From: Spirochaeta africana DSM 8902
Lineage (GTDB): Bacteria > Spirochaetota > Spirochaetia > DSM-27196 > DSM-8902
Direction: 5' to 3'
Length of the DNA stretch: 64,000 nt
Assembly: GCF_000242595.2 (NCBI RefSeq)
Contig: NC_017098.1
Span: 1,860,001-1,924,000 of the forward strand
In this document: piece by piece, positions 1-64,000 of the stretch
How the letters are laid out: each line of letters starts with the position of its first letter
How positions within the stretch are numbered: position 1 is the stretch's first letter
Made by a program: the position numbers and the translations under genes
Notes under the pieces: generated by a model
Seen by the model: only the letters and a program-made list of their open reading frames with translations
Databases searched by the model: none
Told to the model about the DNA's origin: nothing

Positions 1-150
1 TGCAATCAGCAGAAAAGGCGCCGGCTTGTTCTGCATGAAACATTTTTTCCATGCCCCGACGGCTGCCATACCGGCAGTACCGGCACCGATTGCCGATCCT
101 ACAGCTGCGAAAGCCAGTGCTGACGCTACACCAATAAGTCCTATGTCCAT
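1..150 (-). CDS. atpK: V-type ATP synthase subunit K (proteolipid), 3' end cut by window edge
   Basis: This is the membrane rotor (c-type proteolipid) subunit of the V-type ATPase, which carries ions across the membrane. Only the first 50 codons lie in the window. They encode a hydrophobic helix rich in small residues (GSAIGAGTAGMAAVGAW) followed by a short polar loop (KKCFMQNKP) and the start of a second hydrophobic segment, as expected for subunit K. The ATG is at 148-150 and an AGGAG-type ribosome-binding site lies just upstream. It is the last visible gene of the operon, 64 bases behind atpI. The ion-binding acidic residue lies in the missing part, so H+ or Na+ use cannot be judged. Confidence 0.88.
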   Translation of the reverse strand, partial: MDIGLIGVASALAFAAVGSAIGAGTAGMAAVGAWKKCFMQNKPAPFLLIA

Positions 151-214
151 GTGTTTCTCCTTATGAAGAATCTTGTCTGTATGCGCCGACACCTGCCGGC
201 TTTACTTCCTCTTG

Positions 215-2083
215 TTATGCAGCCCCGGCATCTGCCGCAGCCTTTGGCGCCCGGGCACGAAACGGTCGGAACAGCTCACCGGTCCATTCCATGCCAAGTG
301 CACCGGAGAACTCCAGCATGTTCAGTCGCACCCCGTGTACAACCACAGACAGCGCCGCCATCATCAGGTTGATTGAGTGTCCGACCAGCATAATGAGCGC
401 ACCGGCTACAATGGCCGCAGCACCGCCGCCAGCAGCCTCTACTACACTGAGCCCCATCGCATTAAAGCTTTTGGCGATCTCTATGGACGCCAGGCCGACG
501 GCAAACAACCGGATATACGAAACGATGTCCGAGAAACGGCTGACACTGGAAAGGGCGTTGGTCATTCCCTCTGCCAGTCCTTTACCGATGCCCTTCAGAA
601 AGTTGCCTTCCTGTGCACCAAATACCGTTACTGCACCGAACCCGCCAATAATCAGGTAGAGCGCGAACTGCGGGAACGGATCCCCCAGCACAACATTGCG
701 TACCAGGAAAAACAGTCCGATAATCATCACCAGCCAGCCAATCTCGGCAAAGGCCTTGAGCTTGTGGGGACCGGCCAACGCACGCCGGAAGTTCCATAAA
801 AACGCCAGTGACAGATGGATCACCGCGAGTACAAAACAGAATCGCTGTACGAACTCAAGGCTGTGGGTCTCGAAGCTGTGCAGCTGGGGAACAATGATGT
901 AGGAAAACGGTGCAGTTCGAGCGATCGGCTCGTATCCGAACCAGTTCCCGGTAATCCCCCCCCAGACCACTGTTGCCAGACTGAGCACCATCATCAACAC
1001 CAGCCCGTCCGGCACACTGCCCTGGCTGCGCTTGGCACGTACAGAGAAAAACAGCGCCGCAGCCAGCAGCAGGGAGCCATACCCGGCATCCGATATAATC
1101 ATCCCGAAAAAGACGGCGAAAAATATCAGGAACATGGCACTGATGTCCAGTTCGCGATACCCCGGCACAGTACCCAGGAGGTTGAAAACCGGCTGGATAA
1201 TACGCACCCAGCGAGGATTGCGCAGCTTGGTCGGGGGGGTATCCTGTGCATCGGGGTCACGCATCAGAATGCCCCAGCTGCTCTGGCTGGCGACAGCCTT
1301 CAGGTGTTCGGCCTCCTCGGCCGGGATATACCCGGTGAGAACGCTCAGCTCGTCGGCATCCTGCATGCCAGCCACCACCTGCTCGAACTCGATATACTCG
1401 GTAAGCAGCCGCTCTGCCTCACGCAGGATCGGTGCCTGTGCGGTCAGCTCTCGCAACGAGTCTTCGCTCTGCTGGATCTGCTGCGACAGATCGCTGATCT
1501 GCTCCTTGAGCGCCTGCAGCCCGGCCTGAGGCAGCGCAATTTCGCGACCGGCATCCCAGGTTGGCAGTTCATCCCCGCGCAATACCGCGATATACAGGGT
1601 TGTTCGGTCGCGGGCTGTAATCCATGCCGGCAGTTCAGCAGGCTTTTGTTCCCACTCCCTTGCAGAGACGATACGCAACTCGAGTGAAAGACCACGGCCG
1701 GCAAGCTCGGCGATATCCTGAGGATCGAAATCACCCCAAGGCAGAAGCCGATCGACTTCCCGCTGCAGCTTATCACGCTGCTCCTGCAGCTGCCGAACTG
1801 TTTCTGCACGATCCAGCACCGTATCTGCCAGCTCAACCGCCTGCTCAAGGCCGGGAAAACCCTGCGTGGGGTCAGCAGAAGCCGGTTCAGCAGCTGCCTC
1901 GGCCGGCAGGGAGTTGCTGGCACGCTCAACTGTATGACGCAGCTTGACAAGACCGGAGATATCCTGGTTCTCCACCTGCTGCTGTTTGACGTGCAACAGA
2001 CCGGCATCTGCCAGGATCCGGGCTGCGGCAGTCCGTTGTGAGCTCTGCACAATAATATGTGCCTTCTTCATTGGTACAATCAT
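215..2083 (-). CDS. atpI: V-type ATP synthase subunit I (membrane stator subunit a)
   Basis: Subunit I (a) is the fixed membrane subunit that forms the ion half-channels against the K ring. The 622-residue product has a cytoplasmic N-terminal half with coiled-coil stretches (about residues 50-110 and 190-230) and a C-terminal half of seven or eight membrane helices starting near residue 310. The conserved channel segment SYIRLFAVGLA is present near residues 522-532, with Arg525 as the likely essential arginine. Length is normal for the family. Its ATG overlaps the atpD stop by four bases (ATGA), so translation is probably coupled. It lies between atpD and atpK, as in Treponema. Confidence 0.95.
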   Translation of the reverse strand: MIVPMKKAHIIVQSSQRTAAARILADAGLLHVKQQQVENQDISGLVKLRHTVERASNSLPAEAAAEPASADPTQGFPGLEQAVELADTVLDRAETVRQLQEQRDKLQREVDRLLPWGDFDPQDIAELAGRGLSLELRIVSAREWEQKPAELPAWITARDRTTLYIAVLRGDELPTWDAGREIALPQAGLQALKEQISDLSQQIQQSEDSLRELTAQAPILREAERLLTEYIEFEQVVAGMQDADELSVLTGYIPAEEAEHLKAVASQSSWGILMRDPDAQDTPPTKLRNPRWVRIIQPVFNLLGTVPGYRELDISAMFLIFFAVFFGMIISDAGYGSLLLAAALFFSVRAKRSQGSVPDGLVLMMVLSLATVVWGGITGNWFGYEPIARTAPFSYIIVPQLHSFETHSLEFVQRFCFVLAVIHLSLAFLWNFRRALAGPHKLKAFAEIGWLVMIIGLFFLVRNVVLGDPFPQFALYLIIGGFGAVTVFGAQEGNFLKGIGKGLAEGMTNALSSVSRFSDIVSYIRLFAVGLASIEIAKSFNAMGLSVVEAAGGGAAAIVAGALIMLVGHSINLMMAALSVVVHGVRLNMLEFSGALGMEWTGELFRPFRARAPKAAADAGAA

Positions 2084-2676
2084 GATACTTGTTCCACTTT
2101 GTTCTTGGCGATTTTTCCACGAACTACAGCTGCAGTCTGCTGATCACCAAGGTAAATCCTGATCTGGCGGATATTTTCCTTGGCCTCCGGGATCTTGATT
2201 TTTTCAAAAAGATTGACCCGCTGGGTGGTGATACGCAGCTCGTTCTCCAGCAGCCGCAGCTGCTCCTCCAGAACGGCGATCTCGGCATCAAAACTCAACA
2301 GCCGACACAGCGCCTCTATTCCGGCATCCACCCAGGGCGGTGTTGCATACAGGTCATGATCGCTTGGCTCGAAGCGCAGTTCCTCGAATACCGGTATATC
2401 AATACCGGCAATATTACCGGTCGAGGTACGCAGCGACTGTATCTTTATATATTGTGCTACATCAATATCCTCGCCGAACACCGCAATCCATGCATCCATG
2501 GCATCACGAGCCTCTGCCTGGGCACGCTTCTGCTCACGCACCTTGGCCTCGACCTGGCGCATAACCATCTGCAGCTGCTGCTTCTTCAGAATCAGCGTTG
2601 GCAGATAGCGCTGAAAACGCTTGAGCATGTCTTTCTGGTTTTTCAGCTCGTTCTTGGTCAGTTTGACTTTCGCCAT
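2080..2676 (-). CDS. atpD: V-type ATP synthase subunit D (central shaft)
   Basis: Subunit D forms the rotating central stalk that couples ATP turnover in the A3B3 head to the membrane rotor. The 198-residue product is almost entirely helical, with long N- and C-terminal coiled-coil segments (KVKLTKNELKNQKDMLKRFQRYLP at the N terminus is typical; the C-terminal half has the matching RLLENELRITTQRVNLFEKIKIP motif). Length fits the family. It sits 15 bases after atpB and overlaps atpI by four bases, the usual B-D-I order of spirochaete V-ATPase operons. Confidence 0.95.
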   Translation of the reverse strand: MAKVKLTKNELKNQKDMLKRFQRYLPTLILKKQQLQMVMRQVEAKVREQKRAQAEARDAMDAWIAVFGEDIDVAQYIKIQSLRTSTGNIAGIDIPVFEELRFEPSDHDLYATPPWVDAGIEALCRLLSFDAEIAVLEEQLRLLENELRITTQRVNLFEKIKIPEAKENIRQIRIYLGDQQTAAVVRGKIAKNKVEQVS

Positions 2677-2691
2677 ATGCGAACCCCCGCT

Positions 2692-4008
2692 TTATGCGTG
2701 CTCAGCCGTTGCGGTACCCTTGGGCCAGTACTGCTCGATAAGCTTGGAAGGAAGACCGGTTTCTGCCGGCTCAAAACAGTCAGCAAGGGTCTTCCAGCCG
2801 AGATCGAGTGCTTCCTCCAGCGGGATATTCACCGACAGGTCCATCATTGCCTTCTCGAACAGGTCACCGTATTTCAACAGCTTTTCATCCCAGTCGGACA
2901 TGCGGAAACCCATAGACTTCTTCTCGTTGGTCTCCTTGCTGGCCGCGTACAGACGGATCATACCATCCATGATCGCTCGATGATCATTACGGGTATCACT
3001 GTTCACCAGCTGCTTCAGTCGGGAGAGTGAGCCGAATGGTTCGATTCGCCCGTTGCGCAGATAGTACTGCCCCTCGGTAATATAGCCGGTGTTATCCGGA
3101 ACCGGATGGGTTACGTCATCCCCCGGCATGGTGGTCGCCCCGAGAACCGTAATCGATCCGGCACCCTCAAAATCGACCGCCTTTTCGTACCGGGCTGCCA
3201 GCTGACTGTAAAGGTCACCAGGATAACCACGATTGGAGGGAACCTGCTCCATGGTAATTGCGATCTCTTTCATGGCATCGGCGAAGTTGGTCATGTCGGT
3301 CAGCAGTACCAGCACCTTTTTCCCCTGCAGTGCAAACTTCTCTGCGACCGCGAGAGAGATATCCGGCACCATAAGCGCCTCTACCACGGGGTCGGCAGCG
3401 GTATGCACAAAGAAGATGGTGCGTGACATTGCACCGCCCTGTTCCAGCTGCTGTTTGAATGCAAGGTAGTCGTCGTGCTTGAGTCCGATACCCCCGAGGA
3501 TGATCATATCAACCTCGGCCTGCAGCGCAATCCGCGCCAGCAGATCATTATACGGCTCACCAGAGACCGAAAAAATCGGCAGCTTCTGGCTTTCCACCAG
3601 GGTGTTGAACATGTCGATCATCGGAATACCGGTACGAATCATGTTGCGCGGGATAATCCGCTTGGCGGGGTTAACCGAAGGTCCGCCGATCTCGATCAGA
3701 TTCTCGTGCAACTCAGGGCCGTTATCGCGCGGCTCGCCGCTGCCGGTAAATATTCGTCCGAGCAGGTTCTCGGAAAAGGAGATCTGCATCGGGTGTCCGA
3801 GAAAACGGACCTCATCGCCGGTCGATACCCCGCGTCCGCCCGAGTATACCTGCAGCGACACCATATCATCATAGAGTCGGATCACCTCAGCCAGCGAGGT
3901 GCCGTATTTCCCCTGTACTGTGGCAAGTTCACCGTAGCGGACCCCCTCAGCACGAACCGAAATAACATTGCCGGCAATGGATTCAATCTTGCTGTATACC
4001 TTCTGCAT
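2692..4008 (-). CDS. atpB: V-type ATP synthase subunit B (non-catalytic)
   Basis: This is the regulatory, non-catalytic subunit of the A3B3 hexamer. The 438-residue sequence has the beta-barrel N terminus, a nucleotide-binding fold in which the Walker A loop is replaced by [16 protein letters not shown], and the conserved [20 protein letters not shown] region. Lack of a P-loop is normal for subunit B and separates it from subunit A. The start codon overlaps the atpA stop by one base, so the two head subunits are likely made in coupled amounts. Confidence 0.96.
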
Positions 4009-5750
4009 TACTCACCTTCCTTCACGATGTACTTCCCGACAAGCTGCTTCAGTTCCTTCTCCCGGGCATGGAAGGCATCGGAATCCCACTCTGCACCGTT
4101 GTAATCCCGGAACTTCTGACGTAGATCGGCGAAGAAGTTGCGCGCCTCGGATTTGTCTGTCAGGTTGAAATCGGCACGCAGTATTTCTTCCATGAAGTCA
4201 AAAACCCGCTCCTGCCGTTCTGTAGTTACTGCCTGGTCCACCGGATCGAATGAGTTCTGCTGCAGGTAGCAGAAATCGATAAACTCGGCCTTCTGGTAGT
4301 AGATGTAGTCGTTCAGGCTGGTCCCCTCTTCCCCTACAACCTTCATCATCTGACCGACCTCGTTGCCGCGTGTCAGTACAGATCGGGCGTACTCCACCCG
4401 ATCGGCGGGGATGATCCCCTGGTATTTGCTCCAGCTTTCCAGCGGATGGATAGACGGGTATTTACGCGCATCGGACCGCTCCCGGCTCAGGCCGTGGAAT
4501 GCACCGACTACCTTCAGGGTTGCCTGGGTTACCGGCTCTTCAAAGTTACCGCCGGCAGGGCTAACGGTACCCCCAATGGTAACCGATCCCTGACTCCCGT
4601 CCCGCAGGCGAACCAGACCGGCACGCTCGTAAAACGAGGCGATAACCGACTCGAGATAGGCCGGAAAGGCTTCTTCTCCGGGGATTTCCTCAAGACGCCC
4701 CGACATCTCACGCATTGCCTGGGCCCAGCGGCTGGTGGAATCGGCCAGCAGCAATACATTCAGCCCCATCTGGCGGTAGTACTCGGCAAGGGTAACCCCC
4801 GTGTATACCGATGCTTCACGGGCTGCTACCGGCATCGAGGATGTATTACAAATAATAATTGTTCGTTCCATCAGGGTCCGGCCGGTGCGCGGATCGATAA
4901 GCTCAGGGAACTCCTTGAGGGTTTCAACAACCTCACCGGCACGCTCACCGCAGGCAGTGATGATTACTACATCAACCTCGGCATTCCGGCTGGTTACCTG
5001 CTGCAGCACGGTTTTACCGGCACCGAACGGCCCCGGTGTACAGTAGGTGCCGCCAAGTGCAACCGGAAAAAAGGTGTCAACAGTCCGAACCTTGGTTACC
5101 AGGGTTTTTTCCGGCTTCAGGCGTTCCTCGTAGGTCTCGATAGCCCGTTTAACCGGCCAGTTGAACAGCATAGTCAACTCATGCTTGCGACCGCGTCCAT
5201 CCACAATTACCGCGATGGTGTCGGTTACCGGATAGCTCCCGGCTGCGGCAATCGATTCGATGGTGTAGGCCTCATCCTTGTCGAACGGCACCATGATGCG
5301 ATGTTTGAAGATCCCCTCCGGCACGGTTCCCAGGGTGTCGCCAGCGGTTACCGTGTCGCCCTTGGCGGCTGTCGGGGTAAACTCCCAGGTGCGCTCCCTG
5401 TCAAGGGCATCCAGGTAGATCCCGCGGTCCAGAAAAAAACCGCACTGCTCGGCGAGCTCCGGCAGCGGGTTCTGCAGCCCGTCGTAGATCTGACCCAACA
5501 GCCCCGGGCCCAGCTCTACGGCCAGCAGCTCCTGTGTAAACTCGACAGGATCGCCAACGCCAATCCCTCGCGTCATTTCGAAGACCTGAAGCTCGGCCTG
5601 CTGTCCACGAATTCGGATCACCTCCGCCTTGAGGCGACGATTATCGACCTTAACGTATCCCACCTCGTTCAAGGACACGATTCCATCGACCTTAACGGAG
5701 ATCATGTTTCCGTTTACGCCGATAACTTTCCCTTCAGTAGTATGTGTCAT
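4008..5750 (-). CDS. atpA: V-type ATP synthase subunit A (catalytic)
   Basis: This is the catalytic ATP-hydrolysing or ATP-making subunit of the V-type ATPase head. The 580-residue product carries the Walker A motif GPFGAGKT at residues 240-247, the V-type-specific non-homologous insert before it, the catalytic GERAGEV region, and the [25 protein letters not shown] stretch typical of A subunits (here split by position only). Length is standard. It overlaps the preceding DUF2764 gene by four bases and atpB by one base. Confidence 0.97.
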
Positions 5751-6328
5751 ACATTCGCTCCAGATTCAGTCTTTGGTACATGGTGCTGTATCTCCGCCCA
5801 TACCTGCTGGTATGCAGCGGAAAAGTGTTCGGTTCCCAGCTCTTTGGTCCAGGTCGCGCGCCGTTCAAGCAAAAGCAGCTTGAGGGCATACACGGCCAGA
5901 TACCGGATATCAAAATAGTGCCCCACCTGCAGCTGTTCCAGCTTGTTCCAGCGGGCAGTATCCAGGGATTCCTCGGCAGCCAGGGGATGCGGCTGGTTGC
6001 CGTACTCGGCAACCGCCCGTTCCACATCGGGATCAAACTCGACTGAGGTGTGCTCATCGCCGCTGTTCCGACCCAGCAGCTGACTGCGCTGAACAGCCAG
6101 TGAGGCCCGCAGCGTGCGATCGAACGCCGCATATTCCGGCAGAACGGACTCGGCAGCAATCGGGCCGGACGGACTTGCCGAACCGGCCAGAATACCCTGC
6201 AGAATTTCGCGGTCTTCCTCGACAAGCCAGGGAAGGCAGATTTCCAGGAATTCCTCCCTGGCGGGAAAAGATTCCCGATCAGGATGCAGAAACGGCAGGC
6301 TTGCCCCTACGTTATAGTATTGCTTCAC
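5747..6328 (-). CDS. DUF2764 protein of the V-type ATPase operon
   Basis: The 193-residue product matches the DUF2764 type of protein that sits between atpE and atpA in spirochaete and Bacteroidetes V-ATPase operons. It begins with the characteristic YYNVGASLPFLHPDRE stretch and is otherwise helical, rich in Leu, Glu and Trp. The operon has no recognisable subunit C or F gene in this window, so a role in stalk assembly or as a functional stand-in for subunit C is a reasonable inference, not something the sequence proves. It starts 11 bases after atpE and overlaps atpA by four bases, which argues for tightly coupled production with the catalytic head. Confidence 0.8.
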   Translation of the reverse strand: MKQYYNVGASLPFLHPDRESFPAREEFLEICLPWLVEEDREILQGILAGSASPSGPIAAESVLPEYAAFDRTLRASLAVQRSQLLGRNSGDEHTSVEFDPDVERAVAEYGNQPHPLAAEESLDTARWNKLEQLQVGHYFDIRYLAVYALKLLLLERRATWTKELGTEHFSAAYQQVWAEIQHHVPKTESGANV

Positions 6329-6339
6329 GGCAATACCCC

Positions 6340-6954
6340 CTACGCCTGTGCAGCGGCGTTCTTGATGATTTCACCCAGGGCAGCATTCACACGGGACGCC
6401 AGCAGCTCACCCAGCGAGTCTGCCGAGATCTCGTAGAACGAAGATCCGTCCTTTTCGCCGATACGAAAACCGGCCGACACCTTATCGCTTGGCTGAACAG
6501 TCAAGCCGCGCTTTACATGATCCGCCAGGGCTTTCTTCAACGGGGCTTCGGCCTTGGCGTACTGATCATCAGCAATCTGCAGCGAAAGATCCTCTACCGG
6601 ACGTCCCTGCCAGTTCTGCATGAGCGATACTACCGCCTTCTCCAGGATCTGGGGGGTAAAGGCTTCATTCACCTGGTCGTTCACCACCGCAGCAAAGATC
6701 TTTTCCAGCTTGTTCTGGGTCTGCAGCAGTACATCACGTGCGGCCTGCTGTACCGCAGCGGTACCGGCTTGGGTAAACTTGTCAGCCTCGGCCTGGGCAG
6801 ACTGCTTTATTCTGGCAGCCTCGGCCTGAGCCTGTTCGACAATCTGCCGGGCCTTGGCCTCGGCATCGCTTGCGATCTGCTGCGCTTGTGCCTCGGCAGT
6901 CGACACACCATCCTGTTTAATCTTATCGATCAGTTCTTTCAGCTGAATATCCAT
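6340..6954 (-). CDS. atpE: V-type ATP synthase subunit E (peripheral stalk)
   Basis: Subunit E is the peripheral stator stalk linking the A3B3 head to subunit I. The 204-residue product has the expected long alanine- and glutamine-rich coiled coil at residues 1-90 (repeats such as AEAQAQQIASDAEAKARQIVEQA) and a compact C-terminal domain ending at residue 204. It is the first gene of the operon. A promoter-like pair TTGCAA-17-TACAAT lies 39-67 bases upstream of the ATG, leaving a leader of about 30 bases. Confidence 0.92.
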   Translation of the reverse strand: MDIQLKELIDKIKQDGVSTAEAQAQQIASDAEAKARQIVEQAQAEAARIKQSAQAEADKFTQAGTAAVQQAARDVLLQTQNKLEKIFAAVVNDQVNEAFTPQILEKAVVSLMQNWQGRPVEDLSLQIADDQYAKAEAPLKKALADHVKRGLTVQPSDKVSAGFRIGEKDGSSFYEISADSLGELLASRVNAALGEIIKNAAAQA

Positions 6955-6992
6955 ATTTGCCTCGCTACGGTTAGGTTTGTAGTGCTGAGGTC

Positions 6993-7021
6993 ATTGTAGA
7001 CGACCCCGAAGAAGCTTGCAA
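6993..7021 (-). promoter_or_regulatory. Putative sigma70-type promoter of the V-ATPase operon
   Basis: Read on the minus strand, TTGCAA (7016-7021) and TACAAT (6993-6998) are separated by exactly 17 bases. This is a good match to a housekeeping promoter and lies just before atpE. It separates the ATPase genes from the upstream murI-mutS2 gene group. Assignment is by pattern only. Confidence 0.55.
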
Positions 7022-7047
7022 CCAATCAATTCTATAATTTTCTCTGG

Positions 7048-7446
7048 TTATATATCACCAAGCCTGAAATTACCGACTATTTTAAACAGGCTTCCATCCT
7101 GCCTCACCTCGAGTGTGCGATTCGGCAGATACTGCGGCAGCTTTTCCTGAATCAGTTCGACTGTCTCCTGCTCGATCTGGTGATAGACCGACGCGGGCAC
7201 ATCCGCGAGGGTAGCCAGGTGGACGTCGATAACGTACCCTCTGCCATGGGTGCTGCCGTATCCAGGACTGAAGCTTGCACCGATATTGAACAACCCGTCG
7301 GCCGATGGATTGGCGGTGGTGCCGTGCTGCGGGCGAGCCGGATGCAGCGGAAATGAGCCGCGATACCGATCCTCCAGAATGTGGTCGATCTCGTCAAACA
7401 TCCGTTTGATTGCGGCATCGATCTCGCGCTGCTTCGGGTGATACAT
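7048..7446 (-). CDS. Conserved small hypothetical protein
   Basis: I do not recognise this 132-residue protein. It has no signal peptide or membrane segment. The N terminus is helical and charged (residues 1-30), the middle is low in structure and rich in Gly, Pro and His (HPARPQHGTTANPSADG), and the C-terminal half looks like a small alpha/beta fold ending in RQDGSLFKIVGNFRLGDI. It begins nine bases after the lipoprotein gene and codes in a frame with normal base use, so it is very probably real and co-transcribed. No function is suggested. Confidence 0.75.
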   Translation of the reverse strand: MYHPKQREIDAAIKRMFDEIDHILEDRYRGSFPLHPARPQHGTTANPSADGLFNIGASFSPGYGSTHGRGYVIDVHLATLADVPASVYHQIEQETVELIQEKLPQYLPNRTLEVRQDGSLFKIVGNFRLGDI

Positions 7447-7455
7447 CCTGTTGCC

Positions 7456-8076
7456 CTACCAGCGAACCCTCATCCAGATGGGTTCCGGGCTGGTGATCGC
7501 CGCCACAACCGGAACATCAAAACGGGCGGTTCTTCCGTGAGCCGACATACCGTCAAACCCCTCCACCGAGACGACATCTTCCGGTGCCTGCACCTCTACC
7601 CGGATAGATACGACATCACCGATATCCCGTAAAAAAGGATTACTGTCGAGCGGCTGATCCTCGGCCGGGGCTACCAGCAGGTCAAACCCGTCCTCGCCGG
7701 CGGATCGATGGATCTCCATACCCAACAGCTCCATCAACTGCTGCAATGCATCCCAGGTCTCGAAACGAATCACCGTCTGCAGCTCATGTACCGAATCACC
7801 CTGATCGCGGTGATACTCCATCAGCCTGGCTCCGGCTACACCGGCCAGATAGTCCTGGATATATTCGCGCTCCAAGGGTTGCAGTGCGGTGCTGGCGGTC
7901 GGCTGAATTTCGCTGAACTCGGCCAGCTCGGCAGGAACCAGGTAGTGGGATCGTACCGTACCGCTTTCCGGGCCATCAAAATGAATCCCGGTTTCAATCT
8001 CGAGGCAGCCGGTACTGGACAGACTCAATACTGCAACAACAGCTGCCGCAGCCAGCTGGCGAATCAATCTACTCAT
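7456..8076 (-). CDS. Putative lipoprotein, function unknown
   Basis: The 206-residue product begins with a signal peptide (MSRLIRQLAAAAVVAVLSL) ending in a lipobox-like SSTGC near residues 20-24, so it is probably exported and lipid-anchored. The mature part has a mixed alpha/beta pattern, with acidic patches and a C-terminal segment that looks like an immunoglobulin-type strand set (PVVAAITSPEPIWMRVRW). No catalytic motif is visible. I chose the ATG at 8074-8076, which gives a clean signal peptide; a longer reading to 8112 would add a non-signal N terminus. A promoter-like pair lies immediately upstream, with the -10 box seven bases from the ATG and no ribosome-binding site. Confidence 0.75.
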   Translation of the reverse strand: MSRLIRQLAAAAVVAVLSLSSTGCLEIETGIHFDGPESGTVRSHYLVPAELAEFSEIQPTASTALQPLEREYIQDYLAGVAGARLMEYHRDQGDSVHELQTVIRFETWDALQQLMELLGMEIHRSAGEDGFDLLVAPAEDQPLDSNPFLRDIGDVVSIRVEVQAPEDVVSVEGFDGMSAHGRTARFDVPVVAAITSPEPIWMRVRW

Positions 8077-8083
8077 GACGGCA

Positions 8084-8112
8084 ATAGTAGGGGTATTCGA
8101 GGGAAAAAACAA
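8084..8112 (-). promoter_or_regulatory. Candidate leaderless promoter before the lipoprotein gene
   Basis: On the minus strand TTGTTT (8107-8112) and TACTAT (8084-8089) are 17 bases apart, and the ATG of the lipoprotein gene follows seven bases after the -10 box. Transcription would begin at or beside the start codon. The position just behind the mutS2 stop would give the last two genes of this group their own promoter. Confidence 0.4.
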
Positions 8113-8114
8113 GC

Positions 8115-10493
8115 TCAGGCACGCAGTCTGATCTCGGTTTTGCCGCTGCCACCCAGTTCCGGACGGGCAAAACCGAAATTCTCAACTGAAGGATGCTGCC
8201 GCAACAGCTCCTGAATCGCCTGCTGCAATGCCCCGCTCCCCTTGCCATGGATCACTGCCAGATCCCCGCGCCCCTGCACCAGGGCATCATCCAGTGCCCG
8301 CCCGACGCAGTCTTGCGCTTCATGAGCGCGCATACCGCGTACATCAACCGTATATACCGGCTGTTTCTGCGGGGTTTGGCTGGGCAAGGGTTTTGATAGG
8401 CTCTGCTGCACCGAAGCCTCCTGGTCAGCAGCCATCACACTGAAATCCCGCTCGTGTACCGTAAGCGAGATGCTGCCAAAGCTGGCCTTCCAGCGTTTTT
8501 TGCCGGCGGACCGCTGAATCACCCCCTGTTTTCCCGAGTCATGCATCCGGATTATGGCGCCAGGCTGTGGAGCAGCCTCGGCTATTCGCCGCTGCGCTGC
8601 ATCCCTGGCGGCAGCCTCTTTCACCTGCGCCGATTGATCCTCGAGTTCATGCATACCTGCCTTGGCAGCCTGAATACGCGCAGAGCTGAGTTCACCCTCC
8701 CGAAGCTCCTTTACGGTCTGCTCGATCCGGCTGCGCCCCGCTGCCAGCAATGCATCGAGCTCCTGCAGCTGTCCGCGGCGAACCTCACCCTCCCGCTGGC
8801 TCAGCTGCTGCTGCTGCTCCTGCAGCAGGTCATGACGCCGCTGCAGCTCCCGCTCGAGGGCAGCAAGCTCATGCTCCCGCGCCTGTATCCGCCGCTCCTG
8901 TTCAGCCAGGCGCTTGAGCAGGGCTGCCGAGCTGGTCTGATCTGCCTCTACCAGTTCACGGGCACGACCGAGGATTGACGGCTGCAGCCCGATCGCCTCG
9001 GCGGTATCGAGTGCGTAGCTGCTGCCCGGCAGGCCGGGAACTACCGCGTAGGTTGGCCGATGGGTCTGCTCATCGAAGGCCATAGCAGCATTAAAAAACG
9101 CCTCGCTGGAAAAGGAAAACTCCTTTAATGCCCACAGGTGCGTGGTGATAATCCCCATACAGCCGGTGTCTACCAGGTGTTCACATATTGCCACACCCAA
9201 AGCGCCTGCCTCGTCTGGATCGGTACCAGTACCCAGCTCATCCAGCAGTACCAGTCCCCGGGCATCAGCCTCGGCCAGGATTCGTTTGATTCGTCCGATA
9301 TGCCCGCTAAAGGTAGAAAGTGACCGCTCGATTGACTGTTCATCGCCAATATCCGCATGAATCGCAGAAAAAAGCGGAAGCCGTGTACCGTCCGCTGCCG
9401 GCACCGGCAGGGCATGCTGATGCAGGGCAGCCAGCAACCCGAGTGTCTTGAGCGCGACGGTCTTCCCCCCGGTATTCGGTCCCGACAGCACAATGAAACG
9501 CTGCGGATCTCCGGATATCTCGAGGGAGATCGGCACTGCTGCCGATCCGAGCAGCGGGTGGCGAGCCTGCACCAGTCGAATGGCAGAATCCTCGGTAACC
9601 GGGAGCCAGACTGCATCCTGCTGGAGGGCAAAACGCGCCCGGGCACACCGATCATCGAGTCTCCCGACCTGTTGACGCAGCTGCTCCAGAACCGCCCGAT
9701 GCTCCCTGATGACCGCTGACATCCGGCGCAGGATACGCTGCAGCTCGACCTGATAAGCCGATTGTTCATCGGTGACCCGGTTATTGGCCTCTACGATCTC
9801 GGCCGGCTCAAAAAACAGGGTTGTCCCGCTGGCTGACCGGGTATGCACAATACCGGATATCCGTCCGCGATAGTTCTCCTGCAGCGGCAGCACCAGACGC
9901 CCATCACGCAAGGCCGGTTCATCACTGGTCCAGAAGTCGCGATAGGTGGCCTGGCGCAGAAACCGCTGGGCGGTATCGCGGGCAGCCTGAGAGGCGCTGT
10001 GTATACGCGCAGCAATACGCTGCAGCTCCGGTATACGATCCTCCATCAGCCGCCCGGAGCGATCCAGATACCGCCAGATTACCTTGCCTACCTCCTGCGG
10101 GATTTCTCCGGCTGTCGCGATCTCCCGAACGGCAGCCTCCGGGGGTGCCTGCTGGTGCACCCAGCCCAGTTCGCGTTCAGCAGCATCAACATAGAGTGCA
10201 ACCGCAGCGACATCCTCCAGCTCCAGCACCGACCCCTCTACCCTGCAGTCCTCTAGGGGCTGTGCTATGTCGGGGTACTCCGGCAGCGGATAGCCATCCT
10301 GCACCAGCAGCGACTGCAGCTCACGGCTTTCACGCTGGATGCTCCTGAGCAGCACCGGGTCATCACAGAATCCCTGCGATCGCAGGGATTGGCGACCTTC
10401 CGGGCTGCGCGCGCGGGCCAGTATCAGTGAAAAAACCTGCTCATACTCCAGAACAGTCAGTGCATGTGTGGTTCTATCGGGGTGTTCAGGCAT
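8115..10493 (-). CDS. mutS2: MutS2 family DNA/ribosome-associated ATPase with Smr domain
   Basis: MutS2 proteins are MutS-like ATPases without the mismatch-recognition domain; they act in recombination control and, in Firmicutes, in rescue of collided ribosomes. The product has the lever/core domain (to about residue 310), the ATPase domain with the P-loop GPNTGGKTVALKT and the LDELGTGTDPDEA Walker B region, a long Gln/Glu-rich coiled coil (about residues 510-620), and a C-terminal Smr nuclease-like domain with DVRGMRAHEA and HGKGSGAL. The ATG at 10491-10493 overlaps the rsgA stop (ATGCCTGA); an ATG 18 bases further up is also possible and neither has a strong ribosome-binding site. Confidence 0.93.
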   Translation of the reverse strand: MPEHPDRTTHALTVLEYEQVFSLILARARSPEGRQSLRSQGFCDDPVLLRSIQRESRELQSLLVQDGYPLPEYPDIAQPLEDCRVEGSVLELEDVAAVALYVDAAERELGWVHQQAPPEAAVREIATAGEIPQEVGKVIWRYLDRSGRLMEDRIPELQRIAARIHSASQAARDTAQRFLRQATYRDFWTSDEPALRDGRLVLPLQENYRGRISGIVHTRSASGTTLFFEPAEIVEANNRVTDEQSAYQVELQRILRRMSAVIREHRAVLEQLRQQVGRLDDRCARARFALQQDAVWLPVTEDSAIRLVQARHPLLGSAAVPISLEISGDPQRFIVLSGPNTGGKTVALKTLGLLAALHQHALPVPAADGTRLPLFSAIHADIGDEQSIERSLSTFSGHIGRIKRILAEADARGLVLLDELGTGTDPDEAGALGVAICEHLVDTGCMGIITTHLWALKEFSFSSEAFFNAAMAFDEQTHRPTYAVVPGLPGSSYALDTAEAIGLQPSILGRARELVEADQTSSAALLKRLAEQERRIQAREHELAALERELQRRHDLLQEQQQQLSQREGEVRRGQLQELDALLAAGRSRIEQTVKELREGELSSARIQAAKAGMHELEDQSAQVKEAAARDAAQRRIAEAAPQPGAIIRMHDSGKQGVIQRSAGKKRWKASFGSISLTVHERDFSVMAADQEASVQQSLSKPLPSQTPQKQPVYTVDVRGMRAHEAQDCVGRALDDALVQGRGDLAVIHGKGSGALQQAIQELLRQHPSVENFGFARPELGGSGKTEIRLRA

Positions 10494-11421
10494 CAAACCG
10501 CGGTACTCCATACTGTTTGGTCAAATCCTGCATATCGGCACGGGTTTTTGCATAGCTGGCAAACCGATCGGGATGCAGTTCGCCCCGGTCAACCGCAGCC
10601 CGTACCGCACAATCAGGTTCATGGATATGCGTACAGCCATTATAGCTGCAGCCCGGGGCCAATGCGGCTATCTCGCGATACCCGCTGGCAATCTCGTACT
10701 CAGTATATCCCATGATGTGCAGCTCACGTATACCGGGGGTATCAATAATTGCGGTAGCCGATCCCTGGCTGCCCAGTTCAGCTGCTGTCAGCAGGCGCCC
10801 GTAGTTGGTCGTGTGTCGACCGCGATTGTGCTTTCTGGAAACCTCGCCGGTTTTGAGTTTACAGTCAGGATACATCGCGTTGATACAGCTGGATTTCCCT
10901 ACCCCTGATTGCCCGTAGAGCACGCTGCGTTTGTCAGCCAGGATGTGGCGCAGATCCTCAAGGCCATCTCCGGTAAGCGCTGAAATCCGGTGCACCCGGT
11001 AACCGACCTGCCGGTACACATCTATTCGTTCCTGTTCCGCTGCGGTTGCGGTCAGATCGGACTTGTTTATCACCACCACGGCGGGGATCCCCGCCAGTTC
11101 CGCCAGTACCAGCGCCCGGTCGATAAACCGTGGGCGAAACGGCGGTTCGCCCACACTCCCGAACAGCACAACCTGATCCACATTTGCCGCTACGGCCTGC
11201 ATGTTGTTGCGCTTGCGGTTCCAGCGGAACAGACAGTTGCGCCGCGGGTGGCGCCGCAGAATCAACTCGCCCTCAAACTCCACCAGATCACCAGGGGCCA
11301 GTGGGTTATAGCTGTTTTCTGCTCCATCAAGAACCTTGCCCTTCAGTCGACACAGCCGGGTCTGATTCTCGTGCATCACGGTAAAGATGTTATTAATCCC
11401 CTGTAAAACAAGTCCGGTCAC
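10486..11421 (-). CDS. rsgA: Ribosome small subunit biogenesis GTPase RsgA
   Basis: RsgA is a circularly permuted GTPase that checks late 30S subunit assembly. The 311-residue product shows the N-terminal OB fold (about 1-75), then the permuted GTPase motifs in the order G4 (NKSD), G1 (GQSGVGKSS) and G3 (DTPGIRE), and the C-terminal zinc-binding region with a Cys-x4-Cys-x-His-x5-Cys pattern (CSYNGCTHIHEPDC). All key residues are present. It overlaps murI by four bases at its start and mutS2 at its end, so the three genes are translated as one tight unit. Confidence 0.95.
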   Translation of the reverse strand: MTGLVLQGINNIFTVMHENQTRLCRLKGKVLDGAENSYNPLAPGDLVEFEGELILRRHPRRNCLFRWNRKRNNMQAVAANVDQVVLFGSVGEPPFRPRFIDRALVLAELAGIPAVVVINKSDLTATAAEQERIDVYRQVGYRVHRISALTGDGLEDLRHILADKRSVLYGQSGVGKSSCINAMYPDCKLKTGEVSRKHNRGRHTTNYGRLLTAAELGSQGSATAIIDTPGIRELHIMGYTEYEIASGYREIAALAPGCSYNGCTHIHEPDCAVRAAVDRGELHPDRFASYAKTRADMQDLTKQYGVPRFDA

Positions 11422-12236
11422 AGCGCAATCCTTACGGCCTGAACGGCATAGCGCCGTTCAATGTTGTGGGTAATGATTTCCGGAATCGCTGCCGTCTGAT
11501 ACCAGATTGCGATTGCTGCTCCACCTGTCGTGCCGGCTGACACACGAGCGGTCTGTCCGTGAATCACCCGCTGCAGCTGGCGGGAAACCCCGTCGCGCGA
11601 ATCGATTATCTGTACCTCGGTGCCAAACAAGCCGGCCAGTTCCTCGGCAATATGGATAAAGTGGGTGCATCCCAGCACCACGACATCAACATTGCTGCAG
11701 CTGAAACGCTCGACAAAAGGCAGTAAAAGCGGCCGGGGATCCTCCGGCAGGTAGAGACGTTCCTCGACAAACCGGACAAGCTCACCAGCACCTACGGTCT
11801 CAACCTGCACATCCTGTGCAAAAGAGGCAATCAGCCCTTGCAGGTAGGGATCCTCCACTGTTCGCCGGGTGGCCAGCACCCCGATAATCGCCTTGCGGGT
11901 AATCCGGGCCGCCGGCTTGACCGCTGGAACTACACCGACAAACGGCAGATCGGGAAACTGGTCTCGCAATGCGGCCAGACTGGTCACCGATGCAGTATTG
12001 CAGGCTATAACACATGCCTTGGGGTTATGTCGATCGCGGAGCCAGCGCACCAGCAGGGAAACCCGGGCGGTCAACTCGTCTGCCGTTTTTTCCCCGTATG
12101 GAAATCCGGCGGTATCGGATATATACACGAATGATTCTGCCGGGAGCGCTGCACGCATCCAGCTCAGGTACGGCAGTCCGCCGATTCCGGAATCAAGAAC
12201 ACAGACTGGTCTGGCATCACTCACGGAATCACCCAT
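11418..12236 (-). CDS. murI: Glutamate racemase
   Basis: MurI converts L- to D-glutamate for peptidoglycan. The protein shows the family core: substrate loop LDSGIGGLPYL near the N terminus, SDTAGFPYGEK, the first catalytic cysteine in ACNTAS and the second in GCTHF. Length (272 residues) is normal. The ATG at 12234-12236 overlaps the stop of the preceding zinc-ribbon gene (ATGGGTGA); an upstream ATG at 12249-12251 is the alternative. Cell-wall supply placed next to rsgA and mutS2 has no obvious logic beyond operon packing. Confidence 0.93.
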   Translation of the reverse strand: MGDSVSDARPVCVLDSGIGGLPYLSWMRAALPAESFVYISDTAGFPYGEKTADELTARVSLLVRWLRDRHNPKACVIACNTASVTSLAALRDQFPDLPFVGVVPAVKPAARITRKAIIGVLATRRTVEDPYLQGLIASFAQDVQVETVGAGELVRFVEERLYLPEDPRPLLLPFVERFSCSNVDVVVLGCTHFIHIAEELAGLFGTEVQIIDSRDGVSRQLQRVIHGQTARVSAGTTGGAAIAIWYQTAAIPEIITHNIERRYAVQAVRIAL

Positions 12237-12537
12237 CACCAAACAGGGCATCGAAGCTGCGACGAGCCTTCTCGACTTTGGGATCGCGCGTGCCGGGGGT
12301 TACCCCGCGCACCGCTTCACCGGGCAGCGGCAGCTGGAAATGGTCACAGAAATTCCCGCGATCCTTGTCTGGAACCGGTTCCTGTATCGGCTCTCGGCAT
12401 TGATACGCTGCCGCCGGGTCGTAGTGGCGACAGTTCAGACACACCTTCAGTTCGGCGCCGCAGGAGTCACAGGTGCTGCTGCGGCCTACAGCAGTTTTAC
12501 GGTCGATTTCATTGCCGCATGCAAAACATAGAGCCAT
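12229..12537 (-). CDS. Small zinc-ribbon protein, function unknown
   Basis: The 102-residue product starts with two zinc-ribbon-like cysteine pairs (CFACG, CDSCG) and continues with CLNCRHYDPAAAYQCREP and NFCDHF, giving seven or more cysteines, several of them suited to metal binding. Short proteins of this kind are found in several bacterial phyla; I know of no assigned role. The start at 12535-12537 is preferred over a longer reading because the cysteine domain begins there, and because a TTGTCA-17-TACAAT promoter ends five bases before it. It is the first gene of the murI-rsgA-mutS2 unit. Confidence 0.75.
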   Translation of the reverse strand: MALCFACGNEIDRKTAVGRSSTCDSCGAELKVCLNCRHYDPAAAYQCREPIQEPVPDKDRGNFCDHFQLPLPGEAVRGVTPGTRDPKVEKARRSFDALFGDG

Positions 12538-12542
12538 ACCGT

Positions 12543-12571
12543 ATTGTACTTTGAGCTTCTGGTACTGACAA
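12543..12571 (-). promoter_or_regulatory. Candidate leaderless promoter of the zinc-ribbon/murI/rsgA/mutS2 operon
   Basis: On the minus strand TTGTCA (12566-12571) and TACAAT (12543-12548) are separated by 17 bases. The ATG follows only five bases after the -10 box, and there is no ribosome-binding site, so the mRNA would begin at about the start codon. A second promoter of the same design points the other way 13 bases on. Confidence 0.55.
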
Positions 12572-12583
12572 GAGCCCGGTGTC

Positions 12584-12612
12584 TTGTGACAACCGCCATT
12601 TTCGACTACCTT
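12584..12612 (+). promoter_or_regulatory. Candidate leaderless promoter of the pentapeptide-repeat gene
   Basis: TTGTGA (12584-12589) and TACCTT (12607-12612) are 17 bases apart. ATG codons follow three and six bases after the -10 box, with no ribosome-binding site between. It is back to back with the minus-strand promoter at 12543-12571. Confidence 0.45.
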
Positions 12613-12615
12613 GAA

Positions 12616-13245
12616 ATGATGGTTGTATTCTCGCCGTGTGCCCATCAGGGTTGCGATCGCTATGCCCTCGGGCGAACCCAGTTCTGTCTGCGCCACCAGC
12701 CGGATTTCAACACCGCCATCCCGGAGGTGCTGCAGCATTTGCAGTCACAGCAAAACCTCGTCGGCTGGAATTTCTCTGAACTGACCTTCTCGGATCTGGT
12801 GTTTTCCGAGAAGTACGTTGCCAGCTGCCTGTTCTCCCACGGGGTTTTTCCCAGCATCGGCTTTCGGAAATGCCGCTTCGAGAATTGCTTCTTTGATTTC
12901 TCGCTGTTCAGTGACTGCAGCTGGCATGAGTGCGTACTGCATAACTGCACCTTTGCCGGCAGTGAGTTCAGCAGCTCACGGTTTGAGGAGTCGACGCTGT
13001 TCCAGGTTTCGTTCAACGGGATTACCGCGCGCAACATCAACTTCAGCTCATCGGATCTGTTCCGTTCGCTATTCATTGGCAGTTCACTGCACGGGGCGCT
13101 GTTCGAGGACTGTAATCTGAAACGGGTAAACTTCTGCCGCTCGGAACGCCAGAACGTCCAGTTCAAATGGTCAAACGAGATGGAAGCAATCTTTTCGGAG
13201 GACCAGTCCAGTCGTCAGCGAATCTATCCGCTTGAGCGCTTCTAG
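12616..13245 (+). CDS. Pentapeptide-repeat protein with N-terminal Cys/His motif
   Basis: The product (209 residues) opens with CAHQGCDRYALGRTQFCLRH, a compact Cys/His set at about residues 8-27 that could bind a metal. From about residue 55 it runs in five-residue steps with F or L at the centre (for example FSELTFSDLVFSE, RFENCFFDFSLFSDCSW), the mark of a right-handed quadrilateral beta helix. Function cannot be told: some such proteins mimic DNA or bind partners, most are unknown. The start is ATG 12616 or the adjacent ATG 12619; the latter is better placed for the leaderless promoter upstream. Confidence 0.8.
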   Translation: MMVVFSPCAHQGCDRYALGRTQFCLRHQPDFNTAIPEVLQHLQSQQNLVGWNFSELTFSDLVFSEKYVASCLFSHGVFPSIGFRKCRFENCFFDFSLFSDCSWHECVLHNCTFAGSEFSSSRFEESTLFQVSFNGITARNINFSSSDLFRSLFIGSSLHGALFEDCNLKRVNFCRSERQNVQFKWSNEMEAIFSEDQSSRQRIYPLERF

Positions 13246-13280
13246 GCGCATCAAGCGGGCCTGACCAGAAGGAGCTATGC

Positions 13281-13877
13281 ATGCAGGTTATCACCCATAT
13301 CTGCCTGGAGACATTTCGCAATTCATACCTCATCGCCAACCCCGATACCAAGGAAGCAATCATCATCGACCCGGCAGGGATCGATACCCGGCTGATCGAT
13401 CGCATCGAAAACAACCATTTTGTCCTGAAAGCAGCAGTGCTCACCTCTCCCCGCTCTCTGCATGAGCGGCCGCTGCGTACCTTGCGGCGCATCTACCCGG
13501 TCGAGGTATTCTGTACCCAGCAGGACGTTGGCGATGTCGAGATAACCAGAATGCGCCCCGACTATCCGGTATCGCTGCTGGGTTTTTCGGTTGAGCCAAT
13601 CTCGATGTCTGCCTACAGCATGAACACCGTGCTGCTGCAGATCGGCGAATGCCTGTTCACCGGGGATATCCTGAGCGCTGGCACTATCGGGGACCCGCCC
13701 AGCAGCTTTGCGGTGGCGCTGTTAAAAACCGAGATTCTCGAACGGCTGCATACCATGCCCCCCGCCACTATTGTGCTGCCGGCTCACGGTCCGCCGACAA
13801 CGATCGAAGCTGAGCTGCGCACCAATCCCTATCTTCAGGATGAACAGCAGAACCTTGATGCGCGGAAGCATCATTGA
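13281..13877 (+). CDS. Metallo-beta-lactamase-fold protein with degenerate metal site
   Basis: The 198-residue product has the outline of an MBL-fold hydrolase: an N-terminal strand pair (NSYLIANPDTKEAIIIDPAG), a middle strand leading to the metal loop, a GDILSAGTIGD segment that matches the usual LFTGDxLFxxxxGR region, and a PAHGPPTTI segment like the final HG motif. The defining HxHxDH loop is replaced by LTSPRSLHER, so the usual two-metal centre cannot form. It may be a non-catalytic or altered member. An AAGGAG ribosome-binding site stands six bases before the ATG. Its 3' end overlaps the oppositely oriented pseudouridine synthase gene by 110 bases. Confidence 0.78.
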   Translation: MQVITHICLETFRNSYLIANPDTKEAIIIDPAGIDTRLIDRIENNHFVLKAAVLTSPRSLHERPLRTLRRIYPVEVFCTQQDVGDVEITRMRPDYPVSLLGFSVEPISMSAYSMNTVLLQIGECLFTGDILSAGTIGDPPSSFAVALLKTEILERLHTMPPATIVLPAHGPPTTIEAELRTNPYLQDEQQNLDARKHH

Positions 13878-14820
13878 ACGCCGTGAGCAACTGCTGCCAG
13901 TGTTCCGGAAGCGGCGCATAAAAACGCGCCGGTTTTCCGTTTGGCAGTTGCAGCTCCAGGACTGTCGCATGCAGCATCAAGCCATCCGACATGGCTGCTG
14001 AACGCCTGCCGTAGAGGGGATCACCGAGTATCGGGCATCCAATCCACTGCATATGCACCCGCAGCTGATGGGTACGCCCGGTCATGGGGTACAGCGATGC
14101 AAGGCTGACAAGCTGTCGCCCGAACTCGGCGCTGGCAACGGTCCGATACCGGGTTACCGCCGGTTTTCCGCCGGTGGTGCCGGCACAGAAGCGCTTGCGG
14201 TTACGGGGATCCCGCAGGATCCGCGACTGCAGCTCACCCTCAGGGTTGCGCGGCCGCCCCTTTACCACCGCCAGATACAGTTTGCCGACCTGGCGATCGG
14301 CAAACTGCTGCGACAAGAGGGCATGCGCGGCGGGATGCTTGGCCGCAATCAGGACGCCGGATGTATCCTTGTCCAGTCGGTGTACGATACCCGGTCGCAC
14401 CGCGGCACTCTCTGCTGCGTAGCCATCCCCGGCCTGCTGGAAGCGTTCCTGCAGGCCGCTCACATGCCCCAACAGCCCGTTCAGCAGGGTGTGATCAGGA
14501 TTACCATGGGCCGGATGTACCACCATACCCGGGGGTTTGTTCACGACTACTACATCATCATCCTCGTACAGGATCTCGGCGCGCAATGGTTCGGGGATAC
14601 AGTCAGGCTGGACCGGAGGCTCAACCACACCCGATACACGATCACCGGCAGACACCTGCGCCGACAGCTTGGCCGGATTGCCGTTCAGCTCTATCCGCCT
14701 GAGCAGCTGCTTCAGCTGTGACCGACTGGGAAATCCGTCACGCCCCGACAGATACTGGTCGAGTCTCTGGGGAGCAAGGTTCTCATCAACCACAAGGCTG
14801 AACTCGCCGGTGATATTCAT
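13768..14820 (-). CDS. RluD-family 23S rRNA pseudouridine synthase
   Basis: The 350-residue enzyme has an N-terminal S4 RNA-binding domain (about residues 10-70) and the RluA/RluD catalytic domain with the active-site segment HRLDKDTSGVL, whose Asp is the catalytic residue, plus NKPPGMVVHPAHG and TGRTHQLRVHM. It converts uridine to pseudouridine in 23S rRNA; the S4 plus catalytic layout favours RluD-type over RluA. The catalytic domain is complete by about residue 310, and the last 35-40 residues are a non-conserved tail coded opposite the end of the MBL-fold gene. The start overlaps the preceding membrane-protein gene by four bases. Confidence 0.9.
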   Translation of the reverse strand: MNITGEFSLVVDENLAPQRLDQYLSGRDGFPSRSQLKQLLRRIELNGNPAKLSAQVSAGDRVSGVVEPPVQPDCIPEPLRAEILYEDDDVVVVNKPPGMVVHPAHGNPDHTLLNGLLGHVSGLQERFQQAGDGYAAESAAVRPGIVHRLDKDTSGVLIAAKHPAAHALLSQQFADRQVGKLYLAVVKGRPRNPEGELQSRILRDPRNRKRFCAGTTGGKPAVTRYRTVASAEFGRQLVSLASLYPMTGRTHQLRVHMQWIGCPILGDPLYGRRSAAMSDGLMLHATVLELQLPNGKPARFYAPLPEHWQQLLTAFNDASAHQGSAVHPEDRDWCAAQLRSLSADREPAAQ

Positions 14821-15209
14821 TCCCGTCGTTCCCGGACGCCAAGATAATAATCGATCACGGCAATTATCGCTGCCGCACTTACCCCGATGGCAAGGATCCG
14901 GGTGCGATCGGTATCATCGAGAGGAACACCATCCGGCGGCGCAAAAAACAGCGGGGCATACTCGCCAGCGACCTGCCCCTGCTCGAAGCTGCGCAATCCG
15001 AACCTGCCGATGTCGTAAAACATGCGTGATACCAGCAGCGTGACCGGGACGGCACCCAGGGTAATCACACTGCCGCGACGCAGATCCAGCGCCCATTGGG
15101 GGAATTCGTCAGGATGATATGGCTCGGGAGCGTCGGCAGTCAGCGGCAGCGACGAAATCAGCAGCAGCAGGATCAGCAGTGACAACCGACGCATGGTAGC
15201 GGTGCTCAT
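14817..15209 (-). CDS. Small exported/membrane protein, function unknown
   Basis: The product (130 residues from ATG 15207-15209) begins with a hydrophobic signal-like segment (RRLSLLILLLLISSLPLTADA), followed by a polar stretch (PEPYHPDEFPQWALDLRRGS), a second moderately hydrophobic segment (VITLGAVPVTLLVSRMFYD) and a C-terminal membrane helix (ILAIGVSAAAIIAVIDYYLG) ending in charged residues. It is probably an inner-membrane protein; no family is recognised. An alternative ATG at 15192-15194 would still keep the signal segment. A TACAAT box lies six bases before the chosen start. It overlaps the pseudouridine synthase gene by four bases. Confidence 0.68.
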   Translation of the reverse strand: MSTATMRRLSLLILLLLISSLPLTADAPEPYHPDEFPQWALDLRRGSVITLGAVPVTLLVSRMFYDIGRFGLRSFEQGQVAGEYAPLFFAPPDGVPLDDTDRTRILAIGVSAAAIIAVIDYYLGVRERRE

Positions 15210-15215
15210 ACCGGA

Positions 15216-15244
15216 ATTGTAGCAGAAAAATGCGCTAATGAAAA
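15216..15244 (-). promoter_or_regulatory. Candidate leaderless promoter before the small membrane protein and pseudouridine synthase
   Basis: On the minus strand TTTTCA (15239-15244) and TACAAT (15216-15221) are 17 bases apart, and the ATG at 15207-15209 follows six bases later. The -35 box is weak. The arrangement matches the other short-leader promoters in this window. Confidence 0.35.
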
Positions 15245-15253
15245 TCTGCCTTA

Positions 15254-15282
15254 TTGACGCAAACAGGTGCACGCGGTACTTT
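15254..15282 (+). promoter_or_regulatory. Candidate leaderless promoter of pdxS-pdxT
   Basis: TTGACG (15254-15259) and TACTTT (15277-15282) are 17 bases apart. The pdxS ATG follows after seven bases with no Shine-Dalgarno sequence in between, so transcription would start at or next to the initiation codon. Confidence 0.45.
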
Positions 15283-15289
15283 CTTTGGC

Positions 15290-16195
15290 ATGAGTGATAA
15301 ACTATGGTCTGAACGGCAGAAAGCCACCTGGCGAACCAAGGTAGGGCTTGCCGAGATGTTGAAGGGCGGGGTTATTATGGATGTAACCACGTCCGAACAA
15401 GCAAAGATTGCCGCCGATGCCGGGGCGCAGGCAGTAATGGCACTGGAGCGCGTTCCAGCTGACATCCGCGCTCAGGGCGGGGTTGCACGCATGTCCGACC
15501 CGCAGATGATCGAGGAAATCCAGAAAGCAGTATCCATTCCGGTGATGGCCAAATGCCGCATCGGCCATTTTGTCGAGGCACAGCTGCTGCAAAGCATGGG
15601 TGTGGATTTCATCGATGAAAGCGAGGTTCTGACTCCAGCCGATGATCAATACCACGTCTACAAGCATGACTTTACCGTACCCTTTGTCTGCGGCTGCCGT
15701 AATCTCGGCGAAGCGCTGCGTCGCATCGGTGAAGGTGCGGCCCTGATTCGAACCAAGGGTGAAGCCGGTACCGGCGATGTCGTAGAAGCGGTACGTCACC
15801 TGCGGACACTTCATGGTGACATCCGGCGCCTGCAGGGAATGCGTGAGGATGAGTTGATGACTGCTGCCAAGGAGCTTGGTGCTCCGTTTGAGCTGGTTGT
15901 CGAGGTCGCCCGTACCGGCAAGCTGCCAGTCCCCAACTTTTCGGCCGGGGGGGTCGCTACACCGGCCGATGCGGCACTCATGATGCAACTCGGCGCCGAA
16001 ACGGTATTTGTCGGTTCCGGTATTTTCAAGTCCAACAACCCGGCCAAGCGTGCACGCGCGGTGGTTGATGCGGTAGCTTTTTACAACGACCCGGAAAAGC
16101 TTGTTGAGGTTTCGCGAAATCTCGGTGAACCCATGACCGGCATCAATGTATCGATTATGCCGCAGGAAGACCGCCTGTCGGTTCGCGGCTGGTAA
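15290..16195 (+). CDS. pdxS: Pyridoxal 5'-phosphate synthase, PdxS subunit
   Basis: PdxS builds pyridoxal 5'-phosphate (vitamin B6) from ribose 5-phosphate, glyceraldehyde 3-phosphate and ammonia. The 301-residue TIM-barrel protein is highly conserved: [27 protein letters not shown] near the N terminus, the Schiff-base lysine in [11 protein letters not shown], the second lysine in [11 protein letters not shown], and [10 protein letters not shown] near the C terminus. The ATG at 15290 gives the normal family N terminus. Ammonia comes from PdxT, whose gene follows 16 bases downstream. No ribosome-binding site precedes the ATG. Confidence 0.97.
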
Positions 16196-16211
16196 TGCAG
16201 GCTGTCACCAT

Positions 16212-16820
16212 ATGGGTACACCTCGAATGAACTGCCGCCTTGGGGTGCTTGCACTCCAGGGCGGTTTTTACAAACACATGGAAATGCTGCGCAGCATGGA
16301 TGCAGAAGCGGTAGCGGTCAAGGAGCCGCGTGACCTTGCGGGGCTGCAGGGTCTGCTGATACCCGGTGGCGAGAGTACTACGATTGGCATGCTGATGGAG
16401 CGCTATGGACTCATGGCGGCCTTACGCACACAAATGGCACAGGGTTTTCCGGTATTCGGCACCTGCGCCGGCGCCATTCTGCTCTCCGACGAAATCGAAA
16501 ACAGCACCCAGACCCGGATTGGCGGCCTGCCAATCACTATCCGTCGCAATGCCTACGGAAGACAGGTCGAGAGTTTCGAGGCCGACCTGGTAATACAGGG
16601 GATTGCCCCGGAGGATACCCCGCTGCGTGGTGTCTTTATCCGTGCGCCGATAATCCTTGCCTGCGCAGATACCGTGGAGGTACTGAGCAGCTATGAGGGA
16701 TATCCGACCGTTGTCCGTGCCGGATCGCTGCTGGCGGCAACCTTCCATCCCGAACTTACCAGCGATGATCGCCTGCACCGCTACTTTATCCAGCAGATCG
16801 CTGCCGACTGGCAGCCCTGA
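16212..16820 (+). CDS. pdxT: Pyridoxal 5'-phosphate synthase, glutaminase subunit PdxT
   Basis: PdxT is the glutaminase that feeds ammonia to PdxS. The class I amidotransferase core is complete: IPGGESTTIGML, the catalytic cysteine in FGTCAGAILL, and the His-Glu pair in TFHPEL near the C terminus. The start is either ATG 16212, which has a weak purine-rich stretch upstream, or ATG 16227, which gives the more usual N terminus (MNCRLGVLALQGGF). The gene ends only six bases from the stop of the converging crtE gene. Confidence 0.95.
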   Translation: MGTPRMNCRLGVLALQGGFYKHMEMLRSMDAEAVAVKEPRDLAGLQGLLIPGGESTTIGMLMERYGLMAALRTQMAQGFPVFGTCAGAILLSDEIENSTQTRIGGLPITIRRNAYGRQVESFEADLVIQGIAPEDTPLRGVFIRAPIILACADTVEVLSSYEGYPTVVRAGSLLAATFHPELTSDDRLHRYFIQQIAADWQP

Positions 16821-16826
16821 CACCCG

Positions 16827-17906
16827 CTATTTGCCGCGACTGCCAAGATATCGGACCAATGACAACAAGGATTCCTGCCCTTCCCCGCTGTCATACAGGC
16901 GAGCGATCAGCTGTTCACATTCCGTGACATAGCTTTTCCGCACCGCGGCTACCTGCTCGACCACACCCAGATCCTGCAAAACCGACTGAATCTCGTGCAC
17001 ATCGCCGGTGGTAATACCCGGCTGTCCGAATCCGGTCAGAGCTGCGGCTGCCCGCTTGTTGCCCTGCAGGGCATGCTGACGCAGTCCCTGACGATACAGG
17101 GTCTTTTTGTTTTCAGTGATATCACTGGTATTCGGCTTGCCGGTGGTATCCGGATCTCCGAAAAGCCCGATATAATCATCCTGAATCTGGAACACGATTC
17201 CCATTGCCTCACCCAGTTGCCCAAGCAAATCGATATCCGCATCCGATCCGCCAGCGATAACCCAGCCCAGCATCATTGGCAGGGCAAAGGTGTAACGCCC
17301 GGTTTTGCAGCGATAGACCCCCAGAATATCCTCGGTGGAGGGCTCCTGCGGCTGCACCCCATGAGCTACATCCTGCATCTGTGCCATACCTACCACTACG
17401 ATTTCATCGGCCGCAATCCGGATTACACTTTGCAGTCTCTCCGGTGGCAGCGCCAGGCGGCTTAACAGCTGCATGGCCCAGAAGCCGGCAATATCACCGG
17501 CGCATATCCCCAGTGCGATGGCGCTACGCTCCGGGCTGTCCCAACCGTCAGCAACCGCACGGCTGCGGTACTGTGCATGTACCGCTGGCATACCCCGGCG
17601 TACATCATCGTCATCCATGATGTCATCGTGTATGAGCAAGAAGCTCTGGATCAGCTCCATCGCCGCCGCGGTGTCAGCAAGAGCCTGATGTTCGGCGGCA
17701 GAAATACTGCCCCCGGTTCTGAACGTCGCTGCATCGGCACCGCCGAAAACCAGCGCCCCGCGGATCATCTTGCCGCGCAAGGTATACTCAAGCACCCGCT
17801 GGCGGACATCCTGACTCCAGTGATTGATGTCCCCTGCACTGCTGGCAAGGTATTCATTCAGCCGTTTTTCTATATGCGGGCGGTAACTTTTCAGTAAATC
17901 AATCAT
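16827..17906 (-). CDS. crtE: Polyprenyl diphosphate synthase (likely geranylgeranyl type for carotenoids)
   Basis: This trans-isoprenyl diphosphate synthase (359 residues) chains isopentenyl diphosphate units. Both aspartate-rich metal sites are present: first motif DDIMDDDDVRRG near residues 95-105 and second motif QIQDDYIGLFGD near residues 240-250. The context, four-base overlap with phytoene synthase and then phytoene desaturase, makes geranylgeranyl diphosphate the likely product, but chain length cannot be read safely from the residues before the first motif. It could also serve general isoprenoid needs. Confidence 0.85.
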   Translation of the reverse strand: MIDLLKSYRPHIEKRLNEYLASSAGDINHWSQDVRQRVLEYTLRGKMIRGALVFGGADAATFRTGGSISAAEHQALADTAAAMELIQSFLLIHDDIMDDDDVRRGMPAVHAQYRSRAVADGWDSPERSAIALGICAGDIAGFWAMQLLSRLALPPERLQSVIRIAADEIVVVGMAQMQDVAHGVQPQEPSTEDILGVYRCKTGRYTFALPMMLGWVIAGGSDADIDLLGQLGEAMGIVFQIQDDYIGLFGDPDTTGKPNTSDITENKKTLYRQGLRQHALQGNKRAAAALTGFGQPGITTGDVHEIQSVLQDLGVVEQVAAVRKSYVTECEQLIARLYDSGEGQESLLSLVRYLGSRGK

Positions 17907-18772
17907 GATGCTCCTGCTTTGGTAACTTCCGGATTGCGAAAAGCACTGATGATGGCTCGTCGCAGCACAGCCAGGATAATCCGGGCGGTTGATGGTTTCA
18001 GCTTCCGTCGAAATACTACAAATGGATCACGAGCAATCCTGCGGGCTGTCCAGCTGTACATATCCGCTGCGGCGGCTACCGGAATCCGGTAACGACGCGG
18101 GAGCCAGGCATACCCCTGCTCGGCGAGATTCTGCCATTCAAGATATCGATCGACCTGGAACCGGATATACCTGCAGAACTCCTCCGGATTACTTCGGGCG
18201 GCGGTTTCCGACAAATCGCTGAGTGTGGTTTCCTGTGTGGGCAGATAGCGCCGGCCAAACCCGTTATCCTCGGCCACATCACGAACAAAGTTGATCAGCT
18301 GCATAGCCCGACCCTGCTGCATGGCGGCATCACGTGCCTCCGGCGCAAGGCCAAGGATAGCGGCCATGTACAGCCCGATGACCTCGGCCGAGCCGTAGAT
18401 ATATTCCAGTAACTCCCCGATGGTGGCATAGCTGCTGCGGCTCAGATCCCAGGCCATGGACTGCAGGAATGCCTCGGTCCAGGCCGGGTCGAAGTGACAC
18501 CGACGAGACAGCTCAACAAACGGATCGATCACCTGGTCTCCTGCAGGTGTTCCGGCTTGTGCGGCGCGATACCTATCGCAGAAACGGTGGAACGCTTCAG
18601 CCTGTTGCGGAACTGCATCGACATAGTTGTCTGCAACCCTGACAAAGCTGTACAGGCAGAACACGTCCCGACGAACTGCAGCGGGAAAGAACAGACTCGA
18701 GGTGAAATAGGTTTTGCTGCCAGAGCGAAAAATTCGCTTGTGGGCAGCAAAACGGTCTCCGGCATAATTCAT
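17903..18772 (-). CDS. crtB: Phytoene/squalene synthase family protein, likely phytoene synthase
   Basis: The 289-residue enzyme joins two prenyl diphosphates head to head. Both metal-binding motifs are visible: VRVADNYVDAV (near residue 45) and NFVRDVAEDNGFGRRYLP (near residue 165). YAWLPRRYR in the C-terminal half is also typical. Its place between the prenyl synthase and a CrtI-type desaturase makes phytoene the likely product; a C30 dehydrosqualene pathway cannot be excluded from sequence alone. It overlaps crtE by four bases and follows crtI by 15 bases. Confidence 0.9.
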   Translation of the reverse strand: MNYAGDRFAAHKRIFRSGSKTYFTSSLFFPAAVRRDVFCLYSFVRVADNYVDAVPQQAEAFHRFCDRYRAAQAGTPAGDQVIDPFVELSRRCHFDPAWTEAFLQSMAWDLSRSSYATIGELLEYIYGSAEVIGLYMAAILGLAPEARDAAMQQGRAMQLINFVRDVAEDNGFGRRYLPTQETTLSDLSETAARSNPEEFCRYIRFQVDRYLEWQNLAEQGYAWLPRRYRIPVAAAADMYSWTARRIARDPFVVFRRKLKPSTARIILAVLRRAIISAFRNPEVTKAGAS

Positions 18773-18787
18773 GCGGCTAACATACTG

Positions 18788-20260
18788 TTACCGGCAGGAT
18801 TCGGCAATATTGCTGCCGATTACCTGCGAAGAAATAACCGTCATGGGAACCCCGACACCGGGATGGGTGTACTGTCCGCTGTAAAAAAGGTTTTTGACCT
18901 TCTTGCTGCGATGCGATGGCCGAAAGATAGCCGTCTGATTCAGGGTATGCGCAATTCCAAGGGCTGTCCCCTTGTAGGCATTGTATTCCGATTGAAAGTC
19001 ACGATGGGAAAACAATCGTCGAATCTCGATCGCATCCCGTATCCGGGTGCCAATCAGGTTTTCAAAGTGATCAAGAATCTTCTCGGCATACTGTTCACGG
19101 ATCTGGTCGGTGTCCTCCAGACCGGCAGCGAGCGGGACCAGAAAAAAGATATTCTCCTTGCCAGCCGGGGCTACCAGATCGTCATCGAACGAAGCACAAC
19201 TGACATAATAGCTGGGATTATCAGGCCACTGCGGCCTGGAAAAAATCTGCTCGAAGTGTTCATCCCAGGGATCAGAAAAATACAGATTATGGTGGACCAA
19301 CTCCGGGACCTTGCGGTTCAACCCAAGATAGATAATGAACATGGTAGGTGCCATGGTGCGCTTGTCCCAGTAGCGTGAGCTGTAACTGCGGTACTCCGGC
19401 GGCAGCAGTTTCTGATCGGTATGCTGGTAATCCGCATTCGAAAGGAAGATATCAGCATTCACCTCCCCGTGGGCGGTTTTGGCTGCAGTTATCTGACCAT
19501 TCTCTACCTTGAGTCCGGTTACCTCATGATCAGTGAGGATCCGCACCCCCATATCTTCAGCCAGCTGCCGGAATCCGTCGACCAGCGCGGCCATACCCCC
19601 GATCGGGAAGTACACACCCAGGTTCAGATCCACATGCGACATAATCGAGTACAGGGCCGGGGCGTTACGCGGGCTGGCACCGAGAAAAACCATGGCATAC
19701 TCCAGAATCTGCTTGGCCCGCCGGTCGCTGAAGTACTTGCCGACATACCGATCCAGACTCTGGAAGATATTCATCCGGGTGCCCTCAACAAGAATGCGAC
19801 GATTAAAGAACTGGAACATGCTGCGGTATTCGGTATAGAGAAATTCCCGCATAGCGATATCATACTTGTACCGCGCCCCATCAAGATAGCGCTGCAGACG
19901 CTCCCCGCCGCCAGGTTCAAAACGATCAAAGATTTCCTTGGTGCGATCAAGATCACGATTGATATCTATTATCTCGTCGGGTGAAAAAAAGATACGATAG
20001 TAGGGATCCAGCTGCTGCAGCTTATAATAGTCAGCGCGGTTTTTTCCCAGGTACTCAAAGAACTGATCAAACACCTCGGGCATCAGATACCAGGAAGGTC
20101 CCATATCGAATACAAACCCGTCCTGACGCCACACCTGTGCTCGCCCCCCCACACCGGGGTTCTTCTCCAGCAGGGTGACATCAAACCCCTTGTGTGCCAG
20201 CAGCGCCGCAGCGCTGAGCCCGCCAAAACCACCACCGATTACGCATACTTTCTTGCTCAT
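18788..20260 (-). CDS. crtI: Phytoene desaturase (CrtI family)
   Basis: CrtI-type flavoenzymes introduce double bonds into phytoene to give coloured carotenoids. The 490-residue protein begins with the FAD-binding Rossmann motif VCVIGGGFGGLSAAALLAHKG and GGRAQVW, and ends with the second FAD signature YSGQYTHPGVGVPMTVISSQVIG. Length is typical. The ATG at 20258-20260 is preferred to the in-frame GTG six bases upstream, because a TTGTCA-17-TATACT promoter ends six bases before it; there is no ribosome-binding site. It is the first gene of the crtI-crtB-crtE operon. No cyclase or ketolase gene is in this window, so the final pigment is unknown. Confidence 0.93.
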   Translation of the reverse strand: MSKKVCVIGGGFGGLSAAALLAHKGFDVTLLEKNPGVGGRAQVWRQDGFVFDMGPSWYLMPEVFDQFFEYLGKNRADYYKLQQLDPYYRIFFSPDEIIDINRDLDRTKEIFDRFEPGGGERLQRYLDGARYKYDIAMREFLYTEYRSMFQFFNRRILVEGTRMNIFQSLDRYVGKYFSDRRAKQILEYAMVFLGASPRNAPALYSIMSHVDLNLGVYFPIGGMAALVDGFRQLAEDMGVRILTDHEVTGLKVENGQITAAKTAHGEVNADIFLSNADYQHTDQKLLPPEYRSYSSRYWDKRTMAPTMFIIYLGLNRKVPELVHHNLYFSDPWDEHFEQIFSRPQWPDNPSYYVSCASFDDDLVAPAGKENIFFLVPLAAGLEDTDQIREQYAEKILDHFENLIGTRIRDAIEIRRLFSHRDFQSEYNAYKGTALGIAHTLNQTAIFRPSHRSKKVKNLFYSGQYTHPGVGVPMTVISSQVIGSNIAESCR

Positions 20261-20266
20261 AAGCAC

Positions 20267-20295
20267 AGTATACGGTGCTGCAGTTGAAATGACAA
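20267..20295 (-). promoter_or_regulatory. Candidate leaderless promoter of the carotenoid operon
   Basis: On the minus strand TTGTCA (20290-20295) and TATACT (20267-20272) have exact 17-base spacing, and the crtI ATG follows six bases after the -10 box. This is the best example in the window of a strong promoter placed on top of a start codon with no room for a 5' leader. Confidence 0.6.
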
Positions 20296-20485
20296 TCTAA
20301 AAATAACATCACTATAGGCTTCCTCACTATGAGCAGCCGTTTTTTATACCATTTTTCCACGCCATTTCGCCGTCAATTCCACATATTCAACCAATTTTAT
20401 GCCATAAAATTAACCAGTATTGCACCCTATTCAATCTGACTTCCAATTTTTTAACATTTTTTTGCGCTAATCAGGATATGAGTAA

Positions 20486-20514
20486 TTGACTTCTGTTTCT
20501 TTTTGTCGTAACCT
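20486..20514 (+). promoter_or_regulatory. Putative promoter of the ilvBHD operon
   Basis: TTGACT (20486-20491) and TAACCT (20509-20514) are 17 bases apart. A strong AGGAGG ribosome-binding site at 20533-20538 follows, six bases before the ilvB ATG, so this gene has a normal short leader, unlike the crt operon opposite. Confidence 0.5.
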
Positions 20515-20544
20515 CTGGGTACACTACGCTGCAGGAGGCTGCAT

Positions 20545-22260
20545 ATGACAATTAAGGAACGCACCGGCGCGGAAATCATCGTAGATTCCATAGAAAAGGC
20601 TGGAATCGAGTATATCTTCGGACTGCCAGGCGGTGCGGCTATACCGATCTTCGATGCACTGGTCGACTCTCCGGTAAAAATGGTCCTGACCCGTCACGAA
20701 CAAGGGGCTGTGCATATGGCCGACGGCTACGCCCGGGCTACCGGAAAACCTGCAGTTGCCCTGGTAACCTCGGGACCAGGTGCCACCAACACCATCACCG
20801 GCATTCTGACTGCCCAGATGGATTCGATACCCATGGTAGTTGTCTGCGGACAACAGACGACCTGGAACCTGGGACTCGACACCTTTCAGGAAGCCGATGT
20901 ATCCGGAATATCCTACCCGGTCGTCAAGCACAGCTACCTAGTGAAAGACCCGGCAGATCTGCCGCGTATTATGCAGGAGGCGTTTTATCTGTGCAGCAGT
21001 GGGCGACCCGGTCCGGTTCTCATCGATGTTCCCAAAGACATCTCGAGCGTCAGCCTGATCCCGAATCAGGACACCGAGTTCCATCTGCCTGGCTATACCC
21101 TGCCCGGGGAGCCCGACCACGAACTGATTCAGCGCGCCGCGCAAATGATAGAGTTTGCCCGCCGACCGGTCCTGCTGGTTGGTCATGGATCGATCATCTC
21201 GGGCGCACACAAGGCAGTACAGTATCTGGCCGAAAAAACACGCATCCCGGTTACCAATACTTTGCTTGGAAAGGGCGGCTTTCCGGAAACCCATGAGCTC
21301 AGCCTGGGCATGCTGGGTATGCACGGCACCGCCTATGCCAACAAGGCAGTCGACAATTGTGACCTGCTTATCTCTATCGGCAGCCGCTGGGATGACAGAA
21401 TAGTCGGAAATATCGACAAGTTTTGTGTGAATGCAAAAAAGATACATATTGACATCGATTCCTCGGAGTTCAACAAAACCGTACAGTGCGATCTGAACAT
21501 CCTTGGCGATGCCAAGGCAGTGGTAGAATCCCTGAATACTGTAATCTCCGGGGGCGATACCGAAGACTGGCTGAAACAGATCAATGACTGGAAAAGAAAA
21601 TTTCCGCTCAAATACAAGAAAACCGGCAGCCTCAAGGCACAGCACGCTATCCAGGAGATCTCGTTGCAAACTGAAGGGCGAGGTATCTTTACCACCGATG
21701 TTGGACAGCACCAGATGTGGGCCGCCCAGTACTGCCTTACCGAGCATCGCTTTCACTGGATTTCCTCCGGTGGAGCCGGCACGATGGGTTTCGGCTTCCC
21801 GGCAGCAATCGGCGCACAGTTCGCTCATCCCGACAAACCGGTCATCGCTGTCGTTGGCGATGGCGGCTTCCAGATGACCCTGGCCGAGCTTTCCACCGCG
21901 GTCATCCACAAGCTGCCGGTCAAGATCCTGATCATCAACAATCGCTATCTCGGTATGGTGCGACAGTGGCAGAGCCTGTTCTACGAAAACCGCCTAAGCG
22001 GTGTAGACCTCGAAGGCAACCCGGACTTCGTCAAGCTGGCCGAGAGCTACGGGGCCAAAGGGTTTCGCATTCGCCGGTCCGGTGATGTGCGGCGAATCAT
22101 CCGTAACGCCCTGGCGTATAACGACGGCCCCTGCGTCATAGATGTTGAGGTTGAGAAAACCGACAATGTATTCCCTATGATTCCGGCCGGCGGTGCCCTG
22201 GGAGACATGATTCTGGAAGCCGGCACCAAAAAACTCGCCAAGCCGGTTGGCAGCACCTGA
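20545..22260 (+). CDS. ilvB: Acetolactate synthase large (catalytic) subunit
   Basis: This thiamine-diphosphate enzyme makes 2-acetolactate or 2-aceto-2-hydroxybutyrate, the first shared step of valine, leucine and isoleucine synthesis. The 571-residue protein shows the N-terminal [14 protein letters not shown] and [21 protein letters not shown] (with the catalytic Glu), and the thiamine-binding [12 protein letters not shown]...NN motif near residues 435-465. It uses a strong AGGAGG ribosome-binding site. The small subunit gene follows after 11 bases. Confidence 0.96.
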
Positions 22261-22271
22261 GGAGGGTCGAT

Positions 22272-22787
22272 ATGCAGAACACCATACACACACAGGAAGA
22301 AAAACATACCATCAGCCTGCTGGTTGCCAACAAGCCAGGGGTACTTATCCGTATTTCACTGGTTTTTGCCCGTCGCGGCTACAACATCGACAGCCTGGTG
22401 GTATCCCCCTCGCACCGCAACGAGTTCTCCAGCATGACCATTGTGGCATCCGGCGATCGCGAGGTGCTGCATCAGATTCTGAAACAGCTGAACAAGCTGG
22501 TCGATGTTATCCACGCTACCGATCGTACCGGCGAGGATGTTATCCATCGGGAAATGGCACTGCTGAAAATCCATTGTGGTCCGGAACAGCGAGCCGAGGT
22601 GCTGCAGCTTGCGGCGGCCCTCGCCTGTGATACCGTAGATGTAAGTGAATCCACTATTATACTCGAGATTACCGGTACCAGTCTGGAACTGGATAACGTA
22701 AGCCAGGTTATGGAACCCTACGGCATGCTCGAGATGGTTCGCACCGGTAAGGTGCTTATGACACGTGGCGCGGAGCAGACCGCATAA
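22272..22787 (+). CDS. ilvH: Acetolactate synthase small (regulatory) subunit
   Basis: This 171-residue protein carries an N-terminal ACT domain (HTISLLVANKPGVLIRISLVFARRGYNIDSL, about residues 12-85) and the C-terminal ALS small-subunit domain. It activates the large subunit and gives valine feedback control. Length places it with the IlvH/IlvN group. A GGAGG ribosome-binding site overlaps the end of ilvB, and ilvD follows after 18 bases. Confidence 0.95.
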   Translation: MQNTIHTQEEKHTISLLVANKPGVLIRISLVFARRGYNIDSLVVSPSHRNEFSSMTIVASGDREVLHQILKQLNKLVDVIHATDRTGEDVIHREMALLKIHCGPEQRAEVLQLAAALACDTVDVSESTIILEITGTSLELDNVSQVMEPYGMLEMVRTGKVLMTRGAEQTA

Positions 22788-22805
22788 CAAAGCAGGAGTA
22801 CACAG

Positions 22806-24482
22806 ATGGAACGAAACCGACGCAGCACCGCCATGACCGGCGGAATATCCCGAACACCAAACCGGGCATTTCTTCGGGGCGTAGGCTTTACCGACGAAGA
22901 CTTTTCCAAGCCGATCGTCGGGGTTGCTACCGCAGTCAGCGATGTTTCACCCTGCAATGTTCACCTTGACGAGATAGCCGCTCATACCAAACAGCGCCTG
23001 AAGGAGCTTGAGACAAAACCGGTCAGCTTTCACACCTTCCTGGTGACCGACGGAATGGCCATGGGGCATGAGGGGATGAAGTGCTCCCTGATAAGCCGTG
23101 AAACCATTGCCGACACCATTGAGCTGTGTGCACGCGGGCACCAGATGGATGCGGTTGTCGGTGTCGGCGGCTGTGACAAAACCATCCCGGGCACGGTGAT
23201 GGGGCTGGCGCGGCTGGACGTACCAGGAATTTTCATTTATGGCGGAAGCATCCGCTCCGGGCACTACAACGGCAAACCGGTTGATATTGTGAGCGCCTTC
23301 GAAGCGGTCGGCGCCTACTCGGCCGGCAAGATATCCGAACAGGATCGCCATGGGATCGAATGCGCCGCCTGCCCCGGCGCCGGCGCGTGCGGCGGCATGT
23401 ACACCGCTAACACGATGGCTTCGGCCATGGAGGCTATCGGCATGAGCATACCCGGCTGTGCCTCGGTGCCGGCGGTAGACCCTGCCCGTACCGATATCAT
23501 GATCCGATCCGCTGATGCCCTGAACACAATGATAAACCGATGGATAACCCCGCGTGACATCATGACCAAAGAGGCATTCGAGAATGCCATCCGGGTAGTT
23601 ATGGCCCTTGGTGGCTCTACCAACGCAGTCCTGCATATCCTGGCACTGGCGCATGAGGTAGATGTACCGCTGAGCATTGATGAGTTCAATCATTTCTCCG
23701 ACACCACACCGATCCTGACCGACATGAAGCCGGCCGGGCGTTATGTGATGGAGGATCTGTACGAGGCAGGCGGGGTTCAGATGGTCATGAAGATGCTTCT
23801 GGATGCCGGTCTGTTGCACGGTGACTGCCTCACCTGCACCGGTAAAACCCTGGCTGAAAACCTTGCGGATGTCGAGGTCAGGCTTGAGGGCCAGGAAGTG
23901 GTATATCCGCTGTCAGCACCCGAGAAAGACACCGGACCAATCGTTATCCTGAAAGGCAGCCTTGCTCCCGAGGGTGCCGTACTCAAGACCTGCGGGCTGC
24001 AGGAGGTTGTCCACACCGGGCCTGCCCGGGTATTCAACGATGAGGAATCCGCACTTGATGCGATCCTGAACGGCGGCATCGTCGCAGGGGATGTAGTGGT
24101 TATCCGCTACGAGGGACCCAAGGGCGGCCCCGGCATGCGGGAAATGCTGGCGCCCACCGCCGCCATAGCCGGGGCCGGTCTCACCAAAGAGGTTGCCCTG
24201 ATCACCGACGGCCGTTTCTCTGGCGGCAGTCACGGCATGGTTGTCGGACATGTATCCCCGGAAGCACAGACCGGTGGACCAATCGGACTGATCAGGGATG
24301 GTGACATCGTCGAAATAAACAGTAATACCAAGAAACTGAATGTGCAGGTTGACCAGCAGGAACTCGATTCGCGCAGAGCCGACTGGACACCACGCTCCCA
24401 CGGTTACACCAGAGGCGCACTGTACAAATTCGGCAGAATGGTGTCATCGGCTTCTCGCGGCGCGGTCACCGACGAGTCCTGA
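22806..24482 (+). CDS. ilvD: Dihydroxy-acid dehydratase
   Basis: IlvD dehydrates dihydroxy-acids to the 2-keto acids that lead to valine and isoleucine; it needs an iron-sulfur cluster. The 558-residue product has the cluster cysteines in [11 protein letters not shown] (about residue 120) and [16 protein letters not shown] (about residue 193), and the C-terminal [22 protein letters not shown] signature. Length is standard. The KamA-type gene starts four bases after its stop, so the two are surely co-transcribed. Confidence 0.97.
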
Positions 24483-24486
24483 ACGC

Positions 24487-25479
24487 ATGGAACCAGCCCG
24501 CAGTTCCGCCAGCATACCCTACGGCACCACCGCCTACTACGCCGGTCTGGCCGCATCGGATGACCCGAACCAGGATCCGATTGCGGCTCAGATCTACCCG
24601 CGCCCGCAGGAACACAGCATTCTTCCCTATGAAAGCAGTGATCCGATCGCGGATCAGCAGTACCTGATTGCGGAGCGGCTGATACATCATTATCACGACC
24701 GTGCCTTGATGCTGGTGAATGATCGCTGTGCCACCTACTGTAGACACTGTTTTCGACGCCACTTTACCGGCAATGACAGTGGCAGGATCACGCCTGCTCA
24801 GCTCTCAGCCGCCTGTGACGCACTTGCCAGTCGTCCACAGATTAACGAGATCCTGTTGTCTGGCGGCGACCCGTTGATGCTTGGTGACGACGAGCTTGAA
24901 CGGATCCTGCGCGCACTGCGCGAGGTCAATCCCGACTACATAATCCGTATCGCGACCCGGATCCCGATTGTACTCCCCAGGCGTATCACGGAACGACTGA
25001 CCCGGCTGCTGGCAATACAGCCAGGGTTGTGGATGGTTATCCAGGCCAACCACCCCAGAGAACTTACCCCGGAGTTCAGCACCGCAGTAGCACGCATCCG
25101 GCAGAGCGGCATACCGCTGCTGAACCAGGCAGTGCTTCTGCGCGGAGTAAATGATGATGCGGTTGTACTGGAAGAGCTGTTCAAGGGATTGCTGCGTAAC
25201 GGTGTAAAGCCCTATTACCTGTTCCAGGGCGATCTGGCGTCCGGCACACGACATTTCCGCACCAGTATCGAGCATGGTCTTCAGCTTATGGACACCCTTC
25301 GTTCACGTATCAGTGGCATGGCGTTGCCGGTATATGCCGTAGATCTGCCTGGCGGCGGCGGCAAGATCCCGCTGAATCGGGAGACCTTGGTGCGTACCGA
25401 GAAAAACTGGTATGTCCTGCAGGATCTCGCGGGCAATCACTATCGATACCCCCGTGAGATTCAAAAAGGTGAGACATAA
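24487..25479 (+). CDS. KamA-family radical SAM protein (lysine 2,3-aminomutase-like, possible EpmB)
   Basis: The 330-residue enzyme belongs to the lysine 2,3-aminomutase family. The radical SAM cysteines are in CATYCRHCF (Cys81, Cys85, Cys88), followed by RRHFTG; the LLSGGDPLML stretch and the PGGGGKIPL segment near the C terminus match PLP-dependent aminomutases. The short length is closer to EpmB, which makes beta-lysine for elongation factor P, than to catabolic KamA (about 410 residues). No epmA or efp gene is in this window. Its start is four bases after ilvD, an unusual partner for this enzyme. A strong two-way terminator follows. Confidence 0.82.
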   Translation: MEPARSSASIPYGTTAYYAGLAASDDPNQDPIAAQIYPRPQEHSILPYESSDPIADQQYLIAERLIHHYHDRALMLVNDRCATYCRHCFRRHFTGNDSGRITPAQLSAACDALASRPQINEILLSGGDPLMLGDDELERILRALREVNPDYIIRIATRIPIVLPRRITERLTRLLAIQPGLWMVIQANHPRELTPEFSTAVARIRQSGIPLLNQAVLLRGVNDDAVVLEELFKGLLRNGVKPYYLFQGDLASGTRHFRTSIEHGLQLMDTLRSRISGMALPVYAVDLPGGGGKIPLNRETLVRTEKNWYVLQDLAGNHYRYPREIQKGET

Positions 25480-25509
25480 AAAAAGCCGCACTGACGTGCG
25501 GCTTTTTTT
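25478..25509. terminator. Bidirectional rho-independent terminator between the ilv operon and tRNA-Val
   Basis: A 14-base arm (25478-25491, seven A then GCCGCAC) pairs perfectly with 25496-25509 (GTGCGGC then seven T) around the loop TGAC. Because both flanks carry A/T runs, it can end transcription of the ilv-kamA operon on the plus strand and of the che/tRNA unit on the minus strand. Confidence 0.9.
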
Positions 25510-25511
25510 CC

Positions 25512-25585
25512 TGGGCGGTGGCAGACTCGAACTGCCGACCCCTAGCGTGTCGAGCTAGTGCTCTAACCAACTGAGCTAACCGCCC
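25512..25585 (-). tRNA. tRNA-Val (anticodon GAC)
   Basis: A complete 74-base cloverleaf reads on the minus strand: acceptor stem GGGCGGT/ACCGCCC with discriminator A, D arm GCTC/GAGC, anticodon stem CTAGC/GCTAG, five-base variable loop and T arm GGCAG/CTGCC with TTCGAGT. The seven-base anticodon loop is TCGACAC, giving anticodon GAC for Val codons GUC/GUU. Position 33, just before the anticodon, is C instead of the near-universal U. The 3' CCA is not encoded. It lies 22 bases behind cheY in the same direction with no visible promoter between, so it may be transcribed from the che operon and end at the hairpin 25478-25509. Confidence 0.93.
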
Positions 25586-25607
25586 TTTTCAGGATGACCA
25601 GACAGTA

Positions 25608-26045
25608 TCATTTTTTCAGCGACATGACAATACGTTCAAGGACCTTTTTTCGGTCCAGGGGTTTGACGATGTAGTTCTTTGCGCCAATTAAAAGTGATTT
25701 TTTTACCAGATCCTGCTTGCCAAGTGCACTGATCATTACGACGCGAGCTTCTTTGTCAAACTCGATAATCTTCTCCAGCGCGGTTACGCCATCCATCTTG
25801 GGCATGGTAATATCCATGGTCACCAGGTCGATGTTCGGATACAATTCCTTGTATTTGTCAACGCCCTCAATGCCATTCGCCGCGGTGGCCACCACATTAA
25901 ACCCCTCGGAGGTTAGTATCTGGCTGATCTGCTTGGTTACAAACATTGAATCATCCACCACCAGCACCCGGTACGAATCACCCTGCTCGTTCACACCCTC
26001 GGCCTTACGCTCATTGATGCTTGGAAAATCCTGTTTTGCTTTCAT
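25608..26045 (-). CDS. cheY: Chemotaxis response regulator CheY
   Basis: CheY carries the phosphoryl signal from CheA to the flagellar motor. The 145-residue receiver has the acidic pair DD at 31-32, the phospho-acceptor Asp78 in VTMDITMPKMDG, the switch Ser106 in VMISALG and Lys128 in IVKPLD. An N-terminal extension of about 24 residues precedes the receiver fold. It is the last protein gene of the flaA-che block and matches CheY3 of Borrelia in order. An upstream GAGGGCGG stretch serves as ribosome-binding site, 12 bases after cheX. Confidence 0.93.
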   Translation of the reverse strand: MKAKQDFPSINERKAEGVNEQGDSYRVLVVDDSMFVTKQISQILTSEGFNVVATAANGIEGVDKYKELYPNIDLVTMDITMPKMDGVTALEKIIEFDKEARVVMISALGKQDLVKKSLLIGAKNYIVKPLDRKKVLERIVMSLKK

Positions 26046-26057
26046 ATACCGCCCTCG

Positions 26058-26537
26058 TTACGAAATACGTTCGCGCACAGCTACGTTTATTTCTATTTTG
26101 CCCTGCGGCAGTTCCATGGGAACAATCAAGGCTTCTACCTTGGGATCGCTGATCTCCATGTTATCACCCGTAAAGATTGCCGGCGGGGTCAAATCGAACT
26201 TGAAACCAAGATTATGCAGCTTGGTTACGGCTTGTCCGGTAATCATGTTCGCCAGCTCGGTAATGGTCGCCTTGCCCATATCGTTCAGGGAATCGATCGG
26301 ATCCATATCCATGGACTGCAGCATATGGTTTGCCACCTTTACCGCGGTATCCCTGTTCATATCAAACAGGACGCGCCCTTCTACATCACCAGCCAAACCG
26401 ATAATTGCCGCTACACCGAGTACCGGCATCGATGACGATTTCAGATAAAGCTCACCGCGCTTTACATCTACCTGCAGCACCTCTTTGAGTACATTGTATG
26501 CAGATTCAACAAAGGGGTTGATGTATTCTACTCTCAT
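26058..26537 (-). CDS. cheX: Chemotaxis phosphatase CheX
   Basis: CheX is the CheY-P phosphatase of spirochaetes and replaces CheZ. The 159-residue product shows the CheC/CheX/FliY-type repeat architecture, with the acidic-Asn helix expected at the active site (DSLNDMGKATITELANMITGQA near residues 90-110; the E..N pair is in this helix) and VAAIIGLAGDVEGRVLFDM in the first strand set. It lies between the CheW-CheR-like gene and cheY, the same order as in Borrelia and Treponema. A GGAGAGAGG ribosome-binding site precedes the ATG. Confidence 0.92.
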   Translation of the reverse strand: MRVEYINPFVESAYNVLKEVLQVDVKRGELYLKSSSMPVLGVAAIIGLAGDVEGRVLFDMNRDTAVKVANHMLQSMDMDPIDSLNDMGKATITELANMITGQAVTKLHNLGFKFDLTPPAIFTGDNMEISDPKVEALIVPMELPQGKIEINVAVRERIS

Positions 26538-26560
26538 GAACCTCTCTCCTTCTTCCTGAT

Positions 26561-27901
26561 CTACCGTTTATTGGCTGCGGATACCGCATCCTTGCCGATA
26601 TAATTCCAGCCGTCGCCGACAGGATACTCGTTTTTACCCAGAAACAATACCCCATTCGGCTTCAATTTCTCCTGAAAGCTTTCCAGCAGCGACAGCTGCT
26701 GAGATTCCGGCAGGTAAGAAAGCAGATCACGAGCCAGTATGATGTCACAGCTCGGCACGGTGCTTCCGTTGGCAATATCGCTGTACTCGAACAGGATAGC
26801 GTCACTGATCTCACTGCTGAATCCGTGGCCCTTGGTGCCTTGGGTAAGAAAATGCTGAAAATCCGGCGGCACACTGTCCTTGTCAATTGCCATGGTGGGT
26901 GCAGCACTGATAGCCATCAGATCCTTGTCGACTGCCCACACCTTTACCGCGGAGTCGGGGAATTGCTGCTTGAGCAGACACACCAGCGAATAGGTCTCGT
27001 ACCCCTTGCCACAACCCGGATTCCATACCGTAATGGTTTTCCCGGGTGACTCAGGGAGAAACCGGGCCAACTGACTGCAGTAGCCCTCTCCCCATATCTG
27101 AGCGGTATAGGGTGAATGAAAATCCCGCAGGAACTCCTGGGCATCGGTCTCACCCTCCAGCTGGATAGATACACCGGCCTCCGATCGTTCCTTCCGCCAG
27201 GCAGTATAGCGCTTTTCGACCCATTGGGAGTTAACCGGCGACACGTGAAACCCGGCAAATGTTTTCAGGGTCTCCAGCACAAAGCCTTTGTCAACATCCT
27301 CTGCTGCGGCCTGAGCATGCTTCTGCGGGGTTTGTGCGACGGGGGCGTGCTGGGGGGCCTTTTTTACGGCGGCGTCCTTCTGCCCCTCTTCCTCGTCATC
27401 CCGGCTGAATATACGCTCAACGTCCAGAATAATGTACAGCCGGTTTTCATGCTCAACCACCCCGCTGATAAACTTGATGTTTATATCACCGAAAATGGGA
27501 TGCGGGGGCTGGATAGAACCTGAGGAGATACCGACAACCTTGTCAATCTTGTCTACGACGATCCCGAGCATGTTCGACTCGAGCCGGAGAATCAATCCGT
27601 TCCTGCCGTCTTCCGGATCGGTATCATCGACTGGCAGGTTGAACATGCGCCGCAGATCGACAATAGAGATAATGTCGCCGCGGAGATTGTACACACCCTG
27701 TACAAAATGCGGTGCATTCGGCACGTAGGTGAACTGACTGTACTTGGCAATCTCCTTGACCTTCATAATATCGATACCGTAGTCTTTCCCTCCCAGAGAG
27801 AAGGTAACCATTTTGAAATCGATATGTTCGCGGTACTCGTCCTCAGCCTTGTCGATATGGCTAAGGCGGGATCGTCGTCGCTCTGTTTTCTGTACAGCCA
27901 T
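26561..27901 (-). CDS. cheW: CheW fused to a CheR-like methyltransferase domain
   Basis: The 446-residue product joins an N-terminal CheW adaptor domain (about residues 28-170: VTFSLGGKDYGIDIMKVKEI, GVYNLRGDIISIVDLR) to a C-terminal CheR-like domain (about 215-446) by a Lys/Ala/Gln-rich linker. Such CheW-CheR-like fusions are known in Treponema and Borrelia, where they help link CheA into curved receptor arrays. The SAM loop reads WNPGCGKGYETYSL where true CheR has a GCSTGEEPYS-type loop, so methyltransfer activity is uncertain. It ends 23 bases before cheX and starts four bases after cheA. Confidence 0.92.
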   Translation of the reverse strand: MAVQKTERRRSRLSHIDKAEDEYREHIDFKMVTFSLGGKDYGIDIMKVKEIAKYSQFTYVPNAPHFVQGVYNLRGDIISIVDLRRMFNLPVDDTDPEDGRNGLILRLESNMLGIVVDKIDKVVGISSGSIQPPHPIFGDINIKFISGVVEHENRLYIILDVERIFSRDDEEEGQKDAAVKKAPQHAPVAQTPQKHAQAAAEDVDKGFVLETLKTFAGFHVSPVNSQWVEKRYTAWRKERSEAGVSIQLEGETDAQEFLRDFHSPYTAQIWGEGYCSQLARFLPESPGKTITVWNPGCGKGYETYSLVCLLKQQFPDSAVKVWAVDKDLMAISAAPTMAIDKDSVPPDFQHFLTQGTKGHGFSSEISDAILFEYSDIANGSTVPSCDIILARDLLSYLPESQQLSLLESFQEKLKPNGVLFLGKNEYPVGDGWNYIGKDAVSAANKR

Positions 27902-27904
27902 GAT

Positions 27905-30325
27905 CTACCCTTCCGTCGTGGTTTGCCGAATATTACGCAGCTCTTTTTCCTGCTGCAGCCCCAAATCAAGCAGCTGACTTACATCGATTATCAGTGACAC
28001 CGTTCCGTCGCCGGTAATGTTGGCACCGGCAATCCCCGGAACATTGGTGTAATGGTCACGCAGCGGTTTGATAACCACATCCTCTTCGCCGATGAGTTGA
28101 TCCACCACAAGTCCCATGCGCTTGTCGCCGCTGCCTACGATTACTACGAAGTGGTACTCCTTCTCCTCGGAAGAATCTATCTTGAACAACCTATTCAGGC
28201 GTAGCAGAGAGACAACATCCTCACGAACGTTAAACACCTCGTAGTTATCGATCATCTTGATATCACTGGGCTTGATGCGGTGACTGTCGATAACCGATGT
28301 GATTGGTATGGCATACATCTCGCTGCCAACCCGTACCAGCAATCCCTGAATGATTGCCAGGGTCAGTGGTATCTTGATAATGAACCTGGACCCCTGTCCG
28401 CGCGAGGACTGGACGGTCACATTACCATTGAGTTTTTCAATCTGGCGTTTGACGACATCAAGACCGACCCCCCGTCCGGAGATATTGGTGATCTCGCGTG
28501 CAGTGGAAAAACCGGGATCAAAAATCAGATTGAAGGCTTCAACATCGGATAATACCTTGCTGGGATGGATAACCCCCCGGTCAATAGCCTTTTTCCTGAT
28601 TGATTCGACATCAATGCCGCTGCCGTCATCGGAAATTTCAATCAGGATCATGTTTCCTTCATTGCTGGCGCGCAGCTTGACATGTCCCTGTTCGGTTTTC
28701 CCGGCACTCACTCGATCCTGCGGTGACTCGATACCATGATCTATGCTGTTGCGTACGCAATGGATCAATGGATCTAGCAGATCCTCGATTACCGACTTGT
28801 CAAGCTCGGTATCCTCACCCTCGATTTCAAGTTCAATCTTCTTGTTCAGACTGCGACTGAGGTCGCGGACCAGCCGCGGGAACCGGCTGAAAATCTGGCT
28901 GATCGGCACCATCCTGATGCGCATAACCCCTTCCTGCAGCTCACTGGTGATCCTGCCGAGATTCTGCGAGGTATTGCGGAACTTACCCACGGTTGTCTTG
29001 TACTGACTTTCGTAGGTGTCAAACATGCTGTACAGGCCGCCGAAACGTTCCTGTATCTCACGCTTTACGTCTTTGATGGTTTCACCGTTCTGCAGTCGTT
29101 CCAGGTATCCCGGCATGGCATCAAAGAGTTCTTTTACCAACTCCCGGTACTGACTGGTAGTGGACTGGAGATTGCCCAGTGTCTCGCCAAACTCCGAGCT
29201 TATCTGATTAAAGGAAGCCTTGTTTATTACCGTCTCACTGACCAGATTCAGCAGATTATCGATACGTCGACTGTCTACTCGAAGGATACTCCCGGTAACA
29301 GAGGATGATTTCCGGTCGGTGTTTCTGGCTGCCGGATCAGCCTCCTCGGACTCAGCCTGGGACTGCTGCAGCTGCTGCTCGACACTGATTTCCCCGGACT
29401 GATCAGTCTCTACTGCGGCGGCGGAAGCAGATGGTGAGGCAGAGGTTGCAGCCCCAGCTGTCTGATCGCGATGAGCAGGGGATGGCTCGGCTGCGACTGG
29501 CGTCTGTACATTGCTGTCTGCAGACTGCGCAGCGCTTACCAGCTCAACCTCAGATCCCAGGGTTACATCGGGAAGACGCACTGCTGAGGCAATTTCATCG
29601 GGGGTGCTGCCGGAGGCAAGATAGTAAACAACCTGTGGGAAAAATACATCCTCGTACAGCTGCTCGAATTCCGGTTCGGTTTTCAGGACCTGGCCGAACC
29701 CTTTCAGCGCTGCAAAAACCTGAATACCGCCAACCGTGTTCATAGGGTTGTCTTCATCGAAGCTCACGGTAATTCGATATGCCTGCTGTCCGGACTCAAG
29801 ATTTTCAAGGATTTCGTTGGCAGCGGTTTCATCCATACCCGCTACCGGTGTGCTGGCGGTCGCTGACGCAGCTGGTGCGGATGCCGGAGCACCGTTGACA
29901 GCGCCCTTGCTGCTGGTGGTGACGGCCTCGCCATAAGCATATGACTTTAATGCGGCTGTCAAAGACCCGATATCTTCGCGAAAAACATCCCCTTGCCGGC
30001 GACTCTCGATCATTTCCTTGATCACATCTATGGCAGCCAGCAGATTGTCCACCAGATCTGATGTTACCTTTACCGTCCCGCTGCGAATTTCATCCAGCAG
30101 GTCTTCAAGGATATGGGTAAAGGAAGTCAGTTCATCCATCTGCACCGTAGCAGAGGCACCCTTCAGGGTATGAGTAGCGCGAAAGATTTCGTCGATAGCA
30201 TCGGAGTTCCCCGCGTCGCTTTCCAGCACCAGTATGTTTTGCTCCAGCAACTCAATCTGACTCTCTGCCTCTACAAAAAAATCCTTAAGCAGCTCATCGT
30301 TGTTCGGGTCTAAATAGTCGCTCAT
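27905..30325 (-). CDS. cheA: Chemotaxis histidine kinase CheA
   Basis: CheA is the central chemotaxis kinase. Domains in order: Hpt with phospho-acceptor His52 in ATHTLKGASATV; a long linker with a P2-like middle region and an Ala/Ser/Gln-rich stretch (about 140-350); a dimerisation domain (about 355-480); the ATPase with HCVRNSIDHGIESP (N box), ISDDGSGID (G1) and GRGVGLDVVKR (G2); and the CheW-like P5 domain (about 670-806). Length is 806 residues. The first bases overlap a TATAAT-like stretch directly before the ATG; a better promoter lies 9-37 bases upstream. It heads the cheA-cheW-cheX-cheY group and follows flaA, as in Borrelia. Confidence 0.96.
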   Translation of the reverse strand: MSDYLDPNNDELLKDFFVEAESQIELLEQNILVLESDAGNSDAIDEIFRATHTLKGASATVQMDELTSFTHILEDLLDEIRSGTVKVTSDLVDNLLAAIDVIKEMIESRRQGDVFREDIGSLTAALKSYAYGEAVTTSSKGAVNGAPASAPAASATASTPVAGMDETAANEILENLESGQQAYRITVSFDEDNPMNTVGGIQVFAALKGFGQVLKTEPEFEQLYEDVFFPQVVYYLASGSTPDEIASAVRLPDVTLGSEVELVSAAQSADSNVQTPVAAEPSPAHRDQTAGAATSASPSASAAAVETDQSGEISVEQQLQQSQAESEEADPAARNTDRKSSSVTGSILRVDSRRIDNLLNLVSETVINKASFNQISSEFGETLGNLQSTTSQYRELVKELFDAMPGYLERLQNGETIKDVKREIQERFGGLYSMFDTYESQYKTTVGKFRNTSQNLGRITSELQEGVMRIRMVPISQIFSRFPRLVRDLSRSLNKKIELEIEGEDTELDKSVIEDLLDPLIHCVRNSIDHGIESPQDRVSAGKTEQGHVKLRASNEGNMILIEISDDGSGIDVESIRKKAIDRGVIHPSKVLSDVEAFNLIFDPGFSTAREITNISGRGVGLDVVKRQIEKLNGNVTVQSSRGQGSRFIIKIPLTLAIIQGLLVRVGSEMYAIPITSVIDSHRIKPSDIKMIDNYEVFNVREDVVSLLRLNRLFKIDSSEEKEYHFVVIVGSGDKRMGLVVDQLIGEEDVVIKPLRDHYTNVPGIAGANITGDGTVSLIIDVSQLLDLGLQQEKELRNIRQTTTEG

Positions 30326-30333
30326 ATTATATG

Positions 30334-30362
30334 ATTCTCTTACTAATACAGCTATAAGTCAA
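30334..30362 (-). promoter_or_regulatory. Possible promoter of the che operon
   Basis: On the minus strand TTGACT (30357-30362) is followed after 17 bases by GAGAAT (30334-30339), which differs from the consensus at two positions. It lies between the flaA terminator and the cheA start, which is where a separate che promoter would be needed. Confidence 0.35.
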
Positions 30363-30374
30363 GATTGAGTCTTC

Positions 30375-30408
30375 AAAAAAAAAGCATCCGGAACAGAGTC
30401 CCGGATGC
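30375..30408 (-). terminator. Rho-independent terminator behind flaA
   Basis: On the minus strand GCATCCGG (30401-30408) pairs with CCGGATGC (30384-30391) around a nine-base loop and is followed by nine T residues (30375-30383). It ends the flaA transcript before cheA and would give flaA a much higher level than the che genes if read-through is partial. Confidence 0.88.
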
Positions 30409-30450
30409 CGTCTGATATCATTGGATATCGGTCAATCACCGAACAGCGAC

Positions 30451-31455
30451 TTAGATGTCATCGTCCTCGTCAGTGTGCAGGCGACGCTCCTCGATGAAGC
30501 GAAGAACCTGAATCTCGCCCAGTCGGCTGATCTCTGCCTGCCGGCGCTCGGCTTCACGCTCGCTGAGAATACCCCAGATCTGCTCATCCTCGAAATCACG
30601 CTCCAGATCCAGTACAGCACGGTCGAAGGTCAGGGTAACATCCTTGATATAGGTGATAAAGTCCCCGCCTACGGCATTGGCATCGCGGTAGATGCGGAAG
30701 CCGACCAGCTTCTGGTACGGCGTCAGATTCGGGTACAACGGCAGTCGGCGCAGGTCGCGGTCACGGACGTCGGACAGGTAGTTCGGGTTTCGCCAGGTCA
30801 TTGTCCGCCATCCGTCAAAGTTCAGGTAGCCCATGAAGTAATCACGGGTGCGGCCAGTCTGATCCTCCATAACCACGCTGAATCCGTGCGGAAAGTTCAG
30901 CCCGTGGATGTTCACCTCGATCTCTTTCAGGACACCGACGTTTTTTACGACACCAAGATTGTCGAATTTGCGTCCCCGTCCCACTTCGTCCTGGGGAACA
31001 ATCAGATTACCGTCGGCATCCAGCTCCTCGGCATCCATGTAGGCAGGAATGCTGAAGGGAGGACGAATCTCGGCATAAGCATTATGATTCATGGATGGGA
31101 AATGTACCCGAACACCCATTACGGTTTCGTTCTCGTACCGGGAGGCACCTTCGCGTACCGGGGCTTCTCGGACAAACGAGTTGGCCATGGTGCGGGGGTT
31201 CCGCGAAGAAGACGACAGAACGACTTCCCAGTTCTCGATGGCAAGCGAACTCTTCATCAGCGCAAGCTCATCCTCGGTGAAGCTGGCCCCTGCTACATCG
31301 CTGTAGTCAAGCAGCGTAGCTTCGTGATCAGTCGGCTGATCTGCCGGCCAGTTCGGTACAAGTTCTGCAAAATCGATGAGAACCTGTCGTTCAGCGAAAG
31401 CTGTCGTGCTTACCAGCACGAGCAGAATAGTGATGAGAGTGAAAATGCGTTTCAT
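30451..31455 (-). CDS. flaA: Flagellar filament outer layer (sheath) protein FlaA
   Basis: FlaA forms the sheath around the FlaB core of the periplasmic flagella. The 334-residue protein has a signal peptide (MKRIFTLITILLVLVSTTAFA) and the family's conserved central segments, such as VKNVGVLKEIEVNIHGLNFPHGFSV and YFMGYLNFDGWRTMTWRNPNYL; the C-terminal tail is charged and helical (residues 290-334). A consensus promoter, an AAAGGAG ribosome-binding site and a strong terminator surround it, all signs of high expression. It sits between the amidase/GerMN pair and cheA, as in Borrelia. Confidence 0.94.
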   Translation of the reverse strand: MKRIFTLITILLVLVSTTAFAERQVLIDFAELVPNWPADQPTDHEATLLDYSDVAGASFTEDELALMKSSLAIENWEVVLSSSSRNPRTMANSFVREAPVREGASRYENETVMGVRVHFPSMNHNAYAEIRPPFSIPAYMDAEELDADGNLIVPQDEVGRGRKFDNLGVVKNVGVLKEIEVNIHGLNFPHGFSVVMEDQTGRTRDYFMGYLNFDGWRTMTWRNPNYLSDVRDRDLRRLPLYPNLTPYQKLVGFRIYRDANAVGGDFITYIKDVTLTFDRAVLDLERDFEDEQIWGILSEREAERRQAEISRLGEIQVLRFIEERRLHTDEDDDI

Positions 31456-31507
31456 CCCGTACTCCTTTGTTTGGTTACCCTATTGTTCTCCAGGTCGTGT
31501 ATTTCAA

Positions 31508-31535
31508 ATTATACGCACCCAATTCCGTTTGTCAA
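31508..31535 (-). promoter_or_regulatory. Consensus sigma70 promoter of flaA
   Basis: On the minus strand TTGACA (31530-31535) and TATAAT (31508-31513), both perfect consensus boxes, are 16 bases apart. A leader of about 45 bases and the ribosome-binding site AAAGGAG (31462-31468) follow. This is the strongest promoter in the window and fits housekeeping-sigma control of spirochaete flaA. Confidence 0.85.
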
Positions 31536-31585
31536 TGAAAAAACCAGTTCACCGGCCTTTTTCACTGACTGCAACCTATTGCAGT

Positions 31586-32089
31586 CTAATTCAGAACAAA
31601 CGGATCTGCAAATGGAATTTGTCCGTTTACCGTAATTATTATCTCTTTGACAAATGGAAAGTTATAGTTGATGCTCCGCTTTAATGCCTGTTCGGCATCG
31701 GCAAAGCCGAGATTGGTGTCCTGCTGCTTCAACAACCGCTCGGCATCAAAATCCATATAGAGCACACCGCGACGCAACAGCAGCGACCGCAGCTCGGTGC
31801 CGCGCGAGAATACCCGCCCCTTCTCGACCGACATCGGTCCCAGCAGGATCTCTTCGACAACCCGGGAAACCCGCTGTTCCCGTGTGCCACTGTGGGGAAC
31901 GGCTCTGGGCTCGCCGGAAATACCGGTCCTGACCGCTCCGGGAAAGAACAGCACCAGCTCCTGATAGGCAGGACGAAACGCTGCCCACACTCCGATGCTG
32001 ATAATGATCAACAGCAGCAGCAAGGCCACAGAGGGCTGCACCAGGCGGCGATTGATCTCTGGCAGATTAATAGCTTTTGATAAACTCAT
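31586..32089 (-). CDS. GerMN domain membrane-anchored protein
   Basis: The 167-residue product has a short cytoplasmic N terminus, one membrane helix (VALLLLLIIISIGVWAAF, about residues 21-38) and an external GerMN-type domain (about 45-165; VSRVVEEILLGP, LRSLLLRRGVLYMDFDAERLL, INYNFPFVKEIIITVNGQIP). GerMN domains occur in cell-wall-linked lipoproteins and germination proteins and are thought to bind or organise envelope components. It overlaps the amidase gene by 23 bases, so the two probably act together in peptidoglycan turnover around the periplasmic flagella. The same pair lies before flaA in Borrelia, as I recall it. Confidence 0.82.
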   Translation of the reverse strand: MSLSKAINLPEINRRLVQPSVALLLLLIIISIGVWAAFRPAYQELVLFFPGAVRTGISGEPRAVPHSGTREQRVSRVVEEILLGPMSVEKGRVFSRGTELRSLLLRRGVLYMDFDAERLLKQQDTNLGFADAEQALKRSINYNFPFVKEIIITVNGQIPFADPFVLN

Positions 32090-33137
32090 TCAGGCCATTA
32101 TAGATTCCCTCTGCAATCTCCTGCAAGTAGGCAGAATCCTGCAAACGACGGAATTCTTCGCTGTTGGTAAGAAAACCGATCTCCACCAGAACCGATGGCA
32201 TGTGAGCCCCGCGCACCACGGCAAAGGTTTCCTGTTTCAGCCCTCTGTTGGGAACCCCGCTGCCAAGCTGGCCTTCCAGTCCGGACAGGATGTGCCGACC
32301 CAGCAGAATACTCTGAATCGTCAGCTCCTCCTCCATCATGGTATTGAGGATCGGGACAATCTCCTCTGAACCGCGGTAATCTGCCTCGGTAATCAGTGTT
32401 CGGCGGAATTCCGGCGGCAGATACCATACCTCAAAGCCCTGTGCGCGGGTATTGATACTGGCATTGGCGTGGATAGAAACAAACAGGGTTGAATCATTGG
32501 CGCCGGCGGCAACATCATTTGCCATCTCATAGCGGTCTATCAGCTCGATATATCGATCATCCTCACGGGACATGACGATATCAATTTCGGGATTCCGCTG
32601 ACGCAGCAGCCGGGCCAGCCGTAGTGATACATCGAGAACCACATCCTTTTCCCGCAGCTCCATCGGGGTACCGTCGACGGTATGACGTCCGATAGCACCG
32701 GGGTCCTTGCCGCCATGCCCCGGATCTATGAACACCGTCGAGATACGGCCCGGCGGCTGCTCGGCCGGGGGCGGAAACAGGCGCTCAATGATCTCTCGTG
32801 TTTCCGGGGTCACCAGTAGACCGCCCTGACTGTCCCAGGAGACAGGGTCAATCGGTATGGTGCGCTGGTAGTTGACCGCAGCAAACGGCACCCCCGGGAA
32901 GAACCCCAGATAGGTATCCCCTCGAACCAGGGTACCCCGGGAACTGACGGCGTCCCACTGCAGCTGCAGATCCAGTTCCTCGGCCACCTGCAGCAGAGGC
33001 ACGGAACCGGCGTGCAGCAATTGAGGCAGCAGCAGCACAGCTGCACAGCACAACAGTAGACGCGCTGCAGTCGTAGAAAAACCGGTATGGCTATGTACAG
33101 ATCTATTTGCGGTCTTCACTTTTTGACCTATCGGCAT
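32067..33137 (-). CDS. N-acetylmuramoyl-L-alanine amidase (Amidase_3)
   Basis: This exported zinc amidase cuts the bond between muramic acid and the peptide stem. All ligands are visible: His in VFIDPGHGGKDPGA, Glu in ELREKDVVLDVSLRL, His in FVSIHANAS and the catalytic Glu in VLVEIGFLTN. The N-terminal region (about residues 50-130) is an uncharacterised domain after a signal sequence (ARLLLCCAAVLLLPQLLHAG). I give ATG 33135-33137, overlapping the ATP-grasp gene; the GTG at 33117-33119 has a better-placed AGG and may be the true start. It is likely involved in daughter-cell separation or wall remodelling. Confidence 0.9.
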   Translation of the reverse strand: MPIGQKVKTANRSVHSHTGFSTTAARLLLCCAAVLLLPQLLHAGSVPLLQVAEELDLQLQWDAVSSRGTLVRGDTYLGFFPGVPFAAVNYQRTIPIDPVSWDSQGGLLVTPETREIIERLFPPPAEQPPGRISTVFIDPGHGGKDPGAIGRHTVDGTPMELREKDVVLDVSLRLARLLRQRNPEIDIVMSREDDRYIELIDRYEMANDVAAGANDSTLFVSIHANASINTRAQGFEVWYLPPEFRRTLITEADYRGSEEIVPILNTMMEEELTIQSILLGRHILSGLEGQLGSGVPNRGLKQETFAVVRGAHMPSVLVEIGFLTNSEEFRRLQDSAYLQEIAEGIYNGLNEFIKSY

Positions 33138-34869
33138 TTTCCAAAACCTGCTGAAATGATTCGACCAATGCCAGCACCCCGCGCACCCCGCCTCGCGACA
33201 GTGACCGCAGCAGGGCAATTCGGGAGGCGTCGCCGCACCGGCAGGGCTCAGTTTCCCGATGCAGAACCACCAGCCCGCGCTGCTGGAGAACCTGCACGTG
33301 GTCATGTACACGGCGTCCCAGCCAGTCAAGACCGGCATCAGCTGCCAGGTCCTGAGCATACAGCGGCAGCGGCATTGAAATCCCGGAAAAATCATCCAAC
33401 TGACACTCACGATACTGCGGAAGCTGAAACAACAGCGGCGCCTGGGGTTCAGGTTCCAGCAGAAAAGCAACAGTATCGGGGTTGCCCGGCTCCAGCTCTA
33501 TCTGCAGCAGCTCGACCGCCTCACGGGCTGCCGTGGCAGCGGCACCAGCTGGTGATGCAGTTTCGGCTTCGTGGGCGACATTCCTGTCCGCGGGCGCATC
33601 ACTGCTCGTGTGAATGTGCATGCAGTTGTCGTCAACCGCGATTACATTCGCGCATTTCCCCAGATTGTCACACAAACTGCTTACCGCAGAGCCTGGACGG
33701 GCAGCAAGCCAGATATGCGCCACCCCGGGTACCGTCGCAGCCTGCTCGATACCACTGACATGGCGCACCACGCCAGGCGGGACGATGCAGGCGCGCTCTG
33801 CAACCGGCCGTGACCAGCGGGGCTTTGCCAGCAAACGCTGCACAGCAGGCGTAAGCTCAAGACCGACACAGCTGCAGATCATGGGAACAATCGCCGATAT
33901 CCCGCTGTGCAGCGGATAGCTCCAGCCCGACATGAACCCGCCGGACAGCCGCGCGGCAAGCTCCCCGACCACCGCCCGGGAGCCATCCCAGAACACATCG
34001 CCCTTTATGGCGCCCCAGGTAATCCCCAAGGCGCGGCTGGCATCCTCGAGCCCCTGCATTAACTGCTGTCGGCGTTTATCGTCAATACCTGCCGGAAAGC
34101 TGTGCCCAAGCTCCACCCGAAACGGATCAAAGAAGATGTGCCGCGCTGCTATGCCAAATTCAACCAGCCTGCCCTGCATCCAGACAGCGTCGATACTGTA
34201 CTCCGGCCCCGGAATAAATCCTTCAATGATACAGCGGCCGCTGTGACTGTTGGCGCGGGCATTCCCGAGCGCATGATGCAGCTCTCCGGTAGTGCGCACT
34301 ATCTGCACCCCACGGGCTCCCATGTTGTCTACCGGTTTGACAACTGCCGGGAAAATACGCCATCCGGCGGCAGGATCGGCCCCGTCGTCTGCCTGCGCAG
34401 CCTCAACCACCATGAATTCCGGGGTCGGCAGCCCGGCTTTCTGCAGCGCACTGCGCATACAGTCCTTGTAGCGGGCATTCTCGGCGGTTGCGGCCGGCAG
34501 CCCGGGCAGACCGAGTCTGCGGGCTGCATGGGCAACACTGGTAGAAAAATCGGTACCCACCGTACAGACCCCGTGAAAAATCGTCCCGGCTGCAGCGGCG
34601 GTATTGGCAATAGCTTCGGCATCCTTCAGATCAACATGCAGAAACGCATCGGCCACCGCTGCCCCCGGGGCAGTCAGACTGCCGTCGACTACCGTGACCT
34701 TGATCCCCAGAACCTGTGCAATATTGATCAGCGGCAGCTGCATGATTCCCCCGCCGAGGACCAGCAGGTGTTTATGCTGCAGCTGCGGCTGCAGGCAGTC
34801 GATGACTGCCGGATCAAGGGCCGGGGGATGCATGTAGGCAGGAAACGGCGAATGGGTCACGGTACTCAT
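33103..34869 (-). CDS. ATP-grasp domain protein of the spiro-SPASM cluster
   Basis: The 588-residue product begins with a Rossmann-like preATP domain (LLVLGGGIMQLPLINIAQVLGIKVTVVDGS, residues 34-63) and an ATP-grasp core (about 130-330; AVVKPVDNMGARGVQIV binding loop, CIIEGFIPGPEYSIDAV, and the metal site near VVGELAARLSGGFMSG). Such enzymes couple a carboxylate to an amine or similar. Residues about 430-588 are a second, weakly defined region with Cys-rich and helical parts that I cannot assign. The gene overlaps its upstream neighbour by four bases, so it belongs to the cluster; the substrate is unknown. Confidence 0.8.
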   Translation of the reverse strand: MSTVTHSPFPAYMHPPALDPAVIDCLQPQLQHKHLLVLGGGIMQLPLINIAQVLGIKVTVVDGSLTAPGAAVADAFLHVDLKDAEAIANTAAAAGTIFHGVCTVGTDFSTSVAHAARRLGLPGLPAATAENARYKDCMRSALQKAGLPTPEFMVVEAAQADDGADPAAGWRIFPAVVKPVDNMGARGVQIVRTTGELHHALGNARANSHSGRCIIEGFIPGPEYSIDAVWMQGRLVEFGIAARHIFFDPFRVELGHSFPAGIDDKRRQQLMQGLEDASRALGITWGAIKGDVFWDGSRAVVGELAARLSGGFMSGWSYPLHSGISAIVPMICSCVGLELTPAVQRLLAKPRWSRPVAERACIVPPGVVRHVSGIEQAATVPGVAHIWLAARPGSAVSSLCDNLGKCANVIAVDDNCMHIHTSSDAPADRNVAHEAETASPAGAAATAAREAVELLQIELEPGNPDTVAFLLEPEPQAPLLFQLPQYRECQLDDFSGISMPLPLYAQDLAADAGLDWLGRRVHDHVQVLQQRGLVVLHRETEPCRCGDASRIALLRSLSRGGVRGVLALVESFQQVLENADRSKSEDRK

Positions 34870-36587
34870 ACCAGTGGTTCACCGGTCTTGCGAAGATACA
34901 GCTCGAAGGTATCACCAAGCCCGACCCACCGACTGATCCCGCTGGCCAGCCAGCGGCCAAACCGCCCTGCACCGAGCAGCGGAAAACGCTCGGGATGATG
35001 CCCGGTAATCACGATTTTCTCGACCTGGAAACCATACCGTCCAAACAGGGTCTGCATGTGTCGCGGTTCGAATATCGTAACGTGATCCTCCGGTCCATTC
35101 AGCAGGAATCGGCGAAACCCGGTTCGTGCTGACACCCCGGCACCGTTCGGTGTTGACAGCGCAAATATGCCACCCGGCCGCAGCAGATGACTGATACGAC
35201 GCAGCAGGGCATCGAGGCGATCAATATGCTCGATTACGTACCACAGGGTGACCGCCGAAAATTGTTCGCAGCCGAACAGCTGCTGAAAATCAAGCTCCAG
35301 CGGATCCCCAACAGCGGCCGGGAGATTCAGGTGCTGCTGCACCCAGGCAACCGCATCGGCAGAGATGTCGATCCCGCAGGGCTGCCAGCCTTCATCGCTG
35401 GCAGCCTGAAGGAATGGCCCCAGGGCGCAGCCAATATCCAGCAGACTGCCCTTCTCGGGATACAGCCGGTTCAGTACCCGCAAACGCTCCTGCCCCATCG
35501 CCTTGATCTTGTCGAAATCCTCGGCGTAGGTCCGGCCATACTGGCGGCGATATTCCTCGCCGAAATAATCCTGATCGTAACTGATGCTGATCGGGGTGTA
35601 CCGCTGTTTGTATACCAGTCTGGTCGACCGACAGCGAAAAAATGTCTCGTGCTCGGTCCGTTCAATCCCCGGGTTGCAGCGCGCCCCGCCGGCCGGTGAG
35701 CCCAGGATTGCTGGCGTCTGCAGCTGCAGCAAAAACCGTGACAGTGAGCGTTCACGCCCCACCGAGTACCCGGTAAGCCGCTCCAGATAGCGTTCAGGCT
35801 GTGTCAGCATCTGCCGCAAACGCCGCAATGCAGGGCGTCGTACACCAAGCGAAAAGAATCCGGCAGTGTCGGCCAGGCGACGATGATAGCGACTGGGATG
35901 CACGCCGGCAACCGCACATCCGGCAGCAGCTGCCTCGAACATGGCCAAACCGAACTGCGTGATCACCAGATCATAGTCGGCAAACAGCTCCTTGGCGTTC
36001 TGTACCCCGCGTACACAGGCTACCCCCTCGGGAAACTCCTGGGCATGGAATGCCCCGCCGATCAGGGCGGTAACCCGGTCCGGGCGAACCCCGATACGAC
36101 GAACCAGCAGATGTGCCATGCGAGAACTGAGGCCCAGCGAATCCTCCCCGCCAAAGACCAGGAGTATCCGTTCCAGCTCCTGCGGGCTGTCCTGGCGAAC
36201 ACGTACCGGCTGGGCCAGAAAGCCAGGTTCTGCAAGATTCGGCGGGGTGCTCGGACGCAAATGCGGCAGGATATCTATCAGATAGTCACAATAGCGTCGT
36301 CCACTGCCGCGAGCGTCCAGACCCACAACAGGTCCATACTCGGCAAAGCGCCGTACCTCTGCTGCACCAAGCGATCTGGTATCGATCACCACCAGATCAT
36401 AGCGCTCCCCCGGGGTGGTCACCCTGAGGTGTTCCGGCACCAGCCGGGCGCTGGCAGATCCGATATGCGGCAGATACAGCCCGCTGCCGGGCGACCCGAT
36501 CGCGGTAACCAGCTCAAGACAGCGTTTGATATGTCCAGTACCGTGGCCGGGCCGAACCTCCGGCACACAGAGTATGTGTTTCTTCAT
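34866..36587 (-). CDS. Fusion of PseG/SpsG-like glycosyl-transfer domain and SAM methyltransferase
   Basis: The product (573 residues) has two domains. Residues 1-310 resemble PseG/SpsG-type nucleotide-sugar proteins (CVPEVRPGHGTGHIKRCLELV at the N terminus, ILLVFGGEDSLGLSSRMAHLL, and DLVITQFGLAMFEAAAAGCAVAGV, the usual sugar-nucleotide motif). Residues about 330-573 are a class I methyltransferase (LLDIGCALGPFLQAASDEG, AVTLWYVIEHI, LRPGGIFALSTPNG). I chose the ATG that overlaps the upstream stop by four bases (ATGA); a longer reading adds 13 residues before the core. The pairing suggests that a sugar or glycan is both activated or transferred and methylated. Confidence 0.8.
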   Translation of the reverse strand: MKKHILCVPEVRPGHGTGHIKRCLELVTAIGSPGSGLYLPHIGSASARLVPEHLRVTTPGERYDLVVIDTRSLGAAEVRRFAEYGPVVGLDARGSGRRYCDYLIDILPHLRPSTPPNLAEPGFLAQPVRVRQDSPQELERILLVFGGEDSLGLSSRMAHLLVRRIGVRPDRVTALIGGAFHAQEFPEGVACVRGVQNAKELFADYDLVITQFGLAMFEAAAAGCAVAGVHPSRYHRRLADTAGFFSLGVRRPALRRLRQMLTQPERYLERLTGYSVGRERSLSRFLLQLQTPAILGSPAGGARCNPGIERTEHETFFRCRSTRLVYKQRYTPISISYDQDYFGEEYRRQYGRTYAEDFDKIKAMGQERLRVLNRLYPEKGSLLDIGCALGPFLQAASDEGWQPCGIDISADAVAWVQQHLNLPAAVGDPLELDFQQLFGCEQFSAVTLWYVIEHIDRLDALLRRISHLLRPGGIFALSTPNGAGVSARTGFRRFLLNGPEDHVTIFEPRHMQTLFGRYGFQVEKIVITGHHPERFPLLGAGRFGRWLASGISRWVGLGDTFELYLRKTGEPLV

Positions 36588-37270
36588 GATACCTTCAATC
36601 GTGCATGAGGATTTCGGGAGCACCACTGTATCACGTCAGTGATGGGAATGGGAGACCCTGAGTATAATTCCGCAAACAGGCGGCGCATGTACGCGAGGTC
36701 TTCCGGTGTATCCACCGTCACCCGGGCACTGCTGCGCCAGCTGTCCGGAGCAGGCTGCAGCGCCAGCCGGAACAGTTCGGGGTTGCCATAGATATATGCC
36801 GTAACATGCTCCCGCTCGCCCGAACTGGCGGCATCCCGATATGCCCGCGCCAGGGCATCGGCGCGCAGGACTTCCACTGCTGTACCGTAGGGAGGGTGCA
36901 GCAGCCCGGCATAATCAGCTGCAGTCTGCCGGGCCAGCTGCAGCGATGCATCGGCAATCTCCGGAGACACCAGTGGATTGTCACCGGTTGCTCGAACCAC
37001 CGTATCCAGGCCGAGCTGCTCGGCCGCTCGATGGTAACGAGCCAGTACATCGGTCGGATGCCCGGCGATTACCTGGAAACCGCACCGGCCGCACAGCGGC
37101 TGGAGTTCCGGCAGGCTCGCTTCATCGGTAACCACCGCGTACACATCGGCCGGTACCGCCAACAGATTCTCCATAGCATGCTGCAAAAGCGGCTTGCCGG
37201 CGATTGGCAGCAGAATCTTGCGCGGCAGGCGCTGAGAATCAATCCTGGCTTGTAGCAAGATCCCGGTCAT
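36584..37270 (-). CDS. SpsF-like cytidylyltransferase
   Basis: This 228-residue protein has the nucleotidyltransferase signature QARIDSQRLPRKILLPIAGKPLLQHAMENL at the N terminus, TDEASLPELQPL, and VRATGDNPLVSPEI with the metal-binding Asp. It resembles SpsF of Bacillus and the CMP-sugar synthetases that activate sialic-like sugars. It probably makes a CMP-linked or similar activated sugar for the neighbouring transferases. It overlaps the genes on both sides by four bases (37267-37270 and 36584-36587). Confidence 0.84.
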   Translation of the reverse strand: MTGILLQARIDSQRLPRKILLPIAGKPLLQHAMENLLAVPADVYAVVTDEASLPELQPLCGRCGFQVIAGHPTDVLARYHRAAEQLGLDTVVRATGDNPLVSPEIADASLQLARQTAADYAGLLHPPYGTAVEVLRADALARAYRDAASSGEREHVTAYIYGNPELFRLALQPAPDSWRSSARVTVDTPEDLAYMRRLFAELYSGSPIPITDVIQWCSRNPHARLKVS

Positions 37271-38193
37271 TGGTCCTCCCAGAGTTCGAGCAACCGCCGC
37301 GCATCCTGGGTATAGCGGAACCGATTGGACTCTACCCAGGTCTTGATCCGGCGATATTCGCGCAGTGTATCAAAAAACCCGAACGATGTTTTGCACAGCA
37401 GCCGCAGCGGCAGGAAGCGCGGCAGATACCCGCTATCCCCGGAAAAGCGCACCGCTATGTTTTTCAGAAAAAAACGCAGATAGTCAATGGTAGGGGTGGT
37501 GTCCTCCGGGATGCTGGTCATCGTGCTGGATACCCGGAACGAGATACTGCTGGTAATGCTGGAGCCCCACAGATATGCCCGCATGCCAAAGTCCATCTTT
37601 TGCCAGTAGGGTGAGGTCATATCGCCGTCGTATCCGCCAAGCTCCAGGAACCGGCGGGAATGGTAGATACCGACATAGTCATGCGGATAGATCGTCGCCT
37701 GCCCGTCCCGGGAGGGCACCGCGGGTATCAGTCGGATAGTACGCTGAAAAAATGCCGGCATGAAAATACTGGGGATGACCTCTGCGCGTTCGCTGCGAAA
37801 CAGCGGCACGGCACAGACCTGGTCACCCTGAACTATCGACTGCAGCACGCGATCGCTGATGGACTGGATCTGGATAGTGTTCCAGACAACCAGCACATGG
37901 GATGAGGAAGATTCCTGGACACCGAGGTTTATCATCTGACCTGGATTCAGCTCCCGTTGCAGCAGCAGAAACTTGACCCGGGGAAACCGGTTGGCCAGCT
38001 GTTCCACATCGTAACTGGACGCCTTGGGCTCTACCGCAATGATCTCTCGCGGCTTGAGCAGCTCAAGATCACTGAACAGCTGCACCCGGTTAAAGCGACC
38101 GCCACGGTGTAAAACCAGCACCGACAGCCCGGGGGTTGCCGGCAATCGACGGTTCAGACGCGGACCACCGACAACCGTAAAATCCCCGGTCAT
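37267..38193 (-). CDS. Glycosyltransferase family 2-like protein
   Basis: The product (308 residues from ATG 38191-38193) has the outline of a GT-A glycosyltransferase: LSVLVLHRGGRFNRVQLFSDLELL, then LNPGQMINLGVQESSSSHVLVVWNTIQIQ, where the last part stands at the place of the usual DxD motif but lacks it, and ELGGYDGDMTSPYWQKMDFGMRAYLWG, which fits the acceptor loop GG.DE...ED. Loss of the DxD could mean altered metal use. Two starts are possible; 38193 follows the spiro-SPASM stop, while 38223 overlaps it. It ends on the SpsF-like gene with a four-base overlap. Confidence 0.72.
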   Translation of the reverse strand: MTGDFTVVGGPRLNRRLPATPGLSVLVLHRGGRFNRVQLFSDLELLKPREIIAVEPKASSYDVEQLANRFPRVKFLLLQRELNPGQMINLGVQESSSSHVLVVWNTIQIQSISDRVLQSIVQGDQVCAVPLFRSERAEVIPSIFMPAFFQRTIRLIPAVPSRDGQATIYPHDYVGIYHSRRFLELGGYDGDMTSPYWQKMDFGMRAYLWGSSITSSISFRVSSTMTSIPEDTTPTIDYLRFFLKNIAVRFSGDSGYLPRFLPLRLLCKTSFGFFDTLREYRRIKTWVESNRFRYTQDARRLLELWEDQ

Positions 38194-38197
38194 ACTC

Positions 38198-39736
38198 TCA
38201 GAAGGTGAAGGTGTAATACTCATCGCACTTTGCACATTGGCCCGGGTAATCCTGTTGCAGATGCAGATGATACATCTCTGCATGCTGCTCCCACATCTCC
38301 GCCAGTGGCCGGTCACCGATACGACCGAACACGTGGGGAGCGAACAGATCCACATGACACATAGACATAGAGGCGTCCGGCAGCAGGGTTATCTCGCGTT
38401 TGAGACGCCAGCATGGCAGACGCCGGATCGGTGAGGTATCGGCAGCCTGCTGCGGCGGCAGGCGACCGGCAAATGTATGATATTTCTGGACTATAATCCG
38501 TTCTGTATGCTGCTTCCAGTGCCGGTAAAAGTCGAGTAGATGATGCTCGTTCTGCTGCATTCGCATCGCCTGCACGTACACTGCCTCGGGGAAGGCAGCC
38601 TCCAGCGCGGCATACCCGGCCAGCGCAGCCTCAAGACTGCCATCCGGTCGTATCTGCGCATACAAGGCGGGCTCGTTGGCGTCCAGAAATACTATCCAGG
38701 TAAGGAGTTGGCGTTTATTCTGCTGTTCAAGCTGTCCAGCCAAGGTCTGCAGCATGGCGGTATCCCAGCCAATCCCGTCGGTCTCCACCACAACCCGCAA
38801 CCCGAGGTCGACACAGCCGCGAATAACCTCGGCTACCGCCGGATACTCGGCAGGTTCGCCGACATGGGACAGCACGACGGTACCGTCACCGGCAAGTTCG
38901 GCGAACTCGCGAACACTCTGCAGCACCAGAGCCGGGTCGGCAGCCCCTGACAGCAGGGGAGCATCAGGCCCTGATACAACCTGCGGCATGTAGCATGCTG
39001 GGCGCGAGGCCGCACCATGCAGGATCCAGTTGAGCGATGCCGGCAGGGTGCGAAACAGCTGCTGCTCAGTATCCAGCACCTCGCAAAGCCGGGCCGCTGT
39101 TGGCGGCGTTATGTCACCGGTTTGATACAGTCTCCCGGCAATCCGTGAACACAACAGGTGATTGCGTCGCGTATCACCGCGAAGCTCAAGACGCAGCAGA
39201 CGATAATCGGTCGGCGAAATACGGGTTTCAATATCAAAGGCGTTTATGTCTCGCTCCACCAGTGCGAACAGACTACGGAATCCGGCATCGGTGGCCAGAC
39301 CCTGCAGCAGCGGCAGCGCATCACAGGAAATAATTTCGGGAGTACAGCCGGCAGGATAGCCGTCACAGAAACTGTAATGAGCAAAATACTGCTGATGCTG
39401 CTGCAGCAGCAGCTGGGACTCGTCTATCAGCTGAAACGGTGCGTCGCCGCGCAGCAGGACGATTGAACCGTGCCGATCGAACCCCGCGCTGCACGAGGTC
39501 AGGGTTTCTACCAGATCATGTTCGTTCCAGTCGCGGCGATACTCATGCGATGCCGGGCGGTCCCCGGGCGTTGTGTCGTCGACAAGGGTCACTACCGAGG
39601 ACGCACCGACAGCCTGTCGCAGCATATCGGCGCTGCGAAAGACCAGGCTCATGGGGGACTGCCCATCGACAATCGGTCTGTCGGCATACCGGGACATGCG
39701 GGTTGCATCAATACAGATTATTACTGGCTTTTCCAT
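38198..39736 (-). CDS. Spiro-SPASM protein (radical-SAM-like, SPASM domain)
   Basis: This 512-residue protein fits the spiro-SPASM family known only from spirochaetes. An N-terminal region (about 1-190) resembles a cytidylyltransferase but with a broken signature (RMSRYADRPIVDGQSPMSLVF). The central region (about 230-430) has the strand pattern of a radical SAM barrel, but where CxxxCxxC should stand there is only PACYMPQVVSGPD. The C-terminal SPASM part holds four cysteines (Cys442, Cys460, Cys501, Cys504) suited to an auxiliary iron-sulfur cluster. The ATG at 39734-39736 has an AGGA site six bases upstream. It is the first gene of the glycan cluster; its biochemical role is unknown. Confidence 0.82.
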   Translation of the reverse strand: MEKPVIICIDATRMSRYADRPIVDGQSPMSLVFRSADMLRQAVGASSVVTLVDDTTPGDRPASHEYRRDWNEHDLVETLTSCSAGFDRHGSIVLLRGDAPFQLIDESQLLLQQHQQYFAHYSFCDGYPAGCTPEIISCDALPLLQGLATDAGFRSLFALVERDINAFDIETRISPTDYRLLRLELRGDTRRNHLLCSRIAGRLYQTGDITPPTAARLCEVLDTEQQLFRTLPASLNWILHGAASRPACYMPQVVSGPDAPLLSGAADPALVLQSVREFAELAGDGTVVLSHVGEPAEYPAVAEVIRGCVDLGLRVVVETDGIGWDTAMLQTLAGQLEQQNKRQLLTWIVFLDANEPALYAQIRPDGSLEAALAGYAALEAAFPEAVYVQAMRMQQNEHHLLDFYRHWKQHTERIIVQKYHTFAGRLPPQQAADTSPIRRLPCWRLKREITLLPDASMSMCHVDLFAPHVFGRIGDRPLAEMWEQHAEMYHLHLQQDYPGQCAKCDEYYTFTF

Positions 39737-39784
39737 CACTGTTCCTATCGACCATTTTGGCGGAAATCGTTACGGTAAGCCTGT

Positions 39785-41008
39785 ATGATAGACCAAGCCG
39801 AGCAAGCCTACAAGGTCTCCGAGATAACCCGCATAATCTCCGGTCTGTTGGAACCCAACCTGCAGCAGGTTACCGTCGAGGGAGAGATTTCCAACTTTCG
39901 CCCGGCATCCAGCGGGCACTGGTATTTTTCCCTGAAGGACCAGGATGCGGTAATCTCTGCCGCAATGTTTCGCGGGCGCAACAGCCGTCTTGGCTTTACG
40001 CCGGCTGACGGAATGCTGGTTCGAGTTACCGGCAGTATATCGGTATACGCCAAACGCGGTTCGTACCAGATAATCGCTGAGCGCATGCAGCAGGCCGGGA
40101 CCGGTGATATCCTGGCAATGCTGGAGGAGCGCAAGCAGCGACTGGCACGTGAGGGGATTTTTGCTACTGATCGCAAGCGCGAGCTTCCGCGTTTGCCGCA
40201 GCGGGTGGCGGTGCTTACCTCGCCTACCGGGGCCGCAGTACGGGACATCCTGCAGGTTCTGCAGCGCCGCAATGCCGGGCTGCATGTCGTGGTGGTGCCC
40301 TGTGCCGTTCAGGGCTCGGCAGCCCCGCGCGAGATTCTACGCGGACTGGAACTGATTCAACGTCACGATCTGGGAGAGGTGATTATCCTGGGACGCGGCG
40401 GCGGCAGCCTGGAAGACCTGCTGCCGTTCTCGGATGAGGCCGTAGTCAGAGCGATAGCTGACTGTCGCATCCCGACGGTTTCAGCAGTCGGCCATGAGAT
40501 CGACTGGGCATTGTCTGACTACGCTGCCGATATGCGCGCCCCGACCCCCAGCGCTGCGGCTGAACTGGTAACCGAGAATCGACTGGAACTCTATCGACAG
40601 GTGCTTGACCGAGGGCGCGGGATTGCAGCGGCCTTTATGCAGCGCCTGTCATCAGCCCGATCCTTGATAGATCGCTTTGAACCGCAGATACTGCAGGAGC
40701 GGTACGCCGCCTTCCAGCAGCCTCTGCTGCAGCGCCTCGATGATGCCAAAGAGGATCTGATTTCTGCGATGCAGGATCGCACCCGCAGCAGTCGGCAGCA
40801 ACTGCAACTGGCTCACGTCAGCCTGGAGGCCATGTCTCCGTTTGCGGTGCTGCAGCGAGGATATGCAATAGTTTACGACGATAGCCGCAACGAGGTAGTA
40901 AGCCGCATCGCCCAGGCACCGCCGGCCGGCAGCTCAATCGGCGTAGTACTTGCTGACGGCAGGATCACCGCCTCGGTAACCGAAGCAGCACAACAGGAGC
41001 AGACATGA
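39785..41008 (+). CDS. xseA: Exodeoxyribonuclease VII large subunit
   Basis: XseA is the catalytic subunit of exonuclease VII, which degrades single-stranded DNA in repair. The 407-residue product has the N-terminal OB fold (VSEITRIISGLLEPNLQQVTVEGEISNFRPASSGHWYFSLKD, residues 10-100), the catalytic core with RVAVLTSPTGAAVRDIL, and VIILGRGGGSLEDLLPFSDEAVVRAI, and a coiled-coil region (about 270-350). A TACGGT box eight bases before the ATG and no clear ribosome-binding site hint at another short leader. xseB overlaps its end by four bases. Confidence 0.95.
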   Translation: MIDQAEQAYKVSEITRIISGLLEPNLQQVTVEGEISNFRPASSGHWYFSLKDQDAVISAAMFRGRNSRLGFTPADGMLVRVTGSISVYAKRGSYQIIAERMQQAGTGDILAMLEERKQRLAREGIFATDRKRELPRLPQRVAVLTSPTGAAVRDILQVLQRRNAGLHVVVVPCAVQGSAAPREILRGLELIQRHDLGEVIILGRGGGSLEDLLPFSDEAVVRAIADCRIPTVSAVGHEIDWALSDYAADMRAPTPSAAAELVTENRLELYRQVLDRGRGIAAAFMQRLSSARSLIDRFEPQILQERYAAFQQPLLQRLDDAKEDLISAMQDRTRSSRQQLQLAHVSLEAMSPFAVLQRGYAIVYDDSRNEVVSRIAQAPPAGSSIGVVLADGRITASVTEAAQQEQT

Positions 41009-41241
41009 AAAGCTTTGAAGAACGACTGGAACGACTGGAAGAAATCAACGAACAGATACGCAGTGGCAGCATTCCGCTTTCCGACGCCACCAAGCTGTTC
41101 GAGGAAGGAATAAAACTGGCCCGCTCACTCGAAAAGGAACTGCGTGCCATTGAACGACGGGTGGAGATAGTCGTCCAGGACAGCGGCGACGATGATGAAA
41201 AACCGGTACTTGAGCTTTTCCCGGAGCTGGACCAGGGGTGA
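41005..41241 (+). CDS. xseB: Exodeoxyribonuclease VII small subunit
   Basis: The 78-residue product is the small helical partner of XseA: SFEERLERLEEINEQIRSGSIPLSDATKLFEEGIKLARSLEKELRAIERRVEIV is the family core of two antiparallel helices. A short acidic tail (DSGDDDEKPVLELFPELDQG) follows. It overlaps xseA by four bases, so the two are made in a coupled way. Confidence 0.93.
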   Translation: MKSFEERLERLEEINEQIRSGSIPLSDATKLFEEGIKLARSLEKELRAIERRVEIVVQDSGDDDEKPVLELFPELDQG

Positions 41242-41249
41242 TACGCTAA

Positions 41250-41287
41250 ACCAGGCGTTGGTGCGCTCACCAGGCCTTGGCGCGCTC
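41250..41287. repeat. 19-base tandem duplication at the end of the DUF192 gene
   Basis: Two adjacent 19-base copies (41250-41268 and 41269-41287) differ at two positions. The second copy encodes the last codons of the DUF192 gene (41267 is its last base), so the first copy, just past the stop, is a duplicated gene end. Confidence 0.75.
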
Positions 41288-41734
41288 ACGCAGACCGGTT
41301 ATGTCGATACAGTCCCCCACCGACAGCCCGGCTCGATCAAAGGCGCCGCGATTAACCTCGAGGGCATAGCGTACCGGAACCGCCGGCGCAGTAACCCTTT
41401 CGGATAATGGTCGCATATCGTGAATCTCGCGTACGCAACCGGATACATCTATAAACGCGATACTCAGTGGAATCAGCGTATCACGCATCCAGAAGCCATA
41501 GGTGTCATCACGATCAAACACAAACAGCATACCGCGATCAGCCGGCAGCTGTTCACGATGCATCAGCCCGGTTTGCCGCTGCTGATCAGTAATCGCCAAC
41601 TCGATCTCGAACAGTTCAGCACCGATCTGCAGGGGATACAGCTCATCTCCATCTTCCCGACATCCGGGGGTCAGCGCGACTACGGTCAGCAGCAGCCATC
41701 CGAGCAACAGCCTGCCTGGGTACGGCCGCCGCAT
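41267..41734 (-). CDS. DUF192 family exported protein
   Basis: The 155-residue product has a signal-type N terminus (RRPYPGRLLLGWLLLTVVALTPGC; possibly a lipoprotein, though the box is imperfect) and a DUF192 domain: FEIELAITDQQRQTGLMHREQLPADRGMLFVFDRDDTYGFWMRDTLIPLSIAFID, with the GLM and FWM motifs. DUF192 proteins are small beta-rich envelope proteins of unknown function. I use the ATG at 41732-41734, one base after the upstream stop codon, rather than a longer reading inside the previous gene. Confidence 0.85.
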   Translation of the reverse strand: MRRPYPGRLLLGWLLLTVVALTPGCREDGDELYPLQIGAELFEIELAITDQQRQTGLMHREQLPADRGMLFVFDRDDTYGFWMRDTLIPLSIAFIDVSGCVREIHDMRPLSERVTAPAVPVRYALEVNRGAFDRAGLSVGDCIDITGLRERAKAW

Positions 41735-41735
41735 C

Positions 41736-42278
41736 TTAAAATTGCTCCAGAAACAGTTCCCGGGACAGTTCACGCAGGGATTCCCGGGCACGCCCCTGAT
41801 CACGCAGTTCTTCAAATCTCATCAGGTCAAGATACTGCACCGTCAGCGGGCGTTCAAGGGTAAGGCGATTCTGGCCATCCTCCCAGAGAATCCTTCGCGG
41901 TCCGAACACCGCCGGAGTCCCGTAGCTGTTCTGAAAACGGGTAAACAGGGTGAAATGATCCATCATCGACTGATTGATAATCAGGGTAATGGAGAACAAC
42001 CGATCATCAATAAACTGGAAGATCCCCCGCTGTACGAAATCAAATCCGTCGACTTCCATAACGATCCGCTCACGCCCTGGTGAAAGGCTGACATCGGCCT
42101 CACCCCGATACTGGAACACGCCGGATCCCCGGAGCGCCTGATCCACCAGATCAAACGACATGCCGATCTCGATATCGCCGAATCCGGTTATCGGCTGTAC
42201 GTCCTGTGATGGCTGCTCGGCAAATACCGCCGGAATCAGGAACCCGCACAACAATACGGTGATTATAGATGCCTTCAT
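41736..42278 (-). CDS. Secreted protein of unknown function
   Basis: The 180-residue product has a signal peptide (MKASIITVLLCGFLIPAVFAEQ) and a mature part that starts with ITGFGDIEIGMSFDLVDQAL, a pattern seen in small periplasmic proteins that begin with a strand-helix unit. The rest is a mixed alpha/beta domain with a charged C terminus (RFEELRDQGRARESLRELSRELFLEQF). I do not recognise a family. It is followed directly by the DUF192 gene (one base between), so the two are co-expressed envelope genes. Confidence 0.75.
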   Translation of the reverse strand: MKASIITVLLCGFLIPAVFAEQPSQDVQPITGFGDIEIGMSFDLVDQALRGSGVFQYRGEADVSLSPGRERIVMEVDGFDFVQRGIFQFIDDRLFSITLIINQSMMDHFTLFTRFQNSYGTPAVFGPRRILWEDGQNRLTLERPLTVQYLDLMRFEELRDQGRARESLRELSRELFLEQF

Positions 42279-42336
42279 ACTAGTATGTATCGGCGTCCCG
42301 GGAGAATAGTCCAGCATTTCGTGATAAGCTGTGATC

Positions 42337-43917
42337 ATGAAATTTCGGGCATGTATGCATCGGAACCGGCACAGTCGCACCATTCGTTTGGTACTGGGGA
42401 TACTGCTGCTCTGGCACCTGCTGTGGCCGGCAGTGCTGTCGGCTACGACCACCGGGGAACACCAGCCGTCGTCGGCAGCTGTCACCCGGGAAGAACAGGC
42501 CGACCCGTCCGCATACGGGCAACTGCAGATAAGCTCTGATGCACCGCGAACCCGTGTCAGGCTGAACGGCAGAATGATCGGCCAGACCCCGCTTACTGAA
42601 CAGGATCTGCCCGACGGGGAGCATCTGCTTGAGCTGTCAGCGGAAGGATATGCCGGCATATCGCGATGGATCCTGGTAGAACAGGGATACATCACCCGGG
42701 TCGAGGCCAGCCTCAGACCCCTTGGCGGCACGGTGGAGATAATCAGTAATCCCCCGGTTACGGTACAGGTAACGGCAGTCGGCAGCGGCCGGGTATTACC
42801 GGGTCAGCTCCTGGCTCCCGGTCGCCACACCCTGATGATCCAGGCATTCGGATTTCAACCGCTGCAAAAGACCATCGATCTGCAGGACGGACAACACCTT
42901 GAGCTGCAGGTACAGCTCGAACCGGCCGAGCTTGCCATCACCGATCTGCAACTGCAGCGCACCCGGGTGGCACGGGAGGACAACGCAGCACTCGGCAGGA
43001 ATATCGTAACAATATACGCAACTGCGCCCGGCATGGTACGACTTGAGCTGAAGGATGCGGAAGACCGCACGGTTTTTACCGAGGAGGTTATGCTGCAGCA
43101 GCCACGGCAAACCGTACTGCTGTCGGATCCGGGTACCCTGGATCTGCAGACCGGATCCTACCAGCTGGAGCTGCACTCGCCTGAACAGGAGGTGCGCAGG
43201 ACTGGTTTTCTGGTTGTGCCGGGCCCCACCCGCATACTACCCGGGCTGTATATCGGCGACAGCTCAATGCCATCCGGCATTGCCCGCCCGCAGCACAGCA
43301 CCGCAATTCGCTATACTGTTTCCCTCCTGCAGGACAGGCGACAGTTGCTGCACCGCGCCGCAGTCCGGTATGCGCCAGCCAACAGACTGGAGGTAGGACT
43401 GAATGGATTGCTGCATACCTCATGGCGGGATGACACACCGCACCCGGGATATGCCGCGGATCTTCAGCTTCGCTTCCACCCGGTCAGCGCAGACAATCGT
43501 CTTCATGCCAGCCTGGTCGCCACTGCAACGGCAAGCGAAACCAGCCTGCCGATATACCGGGACAGTCCCGGGCTCAGGATAGAGGCCGCCGGCAGCTGGC
43601 TGCTGTCCCGCGACACACGATACCTGCTGCTGAGTGCCGCTCCCGGTGCGTCCCTGTCGCGCGGCAGCCGGCGCTATCTTCTGCAGAGTGCAATTGAATT
43701 CGGCAGTCACAATATGGCTGCCCGGCTGGTCTGGTCCGGCGACAGCGGCAGCCCGGTCCTGTATCCTGCCCTGGCCCACCGCCGGTTAGCCGGCGAGATG
43801 TCGCTGCAGATTCCGTCTCACACCGCCGCGATCGCGATCGCCCTGCATGGTGAGCTTGTTTTTGTTGATCGCGCAACAGAATGGATGCCAGGGGTATCGC
43901 TCGCTATACTGTATTAA
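42337..43917 (+). CDS. PEGA-domain exported protein with beta-rich C terminus
   Basis: The product (526 residues) has a signal-like segment (IRLVLGILLLWHLLWPAVLSA), then one clear PEGA repeat (GQLQISSDAPRTRVRLNGRMIGQTPLTEQDLPDGEHLLELSAEGY, about residues 60-105) and a second weaker one (GTVEIISNPPVTVQV...LLAPGRHTLMIQAFGFQPLQK). The C-terminal half (from about 310) alternates short beta strands and turns and ends in an aliphatic-aromatic SLAILY, as outer-membrane barrels often do. It may be a surface or outer-membrane protein. The start is ATG 42337; a GTG six bases upstream is in frame. An insertion sequence begins 12 bases after its stop. Confidence 0.72.
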   Translation: MKFRACMHRNRHSRTIRLVLGILLLWHLLWPAVLSATTTGEHQPSSAAVTREEQADPSAYGQLQISSDAPRTRVRLNGRMIGQTPLTEQDLPDGEHLLELSAEGYAGISRWILVEQGYITRVEASLRPLGGTVEIISNPPVTVQVTAVGSGRVLPGQLLAPGRHTLMIQAFGFQPLQKTIDLQDGQHLELQVQLEPAELAITDLQLQRTRVAREDNAALGRNIVTIYATAPGMVRLELKDAEDRTVFTEEVMLQQPRQTVLLSDPGTLDLQTGSYQLELHSPEQEVRRTGFLVVPGPTRILPGLYIGDSSMPSGIARPQHSTAIRYTVSLLQDRRQLLHRAAVRYAPANRLEVGLNGLLHTSWRDDTPHPGYAADLQLRFHPVSADNRLHASLVATATASETSLPIYRDSPGLRIEAAGSWLLSRDTRYLLLSAAPGASLSRGSRRYLLQSAIEFGSHNMAARLVWSGDSGSPVLYPALAHRRLAGEMSLQIPSHTAAIAIALHGELVFVDRATEWMPGVSLAILY

Positions 43918-43955
43918 CCGGAGTGTACTGACGCCAATTTTGTTTTTTACCCATC

Positions 43956-45191
43956 TCAGGCCAGCAGATGCGCCGCACGCCTGTCATTTCCAGGCACCCG
44001 TTTGGTAAGTACTTGCCCGGTAACAGAATCCACTACTGGCGGGTTTTCGTACTGCTGCTGCCAGATGGCGCTGATCCAGTCCGGACACCCGCGATGTACC
44101 GCATGACTGTGCAAAAATCGTCTGGTATGTCTCAGTTTCAGCATCCGTTGCGCTACTTGCGACTGACCGAACACGGCAGCCTGGGCATGCGTTGCGTCTC
44201 CTTCCGTCCTACAGCGACCGGTAATCCGCTCCGGCTTGACAAAGGTATGCGCTCCAAGCTCAATGGTCACCCGCTGCATAGCCATATTCACCTCCCGCGC
44301 GAATCGCACTGTCTCACGCACATGATCTGCCATATCCTTGCGAATCTCCCGATCGATATAGTTCACCGGAAAGAGTGGATTCTGCCGGCTCCGTACAGCC
44401 CGGGACGATACGGTGCAATGGGTAAATCCGCCGGCATGCATCGCCTCACGAATCCAGGGAACCTTCTGTAGTGCCCTGGGATATGCGGTGTGTTGGTCGG
44501 TCCACAGCTTCCAGGGGGACGCAGGATTCGAGATGGGAATGCGGTTGTACAGGGCATCAAACACCTGGGCACATGAAGCTACCAGTGATCCCCGAGCAGG
44601 TTTCCAGTGTACATCGATCATATGACGAAAAACACGCTGGGCAGCAGTCATGCGACCTTTGCGTCGCAGCACTGAGCCGGTAAATCCATATACCGAAAGA
44701 CTTTCACACCCCACCAGGATGTTCAGGTGCAGCGGAAAATACTGAGACCGTACAAAAGATTCAAAACCATCAAAGGCGCAGTTCTCCCCAAGTGGATGGT
44801 CACGGCTTGCCTCCGCATAGAGTGCCAGGTAACTGCGCGCCAGTCGCTGGCACCGGTTCTTTACTAGGCGCCCGCTGGCCATGATTGCACGGCCAATCTG
44901 GCGCTGTCCTGAACTAGCTATCAGCATTGATTCGATACGATCATACTTGATCACTCGGTGCACCCAGTACTGCATCGAGAATGACTGGGTAGAAAAGGTT
45001 TTCCCGCATGCCTTACACCGAAATCTCTGTACCGTACCGTGGGCTTGGGCATAGTGGGTGCCGAACTTGATGTACCATCTATTGTTGTGCTGCTCTCCAG
45101 GGTGATGAAAAGTACAAGCAGGGTTGGTGCAGAATTCGGGGCTGCTTGTCTCCTCGGTTTCTGCCGATGCGGATACGACAAGGTTTTCCAT
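43956..45191 (-). CDS. Transposase with N-terminal zinc-ribbon domain
   Basis: The 411-residue protein begins with a Cys/His region (CTNPACTFHH, then FRCKACGKTFS), typical of InsA/IS1595-like zinc-binding transposases. A DDE-like core follows: Asp in CAFDGFESFV, Asp in LWTDQHTAYPRA and a Glu/Lys-rich helix (DREIRKDMADHVRETVRFARE) that could hold the third acidic residue. It looks intact, with no frameshift. Its ribosome-binding site AGGAGG lies in a 9-base-pair hairpin just upstream, which should limit translation. The IS family is uncertain. Confidence 0.82.
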   Translation of the reverse strand: MENLVVSASAETEETSSPEFCTNPACTFHHPGEQHNNRWYIKFGTHYAQAHGTVQRFRCKACGKTFSTQSFSMQYWVHRVIKYDRIESMLIASSGQRQIGRAIMASGRLVKNRCQRLARSYLALYAEASRDHPLGENCAFDGFESFVRSQYFPLHLNILVGCESLSVYGFTGSVLRRKGRMTAAQRVFRHMIDVHWKPARGSLVASCAQVFDALYNRIPISNPASPWKLWTDQHTAYPRALQKVPWIREAMHAGGFTHCTVSSRAVRSRQNPLFPVNYIDREIRKDMADHVRETVRFAREVNMAMQRVTIELGAHTFVKPERITGRCRTEGDATHAQAAVFGQSQVAQRMLKLRHTRRFLHSHAVHRGCPDWISAIWQQQYENPPVVDSVTGQVLTKRVPGNDRRAAHLLA

Positions 45192-45215
45192 GTATTACCT
45201 CCTATAAGGTAATAC
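45192..45215 (-). promoter_or_regulatory. Hairpin over the transposase ribosome-binding site
   Basis: The segments 45192-45200 and 45207-45215 pair perfectly over nine bases around a six-base loop. On the transcript the AGGAGG Shine-Dalgarno sequence lies in the loop and 3' arm, and the ATG follows directly. Folding would hide the site from ribosomes, especially in transcripts that read in from outside the element. Confidence 0.72.
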
Positions 45216-45277
45216 AGGAAAAACCACCGTAAAAATTGATGTAGCAAAAAAATAAAATTGGCGTCAATTATTACCGT

Positions 45278-45613
45278 TTACAGCTGCATATAGATTATCA
45301 CCAGCCCGATAAAGGCGAGTATCATGGTGATCAGAATACTGGGGAACAGCGGCAAAAGCGGGCGGGTCTTCCTGGGCAGTCGGATCTGATCCTGCGCCTC
45401 GCTCCCCGCAGAGCCGGCCGACGTATCGGGCACCCCGCTATAGCCACAGCGGGGACAGCCGTTCTTAAACTCTGCCTGACGCCCGGAATAGGAGCAGCGA
45501 GGGCAACGCACCGCAGCAAAAAACCGGCCGCAGACAGGGCACATCATTGCCGATGCCGGCACATCGGTGCCGCAATTTTCACAGAAGAATTTCGGGTGCT
45601 TTTTATGTTTCAT
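45278..45613 (-). CDS. Double zinc-ribbon protein with C-terminal membrane helix
   Basis: The 111-residue product has paired cysteine motifs (FFCENCG, MMCPVCG, VRCPRCSYSG, NGCPRCGYSG), giving two zinc ribbons in residues 9-60, then a proline-rich linker and a single membrane helix at the C terminus (ILITMILAFIGLVIIYMQL). It overlaps the upstream sensor-phosphatase gene by four bases and is the last gene of that unit. A tail-anchored zinc-ribbon protein of this kind could hold a partner at the membrane; function unknown. Confidence 0.75.
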   Translation of the reverse strand: MKHKKHPKFFCENCGTDVPASAMMCPVCGRFFAAVRCPRCSYSGRQAEFKNGCPRCGYSGVPDTSAGSAGSEAQDQIRLPRKTRPLLPLFPSILITMILAFIGLVIIYMQL

Positions 45614-48600
45614 TGCTTCCGCCGAATCGCCAGCAACGTCAGATCATCGTACTGTTCATCTTCCTTGATATAGGCATACTGCCGATATTCCTCCGATCCG
45701 CCGCGGGCAGGTTCAACCGGATGGCTGAAGTACTGACTGTATGCGGAAAACCGCTCCTTCAAAAAGTCGTCAACCACCTGGTCTACCACTACCCGATCAT
45801 CCGGCCCGGCCTGGGGATCAGGATAGATACGGAATATCTTCTCGATAGCGATCATTGCCAGCACGGTGTTCTCGGCATTAGGTTCCATACCGGAAAAATC
45901 AAACAGCAGTTCCTCGTCCGGAAGCGGATTATCCTTGCGGCGCAGCTGATACACGCCGCCAGACTGGATCGCCTCGGTTATTCGATGAATGCGGTCGATA
46001 GAGAACTCTTCGTCCCCAACCCCGTCATCTTCGAATTTTTGCCGATAGTCACGATCACGCAAGATGCGCTTGGCTTCTTCGAGACCGTCGGTAAAAAACA
46101 GCACCATGTCACCTGCCTCAAGGCTGAACACGGCGGGCTGATAGCCATTGGGAATCAACTCACTCGGAAAAACACCGGCAGCGGGTGCATCCGGCATTTC
46201 ATACTGCCGGGTCCGGCGATCCCGGGAACGATAAAGATGCACCTGATTATCACCGGCATTTGCCAGGGTCAACTGGTGATTCTGCAGGTCGAAGATACCG
46301 ACCGTCAAGGCCGCAAAGCGCCCGGCCAGTGCGGTCTGCTCAAGCAGGTCATTCATACTGCGCAGCATGCCGTCCAGGTTGCGCAACTGTGCCCGGCGCT
46401 GCAGCAAAGCCTTGCCGCTCAGGTTCGGATTATTCCAGTCGCGAAAGTGGTTCATGAACAGGGTGGCCACCTCAACCATGATAAGGGCGGCCGACACCCC
46501 CTTTCCAGCCACATCACATTTGATAAGACCGTAGGTATGCGGATCGAGTCTGGTATAGGTAAAGTAGTCACCCGAAACCGTCTTGGCACCCTCGTAGTAG
46601 CCAAAGAACTCATAGTTGTCGGTCACCTCGCGACCGGTACTGAGCTTGGTTTTGCCGTCCTTCTGTGTCAGGGGAATAAACATCTTCTGCACTTCTTTCC
46701 CGATCGTGAGTTCCTCACTTGCTTCAGCTGCCTTGACCAGCCCCTGGGTCATCAGGTTGACCGACTCGGCCAGTACATGAAGTTCATCGCGGGTCTTCAC
46801 CTGAATCTCATGGCCCTTTAGCTGTCGTTTATCCTCGGTTATACGAATCTGCTCTACCCCGCGCACCAGCCGGTTGATCGGGATAATGATGATGGTGGCC
46901 AGCAGCAAGGCCCCGACAACCCCCAACCCGATTGCAATCAGGGCGATGATTCCGGTGGTCAGGATCAGGGTACGCTGACTGGCCTCAATCTCCTGCAGGA
47001 TAAGCTCGGTACTCACCCCCATGCGTACCATCCCCCTGAAATAGATATCCTCGTTCGGATTTCGATACAGCACCGGCTGATAGAATACATACTCGGTTTG
47101 ATCGCTGGAAAGATTGTCCGGGTCGAATTGCGGCCGGCTGCGGGAGCCGCCCCCGATCTCGTTCAATCGCTGATTCAGCTGGGTCTCGAGCTCGGACCGG
47201 ACAGCATCGATGTCCTGTCGCTGTTGTTCAGCCTCGGGACTGTCGTCCAGTGCCAGACGAACGATGTCGGCCGTAAAATTATCGATTTCCCGCGCGATAT
47301 CACCCAGTGTCTCGCGGGCCTCGGTGTTTATGCGCTCCTCCATCCCGACGACTGCATCAGAGAGGTCATCCTCAAGCTCGGTTACCCCTCGTACCAATCC
47401 GTCAACCAGCTCGGGGTTGTTGGTAGCCCAGATGTAGTTAAAACTTGAGGCATCTTCGCGCCCGCGGCCGGTAATGGTGGCATGCATTGCCTCCGGCATA
47501 ACCGCAATCTGGTTGGTAAGCGAGTTGAGTTCCGGTACATTCCCCTCAGGCGCCGGCAGAAATCCGCCGGCAGCAGTTACAATCGATTCCAGCAGTACCT
47601 CTACCCGATCCTGCAGCCCCTGGGACAGGGTGCGCGACTGTGTATCCAGAACAAATGATCCCAGGGTGATGGCCACCATAAGTACCACAGAGGTCACCAG
47701 CAGGGTTGCAAAAACCGTAAACTTTACCCGCAAGCCGGCACCTCGTTTGCGGGCTCGCTGGGCGGCGACCTTGGCAGGGGCATCGAGTTTCATAAGCTCT
47801 CCTTTCAGCAAGGCTGCTGCCTCGAGCCGGATCGCGCTGGCCTCGCTGGTAATTCGTACCAGCTGAACACCGGAGGCGATCGAGGCAATCAACAGGAACA
47901 GCAGCAGCAGCCAGAACCAGATACTGGTGTACGACAGGATTATACCGACAGATGGGGCGTACACACCCCACTCCGGCTGATAGGTCACGGTGAAGTCGCC
48001 AAATTTCACGGTGCCGGAGGTGTCTATCTCCAGCAGTCGCGGCACCCGGTAGATACCGCGATCGGGATGTTCAAGCAGAATCCGGTACTGCCCGGGCAGT
48101 GGTCTGGCAATAGTCAGACCGGTTATGGTGGTGTCATTCACCACCCGGTAATCACCATCGGCCAGGCGATACTCATATACCGTGTTACCGGTATCTACAT
48201 CCTCGATCGCAATACGTGATATCCGGCCGTCAGCGGTGAACCCGCGACCACTCAGGGTAATCTGCATTCTCCCCACAGCATCGGCCTGTACATCAACCAG
48301 ACGAACAATCGTGACCGGGATATACTTGTTCAGCGGCAGAAACTGATAGGCCGGCTCACTGCGATTCCCGACATCATCAACCGCAACCACGCTCAGCACC
48401 CACAGTCCGTTATCCTCGTTTACCCGGCGAAAGCTGGTGTCCCGGGTGTTAATCGCTGTCGGGGGCGGCTGCAGACCTGCAGGGAGGTCATCGGGTATAC
48501 CGGCAGCAATCGACCCCACCCGCTGATAGCGATAGCTGTACCCGACAATATTGGGATCATCCGGCGGCTGCCAGTTCACGGTAAAGGTATTGGATGTTAA

Positions 48601-50133
48601 AAAACCGTCCTGGTCGGTATCCTGGGGTTCAAAGCTCACCGGTGGCGGCGGGGTTGTATCACGCTCGAACGACAGGGTTGCCGGTTGGGACCAGTTACCG
48701 GCAGCATCCCGGGCCCGCACATGCAGGTACCAGCGACCATCGCGGTCGGCAGGCAGCTGCAAAATCTCGCGCGGATCGGGGTCTGCTGTTGTCGGCACAA
48801 CCGGAGCCGGACTGCCCCCCCAGACATAACGGTACCCTACCACACCGGACGGGTCATCCGGCGGGATGATCTGCACCTCTGCCTGGCTGATCCGTGCACG
48901 ACCGCCCGCAGGAAAGTTCCTCGCACTCAGCTGCGGCGGGTCAACGTGCTGATCCGGCGGCAGATGTGCCAGTCCGGTGCTCTCGGTACGTCGGTTCTGC
49001 CAGAAGACATGCAGACGATCACGGAAGCTTCGAAAAACCGGAAACGATGCCGATCCGGGCAGATTCTGATTAATAACCCGGACAGGCCAGTCAAACCCGT
49101 CGCGCTGTGCCAGCAATACCCGATCCCCGTCGGACCGACTCTGCAGCCAGACTACCGCCAGTTCATCGTTGTGCTGCAGCACCTTCGGTGCGTTGGCATT
49201 GCTGAATCCGGTTGAGACCTGCTCCGGGGAGGACAGAAAGCCGGAGGAGCCATCCAGCTCTCCCAGAAACACCTGTCGGGTCTGATTCCCCTGCCGCCGT
49301 TCCCAGGCCAGCAGCAGCTGTCCGGACACCTGCTGCAGGAACGGTCGCTGATTGTCAAATGCTTCGGGAGGATTCCCGCCCCCGCCGAAATCGGTTATCC
49401 GGGCTGCCGCCGACCAGTTCTGGCCGGCATCCTCAGAGCTGCGCAGGTACAACTGATAGGCGCCGGCGACCGTCGGATCCAGCCCCTGATACACCACCAC
49501 ATCCTCGCCGTTGTGATGGGCATAGCCAGGGTTGAAATTCAGCGACAGATCCGGCTGTTCCGAAAACAGCCGGAAGTCATCCCATCTGACCCCGTCGGGG
49601 CTCGAGGCCAGCATAATATCGATGCGGAAATCCCGGTGGCGATTGGCAAACAGCAGATAGCCGCCATCAGGCCGACGAAACAACCGCGGTGCTACCAGAT
49701 CCTCACTGCCGGGCACCGCACCCAGCCTCTCCAGTGTCATGTCGGCATTGCGCATGCGATAAAGAGCAATCCGCTGATCAGCCTCGGACAATGCCAACAG
49801 GATCTCGTCGTTGGTGAACACCGCGCTGTAGATCGTTGGCGGGCTTTCACTGCTGTACGGGATCTCGGCCGAAAGCCGCTGCGGCTGACTCCAGGATTTC
49901 CCATCCTGACTGCGCATACCGCGCAGAAAAATCCGGCCGCCATCCTCATTGCTATTGGCAATGACCTCCTGGTACAGCACTATCAGCTGGTCGCTGTGCA
50001 CACCGGCATCCGGAAAGCGAACCCGCTGGTCAGCCAGCTGAACAGGAGCAGCAAAAAACTCCACCCCGCCCAGGACTGACGGCAGCAGCAGGAGAAAAAT
50101 CAGTATGAAGGCGTGCTGAAAATACCGTGTCAA
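45610..50133 (-). CDS. Very large membrane sensor with SpoIIE/PP2C-type phosphatase
   Basis: The 1507-residue product starts at TTG 50131-50133, with AGGA seven bases upstream. Domains in order: signal sequence; an extracytoplasmic propeller-like region (about 25-420) with three Asp-box-like motifs (SQDGKSWSQP, SSPDGVRWDD, SSEDAGQNW); two fibronectin-like segments (about 430-610); a strand-rich domain; a membrane helix (SIWFWLLLLFLLIASIAS); a second helix and external sensor segment; a third helix (about 1062-1085); HAMP (about 1086-1135); and a SpoIIE-type phosphatase (about 1150-1507) with SGDYF, CDVAGKG, FTDGLEE and DDLT metal-site motifs. It probably senses an external ligand and dephosphorylates an anti-sigma-type partner. 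Confidence 0.85.
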   Translation of the reverse strand: MTRYFQHAFILIFLLLLPSVLGGVEFFAAPVQLADQRVRFPDAGVHSDQLIVLYQEVIANSNEDGGRIFLRGMRSQDGKSWSQPQRLSAEIPYSSESPPTIYSAVFTNDEILLALSEADQRIALYRMRNADMTLERLGAVPGSEDLVAPRLFRRPDGGYLLFANRHRDFRIDIMLASSPDGVRWDDFRLFSEQPDLSLNFNPGYAHHNGEDVVVYQGLDPTVAGAYQLYLRSSEDAGQNWSAAARITDFGGGGNPPEAFDNQRPFLQQVSGQLLLAWERRQGNQTRQVFLGELDGSSGFLSSPEQVSTGFSNANAPKVLQHNDELAVVWLQSRSDGDRVLLAQRDGFDWPVRVINQNLPGSASFPVFRSFRDRLHVFWQNRRTESTGLAHLPPDQHVDPPQLSARNFPAGGRARISQAEVQIIPPDDPSGVVGYRYVWGGSPAPVVPTTADPDPREILQLPADRDGRWYLHVRARDAAGNWSQPATLSFERDTTPPPPVSFEPQDTDQDGFLTSNTFTVNWQPPDDPNIVGYSYRYQRVGSIAAGIPDDLPAGLQPPPTAINTRDTSFRRVNEDNGLWVLSVVAVDDVGNRSEPAYQFLPLNKYIPVTIVRLVDVQADAVGRMQITLSGRGFTADGRISRIAIEDVDTGNTVYEYRLADGDYRVVNDTTITGLTIARPLPGQYRILLEHPDRGIYRVPRLLEIDTSGTVKFGDFTVTYQPEWGVYAPSVGIILSYTSIWFWLLLLFLLIASIASGVQLVRITSEASAIRLEAAALLKGELMKLDAPAKVAAQRARKRGAGLRVKFTVFATLLVTSVVLMVAITLGSFVLDTQSRTLSQGLQDRVEVLLESIVTAAGGFLPAPEGNVPELNSLTNQIAVMPEAMHATITGRGREDASSFNYIWATNNPELVDGLVRGVTELEDDLSDAVVGMEERINTEARETLGDIAREIDNFTADIVRLALDDSPEAEQQRQDIDAVRSELETQLNQRLNEIGGGSRSRPQFDPDNLSSDQTEYVFYQPVLYRNPNEDIYFRGMVRMGVSTELILQEIEASQRTLILTTGIIALIAIGLGVVGALLLATIIIIPINRLVRGVEQIRITEDKRQLKGHEIQVKTRDELHVLAESVNLMTQGLVKAAEASEELTIGKEVQKMFIPLTQKDGKTKLSTGREVTDNYEFFGYYEGAKTVSGDYFTYTRLDPHTYGLIKCDVAGKGVSAALIMVEVATLFMNHFRDWNNPNLSGKALLQRRAQLRNLDGMLRSMNDLLEQTALAGRFAALTVGIFDLQNHQLTLANAGDNQVHLYRSRDRRTRQYEMPDAPAAGVFPSELIPNGYQPAVFSLEAGDMVLFFTDGLEEAKRILRDRDYRQKFEDDGVGDEEFSIDRIHRITEAIQSGGVYQLRRKDNPLPDEELLFDFSGMEPNAENTVLAMIAIEKIFRIYPDPQAGPDDRVVVDQVVDDFLKERFSAYSQYFSHPVEPARGGSEEYRQYAYIKEDEQYDDLTLLAIRRKQ

Positions 50134-50147
50134 TTTACATTCCTGTC

Positions 50148-53100
50148 TCAGATACCAAGCCGTGTCTCCAGACGCCGCTGCAGATTGATAAGTGGAGTAT
50201 AGCGCTGATTCTGGGGTGATTGCAAAAGCTGCTGCACAATCGCATACGAAGCAGCTATATCACCCTGCACAAAGAGGTTCTCGGCCTGCCGGAATCGCTG
50301 CTGGGCCTCAAAGCTGATACTGGTAGTAACCTGGCCGCCGATGGATATACGATACTGGTCCAGCAGAGCAACCGCCTCCTGATTCTCGGGATTGATCTCG
50401 ATTGCCTCCTCCAGCAGACCGACGGCCGCCTGGAGCTGCTCGCGGGTTCCACCCGCTGCTACCTGCCGGGCACGCTGCACCAGGTTGTTACTCTGGATCT
50501 CTGCAGTGCGATCGATCGGTGCCTGACGTATCCCGAGGGTTATTTCCAGCTGAAATATCGCCTGATCAATCCCCGGATAGTCCGGCTGCAGGGTTGCCAG
50601 ATCCTGCAGGTCGGCCAGGGCGTTCTCGGGTTCGGTGGCGCGACGCTGCAAGGCATCCTGCACCCGAGCCTCGAAGGTCTGCTGAAATTCTGCAGGATCC
50701 AGTCGCTGCTGGATACGCAGCTGCAGGACGCGAGCTTCCTGGTTGAATGGCTGTGCCGAGATAACGGCATTCAGGTTGTCATCGGATCGAGCCAGCAACT
50801 GCTCGGCCTGATCCCGGTTACCCCGGTCAAGAGCAGCGATGCCCTGCTGAAACTGATCCTTGGCACGGTTAAGAAAGGGAACCAGGGTAAAGTACAACGG
50901 GCTTTCCTCGGTGATCTCGCGATTGGTCTGCAGATTCAAGGCAGCGCGCACCAGGCCGAGCCAGTTCCTGATTTCCGGGTTGGGTTCACCGGGGTTCACC
51001 GTTTCCCACAGATCCTGCGCTTCCTGCAGCACCTGCTCGGCCGCAAAGAAATCGTCCTGCTGAAACAGGCTGCGACCGCGGGTTATCCGTTCACGCACCT
51101 GTTCGATGACTATAACCGTCTGTGTCTCTATGATTTGTTCCCCGAGAACAGACGTCAGCTGCTGATACTCCTCGCGGACATCCTGATCATAGCGATAATC
51201 CAGGGCATCGAAAAACTGGCTGTCCGCCTGGTCAAGCAGGCTGCGAGCCTGATCCACGTTTCGCTGTGCAAGCTGGGCACGGGCTGCCGCCAGCAGCTGA
51301 CGCCCCTGAGTATCGGCCTGATCTGCCAGCGCGATAGCCTCCTCGGCATCGGCCAACAGGGCAGCGGTACGGGCCTGCAGCGCGGCCAGCTGCTCAGCCA
51401 GTTGTGCCGCCTCTGCTATGTACTGCTCCAGCCTGGTGTCGGCGGCAACATCCGCAGGGATTGCTGCCAGAAAAGCCTGATACTGCTGCAGCTGCAGCGC
51501 GGTTGCCTGGCTGCTGTCACGTACCTGCTGAAGCCTGGGCAGCGCATCCTGGGGATATCTGCGGGTTACCGTAATCTCGGCCCCTTCCTCGACGGTCACC
51601 TCGTCGATACCGGTCAGCTCCTGCTCACTCAGCTGGAGATCGTCCTCCCAGCCGGAGATTGCGGTGCGAAATGGCAGTTCCCGAATCGCCGCCGCGGTAC
51701 GGTACAGCTCGATCTGTGCCATCCGCAGACGCTCGTCCCAGTCCTGCAGTCGCAGCTCAAGATCCTGTTGGTAGGCCAGTACCCTTACGGTGTGCGGATC
51801 AGATGCTGTGGTATCGGTTTCAGCTGTATCCACGGAAACGGCATCCGGGTCTACCGCAGGAAGCACGGCAGGATCGCTATCGTCGGTCACTGTCTCCGGT
51901 CCGGTATCTATCCCGCGCAGCAGTGTCCGGACCGCCTCAAGCTGCCCGGCATTATCAGCAAGATTCACCGGCAGCGGTTCGGCGGGGATCTGCGCCAACT
52001 GGCTGAAGTCAGTCAGTGCCGCTGACAGCCCTGCCATATCATCTCCCTGCTGCTGCAGTCGGGCAAGACGGGCACGCAATGGCTGCCGCTGCGCGAGTAT
52101 GCGGGATGTATCCGGCAGCTCACCGGTAGCCTGGTGCAGCTCGAAAAAACGGTCATCAAGGGTTTCTATGAGCTGACCGTAGCTGGAAAGCGTGTTCCAG
52201 CGGTCGATCGCCGTATCCCATGCTTCGCTGTCAAATGCGGCCAGGGCCTGGGTACGAATCCCCTCGGCAACCTCCAGTGCCTGATCAACCATTCCACCGA
52301 CCAGGTCGACTGTGGCCTGGGCCGCGGCCCCGGCCACCCCTTCCGGTGCCTCGGCATCCCGCCGGCCCAGAGCGAAACGGTTCAGAAAAACCAGGTACCA
52401 GTCCTGATCCAGCTCTTCATTCAACTGGGGGACCAGGTCATTCTGCTCGTCAAGCTCGCCGGCAACCGTTACAACCTCGTTGCGAATTTCCTGCAGCTCA
52501 TCGAGCAGCGGCATAACCTGATCGATTTGCTGCTGCAGTCGCACGGTGTCGGCTATCTGATCAGTGCCAACCGGGAGTTCGGCTTCAAGGCCGCCAACAG
52601 CGCTCCGCATGGCACTGGTTGCAGAATCAAGGCGGGAAGATAATCCCAAAACCCTGTTTTCAAAGATGTTGCCGTACTGCTCCTCCAGGAACTCCTCCCG
52701 GAACAGCGGAAACCCCGATGCATAGCGGTCTATCGCCGCTATGTATTCACCACCGGCCAGCAGCTCGGCGCCATCCTGCATAATCTCCTGGAACTCGGTC
52801 TGATTAAATCGAAACCGTACTGTGCGGCGGGCATCGCGAACCTGCTGTGTGGTGCGGGGGTTGGGGAATCGGTCTATCTGCTCCATGCGCTGGATGATTT
52901 CCAGGGCCTGGGCCGAGTTATCCGGCTCGTCGCGCAGGGATTGAATAAGCTGTCGCCATTGATCGTTATACTCACTGCGGGCCTGTGATATACCCTGAAT
53001 CAATCGGGCAGCCTCCCAGATACGGTCGGGATCATCCTGAACCGCCTGAGCCAGCAGCTGCAGGGCCTCGTTGTAGCGCTGTTCCTCGATATGCACAGCA

Positions 53101-53216
53101 GCCTGCCGCACAGGATCCTCGCGAGCACCGGCAGCGTACACCATAGCCTGCCCGGCACCCAGCAGCAGAAAGAGAAAAATCAGTGTTTTCCGGCTACGCA
53201 GCTGCGGCACCCGCAT
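50148..53216 (-). CDS. Large exported helical-repeat (TPR-like) protein
   Basis: The 1022-residue product has a signal sequence (TLIFLFLLLGAGQAMVYA) and is otherwise almost all helix, rich in Gln, Ala, Leu, Asp and Glu. TPR-like units are clear at the start (ARRLIQG-like pairs around residues 35-75: AAVHIEEQRYNEALQLLAQAVQDDPDRIWEAA) and at the end (QAAVGLLEEAIEINPENQEAVALLDQYR, FRQAENLFVQGDIAASYAIVQQLLQ). Long coiled coils fill the middle. It is probably periplasmic. It lies 14 bases before the sensor-phosphatase gene and is likely co-transcribed with it. Confidence 0.78.
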   Translation of the reverse strand: MRVPQLRSRKTLIFLFLLLGAGQAMVYAAGAREDPVRQAAVHIEEQRYNEALQLLAQAVQDDPDRIWEAARLIQGISQARSEYNDQWRQLIQSLRDEPDNSAQALEIIQRMEQIDRFPNPRTTQQVRDARRTVRFRFNQTEFQEIMQDGAELLAGGEYIAAIDRYASGFPLFREEFLEEQYGNIFENRVLGLSSRLDSATSAMRSAVGGLEAELPVGTDQIADTVRLQQQIDQVMPLLDELQEIRNEVVTVAGELDEQNDLVPQLNEELDQDWYLVFLNRFALGRRDAEAPEGVAGAAAQATVDLVGGMVDQALEVAEGIRTQALAAFDSEAWDTAIDRWNTLSSYGQLIETLDDRFFELHQATGELPDTSRILAQRQPLRARLARLQQQGDDMAGLSAALTDFSQLAQIPAEPLPVNLADNAGQLEAVRTLLRGIDTGPETVTDDSDPAVLPAVDPDAVSVDTAETDTTASDPHTVRVLAYQQDLELRLQDWDERLRMAQIELYRTAAAIRELPFRTAISGWEDDLQLSEQELTGIDEVTVEEGAEITVTRRYPQDALPRLQQVRDSSQATALQLQQYQAFLAAIPADVAADTRLEQYIAEAAQLAEQLAALQARTAALLADAEEAIALADQADTQGRQLLAAARAQLAQRNVDQARSLLDQADSQFFDALDYRYDQDVREEYQQLTSVLGEQIIETQTVIVIEQVRERITRGRSLFQQDDFFAAEQVLQEAQDLWETVNPGEPNPEIRNWLGLVRAALNLQTNREITEESPLYFTLVPFLNRAKDQFQQGIAALDRGNRDQAEQLLARSDDNLNAVISAQPFNQEARVLQLRIQQRLDPAEFQQTFEARVQDALQRRATEPENALADLQDLATLQPDYPGIDQAIFQLEITLGIRQAPIDRTAEIQSNNLVQRARQVAAGGTREQLQAAVGLLEEAIEINPENQEAVALLDQYRISIGGQVTTSISFEAQQRFRQAENLFVQGDIAASYAIVQQLLQSPQNQRYTPLINLQRRLETRLGI

Positions 53217-53311
53217 CCCCCATTACTATTCTATCGGAAAAACTGCTGTAATGTAAAACAACACTGTGCTGAGATAGAAACAAACCCGATATTGGGTATA
53301 TATTGATATTG

Positions 53312-54553
53312 ATGAACATGGTTCGCACCGTTTCAGTTGTACTCCTGCTCGTTTTCCCGACGGCCCTGGCTGTTGCCGAGGGCTATTCGGCCTTCTATGC
53401 GCAGCTGGTAGAGATGTTCCAGCAGTTCGAGGATGACAACACCGGACTTACCACCATGGCAACACTGAAAATACCGATTGGCGGCGAATTCGAGGGAATG
53501 GCAACCGCCTACACTGCTGTAGCACAGGATATCTCGTTTCTCGAGTCAAATCCGGCTGGCAGCGCTACCCTCAAGGAAACCGAGCTGGCGGTTTTTCACA
53601 GCAATCTCATCGACCAGGCCTCTATGGAGAGCATTGCCTTTACGCGACGCTGGGATCAGCTGGGGATAGGTGCCGGAACCAAGATCGTCCACGTACCGTT
53701 CGAGGGGATCGATTATCAGGGGCGTGAGGTCAGCAGTGGTCGCTATGTGGAGGCAGTTGGAGGACTGAACGCTTCCTACAACCTGTTTTCCGGCTTCTAC
53801 TTTCATGGTCTGTCTATCGGTGCCAACCTGAAATATGCCACCCGGGTTGTGCCGGAAAGCATCGCCCCGGGCCAGTCAGCCATAACCGGCCTGGCGGATA
53901 TCGGGGTGCTCACCCGCTTTAATCTGCTCAAATTTTACTCGGCCCGTGAACGCAATTTCTCGGTGGGTGCCGCCCTGCGGAACTTCGGTCCCGAGGTAAT
54001 GGGAGAGCCGGTGCCAACCTCGGCCCATTTCGGTCTGGCCTATGCACCGATACGCCCGGTTCTGCTGGCTGCTGATGCCATAGTGCCCTGGAACCCCTTC
54101 TCTGATGTCCCCGCCGAACGCATCGGGTTTGCGGTTGGTCTGCGGGCCGACATCACCTCTTTTCTACGCCTGACCTCGGGGTTTACCGTGCAGGGCGGAG
54201 CCCCACGATTTGTGATCGGCAACCAGATCGACATTGGAGATGTCCGCCTGTCCGCAAACTACACCATCGACTACACCACCCGGTTCACTCGCCCCGACCG
54301 TTTCAGTCTGCAGGCATCGCTCAAATTCGGGGATCATGGGCGGGCAGAACTGCAATCGCAGGTGGAAAACCTCTATCTTGAAGGGCTGATAGCCTTTGCA
54401 GAGGGTGAACTCGAACTGAGCGCAGCCCTGGCGGAACAGGCCCTGGCCTTGAATCCTCGCTTCGATCCGGCCAGGGAGCTGGTACAGCTTTCCCAGGAAT
54501 CCCTGGAACTGCAGCAGGAGATGGAATCACTCGAAACCCTGGGCGACAGCTGA
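53312..54553 (+). CDS. UPF0164 (FadL-like) outer-membrane protein
   Basis: The 413-residue product has a signal peptide (VRTVSVVLLLVFPTALAVAEG) and matches the UPF0164 family of treponemal outer-membrane proteins, which are modelled as FadL-like barrels for long-chain fatty acids. Alternating strands run through most of the chain (for example FYFHGLSIGANLKYATRV, VLLAADAIVPWNPFSD), and LESNPAGSATL is the typical family start of the mature part. The C-terminal 55 residues are a TPR-like helical pair (YLEGLIAFAEGELELSAALAEQALALNPRFDPARELV), an odd addition. No ribosome-binding site is seen before ATG 53312 or ATG 53318. Confidence 0.84.
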   Translation: MNMVRTVSVVLLLVFPTALAVAEGYSAFYAQLVEMFQQFEDDNTGLTTMATLKIPIGGEFEGMATAYTAVAQDISFLESNPAGSATLKETELAVFHSNLIDQASMESIAFTRRWDQLGIGAGTKIVHVPFEGIDYQGREVSSGRYVEAVGGLNASYNLFSGFYFHGLSIGANLKYATRVVPESIAPGQSAITGLADIGVLTRFNLLKFYSARERNFSVGAALRNFGPEVMGEPVPTSAHFGLAYAPIRPVLLAADAIVPWNPFSDVPAERIGFAVGLRADITSFLRLTSGFTVQGGAPRFVIGNQIDIGDVRLSANYTIDYTTRFTRPDRFSLQASLKFGDHGRAELQSQVENLYLEGLIAFAEGELELSAALAEQALALNPRFDPARELVQLSQESLELQQEMESLETLGDS

Positions 54554-55297
54554 TACCGGTTCAAGCGCCAAAGCCAGCATCAACAGGGGAATATCAACCT
54601 TCTGCCGCAAAAGTTTCTGATGCAGTACCTCCTGAACCCCGGGGCTCGGATTCCGCAGGGCCTGCAACATCGATTCCAGCCGGTGCACGTCCGGCAGCCG
54701 GGCCCGGATATGTCCAGCCAGTTCAGTTTCGCGACACTCCTCCGGGATTTGCTGCTGCAGCCGGGGAAGCTCCTGCAGCAGACGCTCATCCGGCAGGCTT
54801 TCGATATCTGCCAGCAGGCGTTCGGCGATCTCGACACAGGGGTCATGGCTGAAGTGTACCGCATCGATGGCGCCACGCAGCCGGATCCGCAGCTGGCTGG
54901 CACGCTCCGAGGCGTTCTGCAGCCTGCCAAGCCCGATGTAGGCCGCAACAGCTGCAGCCGAGCTGATCAGCAGCTCGTCCAGAACAGGTATCGGGGTAAG
55001 GATTACCAGTGAAAGAAAAAAGAAGCTCAGCAGAAACACTCCCGCCGCCGCCAGGAACTTGGGGATAAACAACCGCTCCCGCACATGCCTGCCAACAGCG
55101 GCATCGACCCGCTGATACAGTCGCGAGCGCAAGGCGGTGATTGCCTCGACCTGGGGCTCACGACCATAAAAACCAGAAATCGTCTGATTCCCGGCTATCC
55201 GCAAGATCTCCTCATCGGTGTGGAATGGATGCAACAGCACGCTGCTGCCGTCGCGCCGGTACAGATGGTACATGGTACTGGTATTTGATTCAGACAT
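54527..55297 (-). CDS. Two-helix membrane protein, function unknown
   Basis: The 256-residue product has a soluble N-terminal part (about 1-75), two adjacent membrane helices (LAAAGVFLLSFFFLSLVIL and ELLISSAAAVAAYIGLG, about 80-125) and a helical cytoplasmic C-terminal domain rich in Leu, Arg and Glu (about 130-256). No family is recognised. ATG 55295-55297 is preferred to an in-frame TTG at 55333 that would overlap the upstream stop. The 3' end overlaps the converging UPF0164 gene by 27 bases. Confidence 0.72.
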   Translation of the reverse strand: MSESNTSTMYHLYRRDGSSVLLHPFHTDEEILRIAGNQTISGFYGREPQVEAITALRSRLYQRVDAAVGRHVRERLFIPKFLAAAGVFLLSFFFLSLVILTPIPVLDELLISSAAAVAAYIGLGRLQNASERASQLRIRLRGAIDAVHFSHDPCVEIAERLLADIESLPDERLLQELPRLQQQIPEECRETELAGHIRARLPDVHRLESMLQALRNPSPGVQEVLHQKLLRQKVDIPLLMLALALEPVSAVAQGFE

Positions 55298-55329
55298 CCG
55301 GGTAAAGATACCCCGTCTGCACACAGGGG

Positions 55330-56241
55330 TCAACGCGAGATTTGCTCCAGTCGTTCGATCAATTCTTGATGATCAAACAGCTTGGCGTATTTATAGGCTG
55401 TCATACCCAGTGCATCTACCGGCTCGACCGCCGCCCCCTGGTCCAGCAGTCGCATGGCGATAGCCAGCTGTCCCTCGCCGATTGCCATCATCAATGCTGT
55501 TTGCCCACTGGCACTCTGCCGATCCAGGTCCGGGGCATACTCCAGCACCAGATCCACCGCATCCATGGCTCCCTGCACAGCCGACTCCATCAACACCGTG
55601 GTACGACGGTCGGCCCCGGCCAGATTCACGTCCGCGCCGGACTCCAGCAGCAGCCGCATCACCTTGAGATGCTGCTGTCGGGCTGCCAGATTCAGTATGG
55701 GCACACCGGCCTTATTGAGGGTATCCGGGCTGAATCCAATCTGCAGAAACCAGGAAACGGCCGCCGCAATCCCGTCCTCCGCGGACGACACCAGGGCCTC
55801 TTCGGTGAGCGGATAGCCCATTGCCGTCAGCTCGGCCTTGGCGTTCTCGATACGCTGCACGGCACTGTCAATATCCTGCTCTCGCAGCAGCTCATCCATC
55901 AATTCATCAACCTCGGTGTACAGCGGGATATGCTGTACATACTGCGGCAGCCGGAAATCGCATTCTGCCGAGCGTCGACAGCACAGATATACCGGGATAT
56001 CACCTCCCGAAGCATATCCGTTCAGGAAGGCAAACCAGCGTGATCTGAGTGCCCGCGGGGTAATCAGAATAATAATGTGGGTAATCTGACGCAGATGAAA
56101 TTGAAACTCCTGTCCGTCAAGCTGTTCCCAGGTCTGCCCGATGCGATACGCCGCAGCCGGGATGCTGCGCCGTTCAGCTGTCTGCAGCAGCTGGTGAGTA
56201 AACTCCTGTTGTGAACCGCAGAAAAAAATACCGACCTTCAT
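55330..56241 (-). CDS. TIR-like N terminus fused to ankyrin repeats
   Basis: The product (303 residues from ATG 56239-56241) has an N-terminal alpha/beta domain of about 115 residues (VGIFFCGSQQEFTHQLL, HIIILITPRALRSRWFAFLNGYASGGDIPVYL), whose order of strands and the S/P-x-W segment recall TIR or SEFIR domains; no catalytic Glu can be fixed with confidence. From about 155 on it is a chain of ankyrin repeats (NKAGVPILNLAARQQHLKVMRLLLESGADVN, RTTVLMESAVQGAMDAVDLVLEYAPD, GQTALMMAIGEGQLAIAMRLLDQGA). It could be a signalling or defence-type protein. The gene lies upstream of the two-helix membrane protein. Confidence 0.72.
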   Translation of the reverse strand: MKVGIFFCGSQQEFTHQLLQTAERRSIPAAAYRIGQTWEQLDGQEFQFHLRQITHIIILITPRALRSRWFAFLNGYASGGDIPVYLCCRRSAECDFRLPQYVQHIPLYTEVDELMDELLREQDIDSAVQRIENAKAELTAMGYPLTEEALVSSAEDGIAAAVSWFLQIGFSPDTLNKAGVPILNLAARQQHLKVMRLLLESGADVNLAGADRRTTVLMESAVQGAMDAVDLVLEYAPDLDRQSASGQTALMMAIGEGQLAIAMRLLDQGAAVEPVDALGMTAYKYAKLFDHQELIERLEQISR

Positions 56242-56283
56242 GTGTGATATGTATCGACACATTCGGGCAGCAACTTGTGCCTG

Positions 56284-59200
56284 TCATGAGGAAATCCATT
56301 CAATCTGTTCGGCCTGCAGGGAACAGGCCCCGAATTCATGCAGCACACGACCGGTTACCAGGCAGGCTGATCCCCAGACGAGCCTGCCGCTGCGATAGAG
56401 CCCGGGAAACAGCACAACCTCCACCAGACCGTACTCATCCTCGAAGGTCGCAAACCCCATTGGCTGATGGTGGCGGGTCAGCACCTCCTTGGCAGTCACC
56501 AGGATACCCAGAATGCGTGCGGTCGCACCGTGCGGATGGGTTGCGAGATCGCAGGAGGCCGTCAACCGGGAACTCCCCCCGATGCTCTGACGCAATGCGG
56601 TTACCGGATGGCGCGACAGACAGATGCCAAGCACTGCTATCTCATCGCTCAGTTTTACCTCGGGTGAATAATCCTTGATGTGCGGCGGCGGGGGCTCGGG
56701 CGCCAACAGTTCGGCCTGGCCGACTGTGCTGCGCATGCGCAGAAACTGCCAGAACAACTGGGGCCGGGTATAGCCGGACGCCAGGCTGTCGCACGCCCCG
56801 CTGCGGACAAGCTGCCGCAATTCCACCATGGTGGGGTTCAGCCGCTGGATGAAATCAGCAAAATCATAAAACAGCCCGCGGCGCTGGCGTTCTTCCAGCA
56901 GTCGCTGCACCACCCGTTCGGGGATATGCTGCAGCCAGCCCAGACCGAAGCGCAGTCTGCCGCCGTCACAGGTGAAACTGGCCTGGCTGCGATTTACATC
57001 CGGCCAACGGACACGCAACCCGCGTCGCTGGGCTGCATGCAGGTAGGTCTGCCATGCGTAGAAACCGCCGCCGTTGTTCAGTACTGCAGTAAAGAACTCC
57101 AGCGGGTAGTGAAGCTTTACCCAGGCCAGCTTGCAGCTGACCAGGGCATAGGAGGCACTGTGAGCCTTACAGAAGGAATAGCCGTCAAACGACAGGATCA
57201 TGTCCCAGAGTTCAGCAACGACAGCTGCCGGCACACCATTCCTGCTGCACCCCGCAAAGAACCGCTGGCGATAGTCAGCCAGCCGACGACTGCGATCCTT
57301 GCGGGAAAGCACCTTGCGCAGGGTATCTGCCTCGGCAGCGGTAAAACCGGCTATCGCCACGGCTACCCGGGAGACATCCTCCTGGTACACCATAATCCCG
57401 TATGTGTCGGCCAGAACACGATCCAGCTGCGGCCACATGCCCCAGGGTTTACCGCGCAGGCGGCTGACATACTCGGTGATCCAGGCATTGGCAGCCGGCC
57501 TGATAATTGAACTGGCGGCTACCAGATGTGCAAAGTCGGCGCGCCCCATTTTCTGCAGCAGGAGCCGTGTTGCCGGTGATTCTATGTAGAAAATGCCCAC
57601 CGTGTCCCCGGTCCGGACAAACTGTTCCACTGCGGGGTCTGCCGAGGGATCAAATTCTTCCCAGGGGATATCCACCCCATGATTGTCCCGTATCATCGCC
57701 AGGCTGTCGCGCAGCACTGCCAGCGACCGGTTGCCCAGCAGATCGATCTTGACCAGACCGACGTCCTCTGCGGCATCCTTTTCCCAGGCAAGCAGCGGTA
57801 AACCGCCACGCGACAGATGGACGCTGCTGTAACTGGTGATCGGCCTGGGGGTAATCACCACACCACCGGGGTGGGTTCCCAGGTTCCGCGGCAGGCCTTT
57901 CAGCCGCGCGGCGGTCTCGAGTATCGGCCGAGGGATCCCCTCACTCACCCCCTGCTCTCGCAGGGCGGTCCAGTCACGCAAATCTGCTGCCGATGCACCC
58001 AGCGCCAGCGCCGCCTCCCGAAATGCTGCCCGTGGACCGAAGTGTACATGGTCTGCCACCATAGCGGCATGTCCCTGGTAGCGGGAAAAGACATACCGCA
58101 GGGTCTCGATGCGTTCATCCCAGGGAAAATCAACGTCGATATCCGGGGGATCAACCCGTTCGGCATGCAGGAAGCGCTCGAAAAACAGATTGTGGCGCAA
58201 CGGGTCAACATGGGTAATACCAAGCAGGTAGGACACCATGCTGGCGGCTGCGCTGCCGCGACCGCAGGTGCGGGGACAGCGGCGGACTATATCGTGCACC
58301 ACCAGAAAATAGGAGCTGAACCCCCGATTCGAGATAATCCCGAGTTCGTAGCGCAGCCGGGCGGCCACCTCTGCCGGCAGTCCGGCTGCCGCGACAGTCT
58401 CGGTCGCACCCGATGCCGTATCCAGCTGAAATCCATAGCGCCGACGGACACCATCCAGGCATAGCTGCCGCAGCCGCTCTGCTGCGGCTGACCGGGACAA
58501 CCCGTCAAATTCCGGGAACACGGTTCCCCGCTCCAGCAATCCGGGATCCTCGCAGGCTGCTGCCAGATCATCAGCCGCGCGCAGGGCTTCGGGAACCGCA
58601 TCAAACCAGCGTAGAAACTCTGCCCGGCCAGGCAGGCGCAGTCCCTGCAGATCGAGAGCCGGCAGGTCGTCGCACGGCACCCGGGTCTCCACCGAGCGCA
58701 GCACATGCAGCAGCTCTCGATCCTGCTCGCTGCGCCAGCAGCCCCCGCCGCTGATTGCCACCGCCGGAAGCCCCAGCTCAGCTGCCGCCCGCCGGATCGC
58801 GTGCAGCGGAGCGCCCCAGACCAGCGCTGCTGCCAGCTGTTCATCCAGGCCGGAAGAACGAGTCTGCAGCCGCGCAAGCGCCGGCACGTCCTGCAGCAGC
58901 AGGGTCAAACCATCCCAGCCGTTCTGCAGCAGCTCGTACAGCAGACCCTCCCGAAAGGGCTGCAGCCGATCCGGCAGCGGTACCGTGATTTCCTGCGCGG
59001 CGGCTACTGTATCGACAGACTGTCGCTCGGCGGCAGCAACCCCGGTAACCAGCTCACACAATCGCTCATATCCGCGAGGGGTACGGCAGACTGCCCACAC
59101 AACCGGCTCCTGTGGCAGCTGCAGCTGCACACCAATGATCGGACGGATCCCGTGCTCACGAGCAGCCTGCAAACAGCGGACAAGCCCGTAGATATTGTTA

Positions 59201-59334
59201 CGGTCCCAGATGCCAATCGTGGACACCCCCTCTGCCGCGGCTGCAGCGCACAGCTGTTCGGGCGAGCAGGCACCGCGCAGCAGCGAATAATACGAGCGTA
59301 CTCCCAGAAGGGTGGTTGAATCGTGAGGCAGCAT
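56284..59334 (-). CDS. DnaE-family DNA polymerase III alpha subunit, DnaE2/ImuC-like
   Basis: The 1016-residue enzyme is a C-family polymerase. The N-terminal PHP domain reads LLGVRSYYSLLRGACSPEQL, with the usual His metal ligands missing and a RGASHPEEL-like motif as in DnaE2. The polymerase core has GRGSAA (358-363), the catalytic PDIDVDFP (397-404), LPRNLGTHPGGVVIT and SFDGYSFCKAHSASYALVS. An OB-fold follows (about 920-1000), then the protein ends, so it lacks the C-terminal tail of replicative DnaE (about 1160 residues). It is likely a second, damage-related polymerase; imuA and imuB are not nearby. Confidence 0.86.
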   Translation of the reverse strand: MLPHDSTTLLGVRSYYSLLRGACSPEQLCAAAAAEGVSTIGIWDRNNIYGLVRCLQAAREHGIRPIIGVQLQLPQEPVVWAVCRTPRGYERLCELVTGVAAAERQSVDTVAAAQEITVPLPDRLQPFREGLLYELLQNGWDGLTLLLQDVPALARLQTRSSGLDEQLAAALVWGAPLHAIRRAAAELGLPAVAISGGGCWRSEQDRELLHVLRSVETRVPCDDLPALDLQGLRLPGRAEFLRWFDAVPEALRAADDLAAACEDPGLLERGTVFPEFDGLSRSAAAERLRQLCLDGVRRRYGFQLDTASGATETVAAAGLPAEVAARLRYELGIISNRGFSSYFLVVHDIVRRCPRTCGRGSAAASMVSYLLGITHVDPLRHNLFFERFLHAERVDPPDIDVDFPWDERIETLRYVFSRYQGHAAMVADHVHFGPRAAFREAALALGASAADLRDWTALREQGVSEGIPRPILETAARLKGLPRNLGTHPGGVVITPRPITSYSSVHLSRGGLPLLAWEKDAAEDVGLVKIDLLGNRSLAVLRDSLAMIRDNHGVDIPWEEFDPSADPAVEQFVRTGDTVGIFYIESPATRLLLQKMGRADFAHLVAASSIIRPAANAWITEYVSRLRGKPWGMWPQLDRVLADTYGIMVYQEDVSRVAVAIAGFTAAEADTLRKVLSRKDRSRRLADYRQRFFAGCSRNGVPAAVVAELWDMILSFDGYSFCKAHSASYALVSCKLAWVKLHYPLEFFTAVLNNGGGFYAWQTYLHAAQRRGLRVRWPDVNRSQASFTCDGGRLRFGLGWLQHIPERVVQRLLEERQRRGLFYDFADFIQRLNPTMVELRQLVRSGACDSLASGYTRPQLFWQFLRMRSTVGQAELLAPEPPPPHIKDYSPEVKLSDEIAVLGICLSRHPVTALRQSIGGSSRLTASCDLATHPHGATARILGILVTAKEVLTRHHQPMGFATFEDEYGLVEVVLFPGLYRSGRLVWGSACLVTGRVLHEFGACSLQAEQIEWISS

Positions 59335-59368
59335 TACTTAACATTTGTATAGTACCAGCAGGTAAAAA

Positions 59369-60112
59369 TCAAGCTTCGGCGAACAATTCCTCGTACGCCA
59401 GCTGAGCAGCCGCGCGTTCGGCCTCTTTCTTGTTCTTGCCGGAACACGGACCAAAACGGCGATCCTGTACCACGGCCTCGACCCAGAAGGTCCGGTCGTG
59501 ATCCGGACCGGTTTTTTTCACCACCGAGTAGCGCGGATAGGTTTTATAGGTCTTTTGCACCTGTTCCTGCAGCAGTGTCTTGAAATCACGCCGGTGCTTG
59601 TTATGGATCACCTTGTCGATCTCGCCAGCCAGATAGTTCAGAATAAACCGACGCGCATGCGCGAGACTGCTGTCCAGATAGTAGGCACCGATTACGGCCT
59701 CCATGGTGTCGGCCAGGATGGCTTTTTTGGTACGCCCGCCGGTTTGCTCCTCGCCCTTGCCGATCAGCAGATAGCGATCGACCTGCAGATGCAGCGCCAT
59801 GCCAGCCAGGCTTTCCTCACTGACCACAAACGACTTGATGCGAGCCAGCTCGCCCTCCTGCTTCTCCGGCAGCAGCTGATACAGATACTCCGCTGTTACC
59901 AGACCGAGGACCGAGTCGCCCAGGAATTCGAGTTTTTCATTATTGCGTATAGCAGCGGGGTTTTCGTTGGCGTAAGAACGATGCGAGAAAGCCTGATTCA
60001 AGAGTTCGTACTGCTTGAAACGGATACCCGCATGTTTCAGGAAACCCTGCAGCTCTTTCTTCCGGCTGGCAGAAACCGCTGCAGGGCTGAGAACGTGCTT
60101 TTTGCTGAGCAC
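59369..60112 (-). CDS. rnc: Ribonuclease III
   Basis: RNase III cuts double-stranded RNA during rRNA maturation. The 247-residue product has the catalytic motif NEKLEFLGDSVLGLV near residue 60 (Glu and Asp metal ligands), the second metal site in ADTMEAVIGAYYLD and a C-terminal double-stranded RNA-binding domain (about 175-245; DFKTLLQEQVQKTYKTYPRYSVV, GKNKKEAERAAAQLAYEELF). The start codon is GTG. It follows acpP by seven bases, the common rpmF-acpP-rnc arrangement. Confidence 0.95.
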   Translation of the reverse strand: MLSKKHVLSPAAVSASRKKELQGFLKHAGIRFKQYELLNQAFSHRSYANENPAAIRNNEKLEFLGDSVLGLVTAEYLYQLLPEKQEGELARIKSFVVSEESLAGMALHLQVDRYLLIGKGEEQTGGRTKKAILADTMEAVIGAYYLDSSLAHARRFILNYLAGEIDKVIHNKHRRDFKTLLQEQVQKTYKTYPRYSVVKKTGPDHDRTFWVEAVVQDRRFGPCSGKNKKEAERAAAQLAYEELFAEA

Positions 60113-60119
60113 AGTATCT

Positions 60120-60353
60120 TTACTGCTGGCTCTTGATGAAATCCAGCGCGTCTTTTACGGTTTCCAGCTCGTTAGCCTTCTCATCGGGAATGGTAATACC
60201 GAGTTCCTCTTCGATGGCGTATACAAGCTCATAGGTATCCAGGCTGTCAGCGCCCAGATCCTGGCGGAAAGACGATTCCGGGGTAATCTTGGATTCTTCC
60301 ACCTCAAGCTTGTCGGCGATCAGCTTTTTCACTTTTTCGAACATTTCGTCCAT
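60120..60353 (-). CDS. acpP: Acyl carrier protein
   Basis: ACP carries growing fatty acyl chains. The small acidic protein (77 residues) has the 4'-phosphopantetheine attachment serine in DLGADSLDTYEL (about residue 38) and the EELGITIPDEKANEL helix III region. The ATG at 60351-60353 stands six bases after AGGAGG; the adjacent ATG at 60354-60356 is only three bases from it. It lies between rpmF and rnc. Confidence 0.95.
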   Translation of the reverse strand: MDEMFEKVKKLIADKLEVEESKITPESSFRQDLGADSLDTYELVYAIEEELGITIPDEKANELETVKDALDFIKSQQ

Positions 60354-60414
60354 CATCAACCTCCTACTTGGTTCGTACAATTTTCACAGCGGGGCAATGC
60401 TGCCCCGATTTCTG

Positions 60415-60600
60415 CTACAGGTTTTCGGGATCGATTACCTGCTTGCCCCGATAAAAACCGGAAGCAAGATCTACCCGGTGACGCCGAACCTTTTCACCTG
60501 ATTCAGGGCTGGTGATCAGCGTCGGTACAGCCAGCTTGGAGTTGATCGCCTTGCGACGACGTGTCCGCGCCTTGGAATGTTTTTTCTTTGGTACAGCCAT
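60415..60600 (-). CDS. rpmF: Ribosomal protein L32, zinc-free form
   Basis: The 61-residue 50S protein has the invariant start MAVPKKKHSKARTRRRKA. The four cysteines that bind zinc in many L32 proteins are missing (PESGEKVRRHRVDLASGFYRGKQV in their place), so this is the C-minus type. A strong TTGACA-17-TACATT promoter stands about 45 bases upstream and AAAGGA forms the ribosome-binding site. It heads the rpmF-acpP-rnc unit. Confidence 0.95.
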   Translation of the reverse strand: MAVPKKKHSKARTRRRKAINSKLAVPTLITSPESGEKVRRHRVDLASGFYRGKQVIDPENL

Positions 60601-60644
60601 AGTTATATCCTTTCACATGGTATCGCATACGAATAGCAGACTGG

Positions 60645-60673
60645 AATGTAGCTTATTCCGGCAGGATTGTCAA
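60645..60673 (-). promoter_or_regulatory. Promoter of rpmF-acpP-rnc
   Basis: On the minus strand TTGACA (60668-60673) and TACATT (60645-60650) have exact 17-base spacing. A leader of about 40 bases with a good ribosome-binding site follows. Strong expression is expected for a ribosomal protein and ACP. Confidence 0.8.
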
Positions 60674-60711
60674 GTCATTCGGCCAGCGACCGACAAACTG
60701 CACTGCGGGTC

Positions 60712-61200
60712 TCAATGAGTGTCGGTACCAAGGCGTTCCTGCAGTGCCTGCGCGACCGCCGGCGGCACCATATTCGAGACATCCCCCCCGAACCGGACCA
60801 GCTCCCGAATGGATGATGAGCGCAGCACAAAATAACGGGAATCAGTCGGGATAAAGATTGTCTCGATCCGTTCATCCAGACCCTTGTTCAGAATAGACAA
60901 CTCGAATTCGTAGTTAAAGTCACCAAGCGCCCGCACACCGCGCACCATCACCTTGGCATCCAGTTCACGCGCAAAATCAACAATCAGCCCCTCCCACAGA
61001 TGCACCGAGACATTCGGCAAATGAGCAGTCATTTCCTGCAGGAAACCCAGCCGCTCCTCGGCCGAAAAGGTGCAGTTCTTGGCCGGGTTCACCGCGATCA
61101 CCACCGCAATCCGGTCAAATATCCGTGAGGCGCGCTCTATCAGGTTGCTGTGCCCGTAGGTAGGCGGATCGTAGGTTCCCGGTACCAGCGCACAAACCAT
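60712..61200 (-). CDS. coaD: Phosphopantetheine adenylyltransferase
   Basis: CoaD joins ATP and 4'-phosphopantetheine to dephospho-CoA in coenzyme A synthesis. The 162-residue product has ALVPGTYDPPTYGHSNLI with the TxGH nucleotidyltransferase motif near residues 14-17, VRGVRALGDFNYEFELSILNKGL, and the C-terminal SRYFVLRSSSIRELVRFGGDVSNMVP signature. Its ATG overlaps the upstream stop by one base (TAATG). Confidence 0.95.
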   Translation of the reverse strand: MVCALVPGTYDPPTYGHSNLIERASRIFDRIAVVIAVNPAKNCTFSAEERLGFLQEMTAHLPNVSVHLWEGLIVDFARELDAKVMVRGVRALGDFNYEFELSILNKGLDERIETIFIPTDSRYFVLRSSSIRELVRFGGDVSNMVPPAVAQALQERLGTDTH

Positions 61201-62210
61201 TACAGCACCCTGCCTTCGGCGGCTTTGTCGAGTCGATCCATCAATGCTACCCCGAGACCGGTGCGGGGCGGTACCTCGGCCACAATGATGGTGCAGCCCT
61301 GTTCATCAAAATCGTGAAAGCTCCGGTACAGGTTGCGTGCATAGCTGGTAAGATCGGGGAAGGTACGCACCTTGACGCGCTCAGCTACCGGGCTTGGATC
61401 AACCAGCCCGATGTACCCGACGGTATCATTGGGGAATCGGGTTTCCAGCAGCTCTGCATCTACCTCGGCCATAAGATACACCGCCGCCCGCGGCTGATAA
61501 TGGGCGTACTTCATGCCGGGAGCTTCGGGACGATCGACATTCGGTCGGTAATCGGTTGGCTTGACCACCGCTTCATCACCCAGCAGATCACGAATCATTT
61601 CATAGGTAACCGCACCAGGACGAAGTATCCTGACGCGGCCTGCATCATCAAAGCCCAGGATGGTAGATTCCAACCCGACGGTACAGTCACCGCCGTCGAT
61701 GATGCCATCTACCCGGCCTTTCATATGTTCTACTGCCATCTGGAATGAGGTGGTGCTGCTGCGGCCGCTCATGTTGGCCGAGGGACCGGCAACCGGGGTA
61801 CGCACTGCCTCCAGAAAGCGACGGGCAACCGGATGAGACGGGAAACGGATACCAACGGTTGGCAGTCCTGCAGTTGCGGCATCGCAAATGCGCTCGGACT
61901 TCGGCAGCACAATAGTGAGGGGGCCGGGGGAAAATGCCTCGTACAGGCGCCGAGCGGCATCCGGAAGTTCGGCAACACAGTCCTCAAGCTGTTCCAGTGA
62001 GTAGAGATGTACGATCAGCGGGTTGTCGGCGGGACGCCCCTTGGCAGCATACACCGCCTGACAGGCTGCGTGGTTCCCGGCATCGGCGCCAAGGCCGTAC
62101 ACGGTCTCGGTGGGAAACACCACCAGCCCGCCATCGAGCAGGATACGGGCGGCGTTGGCCACCGAGTCGGGGGTAAAATATCTTGTCTCTCGTTGTTGTA
62201 GTTCTTGCAC
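61200..62210 (-). CDS. Threonylcarbamoyl-AMP synthase (Sua5 type)
   Basis: The enzyme makes threonylcarbamoyl-AMP, used for the t6A modification of tRNAs that read ANN codons. The 336-residue product has the YrdC domain (about 15-205: LLDGGLVVFPTETVYGLGADA, AKGRPADNPLIVHL, GPSANMSGRSSTTS) and an additional C-terminal Sua5 domain (about 220-336), so it is Sua5 rather than the short TsaC type. The start codon appears to be GTG 62208-62210; a TAGAAT box lies six bases before it and no clear ribosome-binding site is present. Confidence 0.92.
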   Translation of the reverse strand: MQELQQRETRYFTPDSVANAARILLDGGLVVFPTETVYGLGADAGNHAACQAVYAAKGRPADNPLIVHLYSLEQLEDCVAELPDAARRLYEAFSPGPLTIVLPKSERICDAATAGLPTVGIRFPSHPVARRFLEAVRTPVAGPSANMSGRSSTTSFQMAVEHMKGRVDGIIDGGDCTVGLESTILGFDDAGRVRILRPGAVTYEMIRDLLGDEAVVKPTDYRPNVDRPEAPGMKYAHYQPRAAVYLMAEVDAELLETRFPNDTVGYIGLVDPSPVAERVKVRTFPDLTSYARNLYRSFHDFDEQGCTIIVAEVPPRTGLGVALMDRLDKAAEGRVL

Positions 62211-62216
62211 GCCGCC

Positions 62217-62245
62217 ATTCTATCAAAAAAGAACGATTGGCGAAA
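62217..62245 (-). promoter_or_regulatory. Candidate leaderless promoter of the sua5-coaD pair
   Basis: On the minus strand TTTCGC (62240-62245, weak) and TAGAAT (62217-62222, good) are 17 bases apart, and the GTG start follows six bases later. It is another example of a -10 box placed against the start codon. Confidence 0.35.
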
Positions 62246-62279
62246 GGGGGCAATCGATCAGCAGCCGGATATCTGCTGT

Positions 62280-62582
62280 TTATACCTGAACAAAGATTTC
62301 CCCGTCCTCAATCCGGACCGGATAGCTTTTTACATTGCTGGTTGCCGGCAGATCCAGCACCTTGCCGGTACGCACCTCGAACCGCGATCCATGCTTGGGG
62401 CAGTACACCGAACCATCCAGGACCATGCCCTCGGACAGCTCGGAATACTCATGGGAACATACATTATCCAGGGCGTACACACCATCCTCAAGCTTGAACA
62501 GGGCAATATACTTGCGCTTGTGTCGGAATGCATGACTGCGCTGAAAATCATCGATATGTGCCGCACGAACCCATTTAGCCAT
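62280..62582 (-). CDS. Rieske-type [2Fe-2S] ferredoxin
   Basis: The 100-residue protein has the two Rieske cluster motifs: CSHEYSEL (Cys-x-His) and YCPKHGSRF (Cys-x2-His), with the cluster held by two Cys and two His. It is like the small NirD/BphF-type ferredoxins and is soluble. It starts three bases after sufD, and small Rieske proteins are often found behind suf genes, so a role in electron supply or iron-sulfur assembly is likely. Confidence 0.9.
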   Translation of the reverse strand: MAKWVRAAHIDDFQRSHAFRHKRKYIALFKLEDGVYALDNVCSHEYSELSEGMVLDGSVYCPKHGSRFEVRTGKVLDLPATSNVKSYPVRIEDGEIFVQV

Positions 62583-62585
62583 TAC

Positions 62586-63962
62586 CTACTCCATCTGCAG
62601 TCGGTCCATGACCAGCGCACGCAGCTGTTCCTGCACAAACTCCGGTGCCTGACTGGCCACCTCGTCAAAGAACCCCTCTACCAGCAGTGCCTTGGCCTCT
62701 ACCGGATCAAATCCGCGTGATTCAAGGTAAAACAGGTAGCTTGGTTCGATCTTGCCGGTAGTCGAGCCGTGCGAGCACTTGACGTCGTTGTTCTTGATCT
62801 CCAGGGTCGGGATTGACTCGGCTCGCGCCCCGTCATTCAGCACCAGATTGTTATTGGTAAGATAGGCATCCGTCAGTGCAGCACCCGGCTTTACCTCGAT
62901 CAGCCCCTGATATATCGAGTGCGCCTCGTCCCGGGCCGCCCCCTTGTAGAAGGTCTGACTGTTGGCGTTGCGACCGATATGGCGCTGTACGGTTCGCAGA
63001 TCAAAATGCTGCTCATCCGAAGCAAAATACACCCCGTTCAGTACTACATCGGTACCAGCTGCGTGCATGTCCGCCTCGATCCGTCCCTTGACAAAATCAC
63101 CGCCAAAATGGGCCTCGAAATGATGCATGCGGGCTTCCTGGTGGACATCCATTCGGCCGAAGCGCAGCATTACTGTTTCGCGATTCAGATCCTGTACCAT
63201 TGCATAATCAATCGCGGCAGTTTGCGCCGAGAATCCATCGATACCGTGGCTGACCACCGTCGCGTCCTCTGCGTCCGCCGAGCGAAACCGCTCTACCACT
63301 GTTGCGCGTGCACCATCTTCTGTTACGACCACGACATGCGGTGCTCTGATAACATCCTCTCCGGAAAGCAGATGATCAATCAGAAACGGTGCCTGCACCT
63401 CGGCGAATCGCGGCAGCACCACCACCGTCATGGCATCCAGCAGGGCATAATGCCAGAACTGCGGACGCGCATCGGCGGCTGCCAGCGACTCCCGCATCGA
63501 TGCGGCCACCGCACCGGCCTGCGCATCAGTCAGACAACCGCGACGAATGTCTTCGAGGGTGTACAGACAGACCCCGCGCTCGGCGAGCTCAGGATCCAGC
63601 GAGACCGTAACCGGATCGCCGTTCAGGTAGGCCACATAGCCAGACAGATCCTGCAGCGGCACGGCCGGCCCCGACATCTCGGCCAGGGCTGCTGCCGGCG
63701 CAGCTGCACCAGCCTCGGTTACCTCCGGAGGCTGCGGTGGGACCGGCGGCAGCTGATACTGCAGTCCATCCCAGTCGATAAAGCCTATATCACTGCGGCG
63801 CCACTCCTCATCTGCCGAACTGTCGGGCCACTCGGTCTTCTCGAACCCCTCCACCGCCTGCAATCGCAGCTCACTGAGCCAGACTGGCTCGTTCCGTATA
63901 GCCTGAACAAACTCACGCAGCTGCTGCGTCCCGGTATATCGTGTAACATCGGTTGTACTCAT
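62586..63962 (-). CDS. sufD: Iron-sulfur cluster assembly protein SufD
   Basis: SufD is part of the SufBCD scaffold on which iron-sulfur clusters are built. The 458-residue product has the SufB/SufD core in its C-terminal half (HHFEAHFGGDFVKGRIEADMHAAGTDVVLNGVYFASDEQHFDLRT and LTNNNLVLNDGARAESIPTLEIKNNDVKCSHGSTTGKIEPSYLFYLESRG), the latter with the family's conserved Cys-Ser-His. The ATG at 63960-63962 has AAGGAG nine bases upstream. SufB and SufC probably lie just outside the window. Confidence 0.93.
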   Translation of the reverse strand: MSTTDVTRYTGTQQLREFVQAIRNEPVWLSELRLQAVEGFEKTEWPDSSADEEWRRSDIGFIDWDGLQYQLPPVPPQPPEVTEAGAAAPAAALAEMSGPAVPLQDLSGYVAYLNGDPVTVSLDPELAERGVCLYTLEDIRRGCLTDAQAGAVAASMRESLAAADARPQFWHYALLDAMTVVVLPRFAEVQAPFLIDHLLSGEDVIRAPHVVVVTEDGARATVVERFRSADAEDATVVSHGIDGFSAQTAAIDYAMVQDLNRETVMLRFGRMDVHQEARMHHFEAHFGGDFVKGRIEADMHAAGTDVVLNGVYFASDEQHFDLRTVQRHIGRNANSQTFYKGAARDEAHSIYQGLIEVKPGAALTDAYLTNNNLVLNDGARAESIPTLEIKNNDVKCSHGSTTGKIEPSYLFYLESRGFDPVEAKALLVEGFFDEVASQAPEFVQEQLRALVMDRLQME

Positions 63963-64000
63963 CAAAAGAAACTCCTTGCCTGGGGCGCGGTCGTCAGCCG

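Follow-up and report, generated by a model that had tools for sequence, protein, structure and literature searches.

What product would a tight run of sugar-related genes, built around a spiro-SPASM protein, make in Spirochaeta africana? The window analysed here, a stretch of 64,000 nucleotides (G000:C1:1860001-1924000), comes from a closed genome of 3,285,855 bp. The five cluster genes are all on the minus strand and span 39736 to 33103. They are given below with three conserved neighbours, whose presence was counted over 43 spirochaete loci.

38198 to 39736, minus strand: spiro-SPASM protein, 512 aa (ATG 39736, stop 38198; TIGR04321 549 bits, cut-off 250; Pfam SPASM)
37267 to 38193, minus strand: GT-A-fold glycosyltransferase-like protein, 308 aa (ATG 38193; assigned from the predicted fold with Foldseek)
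36584 to 37270, minus strand: SpsF-like cytidylyltransferase, 228 aa (CTP_transf_3, 1.3e-27)
34866 to 36587, minus strand: PseG-like and class I methyltransferase domains in one protein (PseG, 1.6e-4; Methyltransf_23, 1.1e-25)
33103 to 34869, minus strand: ATP-grasp ligase of the L-amino-acid-ligase type, 588 aa (ATP-grasp_4, LAL_C2)
32067 to 33137, minus strand: N-acetylmuramoyl-L-alanine amidase, conserved neighbour (Amidase_3, 1.5e-47; 38 of 43 loci)
31586 to 32089, minus strand: GerMN-domain protein, conserved neighbour (Germane domain, 2.2e-7; 39 of 43 loci)
30451 to 31455, minus strand: flaA, periplasmic flagellar sheath protein, conserved neighbour (FlaA, 9.8e-77; 39 of 43 loci)

The original prediction, made from the letters of the window, described five head-to-tail genes in this order with tight spacing, and all five are present. 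A gap of 4 bases separates the spiro-SPASM and GT-A-like genes; overlaps of 4 bases are observed at the GT-A-like/SpsF-like junction, at the junction of the SpsF-like gene with the PseG-like/methyltransferase gene (if ATG 36587 is the start) and between the latter and the ATP-grasp gene. The boundary drawn at 33103 was too tight. The run goes on past 33103: the ATP-grasp and amidase genes (amidase best start, ATG 33137) share 35 bases, the amidase and GerMN genes share 23, and flaA begins 130 bases beyond the GerMN gene. Upstream of the spiro-SPASM gene sits xseA in divergent orientation. Beyond the xseA side of the cluster we note a transposase-like 411-aa open reading frame with a zinc-ribbon-like start (43956-45191, minus strand).

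Gene order was compared in 60 genome neighbourhoods and in 80 from named organisms, the latter all from spirochaetes. Named-organism loci with at least 9.5 kb of downstream sequence number 43, and all five families occur in the same order in 40 of them, in a sample drawn from the 80 closest relatives and therefore skewed towards the class; flaA is also present in 39. The five-gene arrangement is thus not due to chance, and the co-occurrence that the prediction proposed to look for elsewhere is found. A mobile or defence cluster was considered and rejected because the gene order is conserved across the class. Outside the class, a core of spiro-SPASM, SpsF and PseG is retained in many lineages, often without the rest. 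In family f16 (L049, L050, L090) spiro-SPASM occurs alone, with no adjacent glycosyltransferase, SpsF, PseG, methyltransferase or ATP-grasp gene. These reduced sets indicate that the glycosyltransferase, methyltransferase and ligase are not universal.

Motifs and family matches support the predicted roles of SpsF in sugar activation, of the methyltransferase in methylation and of the ATP-grasp protein in ligation. The SpsF-like protein has an intact catalytic motif, with QxRxxSxRLPxK, TxDNP, PxG..E and D183/D187 conserved at 85-100% among 47 homologues. KdsB (KDO cytidylyltransferase) was rejected as an identity for this gene, since the NCBIfam KdsB scores reach at most 53.7 bits against cut-offs of 155-281. 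SpsF, PseG-like and methyltransferase parts are fused as one polypeptide in Treponema-type genomes (L034:5358-8000, L035:11328-13913). The best NCBIfam name for this fusion, a weak one, is KDO cytidylyltransferase and is a likely source of misleading annotation. The catalytic K, E, D, R and N columns of the ATP-grasp protein are invariant in 12 homologues; its best PDB matches are 4dim and 3vot, the latter an L-amino acid ligase. The PseG-like domain carries GxGHxxR (95-97% conserved among 40 homologues) and matches TIGR03590 weakly (21 bits, cut-off 153). It had been taken for a transferase, which is not correct, as PseG-type proteins are UDP-sugar hydrolases. For the protein first called a GT2-like transferase, the GT-A fold is borne out by the predicted model (pLDDT 88.8), but there is no Pfam or NCBIfam match and the fold is nearest to GT27-type GalNAc-transferases (best Foldseek match, E 1e-11). 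This protein is conserved in 16 loci; a DxD at the usual place is not present in the S. africana sequence.

The distribution of the cluster was examined in 109 genomes of the class (at least 95% complete; 84 flagellin-positive, 25 flagellin-negative). Spiro-SPASM scores over the cut-off in all 67 flagellin-positive genomes outside f5, a flagellin-positive family of 17 genomes that is Borrelia-like in size (0.9-1.8 Mb), in none of the f5 genomes and in none of the 25 flagellin-negative ones. The flagellin-negative genomes belong to at least four lineages (f54, f57, f58 and genus g12 of f8). Unlike g12, its sister genus g132 in f8 is flagellated and has spiro-SPASM. In a phylum sample flagellin is found in 178 of 179 genomes, and the single negative is also without spiro-SPASM. 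The ATP-grasp gene is present in 66 of the 67 spiro-SPASM-positive genomes (the lone miss is at a contig end) and in 0 of the 42 others. Full-length NeuB/PseI (E < 1e-47) occurs in 67/67 positives, 0/17 f5 genomes and 4/25 flagellin-negative genomes, and Maf (PF01973) in 67/67 positives, usually in four copies, and 1/42 others. Fisher p values for the NeuB, Maf and ATP-grasp associations are 1e-25 to 1e-29 without correction for shared ancestry, and few independent events underlie the co-loss counts. The co-loss ties the cluster genes to flagella, not to a particular substrate. The cluster is probably part of the machinery that makes and activates an acidic nine-carbon flagellar sugar in nearly all flagellated spirochaetes except the Borrelia-like ones. 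The gene set is kept even in the 1.1-Mb T. pallidum-like genome and is absent from Borrelia-like genomes. A cell-surface or flagellar glycan had been proposed; the co-loss with flagellin and the co-occurrence with NeuB and Maf favour the flagellar half, and a different cell-surface product, though conceivable, need not be invoked.

Models for two steps of the CMP-pseudaminic acid route, PseG and the acetyltransferase PseH, reach their cut-offs in none of the 109 class genomes. Of the weak PseG matches, most are to the cluster gene itself or to frames the size of MurG. Weak GNAT matches that fall short of the PseH cut-off are frequent, and a divergent N-acetyltransferase may therefore be present. 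Given the PseH result, we call the pathway a variant, not a member, of the CMP-pseudaminic acid route. With no canonical PseG or PseH found anywhere in the class sample, the SpsF and PseG-like proteins of the cluster are the strongest candidates for the CMP-activation and UDP-hydrolysis steps. In S. africana, PseB-, PseC-, NeuB- and Maf/PseD-like genes are located away from the cluster. The PseB-PseC pair in L106 is below NCBIfam cut-offs (PseB, PF02719 9.5e-103 and TIGR03589 7.9e-46; PseC, TIGR03588 1.2e-108); PseC is a poorer marker than the others because related aminotransferases are common. The NeuB/PseI-like synthase (PF03102, 1.8e-64) carries a SAF domain, and the Maf copies match FlagModPseD weakly. 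Two Maf-like genes (PF01973) are adjacent in S. africana (L108:7780-11032). We also observed that the PseB-PseC pair is followed by a xanthine-dehydrogenase-like trio of Mo-binding, 2Fe-2S and FAD proteins (L106:7486-13637, corresponding to G000:C1:2508485-2514636). The trio follows in 21 of the 22 loci showing both PseB and PseC, and follows PseC overall in 22 of 23 class loci. The first-cluster cysteines of its 2Fe-2S subunit (CxxxxCGxC) are lost in S. africana and in the T. pallidum-like genome. The trio may supply an oxidised acyl precursor, which we offer only as a lead.

A nonulosonic acid is the most probable sugar, a point that the original prediction missed. Its statement that no described pathway uses this set was too strong, because a variant of the CMP-pseudaminic/legionaminic acid plus Maf route accommodates these genes. 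FlaB proteins of T. denticola carry a 450.2-Da glycan required for filament assembly (PMC9481697), and such a route could make this product; in Leptospira, putative glycans lie between FlaB and sheath proteins (PMC9481697, PMC13144727). Our literature search found no paper assigning this gene set to the spirochaete flagellin glycan. The T. denticola FlaB glycan is reportedly a pseudaminic-type sugar bearing one N-acetyl group and one 2-methoxy-4,5,6-trihydroxyhexanoyl amide, and this structure computes to 450.185 Da. With a single methyl ether and a single long acyl group in amide linkage, it would suit one methyltransferase and one ligase, which is suggestive, not proof.

From the families, motifs, gene order, co-occurrence and co-loss observed here, we think it likely that a pseudaminic-like, nonulosonic-acid glycosylation pathway for flagellin has its spirochaete-specific half in this cluster. 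We infer every substrate, the sequence of steps and what spiro-SPASM and the GT-A-like protein do. UDP-GlcNAc would first be turned into a 4-amino sugar by PseB- and PseC-like enzymes encoded elsewhere. The missing PseH step would fall to the ATP-grasp ligase, which would attach a polyhydroxy acid at the 4-amino position; the methyltransferase domain would O-methylate that acid, giving the methyl ether. The PseG domain would remove UDP, the unlinked NeuB-type synthase would form the nine-carbon sugar and SpsF would produce the CMP-sugar; Maf enzymes would transfer this to Ser/Thr of FlaB ahead of export. Spiro-SPASM and the GT-A-like protein would assist in preparing or handling an acyl or sugar precursor, the S. 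africana spiro-SPASM serving as an iron-sulphur scaffold without radical chemistry. Counting against this explanation are the separate loci of NeuB and Maf in S. africana, the position of the ATP-grasp gene outside the cluster in genomes of the T. denticola-like and T. pallidum-like kind, the weak PseG match, the reduced gene sets outside the class and the frequent weak GNAT matches. The proposed pathway is of a kind already known and its parts are new; it provides a concrete candidate gene set for the spirochaete flagellin glycan and an apparent route without PseH.

The exact role of spiro-SPASM is the least certain part of the proposal. The family named in the original prediction is confirmed, but the S. 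africana copy is without the radical-SAM cluster motif, which had been missed. The protein comprises a cytidylyltransferase-like domain (residues ~1-225), a radical-SAM barrel (~228-430) without CxxxCxxC and a SPASM domain with Cys442, 460, 501 and 504. In the predicted model (pLDDT 92.9) the barrel fold is present; the barrel and SPASM part matches BtrN (VIA Z 22.8, 2.7 Å, 233 residues) and the N-terminal domain a Leptospira cytidylyltransferase, 6oew (VIA Z 21.3). Across 141 homologues the N-terminal domain is without the RxxSxRLPxK nucleotide-binding loop (positions R10 and K14 are unconserved, Y or a gap in most) and keeps D93, P95 and G125. By sequence and model, spiro-SPASM joins an apparently inactive cytidylyltransferase to a radical SAM/SPASM protein resembling BtrN. 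The catalytic CxxxCxxC is missing from 57 of the 141 homologues, among them the S. africana protein. Its loss is scattered over the tree, with 16 changes by parsimony, 20 losses if the motif was never regained and 12 after weak branches were collapsed. The four SPASM cysteines are kept in 139-140 of the 141 homologues, including 56-57 of the 57 motif-less ones, which also keep barrel residues (G-E-P 82-86%, E318 98%, K418 96%). This retention indicates that the protein is still needed, with the radical chemistry presumably gone.

We suggest tentatively, as a possibility and not as a firm expectation, that an ancestral radical-SAM enzyme acting on the flagellin-glycan sugar was converted 12-20 times to a non-radical Fe-S protein still needed by the pathway. 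The conversions would include the S. africana, T. pallidum-like and T. denticola-like genomes, in the first two of which the 2Fe-2S subunit of the trio beside PseB-PseC has undergone a comparable cysteine loss. If this is true, the glycans of species with and without the motif would differ by one oxidation or deoxygenation step. Spiro-SPASM is a test case of a radical-SAM enzyme repeatedly stripped of its catalytic cluster yet retained. Within the same pathway, it could instead remain catalytic without CxxxCxxC, through the SPASM cluster or other ligands, as the conserved G-E-P motif and other barrel residues of motif-less homologues might suggest. We regard this as unlikely, since the CxxxCxxC cysteines have been replaced by unrelated residues many times over and known radical-SAM chemistry requires the three-cysteine cluster. 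A literature search under the name spiro-SPASM and via T. pallidum locus tags returned nothing on the protein; TPASS_0285 is given in one paper as a SPASM iron-sulphur protein of unknown role.

The GT-A fold near polypeptide GalNAc-transferases, together with two cytidylyltransferase-like domains within one cluster, could also mean that the cluster makes a second, separate activated sugar that extends the flagellin nonulosonic acid or takes its place and is transferred by the GT-A-like protein. This seems rather improbable, because the S. africana protein is without DxD at the usual place, the cytidylyltransferase domain of spiro-SPASM is without the basic nucleotide-binding loop, and there is no alternative PseG candidate for the nonulosonic acid route. 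Very doubtful is the idea that the glycan belongs to some other part of the envelope (lipid, peptidoglycan or FlaA sheath), the correlation with flagellin arising as non-flagellated spirochaetes also changed their envelope: the amidase and GerMN genes do adjoin the cluster and the flagellin-negative genomes are whole lineages, different in many ways, but the cluster is missing in at least four such lineages, one within f8, Maf, a family of flagellin-sugar transferases, is lost together with it, and flaA is in the same gene run.

The preferred reading, a flagellin nonulosonic-acid pathway, can be set beside known systems. With the CMP-pseudaminic acid and Maf route of Campylobacter, Helicobacter and Aeromonas it shares PseB-, PseC-, PseG-, PseI/NeuB-, cytidylyltransferase- and Maf-like parts and the tie to flagellin. 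It differs in that the spirochaetes have no PseH or PseG at cut-off, use an SpsF-type enzyme instead of PseF, add the ATP-grasp, methyltransferase, spiro-SPASM and glycosyltransferase proteins and spread the genes over several loci. In B. subtilis, a nonulosonic acid pathway is made up of spsC, D, E, F and G; SpsG is assigned to biosynthesis and SpsF to transfer (PMC7439481). The SpsC/E/F/G-type enzymes that make and activate the nonulosonic acid, there legionaminic acid, are shared (PMC7439481), whereas the sps system serves the spore crust, not flagella, and has no radical-SAM-like protein; the spirochaete pathway for its part has no acetyltransferase placed. The T. denticola FlaB glycan is flagellin-linked and its mass is measured, whereas the S. 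africana pathway is proposed from gene content. BtrN and other radical SAM/SPASM or Twitch enzymes share with spiro-SPASM the barrel and auxiliary cluster fold; the S. africana protein differs in being without CxxxCxxC and in carrying an extra cytidylyltransferase-like domain.
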